Below are positions 1 through 64,000 of a stretch of 64,000 bases of DNA, piece after piece (within the stretch, counting starts at the first letter, position 1; each line of letters opens with the position of its first letter). The notes under the pieces were generated by a model. That model saw nothing but the letters and a program-made list of their open reading frames with translations, had not been told where the DNA came from and did not search any database. Source of the stretch: Actinophytocola algeriensis. Lineage in GTDB: Bacteria; Actinomycetota; Actinomycetes; Mycobacteriales; Pseudonocardiaceae. The stretch spans positions 124,001-188,000 of the forward strand of contig NZ_JACHJQ010000009.1 in NCBI RefSeq assembly GCF_014203735.1, given 5' to 3'. Made by a program: the position numbers and the translations under genes.

Positions 1-493
1 CGTCCATCGACGCCAGCCACAGCCGGTACAGCTCCCCGACGTGCTCCGGCTGACCCCAGTCCGACCCGTTCTCCAGCAGGTCCCGCGCGCTCGCCCGCTG
101 CCCGTCGAGCTGCGTGATGCGGTGGCGCAACAGCGAGAGCGCCTTCGCCCTCGGCAGCGCGGGCAGGAACGTCACGGCCGCGGCGAGCCGGTACGCGCCC
201 GGCGCCGAGTCGTCGCTCTCCGCCAGGTACTTGGCGAGCAGCAGCTGGAACTCGGTCTCCCCGTCCTCGGTGAGCCGGTACGCGGTGCGGTCCGGGCCAT
301 GCCCCGCGTCCGACCCGGCCTCGGCGAGCAGCGACTCGGCCGTCATCTTCTTCAGCGCGTGGTAGATCGAGCCGGGCGCGACGTTCGCCCACTTGTCCGC
401 GGACCAGGTCAGCAGCTCGCGCCGCACCTGGTACCCGTGCGCGTGGCCGTACATGCGCACGACCCCGAGCACCAAGAGCCGCGTGGCCGACAA
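1..493 (-). CDS. PadR-family transcriptional regulator (partial, C-terminus beyond window)
   Basis: Read on the minus strand from a TTG at 493, with the purine-rich GAGGAGG just upstream as ribosome binding site. The protein begins [20 protein letters not shown] and continues with the winged-helix pattern GYQVRRELL...[10 protein letters not shown]...YRLTEDGE, which is the PadR N-terminal signature (the GSIY and LT.DG motifs are well conserved). The remaining residues form the helical C-terminal dimerisation region and run off the window at residue 164. PadR proteins usually repress transporter or stress genes, but no target can be named here. It is divergent from metG with about 60 bases between the two starts. 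The TTG start is the only start with a good ribosome binding site. Confidence 0.85.
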
Positions 494-511
494 CCCTGCC
501 TCCTCGTGAGA

Positions 512-528
512 ACCGGTTCGAATCCGGT
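512..528 (+). other. tRNA T-arm-like fragment
   Basis: ACCGG-TTCGAAT-CCGGT forms a perfect 5-bp stem with a canonical T-loop and is followed by GGACCCA, which looks like a 3' acceptor strand. No matching 5' half (acceptor, D-arm or anticodon arm) is present upstream, where the padR coding sequence begins. It may be a tRNA remnant, an old attachment site, or coincidence. Confidence 0.3.
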
Positions 529-541
529 GGACCCAGCTCCG

Positions 542-547
542 TAGGCT
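542..547 (+). promoter_or_regulatory. -10 box for leaderless metG
   Basis: TAGGCT lies 8 bases before the metG ATG and no Shine-Dalgarno sequence precedes the ATG. This is the arrangement of actinobacterial leaderless promoters. Inference from sequence only. Confidence 0.45.
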
Positions 548-555
548 ATTCCGAC

Positions 556-2349
556 ATGAGCAACCCCGTGCTGACAGCGGTGGCCTGGCCTTACGCCAAC
601 GGCCCCCGCCACATCGGTCATGTGTCCGGATTCGGAGTCCCGTCCGACGTCTTCTCCCGGTACATGCGCATGGCCGGGCACAAGGTGCTCATGGTGTCGG
701 GCACCGACGAGCACGGCACGCCGATCCAGGTCCAGGCGGACAAGGAGAACGCGACGCCGCAGGCGACCGTCGACAAGTACGCCCGCCAGATCGGCGGCGA
801 CCTGCAGGGCCTCGGGCTGTCCTACGACCTGTTCACCCGCACCACGACGGGCAACCACTACAAGGTCGTGCAGGACCTGTTCTCCGCGCTGTGGCGCAAC
901 GGGTACGTCGTCCCGAAGACGCAGCTGGGCGCCATCAGCCCGTCCACGGGCCGCACGCTGCCGGACCGCTACATCGAGGGCACCTGCCCGATCTGCGGTT
1001 ACGAGAGCGCCCGCGGCGACCAGTGCGACAACTGCGGCAACCAGCTCGACCCAGCCGACCTGAAGAACCCGCGATCGAAGATCAACGGCGAGGTGCCGGA
1101 GTTCGTCGAGACCGAGCACCTGTTCCTCGACCTGCCCTCCTTCGCGGGCGCGCTGGGGACCTTCCTCGGCAGCAGGCAGGAATGGCGGCCGAACGTGCTC
1201 AAGTTCAGCCAGAACCTCCTCGACGACCTCAAGCCGCGCGCCATCACCCGCGACCTCGACTGGGGCGTGCCGATCCCGCTCGACGGCTGGCGCGACAAGC
1301 CCATGAAGCGGTTCTACGTGTGGTTCGACGCGGTCATCGGCTACCTGTCCGCGTCGGTCGAGTGGGCGCGGCGGTCCGGGAACGACGACGCGTGGCGGGA
1401 GTTCTGGACCAACCCGGACGCCCAGGGCTACTACTTCATGGGCAAGGACAACATCGTCTTCCACTCGCTGATCTGGCCGTCGCTGCTGCTCGGCCAGAAC
1501 GGTGCCGGCGACAAGGGCGGCGAGCCGGGCGCGTTCGGCACGCTGAACCTGCCGACCGAGGTCGTGTCGAGCGAGTTCCTCAAGATGAGCGGCGCGAAGT
1601 TCTCGACCTCGCGCGGCACCGTCATCTACGTGCACGACTTCCTGCGCGAGTTCGGGCCGGACAGCCTGCGCTACTTCATCTCGGTGGCCGGCCCCGAGAC
1701 CCAGGACGTCGACTTCACGTGGGAGGAGTTCGTCCGCCGCACGAACTTCGAGCTGGCCAACGAGTGGGGCAACCTCGTCAACCGGTCGATCTCGATGGCG
1801 CACAAGAACGTCGGCGCCATCCCCAACCCGACCGCGCTGACCGCCGACGACGAGGCGCTCAAGGCCCAGTCCCGCGCCGCGTTCGACACGGTCGGCGGCC
1901 TCCTGCGCCACTCGCGGTTCAAGCAGGCCGCGTCGGAGGCCATGCGCGTGGTCAGCGCCGCGAACAAGTACATCTCCGACCAGGAGCCGTGGAAGCGCAA
2001 GGACGACCCGGCGCGGCGCGACACGATCCTGCACACCGCGCTGCAGGTCGTGCAGGACGCGAACACGATGCTCACGCCGTTCCTGCCGCACGCCTCGCAG
2101 AAGATCCACGAGGCGCTCGGCGGCACCGGGGTGTGGGCGGCGCAGCCCGAGCAGCAGGACGTCGAGGACCTCGACCGGCCTGGTCAGATCAACCCGATCC
2201 TGACCGGTGACTACGCCGGTGAGCAGGCGAAGTGGGAGTCCACGCCGATCGAGGTCGGGCGACCGATCGAGAAGCCGTCGCCGCTGTTCACCAAGCTCGA
2301 CCCGAAGCTCGGCGAGACCGGCCCGGAGTGGGCTCCGGTCATCGACTGA
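556..2349 (+). CDS. metG: Methionyl-tRNA synthetase
   Basis: Charges tRNA-Met (elongator and initiator) with methionine in the cytoplasm. The class I catalytic domain is complete: the HIGH motif is at residues 19-22 (PRHIGH) and the KMSKS loop appears as KFSTS near residue 348. A zinc knuckle with cysteines 144, 147, 157 and 160 lies in the connecting domain. The C-terminal half carries the anticodon-binding helices (WGNLVNR, EPWKRK). At 597 residues it matches actinobacterial MetRS without the C-terminal tRNA-binding domain of the E. coli enzyme. The ATG at 556 fits the family N-terminus. The stop overlaps the tatD start, so the two are probably co-transcribed. Confidence 0.97.
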
Positions 2350-3206
2350 TGGGCAAGCGTGCAGGGGAGCGTCCTCCGATCCCGGAGGCGCTCCCCGTTC
2401 CCATTGTCGACGCGCACACCCACCTCGACGCCTGTGGCGCCAAGGACGCCGCCGGCGTGACCGAGATGGTCGACCGGGCCGCGTCGGCGGGCGTCACGCG
2501 GGTCGTGACCGTCGCCGACGACCTCGCCGCCGCCCGCTGGGCCGCCACGGCGGCCACGTGGGACGAGCGGGTCTGGGCGGCGGTCGCGGTCCACCCGACG
2601 CGCACCGCGTCGTTCACCGACGCGGACCGTGCCGAGATCGAGGCGCTGGTCCGGCAGCCACGCGTGGTGGCCGTGGGGGAGACCGGTCTCGACTACTACT
2701 GGGACTACTCGCCGCCCGTCGCGCAGCAGGAGGCGTTCCGCTGGCACATCGACCTCGCCAAGCGGGTCGGCAAGCCGCTGATGATCCACGACCGGGACGC
2801 GCACGAGGACATCTACCGCGTCCTGGAAGAGGAAGGCGCGCCGGAGAAGGTGGTTTTCCACTGCTTCTCCGGGGACGCGGAGTTCGCCCGCCGCTGCGCC
2901 GACAAGGGGTACGTGCTGTCGTTCGCCGGAACCGTGACATTTCGCAACGCACACGCCCAACGTGATGCAGCCGCACTCATTCCCAGTTGCCAGATCCTCG
3001 TCGAGACCGACGCGCCGTTCCTGACGCCGCATCCCTTCCGCGGCAGGCCGAACGAGCCGTACTGCGCCGCCTACACGCTCCGCGCTCTTGCGCAGCTCAG
3101 GAAGGTCGATCCGGCGGAGCTCGCCGCCGAGGTCGGCGCGAACGCGGAGCGCATGTTCGATCTCCCTCGGACTACGCCCCGTGAGGTCGGCGGTAGCGAG
3201 CGGTGA
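2349..3206 (+). CDS. TatD-family metal-dependent DNase
   Basis: A 285-residue TIM-barrel hydrolase of the TatD family, whose members are Mg-dependent 3'-5' nucleases (some act as D-aminoacyl-tRNA deacylases). Visible metal ligands and family motifs are DAHTHLD near residues 21-26, GETGLDYYWD, MIHDRDAHED, FHCFSGD and ETDAPFLTP. The ATG at 2349 overlaps the metG TGA (ATGA), so translation is coupled. An in-frame upstream extension is possible but would lie inside metG. The metG-tatD-rpfB-rsmA-ispE order is conserved in mycobacteria, and the gene is probably a housekeeping nuclease. Confidence 0.93.
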   Translation: MGKRAGERPPIPEALPVPIVDAHTHLDACGAKDAAGVTEMVDRAASAGVTRVVTVADDLAAARWAATAATWDERVWAAVAVHPTRTASFTDADRAEIEALVRQPRVVAVGETGLDYYWDYSPPVAQQEAFRWHIDLAKRVGKPLMIHDRDAHEDIYRVLEEEGAPEKVVFHCFSGDAEFARRCADKGYVLSFAGTVTFRNAHAQRDAAALIPSCQILVETDAPFLTPHPFRGRPNEPYCAAYTLRALAQLRKVDPAELAAEVGANAERMFDLPRTTPREVGGSER

Positions 3207-3400
3207 GGACTGCGATGATCGGGCGACCCGCGCTACTCCATCCGTGCAGTGGCCAGCATCACAAGACTCGCGGATGTGTTTGCGCAACCTGCCCGTCGCC
3301 GTTACTGTCCCGTGACCGTACCCAGGACGAGGTTGTTCAGGGACACCCGCGGTGAGGCCGGACAGGTCGGGGACCGGTGGCCAGCCGAGGGACGTCGTAA

Positions 3401-4981
<1,581 letters not shown>

Positions 4982-4999
4982 GCACCCCTGTTCCCTCGG

Positions 5000-5034
5000 C
5001 CGTGGGCCGGTTCCCGTGTGGGACCGGCCCACGG
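5000..5034 (+). terminator. Terminator after rpfB
   Basis: Arms CCGTGGGCCGGT (5000-5011) and ACCGGCCCACGG (5023-5034) pair perfectly over 12 bp around an 11-base loop, 19 bases after the rpfB stop. There is no long T-run, as is usual in high-GC actinomycetes. Confidence 0.75.
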
Positions 5035-5080
5035 TCGTGTTCGGGGTCTGGCCTGCGGCCCACGGTCGTATTCCGGGTCC

Positions 5081-5240
5081 GGCCTCCGGCCCCCGGTCAC
5101 CACGCTACGGCAGGGGGCCGACAGTTTCGGGCCCGCGAACCCGGCGCTGTGGACAACCACCTCGGCTGTGGACAACTCCGCCCTGCCGCCCCTGAAATGT
5201 CGGCCCCCACTGGAAGAATGGATACCGGGGGCCGGAGGCC
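5081..5240. repeat. 160-bp intergenic palindromic repeat with two central DnaA-box 9-mers (copy A)
   Basis: The outer arms GGCCTCCGGCCCCCGGT (5081-5097) and its exact inverse (5224-5240) enclose a near-palindrome. The left arm continues with CTACGGCAGGGGGCCGACA (5105-5123); the right arm contains the inverse GGGGGCCGACA. At the centre are two perfect TGTGGACAA 9-mers (5148-5156 and 5167-5175) separated by 10 bp. On the minus strand these read TTGTCCACA, the actinobacterial DnaA box. A related half-element lies at 8597-8686. The gap 4982-5346 otherwise holds only the rpfB terminator and the rsmA promoter. Confidence 0.7.
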
Positions 5241-5334
5241 GCCCCCTGCCTGCGACCGCGCGCCTCGGGCCCGCTGACACCGGCGCCGAGGTCGGCTGAG
5301 CCGGTCCGCACACGGCGCGCGACCGGGGGATGGC

Positions 5335-5340
5335 TACGCT
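5335..5340 (+). promoter_or_regulatory. -10 box for leaderless rsmA
   Basis: TACGCT lies 6 bases before the rsmA GTG, with no ribosome binding site. Leaderless promoter by inference. Confidence 0.45.
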
Positions 5341-5346
5341 CGCCAG

Positions 5347-6210
5347 GTGACTGAGGCTGACGTGAGTGCCCTCCTCGGCCCCGCCGACATCCGGCGGCTG
5401 GCCGCGGAGCTCGACGTCCGCCCCACGAAGAAGCTCGGCCAGAACTTCGTCCACGACCCCAACACCGTGCGCCGCATCGTGGCCGCCGCCGGGGTGGACG
5501 ACACCGACACCGTCCTCGAGGTCGGCCCGGGCCTCGGGTCGCTCACCCTGGCCCTCCTCCCCGCCGTCCGCGAGGTCGTCGCCGTCGAGATCGACGACGT
5601 GCTCGCCGGCCGCCTCCCGAGGACCGTCGCCGAACGCGCGCCCGCGCTCGCCGACCGGCTCACCGTCGTCAACGCCGACGCGCTCCGGGCCACCGGGGAC
5701 CAGCTCCACGAGCCGACCGCGCTCGTGGCGAACCTGCCCTACAACGTCTCCGTACCCGTCGTGCTGCACCTGCTCGCCGAGCTGCCGACGATGCGGCGCG
5801 CGCTGGTCATGGTCCAGGCCGAGGTCGCCGACCGCATGGCCGCCGGGCCTGGCTCCAAGGTCTACGGCATCCCGAGCGTCAAGATCGCCTGGTACGCCGA
5901 GGCGCGCCGGGTCGCGACCGTGCCGCGCAGTGTCTTCTGGCCCGTCCCGAACGTCGACTCCGCACTCGTCCTCCTCACCAGGCGCGAGCAGCAGCAGGGC
6001 GACCGGAACGCGGTGTTCACCCTGGTGGACGCGGCTTTCGCCCAGCGTCGCAAGACCCTCCGCGCGGCCCTCGCGGGCTGGGCAGGCACGGCCGACCGAG
6101 CCGAGGACATCCTCACCCGAGCGGGTGTCGATCCGGCCGCCCGCGGAGAAACGATCACCGTCGGTGACTACGCCGCGATCGCCCGAATGGCCGGTAAGGG
6201 ACAGCCGTAA
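5347..6210 (+). CDS. rsmA: 16S rRNA (adenine(1518)-N6/adenine(1519)-N6)-dimethyltransferase
   Basis: KsgA/RsmA dimethylates two adjacent adenines in the 3' hairpin of 16S rRNA late in 30S assembly, using S-adenosylmethionine. Visible motifs: [18 protein letters not shown] near the N-terminus, the SAM-binding motif [12 protein letters not shown] near residue 60, and the catalytic [11 protein letters not shown] motif near residue 130. The C-terminal KTLRAAL helix region is present. At 287 residues it has normal family length. The GTG at 5347 fits both the family N-terminus and a leaderless promoter. It needs SAM, as does the riboswitch immediately downstream. Confidence 0.96.
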
Positions 6211-6299
6211 GGGATGTGATTCTCCGGATATCGGGACTCAATTCGGGGGCCCGCGGGTTGCAATCACATGGGTTCTTCGGGTCTACTACTTGCGGAGAT

Positions 6300-6385
6300 T
6301 CCATCCCGAGCGGCCGAGAGACCTGGCTCTGAGACGCCGCAGCAACCACCCGTCGCGGGCAGGTGCTACCGCCAGGAGCGATGGA
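6300..6385 (+). promoter_or_regulatory. SAM riboswitch (SAM-I / S-box type)
   Basis: The S-box core is clear: GAGCGGCCGAGAGACCTGGC (from 6308), then CTCTGAGACGCCGCAGCAACC up to 6347, then GGTGC at 6362-6366. The closing helix P1 pairs TCCATC (6300-6305) with GATGGA (6380-6385). The 3' strand of P1 overlaps the Shine-Dalgarno GGAGGAG (6383-6389) of the downstream leader peptide, so SAM binding would be expected to mask that site (inference). Such riboswitches normally shut off methionine synthesis or uptake genes when SAM is plentiful. It lies in the 371-base gap between rsmA and the MetN-like gene. Confidence 0.85.
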
Positions 6386-6397
6386 GGAGTGAGAACG

Positions 6398-6481
6398 GTG
6401 CAGATCCTCACCACCAGGCGAGTCATCGACCAGTGCAGGCGCACGGTCACGGGCTGTCGTCGCATGTGCTCATCGAACTGA
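6398..6481 (+). CDS. Short Cys/Arg-rich leader peptide (27 aa)
   Basis: A 27-codon ORF starting at GTG 6398 behind GGAGGAG (spacing 8). Its core is LTTRRVIDQCRRTVTGCRR, and it ends MCSSN. It resembles the widespread putative leader peptides of actinomycetes, with the pattern LT.RR..D.CR....CR, that precede sulfur-metabolism and sulfur-transport genes. A GTG at 6389 would give 30 residues but sits too close to the ribosome binding site. Three cysteine codons and seven arginine codons suggest a ribosome-mediated attenuator, about 100 bases before the MetN-like start. It follows the SAM aptamer directly, a two-layer control. Function inferred from pattern and position. Confidence 0.6.
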   Translation: MQILTTRRVIDQCRRTVTGCRRMCSSN

Positions 6482-6581
6482 AGCTGATTCGAGCCATCCG
6501 ACTTCCCTGAGCCTCATCGAACGAGGCCATTCACCACACGCGCGAGGTCCTGACCCGCGCGCGCCTGGACTGGAGCACATC

Positions 6582-7577
6582 GTGATCACCGTTGAGAACC
6601 TGACCAAGTCGTTCCGAAGTACAACCGGCGCCGTTGTCGCGCTGAATGACGTCAGCCTGGACGTGCAAGCCGGTGTGATCGCCGGCGTCGTGGGCCCCGC
6701 AAGGGCCGGCAAGTCGACCCTGGCCCGTGTGCTCGCCCTCCGCGAGCGGCCCGACAGCGGCACGTTCCGCCTCGACGGTCTCAACACCGCCGCGCTCGAC
6801 CAGCGCAGCCTCCGCGCCGCCCGCGCCCGCATCGGCGTCGTGCCTGCCGGCGAGTCGCTCCTCGCGCAGCGCACCGCGGCGGGCAACATCGCGCTCCCGC
6901 TCGAGCAGGCCGGTGTGGACGGTCCCCGCCGCCGCGAGAAGGTCGGCAAGCTGCTCGACCTCATCGGCCTCACCAACCAGGCCGCCACCTACCCCGACCA
7001 GCTCTCCGCGGGCCAGCGGCAGCGGGTCGCGATCGCGCGTGCGCTCGTCGGCGAGCCGACCGTCGTGCTGGCCGACGACCCGACCGGTGGTCTGGACGCG
7101 ACCGGTTCCGCCGGTGTGCTGGCGGTGCTCGACCGCGCCCGTGCCGAGCTGGGCGCGACCGTGCTGGTCGCCACCCCGGACGCCAGCGTGGTGCGCAAGA
7201 TCGCCGACGACGTCGCGTTCCTCGAGGACGGGCGCATCGTCGAGCACGGCAGGCTGCTGGACCTCGTGCAGGACCCGGGAAGCCGGGTCGCGCAGTCGGT
7301 GCTGCCCGCGATCGAGACGAGCGCGCCGGGGGTCGCCGACATCGTGCTGGTGGGTTTCGCGTCGATCGGCGGGCTGCTGCCGGAGGCCGCGAGCCGGTTC
7401 GGCGCCGAGATCGCGGTGTCGGGCGGCGGTGTGACCAAGATCGGTGAGACGCCGGTGGCGCGGTTCCGGATCGGCATCACCGGTGACCAGGTCGACGTGG
7501 TGCTGGGCTGGCTGTCCGTGCGGGGCGCGCACGTGCAGCGTGCGCTCGGCCGCCCGCTGGCGGTGGCGGCCGCGTAA
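6582..7577 (+). CDS. MetN-like ABC ATPase with C-terminal NIL domain, catalytic residues substituted
   Basis: An ABC-type ATPase domain (residues 1-240) followed by a ligand-binding NIL/ACT-like domain (about 250-325), the architecture of MetN, the methionine importer ATPase whose NIL domain senses methionine. Walker A (GPARAGKST, 38-46) and the signature LSAGQRQR (from about 141) are intact. The Q-loop glutamine position aligns with Ala89, the Walker B catalytic glutamate is Asp166 (LADDPTGG) and the H-loop histidine is Pro199 (VATPDASV). No permease (metI) or binding protein (metQ) follows; ispE does. It is expressed behind a SAM riboswitch and leader peptide. It may be a MetN paralogue acting as a sensor, or may pair with distant MetI/MetQ with weak ATPase activity. 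Confidence 0.85.
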   Translation: MITVENLTKSFRSTTGAVVALNDVSLDVQAGVIAGVVGPARAGKSTLARVLALRERPDSGTFRLDGLNTAALDQRSLRAARARIGVVPAGESLLAQRTAAGNIALPLEQAGVDGPRRREKVGKLLDLIGLTNQAATYPDQLSAGQRQRVAIARALVGEPTVVLADDPTGGLDATGSAGVLAVLDRARAELGATVLVATPDASVVRKIADDVAFLEDGRIVEHGRLLDLVQDPGSRVAQSVLPAIETSAPGVADIVLVGFASIGGLLPEAASRFGAEIAVSGGGVTKIGETPVARFRIGITGDQVDVVLGWLSVRGAHVQRALGRPLAVAAA

Positions 7578-7609
7578 CAGCCGGTCCGGGCGTGGGTCGG
7601 CGGGGGCCG

Positions 7610-7615
7610 TACGCT
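7610..7615 (+). promoter_or_regulatory. -10 box for leaderless ispE
   Basis: TACGCT lies 7 bases before the ispE GTG and no ribosome binding site is visible, so ispE can be expressed independently of the SAM-controlled gene upstream (inference). Confidence 0.45.
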
Positions 7616-7622
7616 TGGCCGC

Positions 7623-8588
7623 GTGCTTGCGGTTGTGCCCCGCCCGGTGACCGTCCGGGTGCCGTCGAAGGTGAATCTGCACCTCGCGGTGGGTGATCTG
7701 CGCAGGGACGGTTTCCACGAGCTGACGACCGTCTTCCAGTCGCTGTCGCTCACCGACGAGGTGACCGTCGCCGTCGCCGACGATCCCGGTGTCGAGGTCC
7801 AGGGCGAGGGCGCGTCGGCCGTGCCGACCAACGGCGCGAACCTGGCGTGGCGCGCGGTGGAGGAGCTGGCCCGCCACGTCGGCCGCGAGGTCGGTGAGCT
7901 GAAGGTCCGCGTGCTGATCCGCAAGGGCATCCCGGTGTCCGGCGGCATGGCGGGTGGCAGCGCCGACGCGGCGGCCACCCTGGTGGGCCTCGCGAACCTG
8001 TGGAAACTGGAGATCGGCCGCGACGAGCTGGCCGGCGTCGCCGCGAACCTCGGCAGCGACGTCCCGTTCATGCTCCACGGTGGCACCGCACTGGGCACCG
8101 GCCGCGGCGAGTCGATCGTGCCGGTCCTGTCACGGCACACCTACCACTGGGTGCTGGCCTTCGCCCGCGGCGGCCTGGCCACCCCCAAGGTCTACGGCGA
8201 GCTGGACCGCCTGCGCGCCGAGGGCGACCCGCCGCGGGTGGGCGGGGTCGAGCCGGTGCTGGAGGCGCTGGCGTCGGGTGACCCGCGTCAGCTGGCCCTG
8301 TTGCTGGGCAACGACTTGCAGGCGGCGGCGGTCTCGCTGCGTCCGGGGCTGCGGCGCACCCTGCGTGCGGGGGTGGCGGCCGGCGCGCTGGCGGGCACGG
8401 TCTCGGGTTCCGGCCCGACGTGTGCCTTCCTGTGCGCGGACGCCGATGACGCCTTGCGGGTGGCGGCGGAACTGTCGGGCGCGGGCGTGTGCCGGACCGT
8501 CCGCGTGGTCCACGGCCCGGTCCCGGGCGCGCGGGTGATCGGCGGCGACGACGAACCGAGGTCCGCGCCACCGCAGGTGCACGCCTGA
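7623..8588 (+). CDS. ispE: 4-diphosphocytidyl-2-C-methyl-D-erythritol kinase
   Basis: A GHMP-family kinase that phosphorylates CDP-methylerythritol in the non-mevalonate (MEP) isoprenoid pathway, supplying precursors for undecaprenyl phosphate and menaquinone. Motifs: [24 protein letters not shown] at the N-terminus (substrate and catalytic region), the ATP-binding glycine loop [15 protein letters not shown] near residue 105, and the C-terminal [14 protein letters not shown]. The 321-residue length is typical. The GTG at 7623 fits a leaderless promoter. In mycobacteria ispE directly follows rsmA; here the MetN-like unit is inserted between them. Confidence 0.95.
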
Positions 8589-8596
8589 GGGAGGGC

Positions 8597-8686
8597 GGCC
8601 GCCGGCCCCCGGAATCCAGCCTACGGCGGGGGACCGACATTCCGGCGCGCGAGGGCAGTTGTCCACAGCAGGGTGAGTTGTCCACA
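8597..8686. repeat. Intergenic repeat with paired DnaA-box 9-mers (copy B, half-element)
   Basis: It begins GGCCGCCGGCCCCCGG (8597-8612), continues with CTACGGCGGGGGACCGACA (8621-8639) and ends with two perfect TTGTCCACA 9-mers (8659-8667 and 8678-8686) separated by 10 bp. It aligns with the inverted right half of the palindrome at 5081-5240, including the same 10-bp spacing. The rest of the 8589-8819 gap shows nothing recognisable. Confidence 0.7.
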
Positions 8687-8819
8687 GATGGGCTTCCCCA
8701 TCTTGGTTCCGCAGCCCCCACCTGGTAGACTGGCAAGGCGGGACGCCCCCGGGACAGGGTGGGGGTTGCGTTCCGGCCGGGCTCGCGCTTTGAGCGAGCG
8801 GTTGGCTGGGTCCGGGTGC

Positions 8820-9356
8820 TCAGTGGCGGGGTTTCGCGTTGCGGAGGCGGATGCCGCTGAACCCCAGCGTCGTCGACACCACGCCGTCCCAGAAGGGCCA
8901 CAGGTTGTTCAGCACGCGCAGCTGAATCCCGCACTCCTCGTGCAGCCGCAGCAGGTCGCCGACCGGTTCGGCCGGGCCCAGCGGGGTGACCGCGCGAGTG
9001 GACACGTGCGCGTTGGGCACCGGCGTGCCGATCGGCCGGAACGCCGCAGCGGGCAGGCGGTACGCGTACAGCTTCACGGTGCGCATCGCCTCCAGCCAGC
9101 CGTACTCGATGGCGTGCACGCGGTCGCCGCCGCCAGGGCCCAGTACCCGGTCGCGGTCGGGGCGGGTGGAGGTCTCGGTCGCCCACGCCATGGCGCGGGG
9201 GCAGTCGCGCGGGAACCAGTAGTCGGGTGACCGGGCGGAGTCGACCGCCCACACGTACGGCTCGGACCGGCCCGCGGTCGGGGCCACGTGTGGCTCGAAC
9301 CGGGTGATCGCCGGGTCCTCGGAGAAGTGCAGCACCTCACCAGTTCGCGGGCGCAT
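8820..9356 (-). CDS. DUF6886-type conserved protein
   Basis: A 178-residue protein starting MRPRTGEVLHFSEDPAI and containing ITRFEPHVAPTA, YVWAVDSARSPDYWFPRDCPR and AYRLPAAAFRPIG, the pattern of a widespread family without assigned activity (DUF6886, from memory). No signal peptide or membrane segment. The start at 9356 is supported by a TAGGCT -10 box (AGCCTA at 9364-9369 on the plus strand) 7 bases upstream. It is divergent from the ABC-F gene, with only 36 bases between the two starts, so the two -10 boxes lie side by side. Function unknown; it looks like a soluble enzyme-like protein. Confidence 0.75.
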   Translation of the reverse strand: MRPRTGEVLHFSEDPAITRFEPHVAPTAGRSEPYVWAVDSARSPDYWFPRDCPRAMAWATETSTRPDRDRVLGPGGGDRVHAIEYGWLEAMRTVKLYAYRLPAAAFRPIGTPVPNAHVSTRAVTPLGPAEPVGDLLRLHEECGIQLRVLNNLWPFWDGVVSTTLGFSGIRLRNAKPRH

Positions 9357-9379
9357 GACGGCCAGCCTAGCCGGATCGG

Positions 9380-9385
9380 TAACGT
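9380..9385 (+). promoter_or_regulatory. -10 box for leaderless ABC-F gene
   Basis: TAACGT lies 7 bases before the GTG at 9393, and there is no Shine-Dalgarno sequence. It is interleaved with the divergent promoter of the minus-strand neighbour. Confidence 0.4.
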
Positions 9386-9392
9386 TCCCGTC

Positions 9393-11159
<1,767 letters not shown>

Positions 11160-11166
11160 CCCCATC

Positions 11167-11172
11167 TACGCT
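11167..11172 (+). promoter_or_regulatory. -10 box for leaderless acyl-AMP ligase gene
   Basis: TACGCT lies 6 bases before the ATG at 11179, with no ribosome binding site. Confidence 0.45.
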
Positions 11173-11178
11173 TGGTCC

Positions 11179-12855
11179 ATGAGTCGTTTCGTCGACAAGT
11201 TGGTCGCTACCGCCGGTGCCGGCGGTCAGCGGCGCGGAGTCACCACGGGAGAGCCGGGCGAACCGGTGCACACCACGTGGGCCCAGGTGCACGAGCAGGC
11301 CAAGGCGATGGCGGGTGCGCTCGTCTCGCACGGTCTCGCGCGGGGGGACGCGGTGGCCGTGCTGGCCGCGGCACCCGCCGCGATCGGCCCGGCCGTGCAG
11401 GCCGTGTGGCTGGCGGGCGGCAGCGTCACGATGCTGCACCAGCCGACGCCGCGGTCGGACCTCGCGATGTGGGCAGAGGACACCGTGCGCGTGCTGAACA
11501 TGATCGGGTCGAAGCTGGTGCTGCTCGGTGACCCGTTCGACCAGCTCGCGCCCGTGCTGGAGCAGCACGGCATCGGCTACCTGCTGATCTCCGAGCTGGG
11601 AGGCGGCACACCGCTGGCGACCTTCGTCGAGGTCGACGAGGACGCGCCCGCCCTGCTGCAGCTGACCAGCGGCTCGACCGCCGACCCGAAGGCCGTGCGG
11701 ATCACCCACGGCAACCTGCTGGCGAACATCACCGCGATGGCCGACCGCGCCGAGCTCGACCCCGAGCACGACGTGATGGTGTCGTGGCTGCCGATGTTCC
11801 ACGACATGGGCATGGTCGGCTTCTACACCACCCCCATGGCGTGGGGGATCGAGCTGGTGAAGGTCACGCCGGTCGACTTCCTCACCGCGCCGCTGCTGTG
11901 GGCGAAGCTGATCACCGAGTACGGCGGCACGATCACCGCGGCCCCGAACTTCGCGTACGCCCTGCTGGGCCGCCGCCTCGGCGGCGAGGCGGACGACGCC
12001 GGGTACGACCTGTCGAAGCTGCGGATCGCGCTGAACGGCGCCGAGCCGATCGACGAGAAGGCGGTCAAGGCGTTCGTCGAGGCGGGCGCCCGCTTCAAGA
12101 TGCCTGCCGAGTGCGTGTTCCCGGCCTACGGCATGGCGGAGGGCACGCTCGCGATCTCCTTCGCCAGCCCGATGATCGGGCTGCGGCTCGACCACCTGGA
12201 CGCGGTGGCGCTCGAGGAGGAGAACCGCGCGGTGCCCGTCGATGCCTCCGTCGACGAGTCCGCCCGCCGGACGTTCGCGATCCTGGGCCCGCCGCTGGAC
12301 GGCTTCGACGCGCGGATCGTGTCGGTGGCGTCGGGTGCGGCGGTGTCCGAACGGGAGGTCGGCGAGATCCAGGTCCGCGGCCCGTCGGTCACCCCCGGCT
12401 ACCTGACCGTCGACGGTCCACTCGCGACGATGAACGACGAGGGCTGGCTGCCGACCGGCGACCTCGGGTACATAGTGGACGGTGAGATCGTCATCTGCGG
12501 CCGCGCGAAGGACGTGATCATCCTGGCCGGCCGCAACATCTACCCGACGGACATCGAACGCGCGGCGACCTCTGTGGACGGTGTCCGCGCAGGCAACGCG
12601 GTGGCGGTCCGCCTCGACGCGGGGACGCGGCGGGAACGGTTCGCGGTGGTGGTCGAGTCGCGGTTCGCCGGTGACGCCGAGAAGGCGAAGTCCCTGCGCA
12701 AGGAGGTCGGCGCGCGGGTCTTCGAGGCGGTGAACGCCCGGCCGTCCGCGGTGCTGGTGCTGCCCGCCGGGACGCTGCCGAAGACGCCGTCCGGCAAGCT
12801 CCGCCGAGCCGCCGCGGGTGAGCAGCTGGCGGAGTCGATCAAGGCTGCTTCGTAG
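11179..12855 (+). CDS. Fatty acyl-AMP ligase / acyl-CoA synthetase family (Rv1013-like)
   Basis: An adenylate-forming enzyme that activates a fatty acid as acyl-AMP. Motifs: the phosphate-binding loop LLQLTSGSTADPKAVRITHGN (from about residue 160), the substrate-pocket motif YGMAEGTLAISFASP, GWLPTGDLGYI, and the hinge GRAKDVIILAGRNIYPTDIE. The C-terminal lid keeps KTPSGKLRR with the catalytic lysine. The tone of the motifs (NIYPTDIE, MAEGTLA) is that of fatty acyl-AMP ligases rather than acetyl-CoA synthetase. 558 residues. It occupies the position of Rv1013 (pks16) before pth in mycobacteria. Whether the acyl group goes to CoA or to a carrier protein cannot be told. Its 3' end overlaps the convergent DivIVA-like gene by 17 bp. 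Confidence 0.88.
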   Translation: MSRFVDKLVATAGAGGQRRGVTTGEPGEPVHTTWAQVHEQAKAMAGALVSHGLARGDAVAVLAAAPAAIGPAVQAVWLAGGSVTMLHQPTPRSDLAMWAEDTVRVLNMIGSKLVLLGDPFDQLAPVLEQHGIGYLLISELGGGTPLATFVEVDEDAPALLQLTSGSTADPKAVRITHGNLLANITAMADRAELDPEHDVMVSWLPMFHDMGMVGFYTTPMAWGIELVKVTPVDFLTAPLLWAKLITEYGGTITAAPNFAYALLGRRLGGEADDAGYDLSKLRIALNGAEPIDEKAVKAFVEAGARFKMPAECVFPAYGMAEGTLAISFASPMIGLRLDHLDAVALEEENRAVPVDASVDESARRTFAILGPPLDGFDARIVSVASGAAVSEREVGEIQVRGPSVTPGYLTVDGPLATMNDEGWLPTGDLGYIVDGEIVICGRAKDVIILAGRNIYPTDIERAATSVDGVRAGNAVAVRLDAGTRRERFAVVVESRFAGDAEKAKSLRKEVGARVFEAVNARPSAVLVLPAGTLPKTPSGKLRRAAAGEQLAESIKAAS

Positions 12856-14758
12856 ACAGCGCGTCGATCCAGGCCTGACGGAGCGCGTCGACGGTGCCGG
12901 TGTGGTAGCCGCCGTTCGTGGTGAGGCCGAAGGTCATGTTGGTGAGCTGCTCACGATCGGGTGCGGTCGTGAGCAGCTTCATCAGGCGTGCCACGTCGGA
13001 CGGCGCGTAGCCGGGTTCGCCGGGCGGTGCCGGCGGTAGCGGGAACGCTGGTGCGTCGCCGGCGTCCGGGCTCTCCTCGGGCGGCTCGACGGCCGGGGGC
13101 TGCTTGCGCGCGTAGTCGGCCAGCGTGCGCACCGGCGCGGCGACCGACTCGGCTGCCGGCTCCTCGGCCAGGTCGTCCGGCACGGCCCCGGCCCGAAGCG
13201 CCGACGCGGCCTGCCCGGCCTCCACCGACGGCGCATGCGAACGAACGGGACTCTCGTCCGGCTCCGTCGCCTGAGGATCGCCGGTTTTGTCGGTGGTGGC
13301 CCCTACGCTGGAATTCGGGGGGCCGACGGCGTCCCCAGGCTCCCGCTTCAACGGCTGCGTACTCGGCGACGGCCACGACGGCGGCTGCGCGAACAGCATC
13401 GGATTCGTCTGCTCGGCGGGCGTCAGCGGCGGGGCCGTCCTCGGCTGAGCGGGCGGGAACGGCAACCACGCGATCGGATCGGGGTACCCGCCCTCGGAGC
13501 CGCCACCCGGCGCCCCGGCTCCGGTGGGGACGCCGGGGCCTGCCGGAGGGTTCGTCGCGCCGGCGGTGGGGGCGGTGCCGGGATAGCCGGAGGTTCCGGC
13601 CGGAACGCCGCCCGGGGTGGGGTAGGCGGAGCCGGGCATGCCACCGGAGGTGGGGGTGTTGCCGGAGTAGCCCGGAGTTCCGCCTGCGGTGGCGGGCCCG
13701 GGTGTGCCGGGCGAGCTGCTGGAGTGGGCCGTGTTGCCGGGGGTGGTGGAGCTGGGGGTGCCGGTTGAGCCGGGAGTGCCGCCGGAGACGGCGGCGTTGC
13801 CGGGGTAGCCGGGGGCGGCAGGGCTGGGGGTGTCGGGAGTGCTGCCGGGGACGGGGGGGCTGCCGGGGTAGCCAGATGTTCCGCCGTGGGTGGCGGGGCC
13901 GGGGGTGGCGGTGGAACTGGGAGTGCCGCCGGGAGTGGGGGTGTTGCCGGGGTAGCCGGGGGTGGTGGAGTTGGGTGAGCCGGGAGAGCCGCTGGAGGTA
14001 GGGGCGTTGCCGGGGTGGCCCGGAGTTCCGCCCGGCGGCGTGTCGGTGCCGGTTGAGCCGGGAGTGCCGTCGGAGACGGCGGTGTTGCGGATGTGGCCGT
14101 GGGTGGCGGGTGTGCCGCTTGCGCCGGACGTGTTGCCGGAGGCGGTCGCATTGCCGGAGTAGCGCGGAGTTCCGCCCGGCGGGGTGTTCGTGCCCGGGGC
14201 GTTGCCGGAGGCCGGGGTGCCGCCTGGCGGAGTGTTGGTGCCTGGCGGGTTGCCGGGGTAGTTGCCGGAGCCGGGGGCTCCGCCGGGAAGGGCGGTCGTG
14301 CCGGGGTGACTGCCGGAGCCGGGCATGCCGCTCAGACCCAGTTTTCCGGGGCCAGTGCCGGGACGGCTGCCGGGTGCGCCGTGGCCGCCGCCCGTGACGG
14401 GTGGGCCGCTCGAACCCGGCGTGTGGCGCGACCAAAGGAGCCCGCCCGGTGGGTTGTCCGCCGTCTGGTGGGTGACGCCCGGAGCGGGTGCGTTGCCCTC
14501 CCGGCGGTCCAGTTCCTCCACCACGAGGTCGAGGAACTCGTCCACCTGGTCCTCGTGGTAACCGCGGCGGATGAACGGTGCCGGGTCGAACTCGACCGCG
14601 CGGACCTCGTGGGACGACAGGGTGTCCTCGCCCGCGAGGGCGGCCTGTATGCGGTCGAGGAAGTCGTCGACCTGGTCCTCGTTGTAGCCGCGGCGGCCGA
14701 GCGGAGCCCGGTCGAACGTCACGACGTCGACGACGATCGGGGTCAGTGGCACGTCCAT
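12839..14758 (-). CDS. DivIVA-domain protein with two DivIVA-like repeats and a long Gly/Pro/Thr-rich region
   Basis: The N-terminus carries two copies of a DivIVA motif: LGRRGYNEDQVDDFLDRIQ (near residue 22) and FIRRGYHEDQVDEFLDLVV (near 65). DivIVA/Wag31 proteins bind curved membrane at poles and organise tip growth, and the RGY..DQVD.FLD stretch is their membrane-binding signature. Instead of the usual coiled coil there follow about 300 residues of low complexity made of PGYPGN, GTPGST and PPGGTP-like units, then a charged Pro-rich stretch and a small C-terminal domain (SDVARLMKLLTTAP...AWIDALSTKQP). No signal peptide. ATG 14758 is preferred over GTG 14764 because AGGGAG stands 5 bases before it. 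It overlaps the acyl-AMP ligase 3' end and directly follows pth. Role in polar growth is inferred. Confidence 0.75.
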   Translation of the reverse strand: MDVPLTPIVVDVVTFDRAPLGRRGYNEDQVDDFLDRIQAALAGEDTLSSHEVRAVEFDPAPFIRRGYHEDQVDEFLDLVVEELDRREGNAPAPGVTHQTADNPPGGLLWSRHTPGSSGPPVTGGGHGAPGSRPGTGPGKLGLSGMPGSGSHPGTTALPGGAPGSGNYPGNPPGTNTPPGGTPASGNAPGTNTPPGGTPRYSGNATASGNTSGASGTPATHGHIRNTAVSDGTPGSTGTDTPPGGTPGHPGNAPTSSGSPGSPNSTTPGYPGNTPTPGGTPSSTATPGPATHGGTSGYPGSPPVPGSTPDTPSPAAPGYPGNAAVSGGTPGSTGTPSSTTPGNTAHSSSSPGTPGPATAGGTPGYSGNTPTSGGMPGSAYPTPGGVPAGTSGYPGTAPTAGATNPPAGPGVPTGAGAPGGGSEGGYPDPIAWLPFPPAQPRTAPPLTPAEQTNPMLFAQPPSWPSPSTQPLKREPGDAVGPPNSSVGATTDKTGDPQATEPDESPVRSHAPSVEAGQAASALRAGAVPDDLAEEPAAESVAAPVRTLADYARKQPPAVEPPEESPDAGDAPAFPLPPAPPGEPGYAPSDVARLMKLLTTAPDREQLTNMTFGLTTNGGYHTGTVDALRQAWIDALSTKQP

Positions 14759-14767
14759 CGGCACTCC

Positions 14768-15355
14768 CTAGCGGGTGTGGAAGAGGTTCTGCGCCGCTTC
14801 CAGGCCCTTGCCCACCAGCGCTTCTGTCGCGTCGGCGCAATGGTCGACGGATAACGCCAGCTCTTTGCGTTCGGTCGCCGAGAAGTCCCGCAGCACGAAG
14901 TCGGCTGGGTCCATGCGGCCCGGCGGTCGTCCGATGCCGAACCGTACCCGCAGGTAGTCGCGAGTGCCGAGGCTTTTGGAGATTGACCGCAGACCATTGT
15001 GCCCGTTCTCGCCACCGCCTAGCTTCAACCGGATGGTCGCGTACGGGAGGTCCAGCTCGTCGTGGACGACCACGACCTCCGCCGGGTCGATCTTGTAGAA
15101 CCGGGCCGTGCCCACCACCGGGCCGCCCGAGACGTTCATGAAGGACCTGGGTTTCGCCAGGATGGCGCGGCGGCCGCCGAGGCGGCACTCCAGCACCTCG
15201 GCGCCACCCTTGTGCACCTTGAACTTGCCGCCGACGCGGGCCGCCAGCTCGTCGACCACCAGGAACCCCACGTTGTGGCGGTTGGCGACGTAGCGCGGGC
15301 CGGGGTTGCCGAGTCCCACGACCAGGACCGGCTCGTCAGTGGCAGCGGAAGTCAT
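14768..15355 (-). CDS. pth: Peptidyl-tRNA hydrolase
   Basis: Releases peptidyl-tRNAs that drop off the ribosome and recycles the tRNA. The family motifs are complete: VVGLGNPGPRYVANRHNVGF (Asn and catalytic His near residues 20-30), PRSFMNVSGG, VVHDELDLPYATIRLKLGGG and GENGHNGLRSI. 195 residues, typical length. It ends 10 bases before the DivIVA-like gene start, suggesting a shared transcript, and lies downstream of rplY. The rplY-pth pairing is conserved across actinobacteria. Confidence 0.97.
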   Translation of the reverse strand: MTSAATDEPVLVVGLGNPGPRYVANRHNVGFLVVDELAARVGGKFKVHKGGAEVLECRLGGRRAILAKPRSFMNVSGGPVVGTARFYKIDPAEVVVVHDELDLPYATIRLKLGGGENGHNGLRSISKSLGTRDYLRVRFGIGRPPGRMDPADFVLRDFSATERKELALSVDHCADATEALVGKGLEAAQNLFHTR

Positions 15356-15367
15356 GCTGAAACGCTA

Positions 15368-15398
15368 ACCGGGCGGCCCCCGAAGGGAACCGCCCGGT
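15368..15398 (-). terminator. Hairpin between rplY and pth
   Basis: ACCGGGCGG (15368-15376) and CCGCCCGGT (15390-15398) form a 9-bp stem with a 13-base loop just after the rplY stop. It is a terminator or partial attenuator before pth. Confidence 0.55.
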
Positions 15399-15408
15399 CA
15401 GAGAACTC

Positions 15409-16026
15409 TCACTCCTCGGTGGACTCGGGGGTGGCAGGCGCCTCGGCCGCCTCGCCCTCGGTCTCGCCCTCCATGTCACCCGCGGTCGGGGAGACGTTCA
15501 CGGCGACGATCAGCGTGTCGGCATCGGTCACCAGCTCGGAGCCCGCCGGAAGCTTGACGTCCTTCGCGAGGATCTGCAGGCCGGCTTCGGTGCCGTCGAT
15601 GGACACCTCGAACTGCTCCGGGATGTGCAGCGCCTCGACGGACACCTCGATGACGGTCGCGTCCTGGGTGACCAGCGTGCCGGGGGTGGCCTCACCGGTG
15701 ATGACGACGGGCACCTCGACGTTGACCTTCTCGCCGCGCTGGACGAGGAGCAGGTCGACGTGCTCGATGTAGTTCTTGATCGGGTGGGTGGTGACGGTCT
15801 TGGTGAGCGCCAGTTCACTGTTGCTGTCGATCTCCAGCGTCAGTACGGCGTTCTGCCCGTGCTCACGGACGACGCGGGCGAACTCGATCGCCGGCAGCGC
15901 CAGGTGCTTCGGGTCGGAACCGTGGCCGTAGAGCACCGCGGGGATCTTGCCTGCGCGGCGGGTGCGGCGCGCGGCGCCCTTGCCGAATTCGGTACGGGCT
16001 TCGGCGGCGAGACGGACCTCGGACAC
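15409..16026 (-). CDS. rplY: 50S ribosomal protein L25/general stress protein Ctc
   Basis: The long (CTC-type) form of ribosomal protein L25, which binds 5S rRNA. The N-terminal L25 domain (MSEVRLAAEARTEFGKGAARRTR...GKIPAVLYGHG) spans about 1-95, followed by the TL5/CTC beta domain (VNVEVPVVITGEATPG...VEALHIPEQFEVSIDG). It ends in an acidic Glu/Ala/Pro-rich tail. 205 residues. It is transcribed after glmU-prs, separated by a 247-base gap that carries a large hairpin, so it may have its own promoter. Confidence 0.95.
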   Translation of the reverse strand: MSEVRLAAEARTEFGKGAARRTRRAGKIPAVLYGHGSDPKHLALPAIEFARVVREHGQNAVLTLEIDSNSELALTKTVTTHPIKNYIEHVDLLLVQRGEKVNVEVPVVITGEATPGTLVTQDATVIEVSVEALHIPEQFEVSIDGTEAGLQILAKDVKLPAGSELVTDADTLIVAVNVSPTAGDMEGETEGEAAEAPATPESTEE

Positions 16027-16203
16027 GGTGGTGCACTCCTTGCTACAAGAAACCTTGGGGGCGGCGGCGACCTGCGGCGACGGTACATGAGCGCGCGGCA
16101 GTCAAGCCGCCGCGTCGATCACGCCGGGCTGGACGCCCGCCCTCGCCGAGGCAACCCGGATAGTCTACGCGGCTTCCTTTGGCAAGGGCACCGGGGGGCG
16201 TGC

Positions 16204-16258
16204 TGCCCTGAAAGACGCTTTCGGGGCATCGAGCGTCCCGAAAGCGTCGTTCAGGGCA
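16204..16258. terminator. Long hairpin between prs and rplY
   Basis: Two 22-base arms (16204-16225 and 16237-16258) pair with one mismatch around an 11-base loop. The inner arm core is ACGCTTTCGGG / CCCGAAAGCGT. It starts 16 bases downstream of the prs stop (minus strand). The size and form resemble REP-like hairpins scattered through Pseudonocardiales genomes (recollection, not verified). Confidence 0.65.
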
Positions 16259-16273
16259 TTGGGGCCCGCCGGA

Positions 16274-17254
16274 CTACGCGTTGCCGTCGAAGAGGCTCGT
16301 CACCGAGCCGTCTTCGAAGACCTCCTGGATGGCGCGGGCCAGCAGCGGCGCGATCGACAGGACCGTCAGCTTCTCGAAGCGCTTCACGTCCGGGATCGGG
16401 AGGGTGTTGGCGAACACGACTTCCTTCGCGCCGCACTGGGACAGGCGTTCCGGGGCCGGACCGGACAGCACGCCGTGCGACGCGGCCACGACCACGTCCG
16501 CGGCGCCCTCGTCGAGCAGCTGGTCCACGGCCTTCGCGATGGTGCCGCCGGTGTCGACCATGTCGTCGATCACCACGCACAGGCGGTCGCGGACCTCGCC
16601 GACCACGCGGTTCGCGACGACCTCGTTGGGGCGCAGCGGGTCGCGGGTCTTGTGGATGAACGCGATCGGCACGCCGCCGAGGTCGTCGGCCCACTTCTCC
16701 GCGAGCTTCGTGCGGCCCGCGTCCGGCGACACGACCGTCACGTTGTCGGCGCCGTACTTCTCCTTCACGTACTTCGACAGCAGCGTCTGCGCGAACAGGT
16801 GGTCCACCGGGCCGTCGAAGAAGCCCTGGATCTGCGCGGTGTGCAGGTCCACGGTCATGATCCGGTCCGCGCCCGCGGTCTTGAACAGGTCCGCGATGAG
16901 CCGCGCGGAGATCGGCTCGCGGCCCTTGTGCTTCTTGTCCTGCCGCGCGTACGGGTAGAACGGCATGATCACGGTGATCCGCTTGGCCGACGCCCGCTTC
17001 AGCGCGTCCACCATGATCAGCTGCTCCATGACCCACTGGTTGATGGGCTCGCAGTGGCTCTGGATGACGAACGCGTCGCAGCCGCGGACCGACTCCTCGA
17101 ACCGGACGAAGATCTCACCGTTCGCGAAGTCGTACGCCGACTGCGGCGTGATCGACACGTTGAGGTGTTTCGCGACCTCCTCGGCGAGTTCGGGGTGTGC
17201 CCGTCCGGAGAAGAACATCAGGTTCTTCTTCGGTGTCCCGGACTTGGCGTTCAT
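16274..17254 (-). CDS. prs: Ribose-phosphate pyrophosphokinase
   Basis: Makes phosphoribosyl pyrophosphate from ribose 5-phosphate and ATP for nucleotide, His, Trp and NAD synthesis. Motifs: [16 protein letters not shown] at the N-terminus, [16 protein letters not shown], the flexible-loop region [39 protein letters not shown], and the PRPP-binding loop [16 protein letters not shown]. 326 residues, class I PRPP synthetase. The ATG overlaps the glmU TGA (ATGA), so it is coupled to glmU, as in Mycobacterium. Confidence 0.97.
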
Positions 17255-18732
17255 GCTTGCTCCTCCGAAGCCTCGGACGTGATGCCCAGTGCGCGCCGGG
17301 CGGCTTCCGCCGCGGGCGTGCCCGGTCGCTTGCGCAGCACCCAGCCTTCGATGTTGCGCTGCGGTCCGGCCGAAACGGCCAGCGCACCCGGTGGCACGTC
17401 GTCCCTCAGCACGGCCCCCGCCCCGCTGTACGCGCCGTCCCCGACGGTGACCGGCGCGACGAACATGTTGTCGCTGCCGGTGCGCGCGTGCGACCCGACG
17501 GTCGTGCGGCGCTTGGTCACCCCGTCGTAGTTCACGAACACGCTGGCGGCCCCGATGTTGGAGTACTCGCCGATCGTGGCGTCGCCGACGTAGGACAGGT
17601 GCGGCACCTTCGTGCCCGTGCCGATCTCGGAGTTCTTGACCTCGACGAACGTGCCGATCTTGCCCTTGTCGCCCAGCACGGTGCCGGGACGCAGGTAGGC
17701 GTACGGGCCCACGTTCGCGCCGTCGCCGATCGACGACTCGCTGCCGTGCACGCGGACCACCTTCGCCTCCGCGCCGACGCGCACGTCGGTCAGCGTGGTG
17801 TCCGGGCCGACGGTCGCGCCCTCGCCGACGGAGGTAGTGCCGCGGAGCTGCACGTTCGGCTCCAGCACCACGTCACGGGCCAGTTCGACGCCCGCGTCCA
17901 GCCACACCGTGGCCGGGTCGGTCATGGTGACCCCGGCGCGCATCCACTGCTCGGTGAGGCGCCGGTTCATCTCCCTGCCCAGCGCCGCGAGCTGCACGCG
18001 GTCGTTGACGCCCTCGACCAGCCACGCGTCGTCGCAGGTCCACGAGCCGCAGCGGTGCCCGTCGTCGCGGGCGATGGCGAGCACGTCGGTGAGGTACTGC
18101 TCGCCCTGCGCGTTGTCGGTGGACAGGCGCCCGAGCGCGTCGGCGAGCACGGCGGCGTCGAACGCGTACACACCCGAGTTGATCTCGGTGATGGCCGCCT
18201 GCTCCGGCGTGGCGTCCTTCTGCTCGACGATCGCGACGACCGTGCCGTCCGCGTCGCGCACGATGCGGCCGTAGCCGTGCGGGTTCGCGACCCGCGCGGT
18301 CAGCACGGTGACCGCGTTGCCCTTCTCGCCGTGCTCGGCGAGCAGCGCGGACAGCGTGGTGGTGTCGAGCAGCGGCACGTCGCCGTAGGTCACGAGAACG
18401 GTGCCGGCCAGTTCGGCCGGCAGCACGTCGAGCGCGCAGCGGACCGCGTGCCCGGTGCCGTGCTGCTCCTCCTGCACCGCGACCGTCACGGGCGAGACGA
18501 TGCTCTTCTCGACCTCGGTGAGGTGTTCGGTGACGGCACCGCGCCCGTGGCCGACGACCACCGCGACCCGCACGGGCCGCAGCCCGGCGGCGGCGCGGAC
18601 CGCGTGCTCGACCAGCGAGCGGCCCGCGATCCGGTGCAGCACCTTCGGTGTGCGGGACCGCATCCTGGTGCCCTCACCGGCGGCGAGGATGATCGTGCTG
18701 ACTTCTCCGAGCCCGGTCGAGCTCTCCGGCAT
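17251..18732 (-). CDS. glmU: Bifunctional UDP-N-acetylglucosamine pyrophosphorylase / glucosamine-1-phosphate N-acetyltransferase
   Basis: Catalyses the last two steps to UDP-GlcNAc, the peptidoglycan precursor. The N-terminal pyrophosphorylase domain shows [18 protein letters not shown] (about 14-31), and later YGDVPLL and NSGVYAFDA. The C-terminal acetyltransferase is a left-handed beta-helix built of hexapeptide repeats ([49 protein letters not shown]). The start at ATG 18732 is chosen for the GGGAGA ribosome binding site 8 bases upstream; the in-frame extension before it is non-conserved. 493 residues. Confidence 0.96.
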
Positions 18733-18767
18733 ATCAGCCGTCTCCCTTGGCGCGAGGTCGATTCCGA

Positions 18768-18785
18768 GGGCCGGTGATCCGGCCC
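18768..18785 (-). terminator. Short hairpin after the GGDEF gene
   Basis: GGGCCGG-TGAT-CCGGCCC, a 7-bp stem with a tetraloop between the GGDEF stop and the glmU start. Weak to moderate terminator. Confidence 0.45.
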
Positions 18786-18797
18786 CGGAGCTCGATC

Positions 18798-20585
18798 CTA
18801 CGTGCCCTCCGGGAGCACCCACGCAGGGTCGGCCGAGGGCTCCTCGACGGTTTCCCGCGTGTCCGGTTCGTCCTCGGAGATGGCGACGACATCGTTGCCT
18901 CCGCCCCGTTTCGCCTGGTACATGGCGGCGTCCGCGCGGGCGAGCGCACGAGCGGCCGTCTCATCAGGACGGAGGGACACCACACCCACCGAGAGCGTGA
19001 CGCCGTGCGACAGGTCCTGCGGGAGGCGCTGCACCGCGTCAGCGGCACGGCGCAGCGCGGCGGCCGCGGGCTCCAGCGGCGCGCCGGGCAGCAGCACGAT
19101 GAACTCGTCGCCGCCGTAGCGGGCGACCATGTCCGAGCCGCGCAACGTGTCGCGGACCGTGCTGGCGATCACGCGCAGCACGTCGTCGCCGTCGGCGTGG
19201 GACATGCGGTCGTTGACGCCCTTGAACCCGTCGAGGTCCACCAGCGCGATCGCGAGCGGCTTCTCGCCGACCTGCGTGGACAGCTCCTCGAGCCGCTCGT
19301 CCAGCGCACGCCGGTTCGGCAGGCCGGTCAGCGGGTCCTGCAGCGCCTGGCGGGCCATCGTGCCGTGCTTGCGGGACAGCCGTTCGTGCTCGCGGCGGGT
19401 GTCCAGTGTGGTCTTGCGGGACAGCCGCTGGTCCGACAGCTGCGCCTCCAGCTCCGCGACGTACAGCTGCAGCGCGCTGGTGGTCCGTTCGCCGCCGTCG
19501 TCGGCGCCCGCGAGGCTCGACAGCCGCGCGAACTCGCGGATCAGGCACAGGTACAGCCCCTGCTCCGACTGCGTGCTGTGGAGCCGTTTCTGCACGTCGC
19601 TGAGGGTCTCGATGGCTTCCTCGAGGCGGCCGGAGTGCTCGAGGCAGCGGGCGAGCGCGATGCCGACGAAGATCAGCTCGCGCTGCGGGGACTGCTCGAG
19701 CAGCCCGTAGAGCCGGTCGAGGTGCTCACCGGAGGGGTTCCCGAGCGCGTGCGCGGCGCCGATGACCGGGACCTGGTCGGCGGCCGACCGGTCGGGCATG
19801 CGGCGGAACAGCGACTCGCGGAACGGCAGCTCGATGCCGCCCGCCATGGCCGCGGCCTCGGCGAAGTGCAGCGCCGCCTCGGCGTCCTCGCCAGCGCGCT
19901 CCAGGCGCAGTCCCCAGCCGAGCTGCAGGCGGGTGCGGGTGAGCAGGTGCACGGAGATGTCGTGCGAGCCCGCGCCGTTGCGGATGTGCCGGTTGGCCTT
20001 CTTCATGACCTGGTCGGCGACCTCGTACACGCCGAGCTGGGCGAGGACGGTGCCGAGGTCCATGAGCGTGGACGTCATCAGCACGTGCCACACGCGGCTG
20101 CCGAACATGAGGTCCGGGGTGATCTTCTCGTCGAGCATCGCGAGGCCGACCGCGACCTCGGACAGCGCGTCGTCCTCCTCGCCGATCAGCAGGAGCCGGG
20201 TGCCGCGCAGCGCGTGCGCGTCGGCCTCCAGCACGAGGAGCTTGTTGCGGCGGGCGTGGGACAGGAACTCCTCGACCATGTCGCCAGCCGACTCCGCGGA
20301 CTCGCTGTCGACGACCCGGATCGCGGTCGCGGCGCGCAGCAGCTGACCGACCAGCCGCGGTTCGTCGCGCCTGCGGGCCTGGGCGAGGAGGTGGTCCATC
20401 TCGTCGACGTGCCGGGCGAGGCCTGCCCGCTCACCGGCCTGGGTGATCGCGAGCAGCTCCCGGGCGCGGCCGACCAGCCACGCGTCGGAGCGTTCGTCCA
20501 TCGCGGCCCGGTCAGCTGCGGTTCGGTCAGCGTCGGTTCGGGAGTCGTCCCGCTCGCCGCCATCCACGTGGCTGTCCACCTTCAT
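18798..20585 (-). CDS. GGDEF-domain diguanylate cyclase with helical N-terminal region
   Basis: A C-terminal GGDEF domain (about residues 430-580) makes cyclic di-GMP from GTP. The active-site loop RYGGDEF is intact (near residue 490) and an allosteric inhibitory site RGSD stands just before it, so it is predicted to be active and product-inhibited. The 400 N-terminal residues are soluble and helical, resembling TPR-type repeats ([45 protein letters not shown]), and may sense a protein partner. No membrane segment. ATG 20585 is the furthest plausible start, with others downstream (MDERSDAW). 595 residues. It stands between tRNA-Gln and glmU on the same strand. Confidence 0.85.
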
Positions 20586-20620
20586 CGAAGCCCTGAACCC
20601 TGTCCGCCGGCTGCGGACAG

Positions 20621-20691
20621 CTCCGCCGCCAGGGATCGAACCTGGACCATCAGAACCAAAATCTGAGGTGCTGCCTTTACACCACGGCGGA
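20621..20691 (-). tRNA. tRNA-Gln (anticodon TTG)
   Basis: On the minus strand the acceptor strands TCCGCCG and CGGCGGA pair fully. The anticodon arm TCAGA-TTTTGGT-TCTGA presents TTG, and the T-arm CCAGG-TTCGATC-CCTGG is canonical. The 3' CCA is not encoded. About 71 bases. No variable-arm extension. Confidence 0.92.
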
Positions 20692-20863
20692 TCGCGGACG
20701 GAGTAACCGCCCACGGTTGGACATCGTGGCATGCATGTCTTCGCGTGGGCAGTGGTACCCGGCCTATAGACGGGAAGCGCGTCCGAATGGGTGTGACGCG
20801 GCTCACGTGCCTGGTGGGTTCGCGGCTTTGCCTGGTTCATTGGGACGCGTAAGTTACGGTTGC

Positions 20864-20882
20864 GTAGGCGAGGCTCGCCTAA
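20864..20882 (+). promoter_or_regulatory. Possible iron-box (IdeR/DmdR-type) operator before the desaturase
   Basis: GTAGGCGAGGCTCGCCTAA is an inverted repeat that matches the actinobacterial IdeR/DmdR iron-box consensus TTAGGTTAGGCTAACCTAA at 14 of 19 positions by eye. It lies 26 bases before the desaturase ATG. Regulation by iron would be sensible for a di-iron desaturase, but the palindrome could equally serve the TetR regulator encoded downstream. The 20586-20908 gap otherwise holds tRNA-Gln. Confidence 0.35.
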
Positions 20883-20908
20883 CCATCTGGAAGACGGGGT
20901 AGCTAGGT

Positions 20909-21877
20909 ATGACGACGACCCTCGACGAGTCAGCAGGCGGTGCCGCGCCACCGAGCAAGGGGCCCAAGCCTGTGACGGTGGGCCGCAGGAAGAACTACGC
21001 CCAGCTGGGCGTGTACATCTTCGTCCTCGGACCGTTCGCGGCCCTGATCGCGGCGGTGCCACTGGCGTGGGGCTGGGGTCTCACCTGGGTGGACGTGATC
21101 CTCGCGTTCGCGTTCTTCTACTTCACCGGGCACGGCGTCACCGTCGGCTACCACCGGTACTTCACGCACGGGTCGTTCAAGGCCAAGCGGCCGCTGAAGG
21201 TCTTCCTCGCGATCGCGGGCAGCATGGCCGTGCAGGGCCCGCCGATCATCTGGGTCGCCGACCACCGGCGCCACCACGCGTTCTCCGACAAGGAGGGTGA
21301 CCCGCACTCGCCGTGGCTGTACGGCACCGGCCCGATCGCGCTGACCAAGGGTTTCTGGCACGCGCACATGGGCTGGATGTTCGACCGCAGCCTCACCAAC
21401 AAGGAGCGCTTCGCCCCCGACCTGCTCGCCGACAAGGACATCGTCAAGGTCAACAACACGTTCGTGATCTGGACCGTGCTGACGTTCCTGCTCCCGGCCG
21501 TGCTCGGCGGGCTCATCACGTGGTCCTGGTGGGGCGCGCTGACCGCCTTCTTCTGGGCAGGCCTCGTGCGCGTCGCGATCCTGCACCACGTGACCTGGTC
21601 GACCAACTCGATCTGCCACATGATCGGCGACCGCCCGTTCGTGTCCCGCGACAAGGCGGCGAACGTCTGGCCGCTCGCGATCCTGTCCTTCGGCGAGTCG
21701 TGGCACAACCTGCACCACGCCGACCCGACCTGCGCCCGCCACGGCGTCAAGAAAGGCCAGATCGACACGTCGGCACGCATCATCTGGTTCTTCGAGAAGT
21801 TCGGCTGGGTGCACAGCGTCCGCTGGCCGACGCAGGCGCGGCTGGCCAAGATCTCGGCGGGCTCTGACGTCACCTAG
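20909..21877 (+). CDS. Acyl-CoA desaturase (membrane fatty acid desaturase, DesA3-like)
   Basis: An integral-membrane di-iron enzyme that inserts a cis double bond, typically delta-9, in acyl-CoA. The three histidine boxes are present: HRYFTH (about residue 85), DHRRHHAFSD (about 118) and WHNLHHADP (about 265). Two pairs of hydrophobic segments are visible, e.g. IFVLGPFAALIAAVPLAWGW and FLLPAVLGGLITWSWWGALT. 322 residues, like mycobacterial DesA3 and eukaryotic SCD-type enzymes. ATG 20909. It is followed after about 50 bases by a TetR regulator, a frequent desaturase-regulator pair that would adjust membrane fluidity. Confidence 0.93.
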   Translation: MTTTLDESAGGAAPPSKGPKPVTVGRRKNYAQLGVYIFVLGPFAALIAAVPLAWGWGLTWVDVILAFAFFYFTGHGVTVGYHRYFTHGSFKAKRPLKVFLAIAGSMAVQGPPIIWVADHRRHHAFSDKEGDPHSPWLYGTGPIALTKGFWHAHMGWMFDRSLTNKERFAPDLLADKDIVKVNNTFVIWTVLTFLLPAVLGGLITWSWWGALTAFFWAGLVRVAILHHVTWSTNSICHMIGDRPFVSRDKAANVWPLAILSFGESWHNLHHADPTCARHGVKKGQIDTSARIIWFFEKFGWVHSVRWPTQARLAKISAGSDVT

Positions 21878-21926
21878 GAGCCCAATTACCCCCGGACTGT
21901 CGGCGGTTGCCTCTAGGGTGACTGAA

Positions 21927-22601
21927 ATGGCGGTCAGGCGGCGGGATCGTGCCCGTACGGCGCCTCCTCGACGTGGGGAGGCGCGGGTGCCGCGGGTACG
22001 CATGACAGGCAAGGAACGGCGGCAGCAGCTGCTGGACGTGGCGCGGTCGCTCTTCGCCGAGAAGGGTTTCGACGGTGCGTCGATCGAGGAGATCGCGCAC
22101 CGTGCCAACGTGTCGAAGCCGGTGGTCTACGAGCATTTCGGCGGCAAGGAAGGTGTGTACGCGGTCGTCGTCGACCGGGAGATGCACGATCTCCTGTCGT
22201 CGATGACCACGGCACTGGCGGAAGAGGCGCATCCCCGGTTGCTGCTCGAACGGGCGGCGGTGGCGCTGCTGGACTACGTCGAGGAGTCGGCCGACGGGTT
22301 CCGGATCCTGGTCCGTGCTTCGCCGGTCGCGTCGTCCACCGGGACGTTCTCCTCGCTGTTGAACGACATCGCCTCGCAGGTCGAGAACATCCTCGGGGTG
22401 CAGTTCAGCTCGCGGGGGTACGACCCCAAGCTGGCGGCGCTGTACAGCCAGGCGCTGGTCGGGATGGTCGCGCTGACCGGGCAGTGGTGGCTTGACTCAC
22501 GCAAGCCCAGGAAGGCCGAGGTGGCCGCGCACCTGGTGAACCTCTCGTGGAACGGGTTGTCGCACCTGGAGGACGCACCTGAGCTGCGCGAGTCGCACTG
22601 A
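21927..22601 (+). CDS. TetR-family transcriptional regulator (Rv1019-like position)
   Basis: N-terminal TetR helix-turn-helix: RRQQLLDVARSLFAEKGFDG, ASIEEIAHRANVSKPVVYEHFGGKEGVYAVVVD (about residues 25-75), then a helical ligand-binding domain. The start at ATG 21927 is preferred to GTG 21918 because TAGGGT (21914-21919) makes a leaderless -10 box 7 bases before it. 224 residues. Position between glmU and mfd corresponds to Rv1019 of M. tuberculosis, and its closeness to the desaturase makes fatty-acid regulation plausible. Ligand unknown. Confidence 0.85.
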   Translation: MAVRRRDRARTAPPRRGEARVPRVRMTGKERRQQLLDVARSLFAEKGFDGASIEEIAHRANVSKPVVYEHFGGKEGVYAVVVDREMHDLLSSMTTALAEEAHPRLLLERAAVALLDYVEESADGFRILVRASPVASSTGTFSSLLNDIASQVENILGVQFSSRGYDPKLAALYSQALVGMVALTGQWWLDSRKPRKAEVAAHLVNLSWNGLSHLEDAPELRESH

Positions 22602-22766
22602 CGGTCCACCAGCGGGTTCTCCAGGTCGGTCAGTGCCTGGTCCGTGATCGCGTCCGTGGCGGGTAGCAGTGCGGACAGGTTCCACACCCGGCCGCGCCGG
22701 TGCCGCCAGGTCCTTCGCCCGCAGGTCGCGGACCGGGCCCGTGTCGAGGATGTCCGTCATGCGGTC
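22602..22766 (-). pseudogene. Possible fragment of a broken reading frame
   Basis: On the minus strand, one frame reads MTDILDTGPVRDLRAKDL and, after a single-base shift near 22687, the next frame reads WNLSALLPATDAITDQAL and ends in antisense to the TetR gene. Together they look like a continuous non-random protein piece interrupted by a frameshift. No family recognised. It may be just a chance pattern in GC-rich DNA. Confidence 0.2.
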
Positions 22767-22779
22767 GACATCCGTCCGG

Positions 22780-23454
22780 TCAACCGAGGTAGCCGTCCAG
22801 GTGCGCGGTCGCCGCCACCATCAGACGGGTTCGCGTCACCAGTGCCGCGCGCCGGGTCTCCACCGCGGCCAGCAGGGCGTCGCTGCTGCCTGATTCCCGC
22901 AATCCGTCGAGGATCGGCAGGATCTGGTCCAGGCCGTACCCGTTCTGCCGCAGCATGGTGATCATGCGTGCGTCGCGGATGTCCCCCGGGGTGTAGCGGC
23001 GGTAGCCCGTGCCGTGTTCCCGTTCCGGCACCAGCAGGCCCGCCGCCTCCCACACCCGCAGCGCCGACGTCCGCACCCCGAGGACCCGCGCCACCTCACC
23101 GATGCGCAGGTCCGAGCGCGGCGTGGGTGCCGCCGACGCGACCGCGGTCAGTGCCTCCGCCGTCGCCGCCAGGTCGCGGGTCTGTTCGTGCACCGCCGCG
23201 TGTGCCTCGTTCACCAGTGCCAGGGCCGCCGGCACGTCACCGTCGTGGACCGCGTGCATGATCGTCTTGGCCGCCGCCCAGCCGAAGCCCTTCGCGAGTG
23301 CGCGGTAGGTGAGCAGCGCGGCGCGGTGGCGTTCGCCGAGTACGCGGTAGCCCGACTCCGTGCGGGCCGCGGGCGGCAGGACACCCCAGTCCACGTAGTT
23401 GCGGACCTGCTGTGTCGAGACACCCGCCTCCCGGGCGAGGTCGATGGGCCTCAC
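22780..23454 (-). CDS. Transcriptional regulator with two MerR domains (TioE-like)
   Basis: 224 residues with two MerR-type winged-helix domains in tandem: an N-terminal one (MRPIDLAREAGVSTQQVRNY, GVLPPAARTESGYRVLGERH) and a C-terminal one (LRIGEVARVLGVRTSALRVW, EREHGTGYRRYTPGDIRDAR). Normal MerR proteins have one, so this may bind DNA as a pseudo-dimer. Matches the layout of the TioE family (from memory). GTG 23454 overlaps the TGA of the sugar dehydrogenase (GTGA), so the two are coupled. No metal-binding cysteines are seen. Ligand unknown. Confidence 0.85.
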   Translation of the reverse strand: MRPIDLAREAGVSTQQVRNYVDWGVLPPAARTESGYRVLGERHRAALLTYRALAKGFGWAAAKTIMHAVHDGDVPAALALVNEAHAAVHEQTRDLAATAEALTAVASAAPTPRSDLRIGEVARVLGVRTSALRVWEAAGLLVPEREHGTGYRRYTPGDIRDARMITMLRQNGYGLDQILPILDGLRESGSSDALLAAVETRRAALVTRTRLMVAATAHLDGYLG

Positions 23455-24674
23455 GCCGGGGTGACGCGCAACAGCTTGTCGTCCGTGCCGTTGCTGGTCG
23501 TCAGGTACAGCGCGCCGTCCGGGCCGGTCCGCGCCGCGCGCAGCCTGCCGAACGTGTCGGTGAACTCCTTCGGCACCGCCACCGTCGTCACGTCACCCTG
23601 GTCTTTCATGGACAGCAGAACGACCTTCTCGCCCTTCAGCGCCGTGATCACCAGCGCGCCGTTCAGCGCACCCCACTGGTCGCCGTCGAGGAACGTGGCC
23701 GCGCAGACCGCCTCGGTCATGGCGCCGGTCTGCCACTTCGCGGACACGGCGTCCGGGAAGCGCTGCAGGTCGGTCATGTCGACGCCTTCGTCGTAGCCGC
23801 CGACCGTGCCGCCCTGCGACGGGTCCCAGCCGTAGTTCTTGCCCGCCTGGACCAGGTTGACCTCGTCGTTCTCGCCGGGCCCGTGCTCGGCGGTGAACAC
23901 CTGGTCCGAGTCCGGCCGCAGCGCGACGCCCTGGATGTTGCGGTGGCCGTAGGTGTGGACGTACCGCTCGTTGCGGTTCGCCGAGCCGATGAAAGGGTTG
24001 TCCGCCTTGGGTTCCCCGGTCTCCAGGTCGAGCCGCAGCACCTTGCCGCCGAGGTTCGTGCGGTCCTGCGGGAAGTTGCCGCGGGCCGTGTCACCGGTAC
24101 CGACGAGCAGCGCACCGTCGCGGGCGAGCGTGGGGCGGCAGCCGGAGTGGCGGCCGGACGGGTTCAGCGGCAGCCCGGTCAGCAGCTCCTTCTCGCGCGT
24201 CGCGATCTGGCCGTCGTCGGCGAGGCGCCACGTGACGAGCCGGATGTCGGTCGGCTGCCCGTTCTCCGTGTGGGTCTGGCAGGTGGTGAAGCGGCGCGTG
24301 TCCTCGAAGTCCGGGTGCACGACGAGCCCCATCAGGCCGCCCTCGCCCTGGACGAGCACGTCGGACAGGTCCGCCTTGACGTCCGTGACCGTCGCGCCCG
24401 GCTCGCTGCTCGACAGGAGCGCGATCCGCGCGGGCCGCTGTGACACGAGGATCTTGCCGTCGGGCAGGAAGCCGATGTCCCAGCCGTGCGAGAGCCCGCC
24501 CGCGACGGTCTCGACCTTCAGCTGCGGGGTCTCGGTGCTGCTGGGCGTGGTCGGTTCGCTCGAACCGCTCCTCGGGACCTGGCCGGTTCCCTCACGCTCC
24601 GCTGGGGAGTCGGTGCAGGCGGTGAGCGTGGCGAGAGCCGCTGCGACAACGAGCAAACTCGTCCGGGTTCGCAT
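23451..24674 (-). CDS. PQQ-dependent sugar dehydrogenase-like lipoprotein
   Basis: A lipoprotein signal peptide (MRTRTSLLVVAAALATLTAC, lipobox LTAC) leads into a beta-propeller of the glucose/sorbosone dehydrogenase family: LSHGWDIGFLPDGKILVSQR, GEGGLMGLVVHPDFE, GRHSGCRPTLARDGALLVGT, YGHRNIQGVALRPD, EHGPGENDEVNLVQAGKNYGW. The last two motifs are the catalytic-His and calcium/PQQ region of soluble aldose dehydrogenases. Extracytoplasmic oxidation of sugars is the family activity, but substrate and PQQ use are not shown here. Start at ATG 24674; in-frame upstream residues lack a signal. 407 residues. Confidence 0.87.
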   Translation of the reverse strand: MRTRTSLLVVAAALATLTACTDSPAEREGTGQVPRSGSSEPTTPSSTETPQLKVETVAGGLSHGWDIGFLPDGKILVSQRPARIALLSSSEPGATVTDVKADLSDVLVQGEGGLMGLVVHPDFEDTRRFTTCQTHTENGQPTDIRLVTWRLADDGQIATREKELLTGLPLNPSGRHSGCRPTLARDGALLVGTGDTARGNFPQDRTNLGGKVLRLDLETGEPKADNPFIGSANRNERYVHTYGHRNIQGVALRPDSDQVFTAEHGPGENDEVNLVQAGKNYGWDPSQGGTVGGYDEGVDMTDLQRFPDAVSAKWQTGAMTEAVCAATFLDGDQWGALNGALVITALKGEKVVLLSMKDQGDVTTVAVPKEFTDTFGRLRAARTGPDGALYLTTSNGTDDKLLRVTPA

Positions 24675-24738
24675 GGGTCCAGAATGCCCGGACGCGCGTC
24701 GTACTGCTGTGTGGTGACGCCTGCCGAGGAGAAGATGG

Positions 24739-26247
24739 ATGAGCGACGACTGGTGGACAGAGCGCCAGCAGAACAAGCGGCTCGCTGGGCTCGAGGAAGA
24801 CCTGACCTACGTCAGCTCGGCGTTGTCGTCGGCGCGGGCCTCGCAGAACCGGCTGAAAGCCGAGCTGTCGAAGGTCCAGGGGTCGCTCGAACAGCGGCTG
24901 AACCGGCTGTCCGCCGCGTTCGACGCGTTCGTGGAGATCAGTGACCTGCGGGTGACGCTCGGGCTCTTCGACTCGCACGGGCGGGTGCGACACCAGGCCA
25001 AGCAGCTGCTCGCGGGCGCCGGGCTGCCCGAGGTGTCCGACGTGGACGGCTACTGGCTCGCGCCCGCGCTGCTCGCGCTGTCCGGTGTGACCGACGGTGC
25101 CGTCGACGACGACGCGCTCGGCCTGGCGGCGGCCCGGGATCCCTTGCGCACAGCGGCGTTCCACGTGTTGCTCACGTCCGTCGTCGGTGGCCGGTCGACC
25201 GTGCCGTCGCTCGCGCCGGCGCTGCCCGCGCTGCCCGCTCTGCCTGTGGAGGTGCCCGCGTACCAGCGTGCCGTGTGGCTGCTCGCCGCCGACGGGTTCT
25301 TCGGCACCGAGGGGTGGGAGCTGGCGCGCGAGCGGTGCGCGGAGTTCGTCGCGAGCGTGACCGACGGGTCGCTGGCGGCCGCGCTGCGGGACGTCGCCGC
25401 GCCCAAGGCGGTCGTGACCGTGCCGAAGGAGCTGGACGGCGGTGGTTCCCTCGCCACGTCACTGCAGGCCGCCGAGAAGCTCACGGTGCTGCGGACGTGG
25501 GTCACCGAGGCACTCGCCGGCTACACGAACGAGCCGGCCGCCGCGCCGGACGAGCTGGCGCGCCGGACGCTGGACCTGCTGATCGACGAGGGCAGCGCGG
25601 TCGAGCTGCCCCTGCTCGCGCGGGAACGGGAGCTGCGCGCGGTCATCGAGGGCAAGGAGACCGCGAAGTCCACCTGGGACAGTCCGGCCGGGACCGCGGC
25701 GGACCTGCTGCGCGCGGACCTCGCGTCGGAACGCCCCAACCGCAAGGCGCTCGCCGTGCGGGCGAGCGCGCCGGTGCTGGTCACGCTGGCCGAGGAGTTC
25801 GCGACCACGGCACGGGAGGAGGCGCCCGCGTCGCTGGACGTCCGCACCAGGTACGGCCGCGTGACGATCACGCCGGCCGGCCAGGACGACACGTCGATGC
25901 GGCGGGCGCTGGACTTGGTGGCGCGGACGGCGAACGTGGAGTCCCAGCGCAAGTACGTGGCGATCGGCGCAGGCGCCGTGGGTGTGCTGCTCGTGGTGCT
26001 GGCGGTGTTCGCGGGCTGGGGCTGGGTCCTCCCCGGCCTGGTGGCGCTCGCTGTGGCGGGGTACCAGTGGTTCGCGGACGGCAAGGAGCGCAAGAACGCC
26101 GCGGAGGAGGCGGAGCGTTCGAGGAAGGCGCTCGTCACCGACGTGGACCAGCGTGTGGAGGCGTTCGCCAAGACCCGCCGCGAGCTGCAGGACCGGCAGG
26201 CGACGGTCGACGAGGACCTGACGGCGTTGCGGGCGGCTCTGACGTGA
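24739..26247 (+). CDS. Unknown coiled-coil membrane protein
   Basis: 502 residues, family not recognised. Residues 1-75 are predicted coiled coil (RLAGLEEDLTYVSSALSSARA, LKAELSKVQGSLEQRLNRLS). A large Ala/Leu-rich helical region follows (about 75-390). Then comes a hairpin of two membrane segments (YVAIGAGAVGVLLVVLAVFA and WVLPGLVALAVAGYQWF, about 405-450), and a second charged coiled coil to the end (TDVDQRVEAFAKTRRELQDR). The coiled-coil / transmembrane hairpin / coiled-coil plan suggests a membrane scaffold. It stands alone on the plus strand between a divergent sugar dehydrogenase gene and an enoyl-CoA hydratase. ATG 24739 follows GGAGAAG. Confidence 0.6.
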   Translation: MSDDWWTERQQNKRLAGLEEDLTYVSSALSSARASQNRLKAELSKVQGSLEQRLNRLSAAFDAFVEISDLRVTLGLFDSHGRVRHQAKQLLAGAGLPEVSDVDGYWLAPALLALSGVTDGAVDDDALGLAAARDPLRTAAFHVLLTSVVGGRSTVPSLAPALPALPALPVEVPAYQRAVWLLAADGFFGTEGWELARERCAEFVASVTDGSLAAALRDVAAPKAVVTVPKELDGGGSLATSLQAAEKLTVLRTWVTEALAGYTNEPAAAPDELARRTLDLLIDEGSAVELPLLARERELRAVIEGKETAKSTWDSPAGTAADLLRADLASERPNRKALAVRASAPVLVTLAEEFATTAREEAPASLDVRTRYGRVTITPAGQDDTSMRRALDLVARTANVESQRKYVAIGAGAVGVLLVVLAVFAGWGWVLPGLVALAVAGYQWFADGKERKNAAEEAERSRKALVTDVDQRVEAFAKTRRELQDRQATVDEDLTALRAALT

Positions 26248-26259
26248 GATCGTGACCGG

Positions 26260-27012
26260 GTGACGCTGAGGCTGGAGATCGAGGACGCGGTCGCGACGCT
26301 GACCATCGACCGCCCGTCGAAGCGCAACGCGATGAGCTTCGAGATGTGGTCGGCCATCCCCGGCCTGCTCGACAAGGTCGCCGAGGACGATGCGGTGCGT
26401 GCCCTGGTCATCCGGGGCACGGACCACTTCTCCGCGGGCGCCGACATCAGCGAGTTCGCGACACTGCGGTCCGACGCGGAGGGCGCCGAGCGCTACGGCG
26501 CGGCGGTGCTGGCGGGCGAACGCGCCATCGCCGGCCTCCCGAAACCGACGATCGCCGCGATCACGGGCGTGTGCGTCGGCGGCGGCTGCGAGATCGCGCT
26601 GGCGTGCGACATGCGCGTCGCGGCGCCGGACGCCCGGTTCGGCATCACCCCGGCGAAGCTGGGCATCGTCTACAACTTCACGTCGACGAAGCAGCTGGTG
26701 GACGTGGTGGGCCCGGCGTGGGCGCGGCAGGTCCTGTTCACCGCCGACATCATCGACGCGGACACGGCGTTGCGCATCGGCCTGGTGAACGAGCTGACCG
26801 AGGACCCGGTCGCCCGCGCGGTGGAACTGGCTACGACCATGGCCTCCCGCGCGCAGGTCAGCCTCCGCGGCGCGAAGACCATCATCACCAAGATCACCGA
26901 GGGCGAACACGAGGACGACGAGGTCCGCGCGCTGTACACGGAGTCGGTGCAGAGCCCGGACTACGCCGAGGGCGTCGCGGCTTTCCTGGAGAAGCGCACG
27001 CCGAGGTTCTAG
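26260..27012 (+). CDS. Enoyl-CoA hydratase/isomerase (crotonase family)
   Basis: 250 residues of the crotonase fold, acting on CoA thioesters, most often enoyl-CoA hydration in beta-oxidation. Oxyanion-hole motifs are FSAGADISEFA (about residue 65) and ITGVCVGGGCEIALACDMR (about 105). RPSKRNAMSFEMW near the N-terminus is typical. The acidic residues normally needed for hydratase chemistry cannot be assigned with certainty, so isomerase or other CoA activity is possible. The stop codon TAG is part of TCTAGG, the target duplication of the insertion sequence that follows: the IS inserted exactly here without changing the protein. Confidence 0.9.
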   Translation: MTLRLEIEDAVATLTIDRPSKRNAMSFEMWSAIPGLLDKVAEDDAVRALVIRGTDHFSAGADISEFATLRSDAEGAERYGAAVLAGERAIAGLPKPTIAAITGVCVGGGCEIALACDMRVAAPDARFGITPAKLGIVYNFTSTKQLVDVVGPAWARQVLFTADIIDADTALRIGLVNELTEDPVARAVELATTMASRAQVSLRGAKTIITKITEGEHEDDEVRALYTESVQSPDYAEGVAAFLEKRTPRF

Positions 27013-27013
27013 G
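27008..27013. repeat. Left target-site duplication (TCTAGG)
   Basis: TCTAGG directly before the left IS end, repeated exactly at 28128-28133. It fits the NCTAGN target preference described for IS481. Confidence 0.9.
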
Positions 27014-27998
27014 TGTATGAGGTCATGACGTTGGTGACGCCGGTGTGGAGCCGGGTGACGGGTGGCTGGTTTCCGGCGGTGGTGTGGGGTCGATGGTAGT
27101 TGTAGTGGACGTTCCAGACCTGCAGCGCTGCTGACCTGTGTTGTTCGCTGGTCCAGGTGTGGGCGTAGAGGAATTCCTCGGCCAGGATCCGGTGATAGCG
27201 CTCGACCTTGCCGTTATGGCGAGGTGTGTAGGGCGTGATGCGCTGGTGGCGCGCTCCGCGGAGCACGGTGGCGAAGTCGCGGGCGCGGTAGCAGGCGCCG
27301 TTGTCAGTCACGATCCGGTGGACATGCTGGATGCCGTGGCGGGCGAAGAACGCGCGGGCTCGGTGGGTGAAGGCGATCGCCGTCCGGGCCTGCTCGTCGG
27401 GCAGGGCCTCGGTGTAGGCCAGACGGGAGAACCCATCGATCGCGGTGTGCAGGTAGGTGTAGCGGCCGCGGCCGCCGCGTCGGCGGCCTCGGACCGACTG
27501 TTTGGCCTGTTCGCTGCCGCGGCCGTGGACCCGCCAGCCACCACCGTCAGGGATGACACCGACCTTCTTCACGTCGAGGTGGACCATGTGACCGGGCCAG
27601 CGAGCATGGATGCGGCGCGGCTCGCGGTTGTTCTCGCCGGTCGGGTCGATAAACCGGCGCCGGTTCAACCCGAGGTGGGCCAGGTGCCGGCTGACGGTCC
27701 GGACAGCGACCGAGGTTCCTTCGCCAGCCAACTCCAGAGCGATCCGCCGGGCGGACCACTTGCGTTCCCGGCGCATCGCCTCGATCCGCACCACGACCTG
27801 CCCGGTCGTGGCCGTCGGCTGGTGGTGCGGGACGCTGGGCCGATCGGCCAGGCCAGCGTCGCCGTACTCGCGGTGACGGTTGACCCACTTCGACGCGCAC
27901 TGCCGCGAGATCCCCATCTCAGCGGCGACATGCGCGACCGGACGCGACTGGCAGCGCTCGACCAGACGACGACGGCCTTCCACGGACAACGGGGGCAT
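27009..27998 (-). CDS. IS481-family transposase
   Basis: 329-residue DDE transposase. N-terminal helix-turn-helix (VEGRRRLVERCQSRPVAHVA, EMGISRQCASKWVNRHREYG), then the rve integrase-core with DDE candidates: HLDVKKVG (Asp), RIVTDNGACY (Asp) and the glutamate in HNGKVERYHRILAEEF. ARWPGHMVHLDVKK and RPHTTAGNQPP are typical of IS481. The stop codon TAG (complement of 27009-27011) is not in the IS itself but in the flanking target duplication CTAG, so the gene is completed by the host sequence. It starts at ATG 27998. Appears intact. Confidence 0.95.
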   Translation of the reverse strand: MPPLSVEGRRRLVERCQSRPVAHVAAEMGISRQCASKWVNRHREYGDAGLADRPSVPHHQPTATTGQVVVRIEAMRRERKWSARRIALELAGEGTSVAVRTVSRHLAHLGLNRRRFIDPTGENNREPRRIHARWPGHMVHLDVKKVGVIPDGGGWRVHGRGSEQAKQSVRGRRRGGRGRYTYLHTAIDGFSRLAYTEALPDEQARTAIAFTHRARAFFARHGIQHVHRIVTDNGACYRARDFATVLRGARHQRITPYTPRHNGKVERYHRILAEEFLYAHTWTSEQHRSAALQVWNVHYNYHRPHTTAGNQPPVTRLHTGVTNVMTSYT

Positions 27999-28127
27999 TA
28001 CGGTGGAGCATCGGACGGGTCTTTCTGCTCGGCGAATGAGTTGGTGGTACTTCTCATCCTGCCGCCGAAAGACCCGTCCCCTCGTCTCAGCCCCTACCAG
28101 CCGTCACCAACGTCATGACCCGCAACA
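27014..28127 (-). mobile_element. Complete IS481-family insertion sequence (1,114 bp)
   Basis: Ends in 26-bp imperfect inverted repeats (27014-27039 and 28102-28127; 22 of 26 match, both starting 5'-TGT and sharing TCATGACGTTGGTGACG). Flanked by perfect 6-bp direct repeats TCTAGG. It contains one intact transposase. An internal inverted repeat (28013-28025 with 28067-28079) lies upstream of the transposase start. The undamaged ends, gene and target duplication indicate a recent and potentially active insertion. Confidence 0.93.
28013..28079. repeat. Internal inverted repeat near the right IS end
   Basis: GGACGGGTCTTTC (28013-28025) and GAAAGACCCGTCC (28067-28079) are perfect 13-bp inverses, with a nested CGGCG/CGCCG. 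It lies between the transposase start and the right terminus and could shield the transposase from read-through transcription by forming a hairpin (inference). Confidence 0.6.
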
Positions 28128-28133
28128 TCTAGG
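28128..28133. repeat. Right target-site duplication (TCTAGG)
   Basis: Exact repeat of 27008-27013. It contains the stop codon of the minus-strand zinc-ribbon gene (complement of 28129-28131). Confidence 0.9.
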
Positions 28134-28290
28134 CGCGAGGCCGTCCCCGCGACACCACCTGGCCGCAAACCCGAACCTGCAGTGATCCGCAACTGCACCG
28201 GGTCCACTGTGTGGCGCCCTCGGCGCTCCGATGCCAGGACAGGACCGTGAAGGGGTCGGCGTCAGGCCACCCGCAGTAGGGGCATCGCAT
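28129..28290 (-). CDS. Small zinc-ribbon-like protein
   Basis: 53 residues from ATG 28290: it begins MRCPYCGWPDADPF and has a second cysteine pair in TRCSCGSLQVR, so CxxC...CxC could hold a zinc ion. Basic C-terminus (VVSRGRPRA). A GTG at 28326 would give 65 residues and has a GGAAAG upstream. It is divergent from the LysR gene. Its TAG stop shares the CTAG of the IS target site; before the insertion this gene and the enoyl-CoA hydratase had overlapping stop codons. Function unknown; it may be a nucleic-acid or protein-binding micro-protein. Confidence 0.6.
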   Translation of the reverse strand: MRCPYCGWPDADPFTVLSWHRSAEGATQWTRCSCGSLQVRVCGQVVSRGRPRA

Positions 28291-28363
28291 GAGTCCAGCA
28301 AAGTCGCGCGGATCGTGTACGTCCACGTTGACTTTCCGAACAATACTGTGAAGCCTCGACTAC

Positions 28364-29257
28364 ATGATTGACCTCCGCCGACTGAAGGTCCTGCGCGCGG
28401 TCGCCCACTACGGCACGATCACCGCCGCCGCGCGTGCCATGCACTTCACCACCTCCGCGGCCTCCCAGCAGATCCGCCAGCTCGGTCGTGAGCTGGGCGT
28501 GGCGCTGCTGGAACCCCACGGCCGCAACGTCCGCCTGACGGAAGCGGCCCACACCCTGCTGACCCACGCGGACGCGATAGAAGCGAGGTGGGAACAAGCC
28601 GAAACCGACCTGAGAGCGGCAAAAGACGAACCGGCGGGCCTGCTACGCCTGTGCTCCATGCCGACAGCGGTGTCCCGCCTGCTGGCCCCGGTCGTGGCCC
28701 CGCTGACCACGAAGTACCCGAAGCTGAAGATCCAACTGAGAGAAGTGGAACAACAACAGGCGTTCGACCTGCTCTTCTCAGGCGAAGCCGACCTGGCGGT
28801 CATCGAGGTGACCCCGGCCAACCCGCCCCGGACGGATGCCCGCTTCGACCAACGCCCACTGACCGACGACGTGTTCGACCTGGTGGTGCCCGCGGCACAC
28901 CCACAGGCCGCCGCCGAGGTGGTCGATCTGGCGGACTTCGCCACGGCGGACTGGATCATCTCGTCGGTGGCGTGCACCTGCCGGGAACACACACTGGCGG
29001 CCTGCGGCGCGGCGGGCTTCACCCCACACATAGCCCACGACGCACTCGAGTGGAACGCGATCGGCCACCTGATCGCCCACGGCCTGGGGGTGGCGCTGGT
29101 GCCACGCCTCGCGTACCTGGCCCCACACCTACCGGTGAAGCGACTGCACCTGGCGAACCCCCCGACCCGCAAACTGCTGACCACCACCCGCGGCGGCGGG
29201 TACACCAACCCAGCCATCGCCGCCGCCCACGACGCCTTGTCCGACGTAGCCGCCTGA
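28364..29257 (+). CDS. LysR-family transcriptional regulator
   Basis: N-terminal winged helix MIDLRRLKVLRAVAHYGTIT, ARAMHFTTSAASQQIRQLGR, RNVRLTEAAHTLL (residues 1-60) and the LysR substrate-binding fold after residue 90 (LRLCSMPTAVSRLLAPVVAP, FSGEADLAVIEV, GLGVALVPRLA). 297 residues. LysR proteins are usually activators responding to a small metabolite; no target can be inferred because the divergent neighbour is only the zinc-ribbon protein. ATG 28364. Confidence 0.9.
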   Translation: MIDLRRLKVLRAVAHYGTITAAARAMHFTTSAASQQIRQLGRELGVALLEPHGRNVRLTEAAHTLLTHADAIEARWEQAETDLRAAKDEPAGLLRLCSMPTAVSRLLAPVVAPLTTKYPKLKIQLREVEQQQAFDLLFSGEADLAVIEVTPANPPRTDARFDQRPLTDDVFDLVVPAAHPQAAAEVVDLADFATADWIISSVACTCREHTLAACGAAGFTPHIAHDALEWNAIGHLIAHGLGVALVPRLAYLAPHLPVKRLHLANPPTRKLLTTTRGGGYTNPAIAAAHDALSDVAA

Positions 29258-29271
29258 CCCAGCGCACAGCC

Positions 29272-29287
29272 CCCGCACTTTTGCGGG
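29272..29287 (+). terminator. Hairpin after lysR-type gene
   Basis: CCCGCA-CTTT-TGCGGG, 6-bp stem, 14 bases after the stop. The rest of the 29258-29564 gap holds only a candidate -10 (TAGGGT, 29487-29492) for mfd. Confidence 0.45.
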
Positions 29288-29564
29288 AGCGTGCCCACCC
29301 TCCCGGTCGAAGATCATGGCGAACCAGCCGGCCGCCGCGGTGATCGCGCGATGATCTCCGCGTCGTCCTCGTCGGGTTGGTGCACGTGCTCCTCGTCCGC
29401 CTGCGACAGGGCACCCGCCGTCCGCGTCCGGACCCGAACGGGTTCACGCCCGGCGAGCGTGCATGTATTCGGTGGCCCGGGGCACGTAGGGTGGATGTCG
29501 AGAACCCCTCCGCCGGGCTCGTCCGGGGCAGGGGTGTGTCCGCGTGCTTCGAGGGGTATCTCCA

Positions 29565-32500
29565 GTGTCGTTGTCCGGTCTCCTGCAAGCAGTGCTGCCC
29601 GACCCCGCCCTGACCAAGATCACCGAGTCCGCCGGTGCGGCCGGCCTCGAGCTGGAAGGCCCGACCGCTGTCCGGCCGCTGGTCACCGCTGCCCTGGCCG
29701 CGCGGAAACCAGTACTCGCGATCACGGCGACCGGTCACGAGGCGGACGACCTCACCGCCGCGCTCCGCGACCTGCTCGGCCGTGACGCCGTGGTCAACTT
29801 CCCCTCGTGGGAGACGTTGCCGCATGAGCGCCTCTCGCCGCGCGCCGACACCGTCGGCCGCCGCCTGGAGGTGCTGCACCGGCTCCGCCGCGACGACGCG
29901 CCACAGGTCGTGGTCGCCACCGTGCGCAGCCTCATCCAGCCGATGGCGCCCGGCCTCGGCAGCCTCGACCCGGTCCACCTCGTCGTCGGTGAGGAGCACG
30001 ACTTCGACGGCACCGTCGAACGCCTCGTCGAGCTCGCCTACACCCGCGTCGACATGGTCGAGAAGCGTGGCGAGTTCGCCGTCCGCGGCGGCATCCTCGA
30101 CATCTTCCCGCCCACGGCGGAGCACCCGGCCCGCGTCGAGTTCTGGGGCGACGAGGTGTCGGAGATCCGCTGCTTCGCCGTCGCCGACCAGCGCTCGCTG
30201 CCGACCGAGATCACCGAGGTCAACGCTCCGCCCTGCCGTGAGCTGCTGCTCACCGAGGACATCCGGCAGCGCGCCATGGCCCTCGCCGAGGAGCAGCACG
30301 ACGCTGGCGCGTCCGACGCCCACCTCGCCGAGATGCTCGTCAAGCTCGCCGACGGCATCCCCACCGAGGGCATGGAGGCCCTGATCCCGGTCCTGTGCGA
30401 GGGCGAGCTGGACCTGCTCACCGACGTCCTGCCCGACGGCGCACACGTCCTGGTCATCGACCCCGAGAAGGTCCGCACCCGCGCCCACGACCTCGTGCGC
30501 ACCGGCCAGGAGTTCCTCGAGGCCGCGTGGATGGCCGCCGCGGGCGGTGGCAAGGCGCCACTCGACCTCGGTGCCTCGGCCTACCGCGGCCTCGGCGAGA
30601 TCGCCCAGCACGCCCGGGACACCGGGCACCCGTGGTGGACGCTCTCGCAGCTCACCACTCCCGGCGAGCAGGTCGTCCAGCTCGACATCGCGGGCGTCGA
30701 GGGCTACCGGGGCGACGTCGCCCGCGCCTTCGCCGACCTCCGCGCCCACATCGCCACCGGCGGCGCCGCCGTGCTCGTCGTCCCCGGCGCCGGTACCGCC
30801 CGCCGCGCGGTCGAGCAGCTCTCCGACGCCGACGTCCCGGCCACGTTCGCCGAGGACGGCCTCACCGAGCCGCCGGCGAGCGGCATCGTCACCGTCGTCC
30901 GCGGCGCCATCGAGGAAGGCTTCCTCGCGCCGGAGCGCGCCCTGGTGGTGCTCACCGAGACCGACCTGACCGGCGGCAGGCACGGCACGTCCACCAGGGA
31001 CCTCTCCGCGAAGATGCCCTCCCGGCGGCGCAACGCGGTCGACCCGCTCGCACTGAAGACCGGGGACTACGTCGTCCACGAGCAGCACGGCATCGGCCGC
31101 TACGTCGAGATGGTCCAGCGCACCGTCGGTGGTGCGACCCGCGAGTACCTACTGCTCGAATACGCCTCCTCCAAGCGCGGCCAGCCCGGTGACCGCTTGT
31201 TCGTGCCCACCGACCAGCTCGACCAGGTGTCCCGGTACGTCGGCGGTGAGCTGCCCACCCTGAACAAGCTGGGTGGCTCCGACTGGAAGAACACGAAGGC
31301 CAAGGCCAAGAAGGCCGTCAAGCAGATCGCGGCCGAGCTGGTGCAGCTCTACGCGGCCCGCCAGTCCGCGCCCGGCCACGCGTTCGGTCCCGACACCCCG
31401 TGGCAGCGCGAGCTCGAGGACGCGTTCCCGTTCACCGAGACCCCCGACCAGATGGCCGCGATCGACGAGGTCAAGGCCGACATGATGCGCGGTGTCCCGA
31501 TGGACCGCGTGATCTGTGGCGACGTCGGCTACGGCAAGACCGAGATCGCCGTGCGTGCCGCGTTCAAGGCCGTGCAGGACGGCAAGCAGGTCGTGGTCCT
31601 GGTGCCCACCACGCTGCTCGCCCAGCAGCACCTCAACACGTTCATCGAGCGCATGGCCTCCTTCCCGGTCACCGTGAAGGGCCTCTCCCGGTTCACGCAC
31701 GGCCCGGACGCCGATGCCGTCATCGAAGGTCTCGCCGCGGGTGAGGTCGACGTGGTGATCGGCACGCACCGCCTGCTGCAGACCGGTATCCGCTACAAGG
31801 ACCTCGGCCTCGTCATCGTCGACGAGGAGCAGCGGTTCGGTGTCGAGCACAAGGAGCACATCAAGGCGCTCCGCACCCACGTCGACGTGCTCACCATGTC
31901 CGCCACCCCGATCCCGCGCACCCTCGAGATGTCGCTGGCCGGGATCCGCGAGATGTCGACCATCCTCACCCCGCCGGAGGACCGGCACCCGATCCTCACC
32001 TACGTCGGCGGCTACGACGACAAGCAGGTCGGCGCTGCCATCCGCCGCGAGCTGCTGCGCGACGGCCAGGTGTTCTTCGTGCACAACCGGGTCTCGTCCA
32101 TCGAGAAGGCCGCGCGCAGGCTCCGCGAGCTGGTGCCGGAGGCCAGGATCGTGACCGCGCACGGCCAGATGAACGAGGACCGCCTCGAGAAGATCATCGA
32201 GGGCTTCTGGGCCCGCGAGTTCGACGTGCTGGTCTGCACCACGATCGTCGAGACCGGTCTCGACATCGCCAACGCCAACACGCTGATCGTCGAACGCGGC
32301 GATCTGCTCGGCCTCGCCCAGCTGCACCAGCTGCGCGGCCGCGTCGGCCGTGGCCGCGAACGCGGCTACGCCTACTTCCTGTACCCGCCGGAGGCGCCGC
32401 TCACCGAGACCGCGCACGACCGGCTCGCCACGATCGCGCAGAACACCGAGCTGGGTGCGGGCATGGCGGTGGCCATGAAGGACCTGGAGATCCGCGGCGC

Positions 32501-33122
32501 GGGCAACATCCTCGGCGCCGAGCAGTCCGGCCACATCGCGGGCGTCGGCTTCGACCTCTACATCCGGCTGGTCGGCGAGGCGGTCGACGCGTTCCGCAAG
32601 CACGCGGGCGCCGAACCGGGCGAGGAGGAGGAAGAGCTCGCCGGGGTGCGGGTGGACCTGCCGGTGGACGCCCACATCCCGCACGACTACGTGCCGGGCG
32701 AGCGGTTGCGGCTGGAGGCCTACCGCAAGATCGCCGCCGCGGCCGACGCCGACGGGCTCGCCGCCGTCGAGGAGGAACTGAAGGACCGCTACGGCAATCC
32801 GCCGTTGCCGGTGCGGCGCCTGTTCGCGGTGGCGGCGTTCCGCCAGACGTGCCGCGAGCACGGCGTCACCGAGGTGACGTTGCAGAGCAGCTCGATCCGG
32901 TTCGCGCCGCTCGCGCTCCGCGACTCGCAGATCGTGCGGCTGAAGCGCCTGCACCCCAAGGCGACCTACAAGCCGGTGAGCGAGCTCGTCACCGTGCCGA
33001 GGCCGACGGAGGGTGGCGCGGGCGGCCGGATCGGCGCGCCGCCGTTGCGTGACGTCGAGCTGCTGGACTGGTGCCGGAAGCTCCTCGAGTCCCTGGTGAT
33101 CGCCCCCGCTCCCGTTGGCTAG
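29565..33122 (+). CDS. mfd: Transcription-repair coupling factor
   Basis: Mfd removes RNA polymerase stalled at DNA lesions and recruits UvrA. Order: UvrB-like N-terminal modules ([40 protein letters not shown]), the RNA polymerase-interacting domain ([20 protein letters not shown], near 500), the superfamily 2 helicase motor with Walker [12 protein letters not shown] (about 652), [42 protein letters not shown] and [12 protein letters not shown], and the C-terminal TRCF autoinhibitory domain. 1,185 residues from GTG 29565, chosen for the GAGGGG 8 bases before it; GTG 29544 is the alternative. Confidence 0.97.
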
Positions 33123-33128
33123 GGGGCT

Positions 33129-34109
33129 GTGAGAGGCTTGGCGACCGTGACGAGTGTCCTTCGCCGTGCCGTAGCGCCGTTCGCCGCCGTGACCGCGCTG
33201 GTCGCGACGCTGACCGCGTGCGGGACCGGGCCAAGCCAGGTCAACTCCGCCGTCATCATCGACGACCACGTGATCTCGGTCGACGAGGTGCAGGCCCTGA
33301 TCGACAAGGTCGTCAAGGAACCGGCCGCGCGGCCGCTCGCGCAGCAGCACAAGCTCGACCTCGTCGCGCGCGAGGTCGTGTCGCAGCTGATCACGCACGA
33401 CCTGCTCACCGAGGTCGCCCGGGAGGAGAACCTCCGGGTCGACCAGGCGCAGCTGTCGATGCTCCGCGAGCAGGACCCGCTGGCCGGGGACCTGCCGACG
33501 GACGGCAGCGTGCCCACCGAGCAGCTGGTGCCCGCACTCGTCAACCGGGCCCGCGGGTTCGAGGCGTACGCCAACGACAACCTGCTGCTGGTCGAGCTGG
33601 CGAACCGGTACCTCGGCCGTGCCGACGTGAAGTACAACGTCGCCGGTGTCACCGACTACGACGATGCCAAGGCGCTCGCGGAGAAGATCGCCGCCGACCC
33701 GGACAGCGGCGCGTCGCTCATGCGGTCCGCCTCGTCCGAGGACCTGCCGCCGCAGCTGAACTCCGAGACGGGACCCGGTCCGCTCGCCCTCCAGCTGATG
33801 GTGCCGGACGACTCCGTCCTTCTCATCAACCAGCCGGCCACTGAGCAGAGTGCCGGTGGTTTCTTCGTGGTGCAGGTCCTGTCCAAGGAGGTCGCGTCGA
33901 GCGCGTCGCCGGAGCTCGACCCGAGCCAGATCGACCCGAACCAGCTGCCGCAGTACGGCAAGTACCTGCTCCGCGAGCAGGCGCTCGGCAAGAACCTGCG
34001 GGTGAGCCCCCGCTACGGCGAGTGGAACCTCGCCGAGCTGAAGGTTCTGCCCAAGGCCGAGGCCGGTGTCGCGGGGCTCCTGCTGGTGCCGGACGCCGAC
34101 AAGTCGTGA
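33129..34109 (+). CDS. SurA N-terminal-like lipoprotein (putative chaperone)
   Basis: A lipoprotein signal (VLRRAVAPFAAVTALVATLT, then AC) is followed by SurA-N-like helices (AVIIDDHVISVDEVQALIDK, LAREVVSQLITHDLLTEVAR-type pattern) as in extracytoplasmic peptidyl-prolyl isomerase/chaperones; no parvulin domain is visible. 326 residues from GTG 33129; GTG 33147 behind GAGAGG is equally good. It lies 6 bases after mfd and overlaps the mazG start by 4 bases, so mfd, this gene and mazG form an operon. It probably helps fold secreted proteins. Confidence 0.72.
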   Translation: MRGLATVTSVLRRAVAPFAAVTALVATLTACGTGPSQVNSAVIIDDHVISVDEVQALIDKVVKEPAARPLAQQHKLDLVAREVVSQLITHDLLTEVAREENLRVDQAQLSMLREQDPLAGDLPTDGSVPTEQLVPALVNRARGFEAYANDNLLLVELANRYLGRADVKYNVAGVTDYDDAKALAEKIAADPDSGASLMRSASSEDLPPQLNSETGPGPLALQLMVPDDSVLLINQPATEQSAGGFFVVQVLSKEVASSASPELDPSQIDPNQLPQYGKYLLREQALGKNLRVSPRYGEWNLAELKVLPKAEAGVAGLLLVPDADKS

Positions 34110-35041
34110 CGCCCGCGGCCGAGCCCACGCGGTCGGGAACGGCCGTCGTGCTGCTCGGGCCCGGCGATGCGATCCCGTCGGCCGCGCTGCCGTTGGTGCG
34201 TGCCGCGACCGCGGTGTACACGACCGCGGACGCGCCGCCGCCTGCCGCGCTCGCCGAGGAGGCGTCGTCCGGCCGGGTGGTGCTGCTGACCGCGGACCTG
34301 GCCGACCCGGCAGCCGCCGCGCTGCTGGCACGCGGCGCGGCGATCGTCCGGCCTGAGCCGGTGTACGGCGCGGGCCTGCTGGCCGCGGTCGCGGTGATGG
34401 ACCGGCTGCGTTCGCCCGGTGGCTGCCCGTGGGACGCCGAGCAGACCCACGACTCCCTGAAGCAGTACCTCGTCGAGGAGTGCTTCGAGCTGCTGGAAGC
34501 CATCGAGGACGGTGACCGGGCGGCGTTGCGTGAGGAGCTCGGCGACGTGCTGCTGCAGGTGCTGTTCCACTCCCGTGTCGCACAGGAGTCGCCGGACGCC
34601 CCGTTCTCCATCGACGACGTGGCGAACGAGCTGGTGACCAAGCTCGTCGGCCGCCATCCGCACGTGTTCGCGGGCGGTGATCCGGAGGTGCGGGACGCCC
34701 GCACGCAGGAGCACCGCTGGGAACAGCTGAAGCAGCAGGAGAAGAAGCGCGAGTCCAGCGTCGACGGTGTGGCGATGGGGCAGCCGGCGACGGCGTTGGC
34801 CGCGAAGCTGGTGCAGCGCACGAAACGGGCCGGCCTGCCCGTCGATCTGCTGCCGGACTCGCCGCTGTTCGCCGCGGCGGCCCGGTCGAAGCTCGCGGGT
34901 GAGGATCCGGAGGGTGCGCTGCGCGCGGAGGCACGGAAGTTCGCCGCGGACGTGCGTGCCGCGGAACAGGCGGCCCGCTCCGAGGGCGTTGATCCGGCCG
35001 CCATGAACGAGGCGGAGTGGCGCCGCTTCTGGCCGTCCTGA
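34106..35041 (+). CDS. mazG: Nucleoside triphosphate pyrophosphohydrolase
   Basis: MazG hydrolyses nucleoside triphosphates, including damaged or non-canonical ones, to monophosphates and pyrophosphate. The MazG domain is clear: MDRLRSPGGCPWDAEQTHDS, LVEECFELLEAI (metal-binding ExxE), REELGDVLLQVLFHSRVAQE (ExxD) and VGRHPHVF. The first 95 residues are an Ala-rich extra domain similar to that in mycobacterial MazG. The C-terminal half repeats the helical fold. GTG 34106 overlaps the previous stop (GTGA). 311 residues. Same neighbourhood as Rv1021 in M. tuberculosis. Confidence 0.94.
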   Translation: MTPAAEPTRSGTAVVLLGPGDAIPSAALPLVRAATAVYTTADAPPPAALAEEASSGRVVLLTADLADPAAAALLARGAAIVRPEPVYGAGLLAAVAVMDRLRSPGGCPWDAEQTHDSLKQYLVEECFELLEAIEDGDRAALREELGDVLLQVLFHSRVAQESPDAPFSIDDVANELVTKLVGRHPHVFAGGDPEVRDARTQEHRWEQLKQQEKKRESSVDGVAMGQPATALAAKLVQRTKRAGLPVDLLPDSPLFAAAARSKLAGEDPEGALRAEARKFAADVRAAEQAARSEGVDPAAMNEAEWRRFWPS

Positions 35042-35114
35042 CGATCGTGGCTTCGGGCTCGCTGGTTCGTGTCATGTCCCCACGATGCGTGTGATCAGGG
35101 CCTTTGTCAGCAAG

Positions 35115-35147
35115 AAGCCCGAGCGAATGGGACATTCGCTCGGGCTT
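35115..35147. terminator. Bidirectional terminator between mazG and arsM
   Basis: AAGCCCGAGCGAATG (35115-35129) pairs perfectly with CATTCGCTCGGGCTT (35133-35147), a 15-bp stem with a 3-base loop, between convergent genes. Confidence 0.85.
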
Positions 35148-35154
35148 GTCAGGA

Positions 35155-35922
35155 TCAAGCCGGAGCGCCCTCGGGCTTCCTCGCGCGGACGATGGCGGAG
35201 TGCATCCCGTCCGCGACCTGGTGCGTCAGCGTGATGTCCACCTCCGTGAGACCCGCGGCCGCCAGGCCCTTCCGGTACTCGCCGATGGACAGCGCACCCG
35301 CGATGCAGCCCACGTAGGACCCGCGTTCGGCGCGCTCGCCAGGGGTCAACGCGTCCTCGGCGACCACGTCGGACACACCGATCCGGCCGCCCGGGTTCAG
35401 CACGCGGAAGGTCTCGGCGAACACGGCCCGCTTGTCGACCGACAGGTTGATCACGCAGTTCGAGATCACCACGTCGACGGTGCCCGCGGGCAAGGGAATG
35501 TTCTCGATCGTGCCTTTCAGGAACTCGACGTTGGTGGCACCGGCCTTGGCCGCGTTGGCGCGCGCGAGGGCCAGCATCTCCTCGGTCATGTCCACCCCGT
35601 ACGCCTTGCCTGCCTGCCCGACGCGCCGGGCGGACAGCAGCACGTCGATACCGCCGCCGGACCCGAGGTCGAGCACGACCTCACCCTCACGCAGTTCGGC
35701 GACGGCGGTCGGGTTGCCGCGCCCCAGCGACGCGGCGACCGCCTCGGCGGGCAACTCGTCCCGCTCGGCGGTGCCGTACAGGGTGGCCCCGAAGCCGTCG
35801 TCCACCTCGACAGCCCGAGGACCGCAACAGTCGCTGTTCGCCCCGCTCACGGTGACCGAGGTCGCGGCTGCGGCGTAGCGGGCGCGGACGGTCTCGCGCA
35901 GGTCGTCGGTCGGTGTGCTCAT
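35155..35922 (-). CDS. arsM: Arsenite S-adenosylmethionine methyltransferase
   Basis: Methylates As(III), generating volatile or exported methylarsenicals. SAM-binding motif LDLGSGGGIDVLLSARRVG (about residue 75), VDMTEEMLALARANA, and the ArsM hallmark VVISNCVINLSVDKRAVF. Candidate arsenic-binding cysteines are the CC pair in SDCCGPRAVE, the Cys in SNCVINL and the Cys in YVGCIAGALS. Start at ATG 35922 behind GGAGGAG. 255 residues. It is divergent from arsR with about 80 bases between, so the ArsR repressor very likely controls it. Confidence 0.93.
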   Translation of the reverse strand: MSTPTDDLRETVRARYAAAATSVTVSGANSDCCGPRAVEVDDGFGATLYGTAERDELPAEAVAASLGRGNPTAVAELREGEVVLDLGSGGGIDVLLSARRVGQAGKAYGVDMTEEMLALARANAAKAGATNVEFLKGTIENIPLPAGTVDVVISNCVINLSVDKRAVFAETFRVLNPGGRIGVSDVVAEDALTPGERAERGSYVGCIAGALSIGEYRKGLAAAGLTEVDITLTHQVADGMHSAIVRARKPEGAPA

Positions 35923-36002
35923 CGTGGCTCTCCTCCGGTAGCTGATTCGACGTTCGTCGATACAAGCTTGCGACCTGATTAGAAGTCCGTCAATATAGAG
36001 TT
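35923..36002. promoter_or_regulatory. arsM/arsR divergent promoter region
   Basis: The 80-base interval carries both promoters. TTGACG on the minus strand (complement of 35988-35993) could be the arsM -35. TATAGA (35994-35999) sits just before arsR. The short inverted repeat ATTCGACG-TTCGTCGAT (about 35945-35961) and AT-rich CGTCAATATAGAG are ArsR-operator candidates. Confidence 0.4.
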
Positions 36003-36392
36003 GTGTCGAGTCAAGAGTTGCCACTCGTGTCGCGGGACGCCGCCTGCTGCTCGGACCTGACGTCCGCGCCGCTGTCCGAGGAACGCGCGGCCGAACTCGC
36101 GCCGGTGTTCAAGGCGCTGGGGGATCCGGTGCGCCTGCGGCTGCTCTCGATGATCGCGTCGCGCTCGGGCGGAGAGGTCTGCGTGTGCGAGCTGACGCCC
36201 GCGTTCGACCTGTCCCAGCCGACGATCTCCCACCACCTCAAGCTCCTGCGGCAGGCCGGGCTGATCGACTGCGAGCGGCGGGGGACCTGGGTCTACTACT
36301 GGGTGCTGCCGGAGGCCACCGACAAGCTCGCCGCGCTGCTCACCCGCCCTGCCGAGGTGCCCACGGTGCTCGCCTCCTCGCGGCCGTCGTGA
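36003..36392 (+). CDS. arsR: ArsR-family metalloregulatory repressor
   Basis: 129 residues of winged-helix ArsR/SmtB fold. FKALGDPVRLRLLSMIA, then the arsenite-binding ELCVCDL-type motif as EVCVCEL (Cys-x-Cys), followed by the recognition helix SQPTISHHLKLLRQAGL and RRGTWVYYWVL. An additional CC pair near the N-terminus (DAACCSDL) could be a third thiol ligand. As(III) binding should release it from the arsM/arsR intergenic operator. GTG 36003; no strong ribosome binding site, possibly leaderless. Confidence 0.92.
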   Translation: MSSQELPLVSRDAACCSDLTSAPLSEERAAELAPVFKALGDPVRLRLLSMIASRSGGEVCVCELTPAFDLSQPTISHHLKLLRQAGLIDCERRGTWVYYWVLPEATDKLAALLTRPAEVPTVLASSRPS

Positions 36393-36554
36393 ACACGGCC
36401 GATGGCTGAAGAACGCAGAGGTTCGTAACGCACCCACCCGGTCCGGGTGTGGCTCACCGACCTGCCGTGCGAATGGACCATTCGCACGCATTGGTTCCGC
36501 ACACTGCCCCTTCAGGCCGTCAATTCGTCGGTGATCGCGGCTAACGTGGCGGCC

Positions 36555-39500
36555 GTGAACGACGCCTACCTCCGATTCCCACACCTCCACGGTGAGCTGA
36601 TCACCTTCGTGGCCGAGGACGACGTGTGGCTCGCGCCGCTCGGCGGCGGCCGGGCCTGGCGGGTCTCCGCCGACCAGGTCACGGTCGGTTCCCCGCGCTT
36701 CTCCGCCGACGGCACCCACCTGGCCTGGACCAGCTGGCGTGACGTCGAGCCTGAGGTGCACGTCGCCCCCGCGGACGGTGGCCCGAGCCGCCGCCTCACC
36801 CACTGGGCCGACGTGAACACCGAGGTGATCGGCTGGACCGCGGCCGGCGAGGTGCTGGCCGTCAGCACGGTCGGGCAGCCGAGCATCCGCCGCACGTGGG
36901 CCTACGAGGTCGACCTGGACGGCGGGACGCGGCAGCTCCCGTACGGGCCGGTGGGCGGGATCGCGACCAGTCCGGACGGTGCCGTGGTCCTGCTGGGCGC
37001 CACGTCGCGGGAACCGGCCTGGTGGAAGCGTTATCGCGGCGGCACGGCAGGCAAACTGTGGCTCGACGCGGACGGGTCGGGTGAGTTCACCCGTTTCCTA
37101 CCGGACATCGGCGGCAACGTGGCGTCGCCGATGTGGGTGGGCGACCGGATCGCGTTCCTGTCCGATCACGAGGGAGTCGGCGACCTCTACTCGTGCCTGC
37201 CGGACGGTGCGGACCTGCGCAGGCACGCGGTGGACGCGCCCGGCGAGTTCTACGCGCGCAACGCGACGACCGACGGCAGGCGCGTGGTGTTCCACCGCGC
37301 CGGGCGCCTGTGGCTGGTCGACGGGCTCGACAGCGAGCCGAGGGAGCTGGACATCCGGCTGGGCGGCCCCCGGCTCGCGCGGGCGCCGTACCCGGTGCGG
37401 GCGGTGGACGAACTCGGTGACCTGGGGCCCGACCACACCGGCCGGGGCAGTGCCATCGAGGTGCGTGGCACCGTGCACTGGCTCACGCACCGGGACGGGC
37501 CGGTCCGTGCGTTGTCGGCCGAGCCAGGTGTGCGGGCCAGACATCCGCGCACACTCGGCGACCAGGTCGTGTGGGTGACCGACGCCGATGGCGAGGAGGC
37601 GCTGGAGATCGCACCGGTCGGCGGGGCGGCGGGTGCCGCGCCGCACCGGATCGGCGCGGGCAGGCTCGGCCGGGTTCTCGAGCTGGCCGCGTCGCCGGAC
37701 GGCAGGCGGGTCGCCGTCGCGACACACGACGGCCGGGTGCTGCTCGTCGAGGTGGAGACCGGTGAGCTGCGCGAGCTCGTCCACACCACCGATGGCGACC
37801 CGTGCGACCTGGCGTTCTCGCCGGACTCGGCGTGGGTCGCGTGGTCACACCCCGGGCCGAACCCGCTGCGCAACATCAGGATGGCCAACACCACCGATCT
37901 GTCCACAGTGGACGTGACGCCGCTGCGGTTCGTGGACTCCGATCCGCAGTTCACGGTGGACGGCAAACACCTCGCGTTCCTGTCGATGCGCAGCTTCGAC
38001 CCGATCTACGACACGCACGTGTTCGACATGTCCTTCCCGTACGGCACCCGGCCGCACCTGGTGCCGCTCGCGGCGACCACACCGTCGCCGTTCTCGCCGC
38101 AGTTGCGGGGCCGCCCGGTGGACGACGAGCCGGACGGCAAGGACAAGGACAAGGACAAGGACGACGACGACGCGCCGCCGCGCACCGCGGTCGACCTGGA
38201 GGGCCTCGGTGAGCGGGTGGTCGCGCTGCCGGTGCACGCCGCCCGGTACGGCCACCTCCGCGCGGTGAAGAACGGCCTGGTGTGGCTGCGGTACACGCTG
38301 TCCGGCGTGCTCGGCCACGACGGGGACGGTGATGGCGACGACAGCGACAAGACCGTCCTCGAACGCTACGACTTCGTCAAGCGCAAGCACGAGACGCTGG
38401 CCGACAGTGTCGACGGTGTGTGGGTGACCGGCGACGGCGAACGGCTCGTCGTGCGTGAGGGCTCGCGGTTGCGGGTGCAGTCGGCGGACGCGAAGTCGGA
38501 CTCCGACGACAGCGGCGATGACGTGCGGGTGGACCTGTCGCGGGTCCGGGTGCAGGTCGACCCGGCGGCGGAGTGGCGCCAGGCGTTCGACGAGGCCGGC
38601 AGGTTGATGCGCGACCACTTCTGGCGCGCGGACATGAGCGGCGTCGACTGGTCCGGGATGCTCGCGCGGTACCGGCCGCTGGTCGAGACCGTCAACTCGC
38701 ACGACGAGTTGGTTGATCTGTTGTGGGAGGTACAGGGCGAGCTGGGCACCTCCCACGCGTACGTGACGCCGCCCGGCGACGGGGTGGAGTCGGCGCGGCG
38801 GCTGGGTCTGCTCGGCGCGGACCTGGTGCGTGACGGTGACGTGTGGCGGATCGAGCGGATCCTGCCTGGCGAGTCGTCCGACCCGCGTGCGCGTTCGCCG
38901 TTGCGCGCACCCGGTGTGGCGGTCCGGGCCGGCGACGCGATCGTCGCGGTCGACGGACGCCCGGTCGATCCGGTGACGGGGCCGTTCCCGCTGCTGGCCG
39001 GCACCGCGGACAATCCGGTGGAGCTGGTGATCGCCCCGGGCGGTGGGGGTGCGAACCGGAGCGTGGTGGTCGTGCCGCTGCTGGACGACATGCCGCTGCG
39101 CTACCACGACTGGGTCGCAGGCCGCCGGGCGTACGTGCACGAGAAGACCGGCGGCAGGCTCGGCTACGTGCACGTGCCGGACATGGTGGCGAACGGCTGG
39201 GCCGAACTGCATCGCGACCTGCGCCTGGAGGTACGGCGCGAGGGCCTGATCGTCGACGTCCGCGAGAACCGCGGCGGCCACCTCTCCCAACTGGTGGTGG
39301 AGAAGCTCGGCCGCAAGATCATCGGCTGGCAGATCACCCGCGACGCCCACACCGCGGAGAGCTACCCGCACGACGCACCCCGCGGCCCGGTAGTGGCGGT
39401 GGCGAACGAGTTCTCGGGCTCGGACGGCGACATCGTCAACGCGGCCATCAAGGCGCTGGGCATCGGCCCCGTGGTCGGGACGCGAACGTGGGGCGGCGTC

Positions 39501-39752
39501 ATCGGGATCGACATGCGCTACCACCTCGTGGACGGCACGTTGGTCACGCAGCCGCGGTATGCCACGTGGCTGGAGGGGCCTGGGTGGGGGGTGGAGAACT
39601 ACGGCGTCGATCCGGATGTGGAGGTCGTGATGGCACCGCAGGACCACGCCGCCGGCCGGGACCCTCAGCTGGATGCCGCTGTCCGGTTGGCGTTGGAGGC
39701 ATTGGAGGTGACGCCCGCGGCTGTTCAGCCTGAGTTGCCGCCGTTGGTGTGA
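36555..39752 (+). CDS. Tricorn-type protease (S41 family) with beta-propeller domains
   Basis: A 1,065-residue homologue of tricorn core protease, a large cytoplasmic peptidase working downstream of the proteasome. Order: two beta-propeller regions (WD/TolB-like repeats: FSADGTHLAWTSW, ATSPDGAVVLLGA, AASPDGRRVAVATHDGRVLL; about 1-640), helical C1 domain, PDZ-like domain (LRAPGVAVRAGDAIVAVDGR, about 790), and the S41 catalytic domain. Candidate catalytic residues: His in LGTSHAYV (about 734) and Ser in EFSGSDGDI (about 956). A very acidic insert (DGKDKDKDKDDDD, about 530) interrupts the propeller region. GTG 36555 fits the family start; upstream in-frame ATG adds non-conserved residues. No signal peptide, so intracellular. 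Confidence 0.92.
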   Translation: MNDAYLRFPHLHGELITFVAEDDVWLAPLGGGRAWRVSADQVTVGSPRFSADGTHLAWTSWRDVEPEVHVAPADGGPSRRLTHWADVNTEVIGWTAAGEVLAVSTVGQPSIRRTWAYEVDLDGGTRQLPYGPVGGIATSPDGAVVLLGATSREPAWWKRYRGGTAGKLWLDADGSGEFTRFLPDIGGNVASPMWVGDRIAFLSDHEGVGDLYSCLPDGADLRRHAVDAPGEFYARNATTDGRRVVFHRAGRLWLVDGLDSEPRELDIRLGGPRLARAPYPVRAVDELGDLGPDHTGRGSAIEVRGTVHWLTHRDGPVRALSAEPGVRARHPRTLGDQVVWVTDADGEEALEIAPVGGAAGAAPHRIGAGRLGRVLELAASPDGRRVAVATHDGRVLLVEVETGELRELVHTTDGDPCDLAFSPDSAWVAWSHPGPNPLRNIRMANTTDLSTVDVTPLRFVDSDPQFTVDGKHLAFLSMRSFDPIYDTHVFDMSFPYGTRPHLVPLAATTPSPFSPQLRGRPVDDEPDGKDKDKDKDDDDAPPRTAVDLEGLGERVVALPVHAARYGHLRAVKNGLVWLRYTLSGVLGHDGDGDGDDSDKTVLERYDFVKRKHETLADSVDGVWVTGDGERLVVREGSRLRVQSADAKSDSDDSGDDVRVDLSRVRVQVDPAAEWRQAFDEAGRLMRDHFWRADMSGVDWSGMLARYRPLVETVNSHDELVDLLWEVQGELGTSHAYVTPPGDGVESARRLGLLGADLVRDGDVWRIERILPGESSDPRARSPLRAPGVAVRAGDAIVAVDGRPVDPVTGPFPLLAGTADNPVELVIAPGGGGANRSVVVVPLLDDMPLRYHDWVAGRRAYVHEKTGGRLGYVHVPDMVANGWAELHRDLRLEVRREGLIVDVRENRGGHLSQLVVEKLGRKIIGWQITRDAHTAESYPHDAPRGPVVAVANEFSGSDGDIVNAAIKALGIGPVVGTRTWGGVIGIDMRYHLVDGTLVTQPRYATWLEGPGWGVENYGVDPDVEVVMAPQDHAAGRDPQLDAAVRLALEALEVTPAAVQPELPPLV

Positions 39753-40451
39753 TGATCGGTTTGGGCTGCGCTGGCGCGGGGCGGAGAGGGGTCGGGGCGG
39801 AGGGGGGAGAGGTGCGGGGAGGGGATGGCAATGAGGTGCTTGGCTAGGTTTGCTTGAAGGGCTGTTTGGCGTCTTCGACGTGCGGTTCGGTGCCGGGCTG
39901 GGTCGGGGCAGGGGCTGCGGCTGAGGGTGTCTTCAGCGTGTAGTTGTTGGCGCTGCTCATGTTTGGGTGGTTGGCAGGGCTTAGCCGAGGTGGGCTTTGT
40001 TGCTGGGCGCCGCTTTCCCTGCTGGCTGCTTTGGCGGCCAGCAAAAGGCGCGAAAAGCGCGCGCGTGGGGGCGTGAGCCCCACACAGCACCACCCAGGCA
40101 GACTCACCAAGACCACCCCAACCCGGCCAACGAATGAGGACACAGCACTGCTCTCGGCTGCTGGCCGCTTTCGCTGCTGCGGCTTTGCTGGTGGCTGTTG
40201 TGGTCGCTGGTGGGCTGCCGTTCCGGGTGCGTCGGCCTGGCCGGTTGGGAGCTGCCGCAGTCGGTTGTTGCCGGGTCCGTCTGTGGTTGTCGGTGGCGCT
40301 GGGTCACGGTTTCGCTGCTGCGTATTGCTTTCTGTGGTTGTGCTCCCACCTCTGGGTTGTTCTCGCATGATTCATACTCGCGTCGGTGGACATCGGTGTT
40401 GATTTTGTGGCTCTATGGGGTGTGCGCGGATTTGAGCCTCAGGTTGAGGAG
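39753..40451. other. Gene-free 0.7-kb stretch with hairpins and altered composition
   Basis: No convincing gene. It is richer in T and G-runs than its neighbours. It holds GCTGGC-N10-GCCAGC (about 40019-40040), a KGGGGC-GTGA-GCCCC hairpin (about 40068-40082), a G-rich tract after the protease stop, and a 38-codon minus-strand ORF (39844-39960, MSSANNYTLKTPSAAAPAPT...) without a ribosome binding site. ORFs on the plus strand encode only Ala/Val/Cys-rich nonsense. Confidence 0.5.
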
Positions 40452-41273
40452 ATGATGTTGGCCAACCAGGCCAACTGGGATCAGCGGACCCCCATTCATC
40501 TCGCCAGTGCGTTTTACGGGGTGGACGGGTCTCGGGCGCCCGAGACCTGGTTCGCTGAGTACGAGTGGGGGGACCTCGGGTCGCTGGACGGGGTTGACCT
40601 GCTGCATCTCCAGTGCCACCTCGGAGTGGAGACCATTGCTCTGGCTCGGCGGGCGGCCCGGGTCGTCGGGCTTGACCTCTCTGGGGAGTCCGTCGTCCAG
40701 GCTCGCTCCGTCGCGGCTCGGCATGGGGTCGACATCGAGTATGTCCAGGGGAACGTTTATGACGCCGTCGATGTGCTTGGCGGGCGTCAGTTCGACCTGA
40801 TATACACCGGGAAGGGGTCGCTCTGTTACCTACCCGACCTATTTCCCTGGGCTGACGTCCTCTCGCGGCTTTTGCGGCCCGGGGGGTCGTTCTACGTGAT
40901 CGAGTTTCATCCGCTGCTTTACTCGCTGGGGGTCGTGCCGCCTGCTGATGGGAGTCAGGAGTTGTTGTTGCGCAACGACTTCCTCTCCGGGCGGGGTGCT
41001 GAGAAGCGAGATGCGACCTACACCTACACCGACGGGCCCGCGCTTGCCGATGCTCGTGTGGCCTACGAATGGCGGCATGAGATCGCCGACGTCGTGAACG
41101 CGCTCGTCGCAGCCGGGCTCGTGGTCGAGTTGCTTCGGGAGTCCGACGCGTTGCCCTGGCCTCGGTGGCCGGGGATGGTCCGAGGGGACGACGGGTGGTT
41201 TCGGCTGCCCGACGACTCGCCCCGGATTCCCCTGCTCTACGCCCTTCGGGCGCGTAAGCCGGTCACCGGGTGA
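40452..41273 (+). CDS. Class I SAM-dependent methyltransferase
   Basis: 273 residues with the Rossmann methyltransferase motifs: DLLHLQCHLGVETIALARRA (motif I, GxG-type variant CHLG), VVGLDLSGESVVQARSVAA (motif II, acidic Asp), YVQGNVYDAVDVL and LLRPGGSFYVIEFHPLLYSL. Substrate unknown. Behind GAGGAG; ATG 40452, ATG 40455 or TTG 40458 are all possible, the last having the best spacing. Codon use (GGG, CGG, GCT, GTT are frequent) differs from the strongly C-ending neighbours, suggesting acquisition by transfer. Its 3' end overlaps the remnant of efeB on the other strand. Confidence 0.82.
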   Translation: MMLANQANWDQRTPIHLASAFYGVDGSRAPETWFAEYEWGDLGSLDGVDLLHLQCHLGVETIALARRAARVVGLDLSGESVVQARSVAARHGVDIEYVQGNVYDAVDVLGGRQFDLIYTGKGSLCYLPDLFPWADVLSRLLRPGGSFYVIEFHPLLYSLGVVPPADGSQELLLRNDFLSGRGAEKRDATYTYTDGPALADARVAYEWRHEIADVVNALVAAGLVVELLRESDALPWPRWPGMVRGDDGWFRLPDDSPRIPLLYALRARKPVTG

Positions 41274-41676
41274 ACAGGGTTTCGCCCCAGTAGCCGTCCT
41301 TCGACACTCCGGGGGACCGCGAACAGCCTGAACCCGTGTGTTCCAGGTACTCCATCATGGAGTCCTTCGTCGACAGGGAACCTCGGCAGTGGGGCAAGGG
41401 CCGGGGGCAGCCGGTCCGCCAGGCCGAAGCGGTCGTCGAACAGGGACGCTCCGAAACCGATGGTCAGGGTCAGTGCCGACGCCGGGAGGTCCAGGGCCTC
41501 GCCCGTGTCCGCCGGGGCCGCTTCCGGGACGCCCCCCGCCCCGTCCGGCGTGGCTTCCAGGCCCTGCGTCATGCGGTCAGGGCACCCGCCGCCGCGCCGG
41601 CACCGGCTACCGCCGCGCCGGCACCGGCTACCGCCGCGCCGGCGCCGACCACGCCGAGCAGCCTGCGCCTCGACAC
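41263..41676 (-). pseudogene. efeB remnant (DyP-type peroxidase)
   Basis: From GTG 41676 the minus strand reads VSRRRLLGVVGAGAAVAGAG, a twin-arginine signal typical of EfeB, but it hits TGA after about 35 codons. Another frame then gives SALTLTIGFGASLFDDRFGL, characteristic of DyP peroxidases. A third frame near the end gives SKDSMMEYLEHTGSG and DGYWGETLF, the DyP C-terminus. Most of the enzyme, including the haem-binding core, is missing. Frameshifts plus internal deletion; non-functional. Confidence 0.7.
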
Positions 41677-41691
41677 CTTCGACGGCCCCGG

Positions 41692-41992
41692 TCACTGGCC
41701 CGCCACCACCTCTGCCACCTGGCTGATCGGCTCACCGAGGGCGTCCATGGTGCGTGCCGCGTTCGGCGGTGCGGACGTTCGCGTAGAAGAACGCCATGGT
41801 CTCGAGGCCCTCGCGGCCGACCGCGGGCAGCGCCATCACCGCGACCGCCACCGGCCCGATCGCGAGCGTGGCGGACAGCTTGCCGCGCAGCTCCTTCGCG
41901 ATCGTGCGGGCCGTCGCCCGCATCCAGAAGATCATCCAGGTGACGAACCCGACCGCGACGATCGACAGCGAGCCGCCGACGATCTCCTGCAT
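41692..41992 (-). pseudogene. efeU-efeO remnant (iron permease fused to imelysin-type tail)
   Basis: MQEIVGGSLSIVAVGFVTWM, IFWMRATARTIAKELRGKLS and AVGREGLETMAFFYANVRTA match the middle of the EfeU/FTR1 iron permease (the REGLE motif is diagnostic). The N-terminal membrane segments are missing. After a shift the strand reads TMDALGEPISQVAEVVAGQ and stop, which fits the extreme C-terminus of EfeO. The C-terminal half of efeU and nearly all of efeO have been deleted. Confidence 0.65.
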
Positions 41993-42161
41993 AGGTAGCT
42001 TGCCTGCGTGTCCAGCGGTCCGCGGCCGCTGCGATCAAAATGCGTTCACGGTCGCCTGGATTAGCCTGTTTGTCCAGGTCAGGCATAGGATTTGGGGGCC
42101 AAAACAGGACTATTCGCGGCGCTTTCCGGCCGGGTGAGTCACACCACCCCGCGCGTGTACG

Positions 42162-42167
42162 TAGCCT
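42162..42167 (+). promoter_or_regulatory. -10 box for leaderless transglycosylase gene
   Basis: TAGCCT lies 7 bases before GTG 42175, with no ribosome binding site. Confidence 0.4.
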
Positions 42168-42174
42168 GGGATGC

Positions 42175-42989
42175 GTGTCCTCTCCCGTCCCGACGATCGA
42201 ACGTCCCGCGCCGGAGCCCCCACCTCGCCGCAAGCTCGGCTGGTTGATCTTGCTGGTGGCCGCTCTCATCGCGGGCGTGACGGTCGTCGTCATCGGGTTC
42301 GACCGGCGCGCGCCGCTGACCACGCCCACCACACCGCCCCCGGGCTTCGAGGTGCCGGAGCTGAACGCGGCGCCCGGCGCCGCGGTCCCGACGGTGACCG
42401 CGGTCGCGCAGGGCCGGACCGGCACGAGCCTGTCGGCGTGGGCGGACCGGCTGTCGGAGAAGACCCAGATCCCGGCCCGCAGCCTCGTGGCGTACGCGGA
42501 GGCGGAGATCGCGGTCCGGACCAGCGACCCGGACTGCGGGATCAACTGGGCGACGCTCGCCGGGGTCGGCCGGGTCGAGTCGCACCACGGGCGGTACGGC
42601 GGCTCGGACATCGGCGACGACGGCGTGCTGACCCCGCCGATCATCGGCATCCCGCTCGACGGTTCGCCGGGTGTGCGGGCCATCCAGGACACCGACGGCG
42701 GCCGCCTCGACGGCGACACCCGGTGGGACCGCGCGGTCGGCGCCATGCAGTTCCTGCCGACCACCTGGGCGCGCTGGGGTGTGCGGGCGAACGGTGACGG
42801 CACACCGCCGGACCCGCAGAACATCGACGACGCGGCGCTGTCCGCGGCCGGTTACCTGTGCGCGTCCGGTGGCGACCTGTCGAGTGCCGCGGGCTGGTGG
42901 CAGGCCGTGATGACCTACAACCAGTCGGTGGCCTACGGGCGGAACGTGTTCGACGGCGCGGACGCCTACGCGAAGGCCGCGGCCGGGCT

Positions 42990-42993
<4 letters not shown>
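42175..42993 (+). CDS. Membrane-anchored lytic murein transglycosylase (LpqU-like)
   Basis: 272 residues. A Pro-rich cytoplasmic N-terminus, one membrane anchor (LGWLILLVAALIAGVTVVVI, about 22-42), a linker, and an SLT/MltB-type catalytic domain: INWATLAGVGRVESHHGRYG (catalytic Glu in RVESHH), DTDGGRLDGDTRWDRAVGAM, QFLPTTWARWG, ALSAAGYLC and MTYNQSVAYGRNV. Cleaves peptidoglycan glycan strands outside the membrane. It stands next to eno as lpqU (Rv1022) does in mycobacteria, but is anchored by a transmembrane helix rather than a lipid. Its TAG stop overlaps the TAG stop of the convergent TPR gene in a shared CTAG. Confidence 0.9.
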
Positions 42994-44820
<1,827 letters not shown>

Positions 44821-44829
44821 TCGAGGACG

Positions 44830-45351
44830 ATGGCGGACCGTGAGCCCGGACGGGACACCGAACGGCGGCGCACCACTGGTGGCCGGCGCCCGCAGAGCGT
44901 GCGCAGGCCACGAGACGGCAGGCCCGCCCGTCCGGTGTCCCCCGGGCGCACGGCACGCAGCAGGACCGTGCGGGCGGCGGCCACGTTCGGCCTCTCGACC
45001 ACCCGCCGGGCCGCGGTCTTCGCGATCGTGTTCTGCGCGCTCGCACTGTCGGTGGCGGTGCCGTTGCGCACCTACCTCGGGCAGCGCGACGACGTGGCCC
45101 GCCAGGAGCAGCTGAAGGCCGAGCTGCGGGAGCAGGTGGACGCGCTCGAGGCACGCAAGGCCGAGCTGGACGACCCGGCGCAGGTCGAGGCGGAGGCGCG
45201 GCGGCGGCTGCGGTACGTGATGCCGGGGGAGACCCCGTACATCGTGGAGTTGCCCGACAACGCGCGGGACGGCATCGAGGAACCGGAACAGGGCAAGGTG
45301 AGAGAAGAGTCGTGGTACCAGCTGCTGTGGAACGCGGTGTCGGAGGAGTGA
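44830..45351 (+). CDS. FtsB/DivIC-type septum formation protein
   Basis: 173 residues: an Arg-rich, disordered cytoplasmic N-terminus (1-57), one membrane segment (AVFAIVFCALALSVAVPL, about 61-78), then a short extracytoplasmic coiled coil (VARQEQLKAELREQVDALEA) and the conserved YVMPGETPYIVE. FtsB/DivIC binds FtsL and FtsQ and activates septal wall synthesis. Follows eno by 9 bases; the ribosome binding site is GAGGA. Equivalent to Rv1024. The N-terminal extension is longer than in E. coli FtsB, as usual in actinobacteria. Confidence 0.9.
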   Translation: MADREPGRDTERRRTTGGRRPQSVRRPRDGRPARPVSPGRTARSRTVRAAATFGLSTTRRAAVFAIVFCALALSVAVPLRTYLGQRDDVARQEQLKAELREQVDALEARKAELDDPAQVEAEARRRLRYVMPGETPYIVELPDNARDGIEEPEQGKVREESWYQLLWNAVSEE

Positions 45352-45857
45352 GCGGAGCCCGCGGAGCGAACCATCAGCCGCCGACCGTCAGCGAAGCCGA
45401 CCGGGACGCGGTCGCCGCCCAGCTGGGCAGGGCGCCGAGGGCGATCCGCGAGGTGGCGTACCGCTGTCCCAGCGGTCACCCGGCCGTGATCAAGACGAGC
45501 CCGAAGCTCGAGGACGGCACGCCGTTCCCCACGCTCTACTACCTGACCTGCTCCCGGCTGACGTCGCTGACCAGCACGCTCGAGGCGAGCGGGCTGATGA
45601 AGGAGATGACCGCGCGGCTCGCCGAAGACGAGGAGCTGGCCGCGGTCTACCTCGCCGCGCACCGCTCCTACCTGGCGGAACGCGACGCGATCGAGCCGCT
45701 CGGCACGGACGTGAGTGCGGGCGGCATGCCCGGCCGGGTCAAGTGCCTGCACGTCCACGTCGCGCACGCGCTGGCGGTCGGACCGGGCGTGAACCCGTTC
45801 GGTGACGAGACCGTGGCGCTGCTCAAGGCCGACTGGCCCGCTGGTGACTGCGCCTGA
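45348..45857 (+). CDS. DUF501 family protein (Rv1025-like)
   Basis: 169 residues: VAAQLGRAPRAIREVAYRCP, GHPAVIKTSPKLEDGTPFPT, LYYLTCSRLTSLTSTLEASG and HVHVAHALAVGPGVNPFGDE. Conserved Cys and His residues (RCPSGHP, CLHVHVAH) hint at metal binding. No known activity. GTG 45348 overlaps the ftsB-like TGA (GTGA). The first bases contain a repeat-like sequence (GAGCGGAGCCCGCGGAGCGA) also found multiplied at 53983, so the true start could be a few codons downstream. Always in the eno-ftsB-ppx neighbourhood. Confidence 0.88.
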   Translation: MSGARGANHQPPTVSEADRDAVAAQLGRAPRAIREVAYRCPSGHPAVIKTSPKLEDGTPFPTLYYLTCSRLTSLTSTLEASGLMKEMTARLAEDEELAAVYLAAHRSYLAERDAIEPLGTDVSAGGMPGRVKCLHVHVAHALAVGPGVNPFGDETVALLKADWPAGDCA

Positions 45858-46087
45858 CCCGGACTCCCGGTAACTGGTAAACGGCAAGTTTCGCCCACAG
45901 GTCGTCCGGTGTACCCGAAAGGGCAACCAGGGGGCCCTATATCTACGTCAGAGATGCGGAAGGTTACGGCTTGACCGTCGGTTGACCCCTTTCTTGTGAT
46001 GATGGTTCGTGAGACGGTGGCAGGCGGAACACAGGCTGCGACGGACGGCGACCTGTCCGTGGGGCACAGCGAAGGGGTTCGGTACAG

Positions 46088-47272
46088 GTGAGTGCGCGGA
46101 ACGGAAAAGCGGCCGAGCGGCGCTTACGGAGACGCCGCAGAAAGCTCGCGGCGGCGACCAGCACTGTGTTGCTGGTGGCCGCGGCCGTAGCGGGTGAACC
46201 GATCAGCCTGGCCGCCAGTGCCACCCAGGTCGCGGGTGGCGTCGGCGACGGCCTGAACGGCATGACCGATCCCGGCTCGGTGAGCGCCTCCGGGCGCGTG
46301 GCCGAGGACGACGAGATCGGCGCCGACCTGCTCGACGGGGTGGACGACCTCGACCGGCTCCTCGAGCTGGGCAACGACGTGCCGAGCGGCAGGCTCGGCA
46401 TCAACGGCACGATGCTCGCGGCCTACATGCAGGCGGCCGAGGCGCTCGCCGACACCCAGCCCAACTGCCGCCTCCACTGGTCGCTGCTCGCGAGCATCGG
46501 CCGGATCGAGTCCAACCACGCACGCGGCGGCAAGCTCGACGCCGAGGGCAACACCACGCCGAAGATCCTCGGGCCGGTGCTGAACGGCGGCGGTTTCGCC
46601 GCGATCACCGACACCGACGGCGGCAGGTGGGACGGCGACGTCCGCTGGGACCGCGCGGTCGGCGCGATGCAGTTCATCCCGTCGACGTGGGAGGGCTACG
46701 CCGCCGACGGCAACGGCGACGGGGTGCGCAGCCCGCACAACGTGTACGACGCCACTGTCGCGGCGGGCAAGTACCTCTGCTCCGGCGGTATGGACCTGAC
46801 CAAGCCGCAGGACCGGGCCACGGCCGTCTTCCGCTACAACCACTCGAACAGCTACGTGGCGACCGTGCTCTCCTGGGCCGACGCGTACGCGGGCGGCGTG
46901 GACCCGATGCCGTCCGACCCGGTGCTCCCGGACGACACCGACTCGTGGGCCGCCGGGCCGCCGTCGATCGGCCACCAGCCGCCGAAGCCGACGCCGTCCA
47001 CGAACACGCCGAAGCCGCCGACGAGCACGTCGAACAAGCCGACGACGACCACCGGCCCGACCACGACGACGACGAAGCCGGGGCAGACGCGGCCGCCGAT
47101 GACGTCGCTGACCAAGCCGCCGCTGCCGTCGTCACCGACGTGCACGACGACGACCACCACGACGACCACAACAACCACCACCACGACGACGACCACTGAG
47201 CCGTCGCCGCCGGAGGAGCCGCCGGCCACGACGACCACGACGGAACCGCCGCCGTCGCAGCCGCCCTGCTGA
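46088..47272 (+). CDS. Secreted lytic transglycosylase with poly-threonine tail
   Basis: 394 residues. A basic N-terminus and signal segment (RRRRRKLAAATSTVLLVAAA, about 17-36), then a catalytic domain homologous to the one at 42175: LHWSLLASIGRIESNHARGG (catalytic Glu in RIESNH), DTDGGRWDGDVRWDRAVGAM, QFIPSTWEGYAADGNGDG, VAAGKYLCSGG and FRYNHSNSYVATV. The last 100 residues are a Pro/Thr/Lys linker with a run of about 18 threonines and a final Pro-Cys, resembling a wall-spanning or glycosylated stalk. GTG 46088. The 230-base region upstream (45858-46087) has no recognised riboswitch. Confidence 0.88.
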   Translation: MSARNGKAAERRLRRRRRKLAAATSTVLLVAAAVAGEPISLAASATQVAGGVGDGLNGMTDPGSVSASGRVAEDDEIGADLLDGVDDLDRLLELGNDVPSGRLGINGTMLAAYMQAAEALADTQPNCRLHWSLLASIGRIESNHARGGKLDAEGNTTPKILGPVLNGGGFAAITDTDGGRWDGDVRWDRAVGAMQFIPSTWEGYAADGNGDGVRSPHNVYDATVAAGKYLCSGGMDLTKPQDRATAVFRYNHSNSYVATVLSWADAYAGGVDPMPSDPVLPDDTDSWAAGPPSIGHQPPKPTPSTNTPKPPTSTSNKPTTTTGPTTTTTKPGQTRPPMTSLTKPPLPSSPTCTTTTTTTTTTTTTTTTTTEPSPPEEPPATTTTTEPPPSQPPC

Positions 47273-47283
47273 CAGTCATATAC

Positions 47284-47321
47284 AAGGAAGCGCGTCCGGG
47301 ACATCCCGGACGCGCTTCCTT
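47284..47321. terminator. Bidirectional terminator
   Basis: AAGGAAGCGCGTCCGGG (47284-47300) and its exact inverse (47305-47321) form a 17-bp stem with a 4-base loop, followed by TATATATA, between the convergent transglycosylase and SDR genes. Confidence 0.9.
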
Positions 47322-47335
47322 ATATATAGGGGGCG

Positions 47336-48100
47336 CTACGCGGTCTTGTACATCCCGCCGTCGACGATGTGGTCGGCGCCGGTGATCCAGGCGGCTCGGT
47401 CCGACGCCAGGAACGCGACCAGGTCCGCGACCTCCTGCGGTTCGCCGACGCGGCCAGCCGAGATGGACATCGTCTCCGGCAGCACCCGGTCCATCACGTC
47501 CTCGGCGGTCGTGCCGAGCTGGGCGGCGAAGACGTGCGCGAACCCGTTCTCGCCGGTCCACATCGGGGTGCGGACCGGGCCGGGCGACACGGTGTTGACG
47601 CGGATCCGCGGCGCCAGCTCCTCGGACAGCATCGTGCCGAGGTTCGTCAGCGCCGCCTTGGCCGCGCTGTACGGCGCGATCATGCCGGCGGGGAGCCGCG
47701 CGTTCAGCGAGCTGATGTTCACGATCGACCCGCCGTCGCGCATGTGCGGCACCGCCGCGCGGACCGTGCGCACCGCGGAGAAGAACGTGGCGTCGAAGAT
47801 CCGCCGCCACGCGTCGTCATCGAACGCGAGCGCAGAGGCACCGGGTTCGCTGACGCCGACGTTGTTCACGATCACGTCGATGCCGCTGAACAACTCCACC
47901 GCGGCCGTGACCAGCGCGGACGGACCGTCCGCCGTGGACAGGTCCACCGGCACGACCGTCACCCCGTCCACGTCGGCCGCCGACCGAGCGCCCGCGACCA
48001 CCGACATGCCCTCGGCCGCAAGCGTTTGCGCGATCGCCAGGCCGATGCCCTTCGTACCGCCCGTGACCAGGGCGGTCCTGCCCTTCAGGTTGAGATCCAT
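47336..48100 (-). CDS. Short-chain dehydrogenase/reductase
   Basis: 254 residues. NAD(P)-binding TGGTKGIG near residue 14, NNVGVSE (NNAG-type motif), the catalytic triad Ser in NISSLNA and Tyr-Lys in APYSAAKAALTNL, and RVNTVSPGPVRTPMW. C-terminal GRVGEPQEVADLVAFLASDR is typical of classical SDRs. Substrate unknown. ATG 48100. Divergent from ppx, with 75 bases between the starts. Confidence 0.92.
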   Translation of the reverse strand: MDLNLKGRTALVTGGTKGIGLAIAQTLAAEGMSVVAGARSAADVDGVTVVPVDLSTADGPSALVTAAVELFSGIDVIVNNVGVSEPGASALAFDDDAWRRIFDATFFSAVRTVRAAVPHMRDGGSIVNISSLNARLPAGMIAPYSAAKAALTNLGTMLSEELAPRIRVNTVSPGPVRTPMWTGENGFAHVFAAQLGTTAEDVMDRVLPETMSISAGRVGEPQEVADLVAFLASDRAAWITGADHIVDGGMYKTA

Positions 48101-48162
48101 GAGCACCAGGCTCGCCGAGTCGCGGAGCGGAAGCTGGCGGGAAGGCGACCTGGCGTTCCGCC

Positions 48163-48168
48163 TAGGCT
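48163..48168 (+). promoter_or_regulatory. -10 box for leaderless ppx
   Basis: TAGGCT lies 7 bases before ATG 48176, with no ribosome binding site. Confidence 0.45.
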
Positions 48169-48175
48169 GGCGGGC

Positions 48176-49129
48176 ATGGCACGTGTTGCGGCGATCGACT
48201 GCGGGACCAACTCCATCCGGCTGCTGGTCGCCGACCTGACCGAGCACGAAGACGGGACCGTGCACCTCCGCGACGTGCACCGGGAGATGCGCATCGTCCG
48301 GCTCGGCGAAGGGGTGGACGCGACCAAGCGGCTGTCCGACGCGGCGCTCAAGCGCACCAGGGACGCGCTCGCCGACTACACGAGGATCTGCCTCCGCAAG
48401 GGCGCGGAGCGGGTGCGCATGGTCGCCACCTCCGCCACCCGCGACGCGACCAACCGCGACGAGTTCTTCGCCATGACCGAGGAGCTGCTCGGTGTCGAGG
48501 CCGAGGTCATCTCCGGGGACGAGGAGGCGCGGCTGTCGTTCACGGGCGCCGTCGGCGACCTGGAGCCCGAGGACGGCCCGTTCGTGGTGGCCGACCTCGG
48601 CGGCGGGTCCACCGAGCTGGTCGTGGGCACGTGGGACGGCAAGCGCGCCGAGATCACGGGTGCCCTGTCCGTCGACATCGGCTGCGTGCGGATCACCGAA
48701 CGGTGCCTGCACAGCGACCCGCCCACGGCCGACGAGATCGCGACCGCCAGAGAGTTCGCAGGTCAGACGCTCCAGCCCGCGTTCGACACCGTGCCCGTCG
48801 CCGACGCGCGGACCTGGGTCGGCGTCGCGGGCACGATCACGACGCTGTCGGCCGTCCACCAGGAGCTGCCGGAGTACGACTCCGAACGCACGCACCTGTC
48901 CCGCCTTTCGCGCGACCAGCTCGGCCGAACGGCGCAGCGGCTCCTTGGTGCCACCAGGGACGAGCGGGCCGCGAACCCGGTCATCCACCCGGGACGCGTC
49001 GACGTGATCGGTGGCGGTGCCCTGATCACCGAGGTCCTCGCGGAGCGGTTCGAGCAGGTCGCCGGTATCACTGAGCTGCTGGTTTCCGAGCACGACATCC
49101 TCGACGGGATCGCCCTTTCCTTGCGGTGA
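48176..49129 (+). CDS. ppx: Ppx/GppA family exopolyphosphatase
   Basis: 317-residue member of the ASKHA fold that hydrolyses polyphosphate (and in some cases pppGpp). Motifs: VAAIDCGTNSIRLLVADL (phosphate loop 1), TSATRDATNRDEFF, ISGDEEARLSFTGAV, VADLGGGSTELVVG and DVIGGGALI. Short form lacking the C-terminal helical domain of E. coli Ppx, as in Rv1026. ATG 48176. It closes the conserved eno-ftsB-DUF501-ppx neighbourhood; the transglycosylase and SDR genes are inserted between. Confidence 0.93.
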   Translation: MARVAAIDCGTNSIRLLVADLTEHEDGTVHLRDVHREMRIVRLGEGVDATKRLSDAALKRTRDALADYTRICLRKGAERVRMVATSATRDATNRDEFFAMTEELLGVEAEVISGDEEARLSFTGAVGDLEPEDGPFVVADLGGGSTELVVGTWDGKRAEITGALSVDIGCVRITERCLHSDPPTADEIATAREFAGQTLQPAFDTVPVADARTWVGVAGTITTLSAVHQELPEYDSERTHLSRLSRDQLGRTAQRLLGATRDERAANPVIHPGRVDVIGGGALITEVLAERFEQVAGITELLVSEHDILDGIALSLR

Positions 49130-49352
49130 ACCATCACCCGAACAGCCCATTCCGCTGTGGCGCAAGGGGTGCGTGGCGACCGGGTGGTCGATCGCTGCGC
49201 GTTACCGCGCCACTCCGCAGCGTCCATTTTGGCGTCTTTGCACGGAGATTGTGATTTCTTTGTGACTCCTGTGCGCCTGGGCGCGACAACTCCGGACCGT
49301 TAACGTCCTCTCACATTCCGGGAGGATGGCCAGGTTTGAGGAGGAACCCCCC

Positions 49353-51014
49353 ATGCGTAGACCGCGCTGGTTGGCGGCTGGAGTGATACCGCTCACCGCG
49401 GCACTCGCCATCACGAGTTGCAGCAGTGGTGACGAAGGCGGTGGTGAAGAACCTGGCGCGGGTGCCGGGGACCCGGCCAAGAACGAGTCGGTCGAGATCA
49501 CCGTCTTCGGCAGCGAGCCCTCGCGGCCGCTGGTGCCCGGCGACACGAGCGAGACCGGCGGCGGCAAGATCGTCGACGCGTTGTTCACCGGTCTGATGGA
49601 CTACGACCCGGTGTCCGGCGAGGCCCGGGAAGCCCACGCGGAGTCGTTCGAGCTGACCTCGCCGACCGAGTACACGGTCAAGCTGAAGAAGGGCTGGACG
49701 TTCCACGACGGCACGGAAGTCAAGGCGCACAACTACATCGACGCCTGGAACTACACCGCCTACAGCCCGAACGGGCAGCAGCACGCGAGCTTCATGACGC
49801 AGATCAAGGGCTTCGCGGACGTGCACACGCCGGACCCGGACGGGCCGGACGCGCCGCAGCAGCCCGCCACCCCGAAGGCCAAGGAGATGTCGGGCCTCGT
49901 CGAGGTCAACGACTACGAGTTCAAGATCCAGTTCACCGAGCCGCACGCGATCTTCAAGGTCAAGACGGGCTACGCGGCGTTCATGCCGATGCCGGACTCG
50001 TTCTTCGCCGACCCCGAGACGTGGAAGAAGACCCCGGTCGGCAACGGCGCGTTCAAGTACGTCGCGCGGGTGCCCGACCAGGAGCTGCAGATCGAGCGGT
50101 TCGACGAGTACGAGGGCGCCGACAAGCCGAAGATCAAGAAGGTGAAGTTCGTCTTCACCGACGCGGACGCGGCCTACGCCGCGGTCAAGGGCAACCAGCT
50201 CGACTTCATGGACACCGCGCCGCCGCAGGCGATCGCGGGCAACGTGTGGGAGACCGACTTGCCCGGCCGCGCCAAGGCGTACCCGGTGATGGCGGTCCAG
50301 ACCATGTCGTTCCCGGTCTACGACCCGAAGTACCAGAACGTCGACTTCCGGCACGCGGTGTCGATGGCGATCGACCGTGAGGCCGTCACCAAGACGATCT
50401 TCGAGGGCAATCGCGAACCGCTGTCCGGCTACGGCATGGACCTGGTGCCCGGCTACGAGGACGGTGCCTGCGGCAAGTGGTGCGAGTTCAACCCGGACGA
50501 GGCGAAGAAGCTCTTCGCCAAGTCGGGCTGGACCGGTCCGATCCAGATCACCAGCAACGCCGACAACGGCCACAAGGAGTGGATCGAGGCGGTGTGCGGC
50601 TCGATCCAGGAGACCCTGGGCGTCGAGTGCACCTTCGAGCCGGTGCCGCAGTTCAGCCAGGTGCGCCAGGCGATCGAGGCGCGGGAGATGGACCAGCTCT
50701 ACCGGTCCGGCTGGCTCGCGGACTACCCGCTGATCGAGAACTTCCTGAACCCGATCTACCGCACGGGTGGTTCCTCGAACGACAACGGCTACTCCAACCC
50801 GGAGGTCGACGCGAAGCTCGCGGCGGCCGACAAGGCGGAGACCGAGGAGGAGGCGTACCAGCTCTACCACGAGGCGGAGGAGCTGATCGCCGAGGACATG
50901 CCCGCAGTTCCGCTGTGGAACACCCCGTCCATCAGCTGCTGGTCGGAGCGTCTCACCAACGTGCGGCTGACCCCGAAGCGTGAGCTGGACCTCTCGTATG
51001 TCGAGGTCAAGTAA
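49353..51014 (+). CDS. Peptide-type ABC transporter substrate-binding lipoprotein
   Basis: A 553-residue solute-binding protein of the SBP_bac_5 family (dipeptide/oligopeptide/nickel class). Lipoprotein signal (RRPRWLAAGVIPLTAALAIT with Cys after IT-S), then an acidic Gly/Glu linker, and family motifs KLKKGWTFHDGTEVKAHNYI, DAWNYTAYSP and FRHAVSMAIDREAVTKTIFE. Captures ligand outside the membrane for the permease/ATPase set downstream. ATG 49353 behind GAGGAGG. A stem-loop follows. Dipeptide, oligopeptide or other specificity cannot be decided. Confidence 0.93.
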   Translation: MRRPRWLAAGVIPLTAALAITSCSSGDEGGGEEPGAGAGDPAKNESVEITVFGSEPSRPLVPGDTSETGGGKIVDALFTGLMDYDPVSGEAREAHAESFELTSPTEYTVKLKKGWTFHDGTEVKAHNYIDAWNYTAYSPNGQQHASFMTQIKGFADVHTPDPDGPDAPQQPATPKAKEMSGLVEVNDYEFKIQFTEPHAIFKVKTGYAAFMPMPDSFFADPETWKKTPVGNGAFKYVARVPDQELQIERFDEYEGADKPKIKKVKFVFTDADAAYAAVKGNQLDFMDTAPPQAIAGNVWETDLPGRAKAYPVMAVQTMSFPVYDPKYQNVDFRHAVSMAIDREAVTKTIFEGNREPLSGYGMDLVPGYEDGACGKWCEFNPDEAKKLFAKSGWTGPIQITSNADNGHKEWIEAVCGSIQETLGVECTFEPVPQFSQVRQAIEAREMDQLYRSGWLADYPLIENFLNPIYRTGGSSNDNGYSNPEVDAKLAAADKAETEEEAYQLYHEAEELIAEDMPAVPLWNTPSISCWSERLTNVRLTPKRELDLSYVEVK

Positions 51015-51027
51015 CCGCTGAGCGGCC

Positions 51028-51061
51028 GTGGGCCGGCTCCCCTGGACGGGGGCCGGCCCAC
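51028..51061 (+). terminator. Intercistronic stem-loop after the binding-protein gene
   Basis: GTGGGCCGGC (51028-51037) and GCCGGCCCAC (51052-51061) form a 10-bp stem. Its place between binding protein and permease suggests a partial terminator or RNA stabiliser that keeps binding protein in excess. Confidence 0.6.
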
Positions 51062-51084
51062 TCGGGGGTCTAGGGAGAAAGATC

Positions 51085-52011
51085 ATGGGCCGATATGTCC
51101 TTCGCCGTCTGCTGCAGCTGATCCCGGTCTTCGTCGGGACCACGTTCCTCATCTACTTCCTGGTGTGGGCGGTGCCCGGTGACCCGTTCACCGGCATGTG
51201 TGGCGAGCGGCCGTGCCCGCCGCAGTTCGTCGCGGCGATGACCGACAAGTACAACCTCGACGACAACGTCGTCGTGCAGTACCTGAAGTACATGGGGACG
51301 CTGCTCACCGGCGACTTCGGGCAGACCTACGCCGAGCAGCCCATCGGCGACATGATCGCGAACGCGGCGCCGGTGTCGGTGCGGCTCGCGGTCATCGCGG
51401 TGATCATCGAAGCCGTCATCGGTGTCACCGCCGGCATCCTCACCGGGCTGCGCGGCCGCGGCTTCCTCGACAACCTGGTGCTCGTCTCGACGCTGTTCCT
51501 GATCGCGATCCCCACGTTCGTCACGGGCTTCGTGATCCAGATCGTGCTGGGCTTCCAGCTGGAGATCCTCACCCCGACCGTCTCGACGGAGGCGAAGTGG
51601 AGTGAGCTGATCATCCCCGGCTTCGTGCTCGGCAGCCTGTCCATGGCGTACGTGTCCCGCCTGACCCGGGCGTCGATCTCCGAGAACAGGCGCGCCGACT
51701 TCATGCGCACCGCGCTCGCGAAGGGCCAGCCGAAGAGCCGGATCGTCGGCGTGCACCTGCTGCGCAACTCCGCGATCCCGGTGATCACGTTCCTCGGCAC
51801 CGACATCGGCAACCTGATGGGCGGCGCGATCGTCACCGAGGGCATCTTCGGCATCCACGGCATCGGCAAGCTGATCTTCGACGGGATCAACGACAAGCAG
51901 GGCGCGATCGTGACCGGTGTCGTCGTGCTGCTGGTGCTGGTCTTCCTGCTGGTCAACCTGATCATCGACCTGATGTACGCCGTTCTCGACCCGAGGATCC
52001 GCTATGACTGA
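51085..52011 (+). CDS. Peptide-type ABC transporter permease (DppB/OppB class)
   Basis: 308 residues, about six membrane segments (LLQLIPVFVGTTFLIYFLVW, VRLAVIAVIIEAVIGVTAGI, LVLVSTLFLIAIPTFVTGFV, GAIVTGVVVLLVLVFLLVNL). The EAA loop that contacts the ATPase is seen as DFMRTALAKGQPKSRIVGVH. N-terminal GTTFLIYFLVWAVPGDPF is the typical DppB start. ATG 51085 after AGGGAG. The stop overlaps the next permease by 8 bases. Confidence 0.93.
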   Translation: MGRYVLRRLLQLIPVFVGTTFLIYFLVWAVPGDPFTGMCGERPCPPQFVAAMTDKYNLDDNVVVQYLKYMGTLLTGDFGQTYAEQPIGDMIANAAPVSVRLAVIAVIIEAVIGVTAGILTGLRGRGFLDNLVLVSTLFLIAIPTFVTGFVIQIVLGFQLEILTPTVSTEAKWSELIIPGFVLGSLSMAYVSRLTRASISENRRADFMRTALAKGQPKSRIVGVHLLRNSAIPVITFLGTDIGNLMGGAIVTEGIFGIHGIGKLIFDGINDKQGAIVTGVVVLLVLVFLLVNLIIDLMYAVLDPRIRYD

Positions 52012-52966
52012 CCCGACGACGGCGGCCGCGGGGACCGCCCCGGACCTGGGCGCCTCGGCCTACGTGACGGCGCCTGAGCACCAGATGAGCGGGCCGGGCA
52101 AACCACGCAGCCTGTGGTCGGACGCGTGGCGCGACCTGCGCCGCCGCCCGCTGTTCATCATCGCGGGCGCGGTGATCGTGCTGCTCGCGATCATCGCGAT
52201 CTTCCCGAGCTGGTTCACCTCGGTCGACCCGAACCACAAGGACCTGTCGCACTCCCGCGAGACCCCGTCCGGTGCCGCGTGGTTCGGCTACGACCTGCAG
52301 GGCCGCGACGTGTACGCCCGCGTGGTGTACGGCGCGCGGTGGACACTGCTCGTCGGCCTGTCCGCGAGCGTGCTCACGGTGCTGATCGGCGCGTTCTTCG
52401 GCATCATCGCCGGCTACTTCGGACGCTGGATCGACGGGTTGATCTCCCGGATCGGCGAGATCTTCTTCGGCCTGCCGTTCGTGCTCGGCGCGATCGTGAT
52501 CCTGAACCTGGTGCGCAACGCGGAGATCCGCGGCGCGCTGCCGATCGTGTTCGCGGTGGTCGCGTCGATCGCGGTGCTGTCGTGGCCGGTGGCGATGCGG
52601 ATCATGCGGTCCGCGGCGATCACGGCGAAGCAGCAGGACTACGTGAAGGCGGCGCGGGCGCTCGGCGCGTCGGCACCGCGGATCATCTTCAAGCACCTGC
52701 TGCCGAACTGCCTCGCGCCCGTGCTGGTGTACGGCACGATCGCGCTCGGCGCGTTCATCGGTGCCGAGGCCACGCTGTCGTTCCTGGGCATCGGCCTGCG
52801 CGACCCCGCGGTGTCCTGGGGCGTGATGATCTCCGACGCGCGCAACTACGTGCGGGTGGCGCCGCACATGCTGTTGTTCCCTGCGGGTTTCCTGACCGCG
52901 ACCGTCCTGGCGTTCGTGATGCTGGGCGACGCGGTCCGTGAGGCCCTCGACCCGAAGTTGAGGTGA
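52004..52966 (+). CDS. Peptide-type ABC transporter permease (DppC/OppC class)
   Basis: 320 residues: a cytoplasmic leader, an RSLWSDAWRDLRRRPLFIIA start of the first membrane helix, then about six segments, and the EAA loop YVKAARALGASAPRIIFKHL. GIGLRDPAVSWGVMISDAR is the DppC-type C-terminal motif. Overlaps its upstream partner (ATG inside the last codons), so the two are translated together. Forms the heterodimeric membrane channel with the preceding gene. Confidence 0.93.
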   Translation: MTDPTTAAAGTAPDLGASAYVTAPEHQMSGPGKPRSLWSDAWRDLRRRPLFIIAGAVIVLLAIIAIFPSWFTSVDPNHKDLSHSRETPSGAAWFGYDLQGRDVYARVVYGARWTLLVGLSASVLTVLIGAFFGIIAGYFGRWIDGLISRIGEIFFGLPFVLGAIVILNLVRNAEIRGALPIVFAVVASIAVLSWPVAMRIMRSAAITAKQQDYVKAARALGASAPRIIFKHLLPNCLAPVLVYGTIALGAFIGAEATLSFLGIGLRDPAVSWGVMISDARNYVRVAPHMLLFPAGFLTATVLAFVMLGDAVREALDPKLR

Positions 52967-52968
52967 GC

Positions 52969-53985
52969 ATGGCGGACTCCTACGAGCCGGGTGCCGTACC
53001 GGACGGGCCGCTGCTCGAGGTCGAGGACCTGTACGTCGAGTTCCGCACCCGCGACGGCGTCGCGAAGGTGCTGAACGGCGTCAGCTACCACGTCGACGCG
53101 GGGGAGACGCTCGCCGTGCTCGGCGAGTCGGGTTCCGGTAAGAGCGTGACCGCGCAGGCGATCATGGGCATCCTCGACACCCCGCCGGCGGTCGTCACCG
53201 GCGGCGAGATCCGCTTCCACGGCGAGAACCTGCTCGCCGTGGGCGAGGAACGGCGCAACGAGGTGCGTGCCGAGGGCGTCGCGATCATCTTCCAGGACGC
53301 GTTGTCCGCGCTGAACCCCGTGTACACGGTGGGGTTCCAGATCGAGGAGCAGCTGCGGGTGCGCCAGGGCATGTCCCGCCGCGACGCCCGCGACCGCGCC
53401 GTGGAGCTGCTCGACCTGGTGCGCATCCCCAACGCGGCACGGCGGGTGCGGCAGTACCCGCACGAGTTCTCCGGCGGCATGCGGCAGCGCGCGATGATCG
53501 CGATGTCGCTGGCGCTGGACCCGGAGGTGCTGATCGCGGACGAGCCGACGACCGCGCTCGACGTCACCGTGCAGGCCCAGATCATGGACCTGCTGAAGGA
53601 GATCCAGGTCGAGCGGCGCATGGGGCTGATCCTCATCACCCACGACCTCGGGGTGGTGGCGGAGGTCGCGGACCGGATCGCGGTGATGTACGCGGGCCGG
53701 ATCGTGGAGCACGCGGACGCGGTGTCGCTGTACCGCACCCCCGGGCACCCGTACACGGCCGCGCTCATGGACTCGCTGCCCCGCCTCGACCAGAAGGGCT
53801 CGACGCTCAACACGATCAAGGGCCTGCCGCCGAGCCTGCTGAACATCCCGCCGGGCTGCCCGTTCCACCCGCGCTGTCCGCGCGCGGAGGACAGGTGCGC
53901 GGTGGAGGTGCCGCCGGACCACCGGTTGGGGTTGGGGCGCACGTCGAAGTGCCATTTCGCGGAGGAGCTGGTGAGCCGTGTCTGA
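52969..53985 (+). CDS. Peptide-type ABC transporter ATPase (DppD/OppD class)
   Basis: 338 residues. Walker [18 protein letters not shown]-loop [16 protein letters not shown], signature [16 protein letters not shown], Walker [22 protein letters not shown]-loop [14 protein letters not shown]. The C-terminal oligopeptide/dipeptide extension holds cysteines ([17 protein letters not shown]) that fit the Fe-S cluster motif of this family. ATG 52969 behind GAGGTGA; GTG 52963 is also possible. Powers import with the next gene. Confidence 0.94.
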
Positions 53986-55108
53986 GCGGAGCTTGCGGAG
54001 CGAAAAGTCCGGCACTGAGCGGAGCTTGCGGAGCGAAAAGTCTGGCACTGAGCGGAGCTTGCGGAGCGAAAAGTCTGGCACTGAGCGGAGCTTGCGGAGC
54101 GAAAATCCTGGCACTGAGCCGATTCTCGAGGTTCGCGACCTGGTCAAGCACTTCCCGGTGCGGGTCGGGGTGCTGTTCAAGCACACGGTCGGGCAGGTGC
54201 GTGCGGTCGACGGTGTGTCGTTCGACCTGAACAAGGGTGAGACGCTCGGCGTGGTCGGCGAGTCCGGCTGCGGCAAGTCGACGCTCGCGCAGGTGCTGAT
54301 GCGCCTCGAGCCGCCGACCAGCGGCACGGCCCGGTTCAACGGCCGCGACATCTTCGCGATGCGTGGCGCGGAGCTGCGGAAGCTGCGGCGCAGCATCCAG
54401 ATCGTGCTGCAGGACCCGTACACGTCGCTCAACCCGCGCATGACCGTCGGCGACATCGTCGGTGAACCGTTCGAAATTCACCCGGAAGTGGCGCCGAAAG
54501 GTTCGCGGGCGGGCAAGGTGCGGGAGCTGCTCGACGTGGTCGGGCTCAACCCGGAGCACCTCAACCGGTACCCGCACCAGTTCTCCGGCGGGCAGCGGCA
54601 GCGCATCGGCATCGCCCGCGCGCTGGCACTGCGGCCGGACGTGATCATCTGCGACGAGCCGGTGTCCGCTTTGGACGTGTCCATCCAGGCGCAGGTGATG
54701 AACCTGTTGGGGGACCTGCAGTCCGAGTTCGGACTGTCCTATGTGTTCATCGCGCACGACCTGTCCGTGGTGCGGCACCTTTCCGACCGGGTGGCGGTGA
54801 TGTACCTCGGCAAGGTCGTGGAGATCGGCACCGAGGAAGAGATCTACAACCACCCCATGCACCCGTACACGCAGGCGTTGCTGTCGGCGGTGCCGGTGGC
54901 CGATCCGACCGTGCGCGGGCAGCGACAGGTCATCCGTCTTGAGGGTGACGTACCGAGCCCGGTCGATCCGCCATCCGGGTGTCGTTTCCGCACCAGGTGC
55001 TGGAAAGCGCAGGAGATCTGCGCGCAGGAGGTACCCGAGCTGGAGCCCCGTGGCGGGGGGCATCCGAGCGCGTGTCACTTCGCTGAGGAAAGATCGGTCG
55101 TGCCCTGA
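53978..55108 (+). CDS. Peptide-type ABC transporter ATPase (DppF/OppF class) with repeat-encoded N-terminus
   Basis: 376 residues. ABC motifs: Walker [17 protein letters not shown]-loop [16 protein letters not shown], signature [16 protein letters not shown], Walker [22 protein letters not shown]-loop [13 protein letters not shown], and the Cys-containing C-terminus ([18 protein letters not shown]). The first 46 residues are four copies of [11 protein letters not shown] made by the 33-bp tandem repeat; homologues start near [13 protein letters not shown]. The repeat may be an untranslated or translated insertion of a small genomic repeat. GTG 53978 overlaps the previous gene. Confidence 0.92.
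53983..54114 (+). repeat. Four tandem 33-bp repeats at the start of the second ATPase gene
   Basis: Units begin at 53983, 54016, 54049 and 54082, each opening with TGAGCGGAGCTTGCGGAGCG and differing only near the end (TCCGGCAC, TCTGGCAC twice, CCTGGCAC). The first TGA is the stop of the preceding gene. In the frame of the following gene the unit encodes the 11-mer [11 protein letters not shown]. Confidence 0.95.
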
Positions 55109-55135
55109 CGATCGTTCTCGGCGAGGAGGAAGTGC

Positions 55136-56842
55136 GTGAAACGGAAGTGGGTCCTGACGCTGCCGGTGGTGCTCGGCGCGGCGGTGGTCGCCGCACCGAC
55201 GGCGGCGGCGCAGCCGGAGCTGTCCGGTAGGAACGTCGAGTACAGCGTGCTCGCGGCCGACGGTGTCGGTGTGCGTGCGGTGGAGAGAGCTGTCGAGGCC
55301 GCCGGTGGCACGGTGACGCGCAGCAACGCGGCGGCCGGGCTGCTGACCGCGTACGCGCCGGAGAACGGTTTCACCGACCGGCTGGCGTCGGTGCCGGACG
55401 TGCTCTACACCAGTCGCACCGTCGCGATCGGACACAGTCCGGACGGGCGCAGGGCCGTCGACCAGGACGAGGTCGAGAAGGAGAACCGCGGCCACGGCCG
55501 CCACGGCGAGCGCAAGCCGGCGCCTGCGGGGATGGACCCGCTCGACGGGCAGCTGTGGGGCCTCACCTCGGTCCGGTCGGACCTCGCGCGCACCGAGCAG
55601 CCGGGGGACCGGCGGGTGAAGGTCGGCGTCCTCGACACGGGTGTCGACGGCTCCCACCCCGACATCGCGCCGAACTTCGACACGAAGCTGTCCCGCAACT
55701 TCACCCACGACATCCCGGCCGACGAGAACGGCAACGCCGTCGACGGCCCGTGCGAGTTCCGCGGCTGCGTCGACCCGGCCAACTGGGACGACGGCGGGCA
55801 CGGCACCCACGTGGCGGGCACCATCGCCGCCGCCGCGAACGGTTTCGGCATCTCCGGTGTCGCACCGGGAGTGTCCATTGTGAACATCCGTGGTGGACAG
55901 GACTCCGGCTACTTCTTCCTGCAGCCGGTGGTCGACGCGCTCACCTACGCCGGTGACGCCGGGCTCGACGTGGTGAACATGTCGTTCTACGTGGACCCGT
56001 GGCTGTACAACTGCCAGTCGAACCCGGCGGACACGCCCGAGCAGCAGGTGCAGCAGCGCACGGCGGTCAAGGCGATGACCCGCGCGCTGGACTACGCGCA
56101 CCGCAAGGGCGTCACCCAGGTGGTGTCGCTCGGCAACAACCACGAGGACAACGGTGCTCCGCACGACGACCCGGGGAGCCCGAACTTCCCGGTGGGCAGC
56201 CAGCACGACCGCGTGATCGACAACGAGTCCTGCCTCGTGATGCCGGTCGAGGGCCCGCACACGATCGGCGTGTCCGCGTACGGGCCGACCGGCGCGAAGG
56301 CCGACTACTCCAGCTACGGCCTGGAGCAGATCTCGGTGTCCGCTCCGGGTGGCTACTACCGCGACGGTTTCGGTACCGAGCGCTTCATGACGAACGAGAA
56401 CATGATCCTCTCGACGTACCCGAAGAACGTCGGTGTCGCGGAGGGCACGATCGACCCGGCGACCGGTGAGGTCACGCCGGACGGGGTCGAGCTGGGCGTG
56501 CAGAAGGCGTGCCGTGGCGCGGACTGCGGTTACTACCAGTTCCTGCAGGGCACGTCGATGGCGTCCCCCCACGCGACGGGCGTGGCGGCGCTGATCGTGT
56601 CGGAGTACGGCAAGTTCCGCGGCGGCAAGGCCGGCATGGACCCGGACGACGTGCAACGCGTGCTCGAGGAGACCGCGTTCGACCGACCGTGCCCGACCCC
56701 GCGCACGGTCGACTACTCCGACGAGGGCCGGGACGACTCGTTCACGGCCACGTGCGCGGGTGACGAGCAGTTCAACGGCTTCTACGGCAACGGCAACGTG
56801 GACGCCTGGGCCGCGGTGACCCTGGGTCGCCGGTACCTGTAG
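55136..56842 (+). CDS. Secreted S8 family serine peptidase (subtilase)
   Basis: 568 residues. Signal peptide (KRKWVLTLPVVLGAAVVAAP, AAAQ cleavage region), a pro-domain resembling the inhibitor I9 fold (about 35-110), and a subtilisin catalytic domain: Asp in VGVLDTGVDGSHPDIAP (about 167), His in GGHGTHVAGTIAAAA (about 222), Ser in GTSMASPHATGVAAL (about 474). GTG 55136 follows GAGGAGG. The 27-base gap to the peptide importer suggests that peptides it releases feed that transporter (inference). A strong terminator follows. Confidence 0.94.
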   Translation: MKRKWVLTLPVVLGAAVVAAPTAAAQPELSGRNVEYSVLAADGVGVRAVERAVEAAGGTVTRSNAAAGLLTAYAPENGFTDRLASVPDVLYTSRTVAIGHSPDGRRAVDQDEVEKENRGHGRHGERKPAPAGMDPLDGQLWGLTSVRSDLARTEQPGDRRVKVGVLDTGVDGSHPDIAPNFDTKLSRNFTHDIPADENGNAVDGPCEFRGCVDPANWDDGGHGTHVAGTIAAAANGFGISGVAPGVSIVNIRGGQDSGYFFLQPVVDALTYAGDAGLDVVNMSFYVDPWLYNCQSNPADTPEQQVQQRTAVKAMTRALDYAHRKGVTQVVSLGNNHEDNGAPHDDPGSPNFPVGSQHDRVIDNESCLVMPVEGPHTIGVSAYGPTGAKADYSSYGLEQISVSAPGGYYRDGFGTERFMTNENMILSTYPKNVGVAEGTIDPATGEVTPDGVELGVQKACRGADCGYYQFLQGTSMASPHATGVAALIVSEYGKFRGGKAGMDPDDVQRVLEETAFDRPCPTPRTVDYSDEGRDDSFTATCAGDEQFNGFYGNGNVDAWAAVTLGRRYL

Positions 56843-56851
56843 CTCTGACAG

Positions 56852-56884
56852 CGGGCCGCCGTGCGTTTCGCGCACGGCGGCCCG
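56852..56884. terminator. Terminator between subtilase and S10 peptidase
   Basis: CGGGCCGCCGTGCG (56852-56865) and CGCACGGCGGCCCG (56871-56884): 14-bp stem, 5-base loop, between convergent genes. Confidence 0.85.
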
Positions 56885-56951
56885 TTCTCGTGACCGCGGG
56901 GTCCGAAGGTGCCGAGTGGACGGTCGCCATGCGTGACGACCGCTCCTGGGC

Positions 56952-58415
56952 CTACCGGTTCGACGCCGAGCGGATGAACTCCGCGATGTCGTTCGACTGC
57001 TTGATGCGCGACGGTTCGTGGGCGTACATCATGTGCCCCGCCTCGTAGTAGGCGACCTCGATGTTCGACCGCAGGTCAGCAGGCAGCTGCAGGTGGGCCA
57101 GCACGTGCTCGGTCGCGAAGTACGGTGTCGCGCCGTCGTGGTAGCCCGACGCCACGTGGACCTTCAGGTGCGGGTTGGCGCGCATCGCGGCGCCGAGCTT
57201 GTCGGTCACCGTGACGTGGGAGTTCTCGAACTCCTTGTAGGACCAGCCTTCCGCGGCCGCCATGCTGAGGATCTCGTACGGCAGGTCGTTCGGGTACTCC
57301 AGTTCCGTGCGCACGTAGTGGTTGAGCGCGGCCGTGTACGCGCCCTTCAGCGCGGTGAACGACGGGTCGTCCTCCCAGTGCTCGCGGCCGTAGTCGGGGT
57401 CCCAGCCGGTGAACCGGCCGTCGAGCCTGCCGACGACCTGCCTGCGGTCGCGCAGCAGCTCTGTGTAGAACCGGACGTGCTCGACGCGCAGGTCGACGCG
57501 GTCGACGTAGTCCTCGGAAAGGCCGGTGAGTGCGGCGAACCTGGCCACCGCCGCCGCACGGTCCTCTTCGGACAGCCGGCTGCCCTGTGCGAGCGCCCAC
57601 GGGTAGTCGCGGTTCGCGAACTCCTCCGCGTCGGCGAGCACGTCGGCGAGCGGACGGTCACCGTGCAGGCCGTGGTAGTGCGCGATCGCGGCGTAGGTCG
57701 GCAGGAACGTCACGTACGGCAGGTCGTTGCCGGTGGTGAAGTCCAGCGAACCGAAGTCCAGCACCGCGGAGACGAGGATCAGCCCGTTGAGGTACATGCC
57801 GTGCCGCTGCTGCAGGTGCTGCGCGAGCCCGCCCGCGCGGGTGGTCCCGTACGACTCGCCCGCGACGAACTTCGGCGACAGCCACCGGCCGTTGCGCGTC
57901 GTCCACAGGCGGATGACCTCGCCGACGGACTCGATGTCGGCCTCGAAACCGTGGTAGTCGGCGGGTTTCTCGCTCTTCGCGGCCCGCGAGTAGCCGGTGC
58001 CGACGGGGTCGATGAACACCACGTCGCTGTGCGCCAGCAGGGACTCCGCGTTGTCGACCACGCCGTACGGCGGCGGCTCGAGCGCCCCGGCGTCCCCGGA
58101 CACGACGCGGCGCGGGCCGAACAGCCCGAGGTGGAGCCAGACGCTGGACGAGCCGGGGCCGCCGTTGAACGCGAACGTCACCGGCCGGGTCGCGGGGTCG
58201 GCGTCGTCGAGCGTGTACGCGGTGACGAACACCTCGGCCCCGGGCAGGTGCCCGTCGAACTTGCCGTCGGTGAGCACCTCCTTGCGCAGCACGACGCGGC
58301 CGGTCGTGGCCGTGTAGTCGAGCTTGCCGCGGCCGGTGGTGAGCGTGTGTGAAGTGGTGACGAGGTCGTCGGTCGGTTCCGGCGGGGTGCGGTCCTCGTC
58401 CTGTGTGTCTGCCAT
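56952..58415 (-). CDS. S10 family serine carboxypeptidase-like protein
   Basis: 487 residues of alpha/beta-hydrolase fold: VTFAFNGGPGSSSVWLHLGL (oxyanion region), FIDPVGTGYSRAAKSEKPAD, the nucleophile elbow VAGESYGTTRAGGLAQHL, and C-terminal HVASGYHDGATPYFATEHVL (Asp) and EAGHMMYAHEPSR (His). No signal peptide, so probably cytoplasmic, unlike eukaryotic S10 enzymes. ATG 58415 with TAGGGT 6 bases upstream (complement of 58422-58427), leaderless. Divergent from the glycosylase gene. Peptide trimming is the presumed job. Confidence 0.9.
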   Translation of the reverse strand: MADTQDEDRTPPEPTDDLVTTSHTLTTGRGKLDYTATTGRVVLRKEVLTDGKFDGHLPGAEVFVTAYTLDDADPATRPVTFAFNGGPGSSSVWLHLGLFGPRRVVSGDAGALEPPPYGVVDNAESLLAHSDVVFIDPVGTGYSRAAKSEKPADYHGFEADIESVGEVIRLWTTRNGRWLSPKFVAGESYGTTRAGGLAQHLQQRHGMYLNGLILVSAVLDFGSLDFTTGNDLPYVTFLPTYAAIAHYHGLHGDRPLADVLADAEEFANRDYPWALAQGSRLSEEDRAAAVARFAALTGLSEDYVDRVDLRVEHVRFYTELLRDRRQVVGRLDGRFTGWDPDYGREHWEDDPSFTALKGAYTAALNHYVRTELEYPNDLPYEILSMAAAEGWSYKEFENSHVTVTDKLGAAMRANPHLKVHVASGYHDGATPYFATEHVLAHLQLPADLRSNIEVAYYEAGHMMYAHEPSRIKQSNDIAEFIRSASNR

Positions 58416-58450
58416 GGCCGCACCCTATGTGGTTTGGCAAGCTTGGCGGG

Positions 58451-59146
58451 GTGCCCGACCTCGCGGATCTGGATCACCGAGTCACCACCTGCCGCCGCTG
58501 TCCCCGCCTCGTCGAATGGCGGGAGGAGGTGGCGCGGGTGAAACGCGCGTCCTTCGCCGACTGGGACTACTGGGGGCGCCCGGTCCCCGGCTTCGGCCCC
58601 GCGGACGCGTCGATCGCGATCGTCGGCCTGGCCCCGGCCGCTCACGGCGCGAACCGCACGGGCCGCATGTTCACCGGCGACCGCTCCGGCGATGTCCTGT
58701 ACGCCGCACTGCACGCGGTGGGCCTCGCGTCGCAGCCGACGTCGACCCACATCGGCGACGGCCTCGAGCTGTACGGCGTGCGGATCACCGCGCCCGTGAA
58801 GTGCGCCCCGCCGGAGAACAAGCCAACCCCGTCCGAACGCGACAACTGCAGGCCGTGGCTCGCGGAGGAGCTGTCGCTGCTGGCGCCGACGCTGCGGGTG
58901 ATCGTGGTGCTCGGCGCGTTCGGCTGGCAGGCACTGCTGCCGGTCCTGTCGGCGGCGGGGTGGCGGATCCCGGTACCGCGGCCGAAGTTCGGGCACGGGG
59001 TGACCGTGGCCCTGGCGGGACCCGCGCCGCTGACGCTGCTGGGCTGCTACCACGTGAGCCAGCAGAACACGTTCACCGGCAGACTCACCCCGGCGATGGT
59101 GGAAGCCGTCCTGACAGCCGCGAAAGACATCGCGGGCGTGGAGTGA
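58451..59146 (+). CDS. Uracil-DNA glycosylase, family 5 (UdgB type)
   Basis: 231 residues. Fe-S cysteines in TTCRRCPRLVEWREEVARV, in VKCAPPENKPTPSE and in NCRPWL; active-site motif GLAPAAHGANRTGRMFTGDR; C-terminal GCYHVSQQNTFTGRLTPAM. Family 5 enzymes remove uracil, hypoxanthine and related bases, and lack the polar catalytic residue of families 1-4, as here (Ala-rich GLAPAAHG). GTG 58451 is preferred; ATG 58427 is an alternative, though it falls in the -10 box of the divergent peptidase gene. Confidence 0.93.
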   Translation: MPDLADLDHRVTTCRRCPRLVEWREEVARVKRASFADWDYWGRPVPGFGPADASIAIVGLAPAAHGANRTGRMFTGDRSGDVLYAALHAVGLASQPTSTHIGDGLELYGVRITAPVKCAPPENKPTPSERDNCRPWLAEELSLLAPTLRVIVVLGAFGWQALLPVLSAAGWRIPVPRPKFGHGVTVALAGPAPLTLLGCYHVSQQNTFTGRLTPAMVEAVLTAAKDIAGVE

Positions 59147-59442
59147 GCCGGACGCAAGTCCACCACACGTCTGCTGTCTGCCATCCCGTCGACCTGGCGA
59201 AGCCCGATCACACCGGATCAAGGGGGCACCAGCAACGAGACCGACGCCAACCACCACAGACCAGCGCAACAAATAACGCGACGCGTCCCCCGCCGGAACA
59301 GGGTGGGTTGGGTCACCATGCGCGGGAACTGTGCGTTGGGGCCGCCCGTTGTACTGAGTGCAGCCCTTCGACCGTCGGCTTCGTGGCGGAGTAGGGCGTT
59401 TGTCCGTTCAGAGCACCGCCAGGTGCTGGACGGAGGTACGAG
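59147..59442. other. Gene-free interval
   Basis: About 300 bases with no coding pattern, no tRNA and no clear hairpin. It presumably contains the promoter of the small membrane-protein/HAD pair; the GGAGG site at its 3' end belongs to the micro-protein. Confidence 0.5.
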
Positions 59443-59613
59443 ATGTGGGCAGGATCCTGGCCGTCGGTAATTGGTTTCGGGTTGTTTCTCGCATGGACCG
59501 TGGTCGTGGTCCGGGAGTTCACGCGTGGCCAGCTCATCCGCTCAGGCCGACCGTTCACGGTGCGGCTCGGGAGGTTCTCCCTCGAAGTCGGGCACAAGGT
59601 GGATGACGCGTGA
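59443..59613 (+). CDS. Small single-pass membrane protein (56 aa)
   Basis: MWAGSWPSVIGFGLFLAWTV then VVV and REFTRGQL: one N-terminal membrane helix (about 5-23), followed by a short basic cytoplasmic tail ending in GHKVDDA. Behind GGAGG with 7-base spacing. Its TGA overlaps the GTG of the HAD-like gene, so the two are translationally coupled. No family recognised. Coupling suggests that it anchors or modulates the phosphatase-like partner (inference). Confidence 0.6.
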   Translation: MWAGSWPSVIGFGLFLAWTVVVVREFTRGQLIRSGRPFTVRLGRFSLEVGHKVDDA

Positions 59614-60071
59614 AACCCCTGCTGTTCCTCGACATCGACGGGGTGCTCAACCCGTGGGCGGCGCCCGCCTGCCCACCGGGCTACGCCGAACACCGGTGGC
59701 GGACCAGGAAAGCGTGGTTGTCACCCGCACACGGCCACGCACTCCGAGCGCTGGCCACTTGCGCTGACCTGGTCTGGGCCTCCAGCTGGGCCGACGACGC
59801 GAACACCCTCGCAGGCAAGGCCCTCGGCCTGCCGCCACTGCCCACCGTCACCTTCGCGGGGCCGCACGCCGACACCGGCCCGGACTGGAAGTTCCCCGCC
59901 GTCGGCCGGTTCGCGTACGGGCGGCCGCTCGTCTGGTTCGACGATGACTTCGAGCTGCGTCCCGGCGCGAAGGACCGGTTCCTCCGCCGCCGTGACCAGC
60001 CGACGTTGCTCGTCCCCGTGGATCCGGCCGTGGGACTGACTCCGGCACGTCTCGGCGCTGTCACCGGCTAG
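59610..60071 (+). CDS. Small HAD-like hydrolase domain protein
   Basis: 153 residues. The nucleophile motif LLFLDIDGVLNPWAAP (DxD) at the N-terminus, VWASSWADDANTLAGKALGL (motif II) and VWFDDDFELRPGAKD (motif IV acidic residues). Compact cap-less HAD fold of the type often annotated only as HAD domain. Phosphate-ester hydrolysis likely; substrate unknown. GTG 59610 overlaps the membrane micro-protein stop. Confidence 0.8.
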   Translation: MKPLLFLDIDGVLNPWAAPACPPGYAEHRWRTRKAWLSPAHGHALRALATCADLVWASSWADDANTLAGKALGLPPLPTVTFAGPHADTGPDWKFPAVGRFAYGRPLVWFDDDFELRPGAKDRFLRRRDQPTLLVPVDPAVGLTPARLGAVTG

Positions 60072-60127
60072 ACCCGATCCGGGCAAACCTCGCGCGATAC
60101 ACGCGGTGTCCGGCATGCTGTCCTGTC

Positions 60128-60784
60128 ATGGGGGGCAAACGGCCGGTTTTGCTGTTCGCCGCCGCGGCGTTGCTGCTCGTTGTCGTCGCGGCGCGGGGGG
60201 CTTCGCCTGTGCCCAGCTCGATCAACGACGTGTCGATCGGTCGGGGGCTGCCCTCGATCTCAAGCGACCGCGGCTCGGTTCCCGGCAACGGGCCGTTGTC
60301 CTCGCCGGGGGACCCGGAGACGCTCGCCAAGGTGGTCGTCGCGTTGGTGGTGATCCTCTTCGTGCTGGCCATCGTGATGTCCGTGCTCAGCTGGTGGCGC
60401 ACGCGCCGCAGGCTGGGTGTCGGCCACGTGGTCGAGGCCGTCGAGGGCACCGTCGACGGCGTGCCGCGCTTCCGGCTCAAGGAGGCCGTCCGGCACGCGC
60501 GTGACGTCCTCGCGCGCGAAGGCGGCGCGCCCCGCGACGCCGTGATCGAGGCCTGGGTGATCCTCGAGAACGCGGCCGAGCACAAACGGGCACCGCACGA
60601 GACGGCCACCGAGTTCACCGTCGCGTTGCTGGCGGAGGAGAAAGCCGACGAGGCGGCCCTGCGTGAGCTGCGCACCCTCTACCAGCGCGCCAGGTTCGGC
60701 ACCGGCACCAGCGGCACTGTCGACGACGACGGCGCGACCCGGGCGCGTGCCGCGCTCGACCGGATCCTGGCCACCATCCGATGA
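60128..60784 (+). CDS. DUF4129 domain membrane protein
   Basis: 218 residues. Signal/first membrane segment (PVLLFAAAALLLVVVAA), an extracytoplasmic loop, a second membrane segment (LAKVVVALVVILFVLAIVMS, about 68-88), and a C-terminal DUF4129 domain (EAWVILENAAEHKRAPHETA, ALRELRTLYQRARFG). DUF4129 proteins commonly accompany MoxR-DUF58 operons, sometimes fused to transglutaminase. ATG 60128; CATGCT 8 bases before may be a -10. First gene of the operon; overlaps the next gene by 4 bases (ATGA). Confidence 0.85.
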   Translation: MGGKRPVLLFAAAALLLVVVAARGASPVPSSINDVSIGRGLPSISSDRGSVPGNGPLSSPGDPETLAKVVVALVVILFVLAIVMSVLSWWRTRRRLGVGHVVEAVEGTVDGVPRFRLKEAVRHARDVLAREGGAPRDAVIEAWVILENAAEHKRAPHETATEFTVALLAEEKADEAALRELRTLYQRARFGTGTSGTVDDDGATRARAALDRILATIR

Positions 60785-61230
60785 CCCTCAAACGTGCCGC
60801 GCTGTTCGCGGTCGTCGTCGCGGCGGCGGTGGTCGGGGTCGCCATCTACGCCATGTCGGTGCCGTGGGGCTGGGCGCTGCTGATCGCGCTGCCCGCCGCC
60901 GTGCTCACGCTCGCGGGCTGTCTCCTCGCGGGCACCTTCGACGCCGACTGGACCGCGGAGCCGGACCCGCCCACCGCGAGCGTCACCCTGCACGCCACGT
61001 TCCTGACCGAGCGGCTGGAACGCTCCGCCATCGACCCGTACCGGTTCACGTCCCGTGTGCGGCCGCGCCTGCGCCGGATCGCGCAGTCCACGCTCGGCCA
61101 GGACCTGGACACGCCGCACGCGCGGGAACGCCTCGGCACCGACCTGCACCGGCTGCTCACCGCCAAGGACGCCCAACTGCCACCGCCGAAGACGTTCGCC
61201 GTGCTGATGCGGCGCCTGGAGGAACTGTGA
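60781..61230 (+). CDS. Small membrane protein of the MoxR operon
   Basis: 149 residues. Two close membrane segments (ALFAVVVAAAVVGVAIYAMS and WALLIALPAAVLTLAGCLLA), then a soluble Arg-rich domain (RFTSRVRPRLRRIAQSTLGQ, TPHARERLGTDLHRLLTAKD). No family known to me, but such a gene normally sits between DUF4129 and moxR in actinomycetes. Overlaps both neighbours by four bases. Confidence 0.8.
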   Translation: MTLKRAALFAVVVAAAVVGVAIYAMSVPWGWALLIALPAAVLTLAGCLLAGTFDADWTAEPDPPTASVTLHATFLTERLERSAIDPYRFTSRVRPRLRRIAQSTLGQDLDTPHARERLGTDLHRLLTAKDAQLPPPKTFAVLMRRLEEL

Positions 61231-62201
61231 CGACGCTGACCACCACCGACATCCGTACCGAGGCCGACGCGGTCCTGTCCGCCGTCGGCCAGGTCGTCGT
61301 CGGCCGGGACCGGACGTTGCGGCTCGCGCTGGCCGCCGTGCTGGCGGGCGGGCACGTGCTGTTCGAGGACGTTCCCGGGCTCGGCAAGACGCTCATGGCG
61401 CGCTGCCTCGCGCAGGCGCTCGGCCTGGAGTTCAAGCGCATCCAGTGCACCCCCGACCTGCAGCCGGCGGACATCACCGGCTCGTTCGTCTACGACCCCA
61501 CCGAGCGCGATTTCAGCTTCCGCGAAGGCCCGGTGTTCGCGGGCCTGCTGCTCGCCGACGAGATCAACCGCACGCCGCCGAAGACGCAGGCCGCGCTGCT
61601 GGAGGCCATGCAGGAGAAGCAGGTCACCGTCGAGGGCCGCACGTTCGGCCTGCCGCGCCCGTTCCACGTCCTCGCCACCTCCAACCCGGTCGAGTACGAG
61701 GGCACCTACCCGCTGCCGGAAGCCCAGCTCGACCGGTTCCTGCTGCGCCTGGACATCGGCTACCCGCCCGCCGACGAGGAAGCCGAGGTGCTGCGCCGCC
61801 GCCTCGCCAGGCAGCGCGAGGAGACCGTGCTGGCGCCGGTCATCGACGCGGCCCGGCTCGCCGAGCTGCAGGCCGCGCTCGAACGGGTCGCCGTCGACGA
61901 CGACGTGCTGCGCTACTGCGTCGACCTGGCCGGTGCCACCCGCACGCACCGCTCGGTCGAGGTCGGCGCCTCACCCCGTGGTTCGCAGGCGTTGCTGCTG
62001 GTGGGACGGGCCATCGCGGTGCTGGACGGCCGCGAGTACGTGCTGCCGGAGGACGTGAAGGAGTGCGCGGTCGCCGCGCTCGCGCACCGGCTGACGCTGC
62101 GGCCGGAGACGTGGAGTTCCGGCGTGACCGCCATGCAGGTCGTGACCGAGCTGCTGGGCCAGGTGCCCGGCCCGGCGACCACGCGGCCGGACCGGCCATG
62201 A
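61227..62201 (+). CDS. MoxR-family AAA+ ATPase
   Basis: 324 residues. Walker A HVLFEDVPGLGKTLMARCLA (about 36-55), Walker B GLLLADEINRTPPKTQAALL, sensor 1 HVLATSNPVEYEGTYPLPEA and sensor 2 LDRFLLRLDIGYPPADEEAE region. MoxR ATPases act as chaperones that help mature a partner, generally together with a DUF58 protein. GTG 61227 behind GGAGG, overlapping the previous stop. The ATPase is complete. Confidence 0.94.
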   Translation: MTTLTTTDIRTEADAVLSAVGQVVVGRDRTLRLALAAVLAGGHVLFEDVPGLGKTLMARCLAQALGLEFKRIQCTPDLQPADITGSFVYDPTERDFSFREGPVFAGLLLADEINRTPPKTQAALLEAMQEKQVTVEGRTFGLPRPFHVLATSNPVEYEGTYPLPEAQLDRFLLRLDIGYPPADEEAEVLRRRLARQREETVLAPVIDAARLAELQAALERVAVDDDVLRYCVDLAGATRTHRSVEVGASPRGSQALLLVGRAIAVLDGREYVLPEDVKECAVAALAHRLTLRPETWSSGVTAMQVVTELLGQVPGPATTRPDRP

Positions 62202-63580
62202 CGACCGGGGCGCCGACGCGGATCCGCGAACCCAAGGCCGTCGCCTGGTTCCTGGCCCGCCGCGCGGTCCGCCTCCAGGGCTGGCGGCGCACCGACGCGC
62301 TGGTCCGCGCACTGGTCTGCGGGGCAGGGCTGATGCTCGTCGGCCTGGTGATGCACCGCGTCGAGCTCGCGCTGATGGGGCTGCCGCTGGTGGTCGGCCT
62401 GCTGCTCACGAAGACCCCGTCCGGCACCCCGTCGGTCACGTCCGCGCGGGGTCCCGACACCGTCGACGCCGGCCTGGACGCGGTGGTCGGCGTGACCGTG
62501 AAGCCGGGGGAGGGCGCCGTGCTCAGCGCCCTGCGGATGCCCCTGTCGACGACTCCGGGTGTCGGCCCGGTGCACCTGCTGCCCGCCGCCGACGGCGAGG
62601 TGCGGACGAGGCTCGCGTGGAACGCCTGGGGCCAGGGCATCTACCTGCGCCCGGACTACCTGTTCGCGAGCCACGACGGGCTGCACGTGTTCGGCCCGGT
62701 CGTCGGCGTCGCCGCGCGGCACACGGTCCTGCCGCCCATCGAGCCGCTCGTGCCGGGGCCGCTGCCGCCGCGCGCGGCCGGGCTCGTCGGCGCGCACCGC
62801 TCCACCCGCGCCGGTGACGGCATGGAGCTGCGGGACATCCGCCCGTTCCAGCCAGGAGACCGGCTACGCCGTATCGACTGGCGGGTGACGCTGCGGACCT
62901 CCGCCGCCGTGGGCGGCGCGCTCGTGCCCCAGGCTCTGCACGTCCGCGAGCGGCACGCCGAGGCCGACGCGGACCTCATCCTGGCGCTCGACACCCGCCT
63001 CGACGTGGCCCGTGAGGTCGCCGAGTGGAACGCCCACCCGGTCGGCACGGACGTGCGGCAGGGCGGCAGCCTCGACCTCGGGGTCCGCGCGGCGGCCTCG
63101 ATCGCCGCGGCGTACCTGCGCAACGGCGACCGCGTCGGGCTCATCGACCTCGGCCACCCGAGGGGCGGCGTGCCGGCGGGGGCAGGCCACCGGCAGCTCC
63201 AGCGGATCCGCCACCAGCTCGTGCACACCGCCCGCCGGGTGGAAGGCAGCGGCGACCCGGTGCTCAACCACGCGCAGGTGCCGCCGGGCGCGACGGTCGT
63301 AGTGCTGTCGCCGTTCCTCGACGACCAGCTGGTCGACGTGACCGTGCGGCTCACCCGCCGCGGCAGGGTGGTGCTGGCCGTGGACCTGATGCCCGCCGAG
63401 CTGGCGGCGGACCGGACGACACCGTGGGGCGCGGCGGTGGTGTCGATCGTGCGGGCCGAGCACGCGATGCGCCTGCGTGCCATGGCCGGGCACGGTGTGG
63501 TCGTGGTCCCGTGGGGCCACGACGGCGCGGGCGGCCAGGTCGCCGCGATCCTGCGCCGGACGAGGGGGCGGCGGCGATGA
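62198..63580 (+). CDS. DUF58 domain protein
   Basis: 460 residues. Two membrane segments near the N-terminus (LVCGAGLMLVGLVMHRVELA and LMGLPLVVGLLL), then a beta-rich region, the DUF58 signature ELRDIRPFQPGDRLRRIDWR, and a von Willebrand-A-like part (ADLILALDTRLDVAREVAEW, VVLSPFLDDQLVDVTVRLTR). Client of the MoxR ATPase; role not established, possibly envelope or stress related. ATG 62198 overlaps the moxR stop. Confidence 0.92.
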   Translation: MTTGAPTRIREPKAVAWFLARRAVRLQGWRRTDALVRALVCGAGLMLVGLVMHRVELALMGLPLVVGLLLTKTPSGTPSVTSARGPDTVDAGLDAVVGVTVKPGEGAVLSALRMPLSTTPGVGPVHLLPAADGEVRTRLAWNAWGQGIYLRPDYLFASHDGLHVFGPVVGVAARHTVLPPIEPLVPGPLPPRAAGLVGAHRSTRAGDGMELRDIRPFQPGDRLRRIDWRVTLRTSAAVGGALVPQALHVRERHAEADADLILALDTRLDVAREVAEWNAHPVGTDVRQGGSLDLGVRAAASIAAAYLRNGDRVGLIDLGHPRGGVPAGAGHRQLQRIRHQLVHTARRVEGSGDPVLNHAQVPPGATVVVLSPFLDDQLVDVTVRLTRRGRVVLAVDLMPAELAADRTTPWGAAVVSIVRAEHAMRLRAMAGHGVVVVPWGHDGAGGQVAAILRRTRGRRR

Positions 63581-64000
63581 GACCGGACGCGCTGGAACTC
63601 GGCAGGGGAGTACCCGCCGCCCTGCTCCGCGTCGTGATCCTCCTGGCAGGCGCCGCGATCGTGGTCGTGCCGCTGCAGGAGGGCATCACGATCGGCACGC
63701 TGTTCCTGCTGCTGCCCGCCGTGCTGGCGTCGGCCTACGCGCCTGCGTCGCCCGCGCCCGCGGCGGTGATCGTCGTGGTCGCGGTGCTGCTCGCGCTCGC
63801 GGGAGAGGACCCGCTGCGGGCCGAGGTGCTGGTCATGATCCCGCTCGTGCACCTGTTCCACGTGGCGTGCGGGCTCGCGGGCGTGCTGCCCGCGTCCGGG
63901 CGGGTGCACCTGCGTGCGCTGCGGTCGACCGCGCTGCGCTTCCTGCTGGTCCAGGCGGTGACCGCGGCGGTGGTGGTGCTGGTCGCGCTGCTGCCGACCG
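63577..64000 (+). CDS. Membrane protein of the MoxR operon (partial)
   Basis: ATG 63577 overlaps the DUF58 stop (ATGA). The visible 141 residues contain at least four hydrophobic segments (LLRVVILLAGAAIVVVPLQE, TLFLLLPAVLASAYAP, AAVIVVVAVLLALA, FLLVQAVTAAVVVLVALLPT). The gene runs past the window end. No family assigned. Confidence 0.8.
   Translation, partial: MRPDALELGRGVPAALLRVVILLAGAAIVVVPLQEGITIGTLFLLLPAVLASAYAPASPAPAAVIVVVAVLLALAGEDPLRAEVLVMIPLVHLFHVACGLAGVLPASGRVHLRALRSTALRFLLVQAVTAAVVVLVALLPT

Follow-up and report, generated by a model that had tools for sequence, protein, structure and literature searches.

A MetN-derived ABC-NIL protein behind a SAM-I riboswitch in Actinophytocola algeriensis: an orphaned importer subunit with a possible switch function

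A gene for a MetN-derived ABC-NIL protein was analysed in the window, a stretch of 64,000 nucleotides from Actinophytocola algeriensis. The gene (6582..7577, + strand, GTG start, 331 aa) is, judged from the comparison of sequences, an orthologue of the MetN of the metN-metI-metQ operon found beside ksgA in other Pseudonocardiaceae and not a paralogue, and its present job probably differs from transport. The favoured explanation, to which a probability of about 0.56 was given, is that the orphan MetN is a repurposed ABC-NIL switch that would bind ATP, hydrolyse it poorly and be made at low SAM. The basis of this explanation comprises orthology, the missing transport partners, a loss of catalytic residues which tracks the loss of the partners, selection on the protein and the kept riboswitch.

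The domain profile search of the window gene gave PF00005 (ABC_tran) with 95.5 bits and PF09383 with 25.4 bits, just above its cut-off of 24, the latter placing the NIL domain at residues 254-319 (7341..7538, +). Both profiles being above cut-off, the MetN architecture of ABC ATPase plus NIL domain claimed in the original prediction was confirmed. The protein is similar to E. coli MetN of MetNIQ (3dhw, 3tui, 6cvl) in having an ABC ATPase followed by a C-terminal NIL/C2 domain, and its near-full-length profile match to 3dhw_C and 6cvl_C spans 1-324. The score against TIGR02314 was 194 bits for an equivalog cut-off of 499.7; the use of this cut-off as proof of a non-MetN identity was dropped, as two intact orthologues also fell below it (278.7 and 280.1 bits).

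The Walker A motif GPARAGKST (residues 38-46; 6693..6719, +) is kept in the window protein. Aligned by profile to E. coli MetN (6cvl_C, with Gln at the Walker B Glu position), the window protein has Ala89, Asp166 and Pro199 at the Q-loop Gln, the catalytic Glu (E. coli E166) and the H-loop His, and the same three substitutions were obtained by pairwise alignment with an intact orthologue (63% identity, gap-free up to residue 244). The changed sites are position 89 of the Q-loop (Gln to Ala; 6846..6848, +), position 166 of Walker B, where the catalytic Glu is replaced by Asp next to the kept Asp165 (7074..7079, +), and position 199 of the H-loop (His to Pro; 7176..7178, +). All three replacements had been named beforehand from the letters of the DNA, and the alignments to E. 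coli MetN and to the intact orthologue found each of them correct. The accompanying claim that Walker A and the signature are kept held for Walker A only, since residue scoring in the alignment gave the signature (residues 141-145; 7002..7016, +) as LSAGQ and not LSGGQ. That the protein is an ordinary functional MetN whose catalytic residues are merely displaced was ruled out for practical purposes by the profile and pairwise alignments; the alignment to E. coli MetN is likewise gap-free across the ATPase domain. The protein is a MetN by fold and origin, and its membership as a functioning MetN fails on the catalytic residues and the partners.

The window protein thus combines the Walker B Glu to Asp change with signature and H-loop changes around a kept Walker A, a pattern similar to the degenerate sites of heterodimeric ABC exporters (ABCB2/B3, TM287/288). 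In the excerpts of PMC7756269, the Walker B Glu to Asp change is described as typical of degenerate exporter sites with slow hydrolysis only, and Walker B changes as often accompanying H-loop changes. The heterodimeric exporters, however, are membrane transporters having one degenerate and one intact site, whereas here neither site of the presumed homodimer is intact, and no permease was detected.

The genomic context of the gene was analysed by synteny. It lies between ksgA (rRNA adenine dimethylase family; 5347..6210, +; PF00398), the conserved upstream neighbour, and an ispE-like GHMP kinase gene downstream (7623..8588, +; PF00288 and PF08544), and in the operon species the place after metN, where the window has the ispE-like gene, is taken by metI and metQ. 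The window's assembly (9.73 Mb, 23 contigs, 98.27% complete) gave no MetQ at E<=1e-10, no MetI at E<=1e-12 (19 of 49 candidates scored) and no further NIL protein above the cut-off genome-wide, two weak matches having E values of 0.13 and 0.21. The result is in accordance with the original prediction, which had stated that metI and metQ are absent and that ispE follows; its proposed check for metNIQ elsewhere in the genome returned no MetI, MetQ or second NIL protein at these thresholds. Origin as a paralogue of a resident MetN was rejected, the genome having no second NIL match above the cut-off.

The closest relatives of the window protein were found in Actinophytocola, a genus of Pseudonocardiaceae, with 75-79% identity. 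Among the 150 genomes of the family sample, 131 gave a match at E<=1e-50; G004 matched far more weakly (2.4e-51) than the others, all of which reached 3.3e-82 or lower, and its match is probably a different MetN. The comparison set comprised 110 orthologous sequences, drawn from 109 genomes among the 131 with a match, with ksgA present in the fetched stretch for 61 of the 62 non-operon rows and 41 of the 48 operon rows. The operon class, defined by metI next after metN and a MetQ match within 4 kb (n=48), includes sister genera with the intact metNIQ operon and kept Gln, Glu, His and LSGGQ in 48/48 sequences; no orthologue adjacent to metI and metQ was found with the same substitutions as the window protein. 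The 62 non-operon sequences had lost all three residues in 46 cases, with one residue kept in 11, two in 3 and all in 2. The last pair, from G022 and G060, looks like recent metIQ loss, because a third genome of the same genus (G089) still has the operon. One of the 62 (L216) comes from G010, where it is an additional copy close to the end of a contig, and the other 61 are all downstream of ksgA and span 25 genera. The window gene is a left-behind orthologue rather than a paralogue because the relatives show the orthologous operon state and the same ksgA neighbourhood. The earlier suggestion of a sensor or regulatory paralogue in place of a transporter motor therefore stands in part: the retained core and NIL domain, the lost loops and purifying selection favour the non-transport role, and the word paralogue had to be given up for an orthologue of the operon gene.

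The genomes without ksgA-type MetI numbered 93, that is 150 minus 57 with a match at E<=1e-69 (adjacency checked in 48 of the 57); a strong metN match was present in 73 of these 93 and missing in 20. The protein in a record titled Rhodococcus rhodnii NRRL B-16535 (L061) is identical to the one in G093, a genome grouping with Kibdelosporangium-like ones, and the assembly behind that record is probably mislabelled or contaminated.

The downstream region of the orphans was also compared. In 45/62 non-operon loci the flank that was fetched holds an ispE match no more than about 0.4 kb away, and 9 other loci which were fetched further have ispE 1-2.4 kb on. In 7 of these 9 regions (L270-L276) orphan metN and ispE are separated by an opposite-strand MFS-like gene, identified by eye from the starts of ORFs, and a TetR-like gene, also named by eye, is present in 3 of the 7. 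A conserved new neighbour as partner where ispE is not next was considered and rejected, the MFS-like gene (7/9) and the TetR-like gene (3/9) giving no plausible conserved partner. The pre-ispE gap of five orphans (L141, L138, L201, L187 and L191), each searched against one operon relative, gave short blastn matches only and no convincing remnant of metI or metQ. Some family members have second MetN-like loci away from ksgA (L225-L239). Of the 15 that were fetched, 14 carry Q, E, H and LSGGQ; metI and metQ matches lie nearby in 13 of these 14 intact ones, and SAM-I was found at 0 of the 7 scanned. The MetN-like gene L237 (G052), which is far from ksgA, has E, D and D at the catalytic positions, the signature LRPEQ and no metI or metQ match within 7 kb; it is perhaps another dead NIL-ABC protein.

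The number of losses was estimated from phylogenetic trees, all of which are quick ML trees. The rooted metN tree (motif columns masked, 8 outgroup MetN from other families of the order, L216 left out) revealed four changes, namely one clade of 56 orphans, which may be partly long-branch joining, and separate losses in g46/g6, g23 and g20. The unrooted metN tree gave 5 changes with 110 rows and the ksgA tree 7 changes with 97 rows. From these trees we infer at least four independent metIQ losses. The intact state was taken as ancestral because all 15 outgroup MetN loci are intact, with Q, E, H and LSGGQ in 15/15 and metI and metQ matches in the same stretch. SAM-I was found at 0 of the 13 outgroup loci scanned; one outgroup metN locus from another family of the order has SAM-IV instead (L255, 258-373).

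Selection was estimated within genera as dN/dS (Nei-Gojobori), excluding pairs more than 97% identical or with undefined dS. Orphan metN gave values of 0.11-0.43 (12 genera, 72 pairs) and ksgA in the orphan pairs, where available, 0.11-0.26, while operon metN (10 genera, 48 pairs) gave 0.07-0.14, which does not exceed the values of its ksgA. The orphan was clearly above ksgA in g45 (0.43 vs 0.24) and g36 (0.23 vs 0.11), and elsewhere it was mostly near ksgA. Orphan metN is under purifying selection which is partly relaxed compared to operon metN and far from neutral, g45 being the loosest, and it is probably still a working gene. All orphans of the main set (n=59) are full length with 331-354 aa; a draft metagenome copy (L062) ends early at 282 aa owing to a frameshift or a sequencing error.

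The residue counts and site variability were obtained on the 59 orphans remaining without L216, L138 and L141. G38 and G43 of Walker A are present in 59/59 and K44 in 55/59; ATP binding may not be universal among orphans, because Thr replaces K44 in the other 4. Walker B D165, signature G144 and signature Q145 are each kept in 58/59. At position 166, 46 of the 59 orphans have D and the other 13 have E (D 47 and E 15 in the 62 non-operon sequences); no other residue occurs there. Among the 139 sites which are invariant in operon MetN, positions 89 and 199 are the most variable in the orphans. The mean between-genus identity, calculated with one sequence per genus and with the same three sequences left out, was 0.81 for ABC and 0.73 for NIL in operon MetN, and 0.58 for ABC and 0.66 for NIL in the orphans. 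The NIL identity exceeded the ABC identity in 225/276 orphan genus pairs vs 17/171 operon pairs. From operon to orphan the identity of the Q-loop fell from 0.94 to 0.38 and that of the D-loop from 0.91 to 0.34. These profiles indicate that constraint in the orphans is moved from the ABC motor towards the NIL domain.

The leader upstream of metN was analysed for regulatory elements. A SAM-I (S-box) riboswitch aptamer was found at 6298..6387 (+) with the full model of RF00162 at 58.9 bits (gathering 44.4), which agrees with the SAM riboswitch proposed earlier ahead of the gene. SAM-I was detected at 29/29 loci belonging to named genomes, of which two loci have intact residues, at 20/20 and 19/20 further non-operon loci, L216 being the miss, and at 20/20 operon loci scanned. 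The aptamer is followed by a leader peptide uORF, MQILTTRRVIDQCRRTVTGCRRMCSSN (6398..6481, +), having a GTG start (alternative GTG at 6389) and a conserved TGT Cys codon. The peptide motif LTxRRVVDxxRRTxxxC was present between aptamer and metN in 99/110 loci (55/62 non-operon, 44/48 operon), and the controls gave it in 0/110 reverse strands and 0/2200 base shuffles. The 3' strand of P1, GAUGGAGG (6380-6387, +), appears from its position to be the Shine-Dalgarno-like site of the leader peptide, and in 97 of the 99 leaders the first in-frame start codon lies 8-18 nt downstream of the first base of GATGGAG. As GATGGAG coincides in the window with the 3' strand of P1, binding of SAM should mask the ribosome-binding site of the leader peptide.

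The codon and leader-tail statistics were calculated for the leaders having the motif. The uORF showed entropies of 0.52, 0.31 and 1.38 at codon positions 1, 2 and 3, varying like a translated frame. The last Cys codon is TGT in 99/99 leaders, where TGT makes up 11/208 Cys codons in the metN coding sequences. The leader tail at 6482..6581 (+) is C-rich and G-poor (C 0.39, G 0.26) and is a possible Rho-loading region; C exceeds G in the tails of 99/99 leaders with the uORF vs 44/110 metN coding sequences. Folding of the window's leader tail gave a z of -1.78, which is not convincing. From these features one may reasonably guess at a Rho-dependent attenuator that reads cysteine. According to the excerpts of PMC1262725, Mycobacterium cys leaders are predicted without obvious terminators, and according to those of PMC8079986 a different leader peptide (metL) precedes metNIQ in S. 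lividans. The present leader shares with these a short uORF that contains Cys, stands ahead of sulphur genes and has no clear intrinsic terminator; compared with what the excerpts describe, it differs in that its uORF comes after a SAM-I aptamer, the P1 strand of which carries the ribosome-binding site of the uORF, and in that conservation extends to the sequence of the peptide, LTxRRVVDxxRRT...C. The one further SAM-I match in the genome (L240; G000 C1:900050-900180, -) lies ahead of a gene read by eye as threonine synthase (thrC), and the leader-peptide motif gave no match there.

The repurposed switch may have arisen from an ancestor with a riboswitch-controlled metNIQ operon next to ksgA, in which metI and metQ were lost and metN survived. 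The coupling and hydrolysis residues (Q-loop Gln, H-loop His, D-loop and signature Ser/Gly) would have drifted afterwards and the catalytic Glu would mostly have become Asp, the nucleotide-binding core, the LxxGQ contact and the NIL domain being held by purifying selection. The product would be a soluble ABC-NIL homodimer which binds ATP with little or no hydrolysis, and a ligand of the NIL domain would toggle it between an ATP-closed and a NIL-bridged open form, with expression at low SAM through the riboswitch and the leader peptide. We infer this order of events together with ATP binding, poor hydrolysis, ligand switching and the direction of control. A sensor or regulator is the best guess for the role, because the nucleotide-binding core and NIL domain are kept, the hydrolysis and coupling loops are lost and purifying selection acts on the protein; ligand binding and regulatory output are putative.

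The E. coli protein gives a model for such toggling in the excerpts of PMC10710835, where two methionines at the C2-domain interface prop the ATPase domains of MetN open. The excerpts of PMC12357092 describe E166Q of E. coli MetN as hydrolysis-deficient and N295A as causing a 28-fold rise in the Ki for L-Met. The two E. coli Asn residues expected to include N295 align to E276/I277 of the window protein, with numbering uncertain by one and weak similarity in this region. Position 277 is Leu in 47/48 operon MetN and hydrophobic in the orphans, and Asn is conserved in neither class. Methionine as the NIL ligand is not supported by the sequence, because the E. coli Asn pair is unmatched at E276/I277. 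The window protein differs from E. coli MetN in this methionine region, in the changed Q, E, H, D-loop and signature, and in a genome without detected MetI and MetQ. A wider proposal, which is tentative and rather doubtful, is that at least four MetN conversions produced a family-wide class of ABC-NIL switches acting as non-hydrolysing, ATP-locked sensors of sulphur amino acids; the SAM aptamer would then gate the ribosome-binding site of a peptide reading cysteine at the rare TGT, exposing or hiding a Rho site.

The repurposed switch was weighed against explanations in which the protein has no new function. The gene could be a decaying relic, with metN slowly dying after metIQ loss and the residue changes reflecting relaxed selection. 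Such decay would account for Q-loop and H-loop positions that are nearly free to vary, for an orphan dN/dS which exceeds that of operon metN and reaches 0.43 in g45, for the 20/93 genomes that have neither ksgA-type MetI nor a strong metN match and for the early stop of L062. It is nevertheless unlikely in view of the 59 full-length main-set orphans, the spread of 61 ksgA-adjacent orphans across 25 genera, a dN/dS mostly near that of ksgA, a NIL domain better kept than ABC in the orphans and the retention of riboswitch and leader peptide. The riboswitch and leader peptide are strongly conserved, and the protein could be a passenger of selection for the leader RNA or for transcription into ispE, a match to which was found in the flank of 45/62 non-operon loci; the constraint at the amino-acid level inside the coding sequence (dN/dS) and the opposite-strand MFS-like gene that splits metN from ispE in 7/9 fetched regions make this very improbable.

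The protein could also still be a transport subunit, either serving another permease in trans or pairing with an intact ATPase in a heterodimer of which it is the degenerate half. Heterodimeric ABC exporters with one degenerate site do exist (excerpts of PMC7756269), and the genomes of 22/61 ksgA-adjacent orphans have MetQ elsewhere. The window genome, however, is without MetI and MetQ at the thresholds used, and the Q-loop, which contacts the permease, has an identity of 0.38 across orphan genera vs 0.94 across operon genera. The second MetN-like loci, intact in 14/15 and accompanied by metI and metQ matches in 13 of these, indicate that this other system has its own ATPase. Continued transport was accordingly considered improbable, less so than the passenger explanation and more so than the relic.

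The ABC fold works without a membrane permease in ABCF, ABCE, UvrA and SufC, as in orphan MetN. To our knowledge these proteins keep their catalytic residues, whereas orphan MetN has lost them and descends from an importer subunit. An orphan or catalytically dead MetN, or the LTxRRVVDxxRRT leader peptide, was found in none of the matches listed from open-licence PMC papers. The leader is a possible serial SAM/cysteine gate. The genes in these actinomycetes which are likely to be given the annotation 'methionine ABC transporter ATPase' are often not transporters, which is a warning for annotation. The family offers a natural experiment in which an importer ATPase was removed from its transporter, the loss being inferred several times and with intermediates, and it shows which parts of an ABC ATPase persist once hydrolysis and coupling no longer matter.
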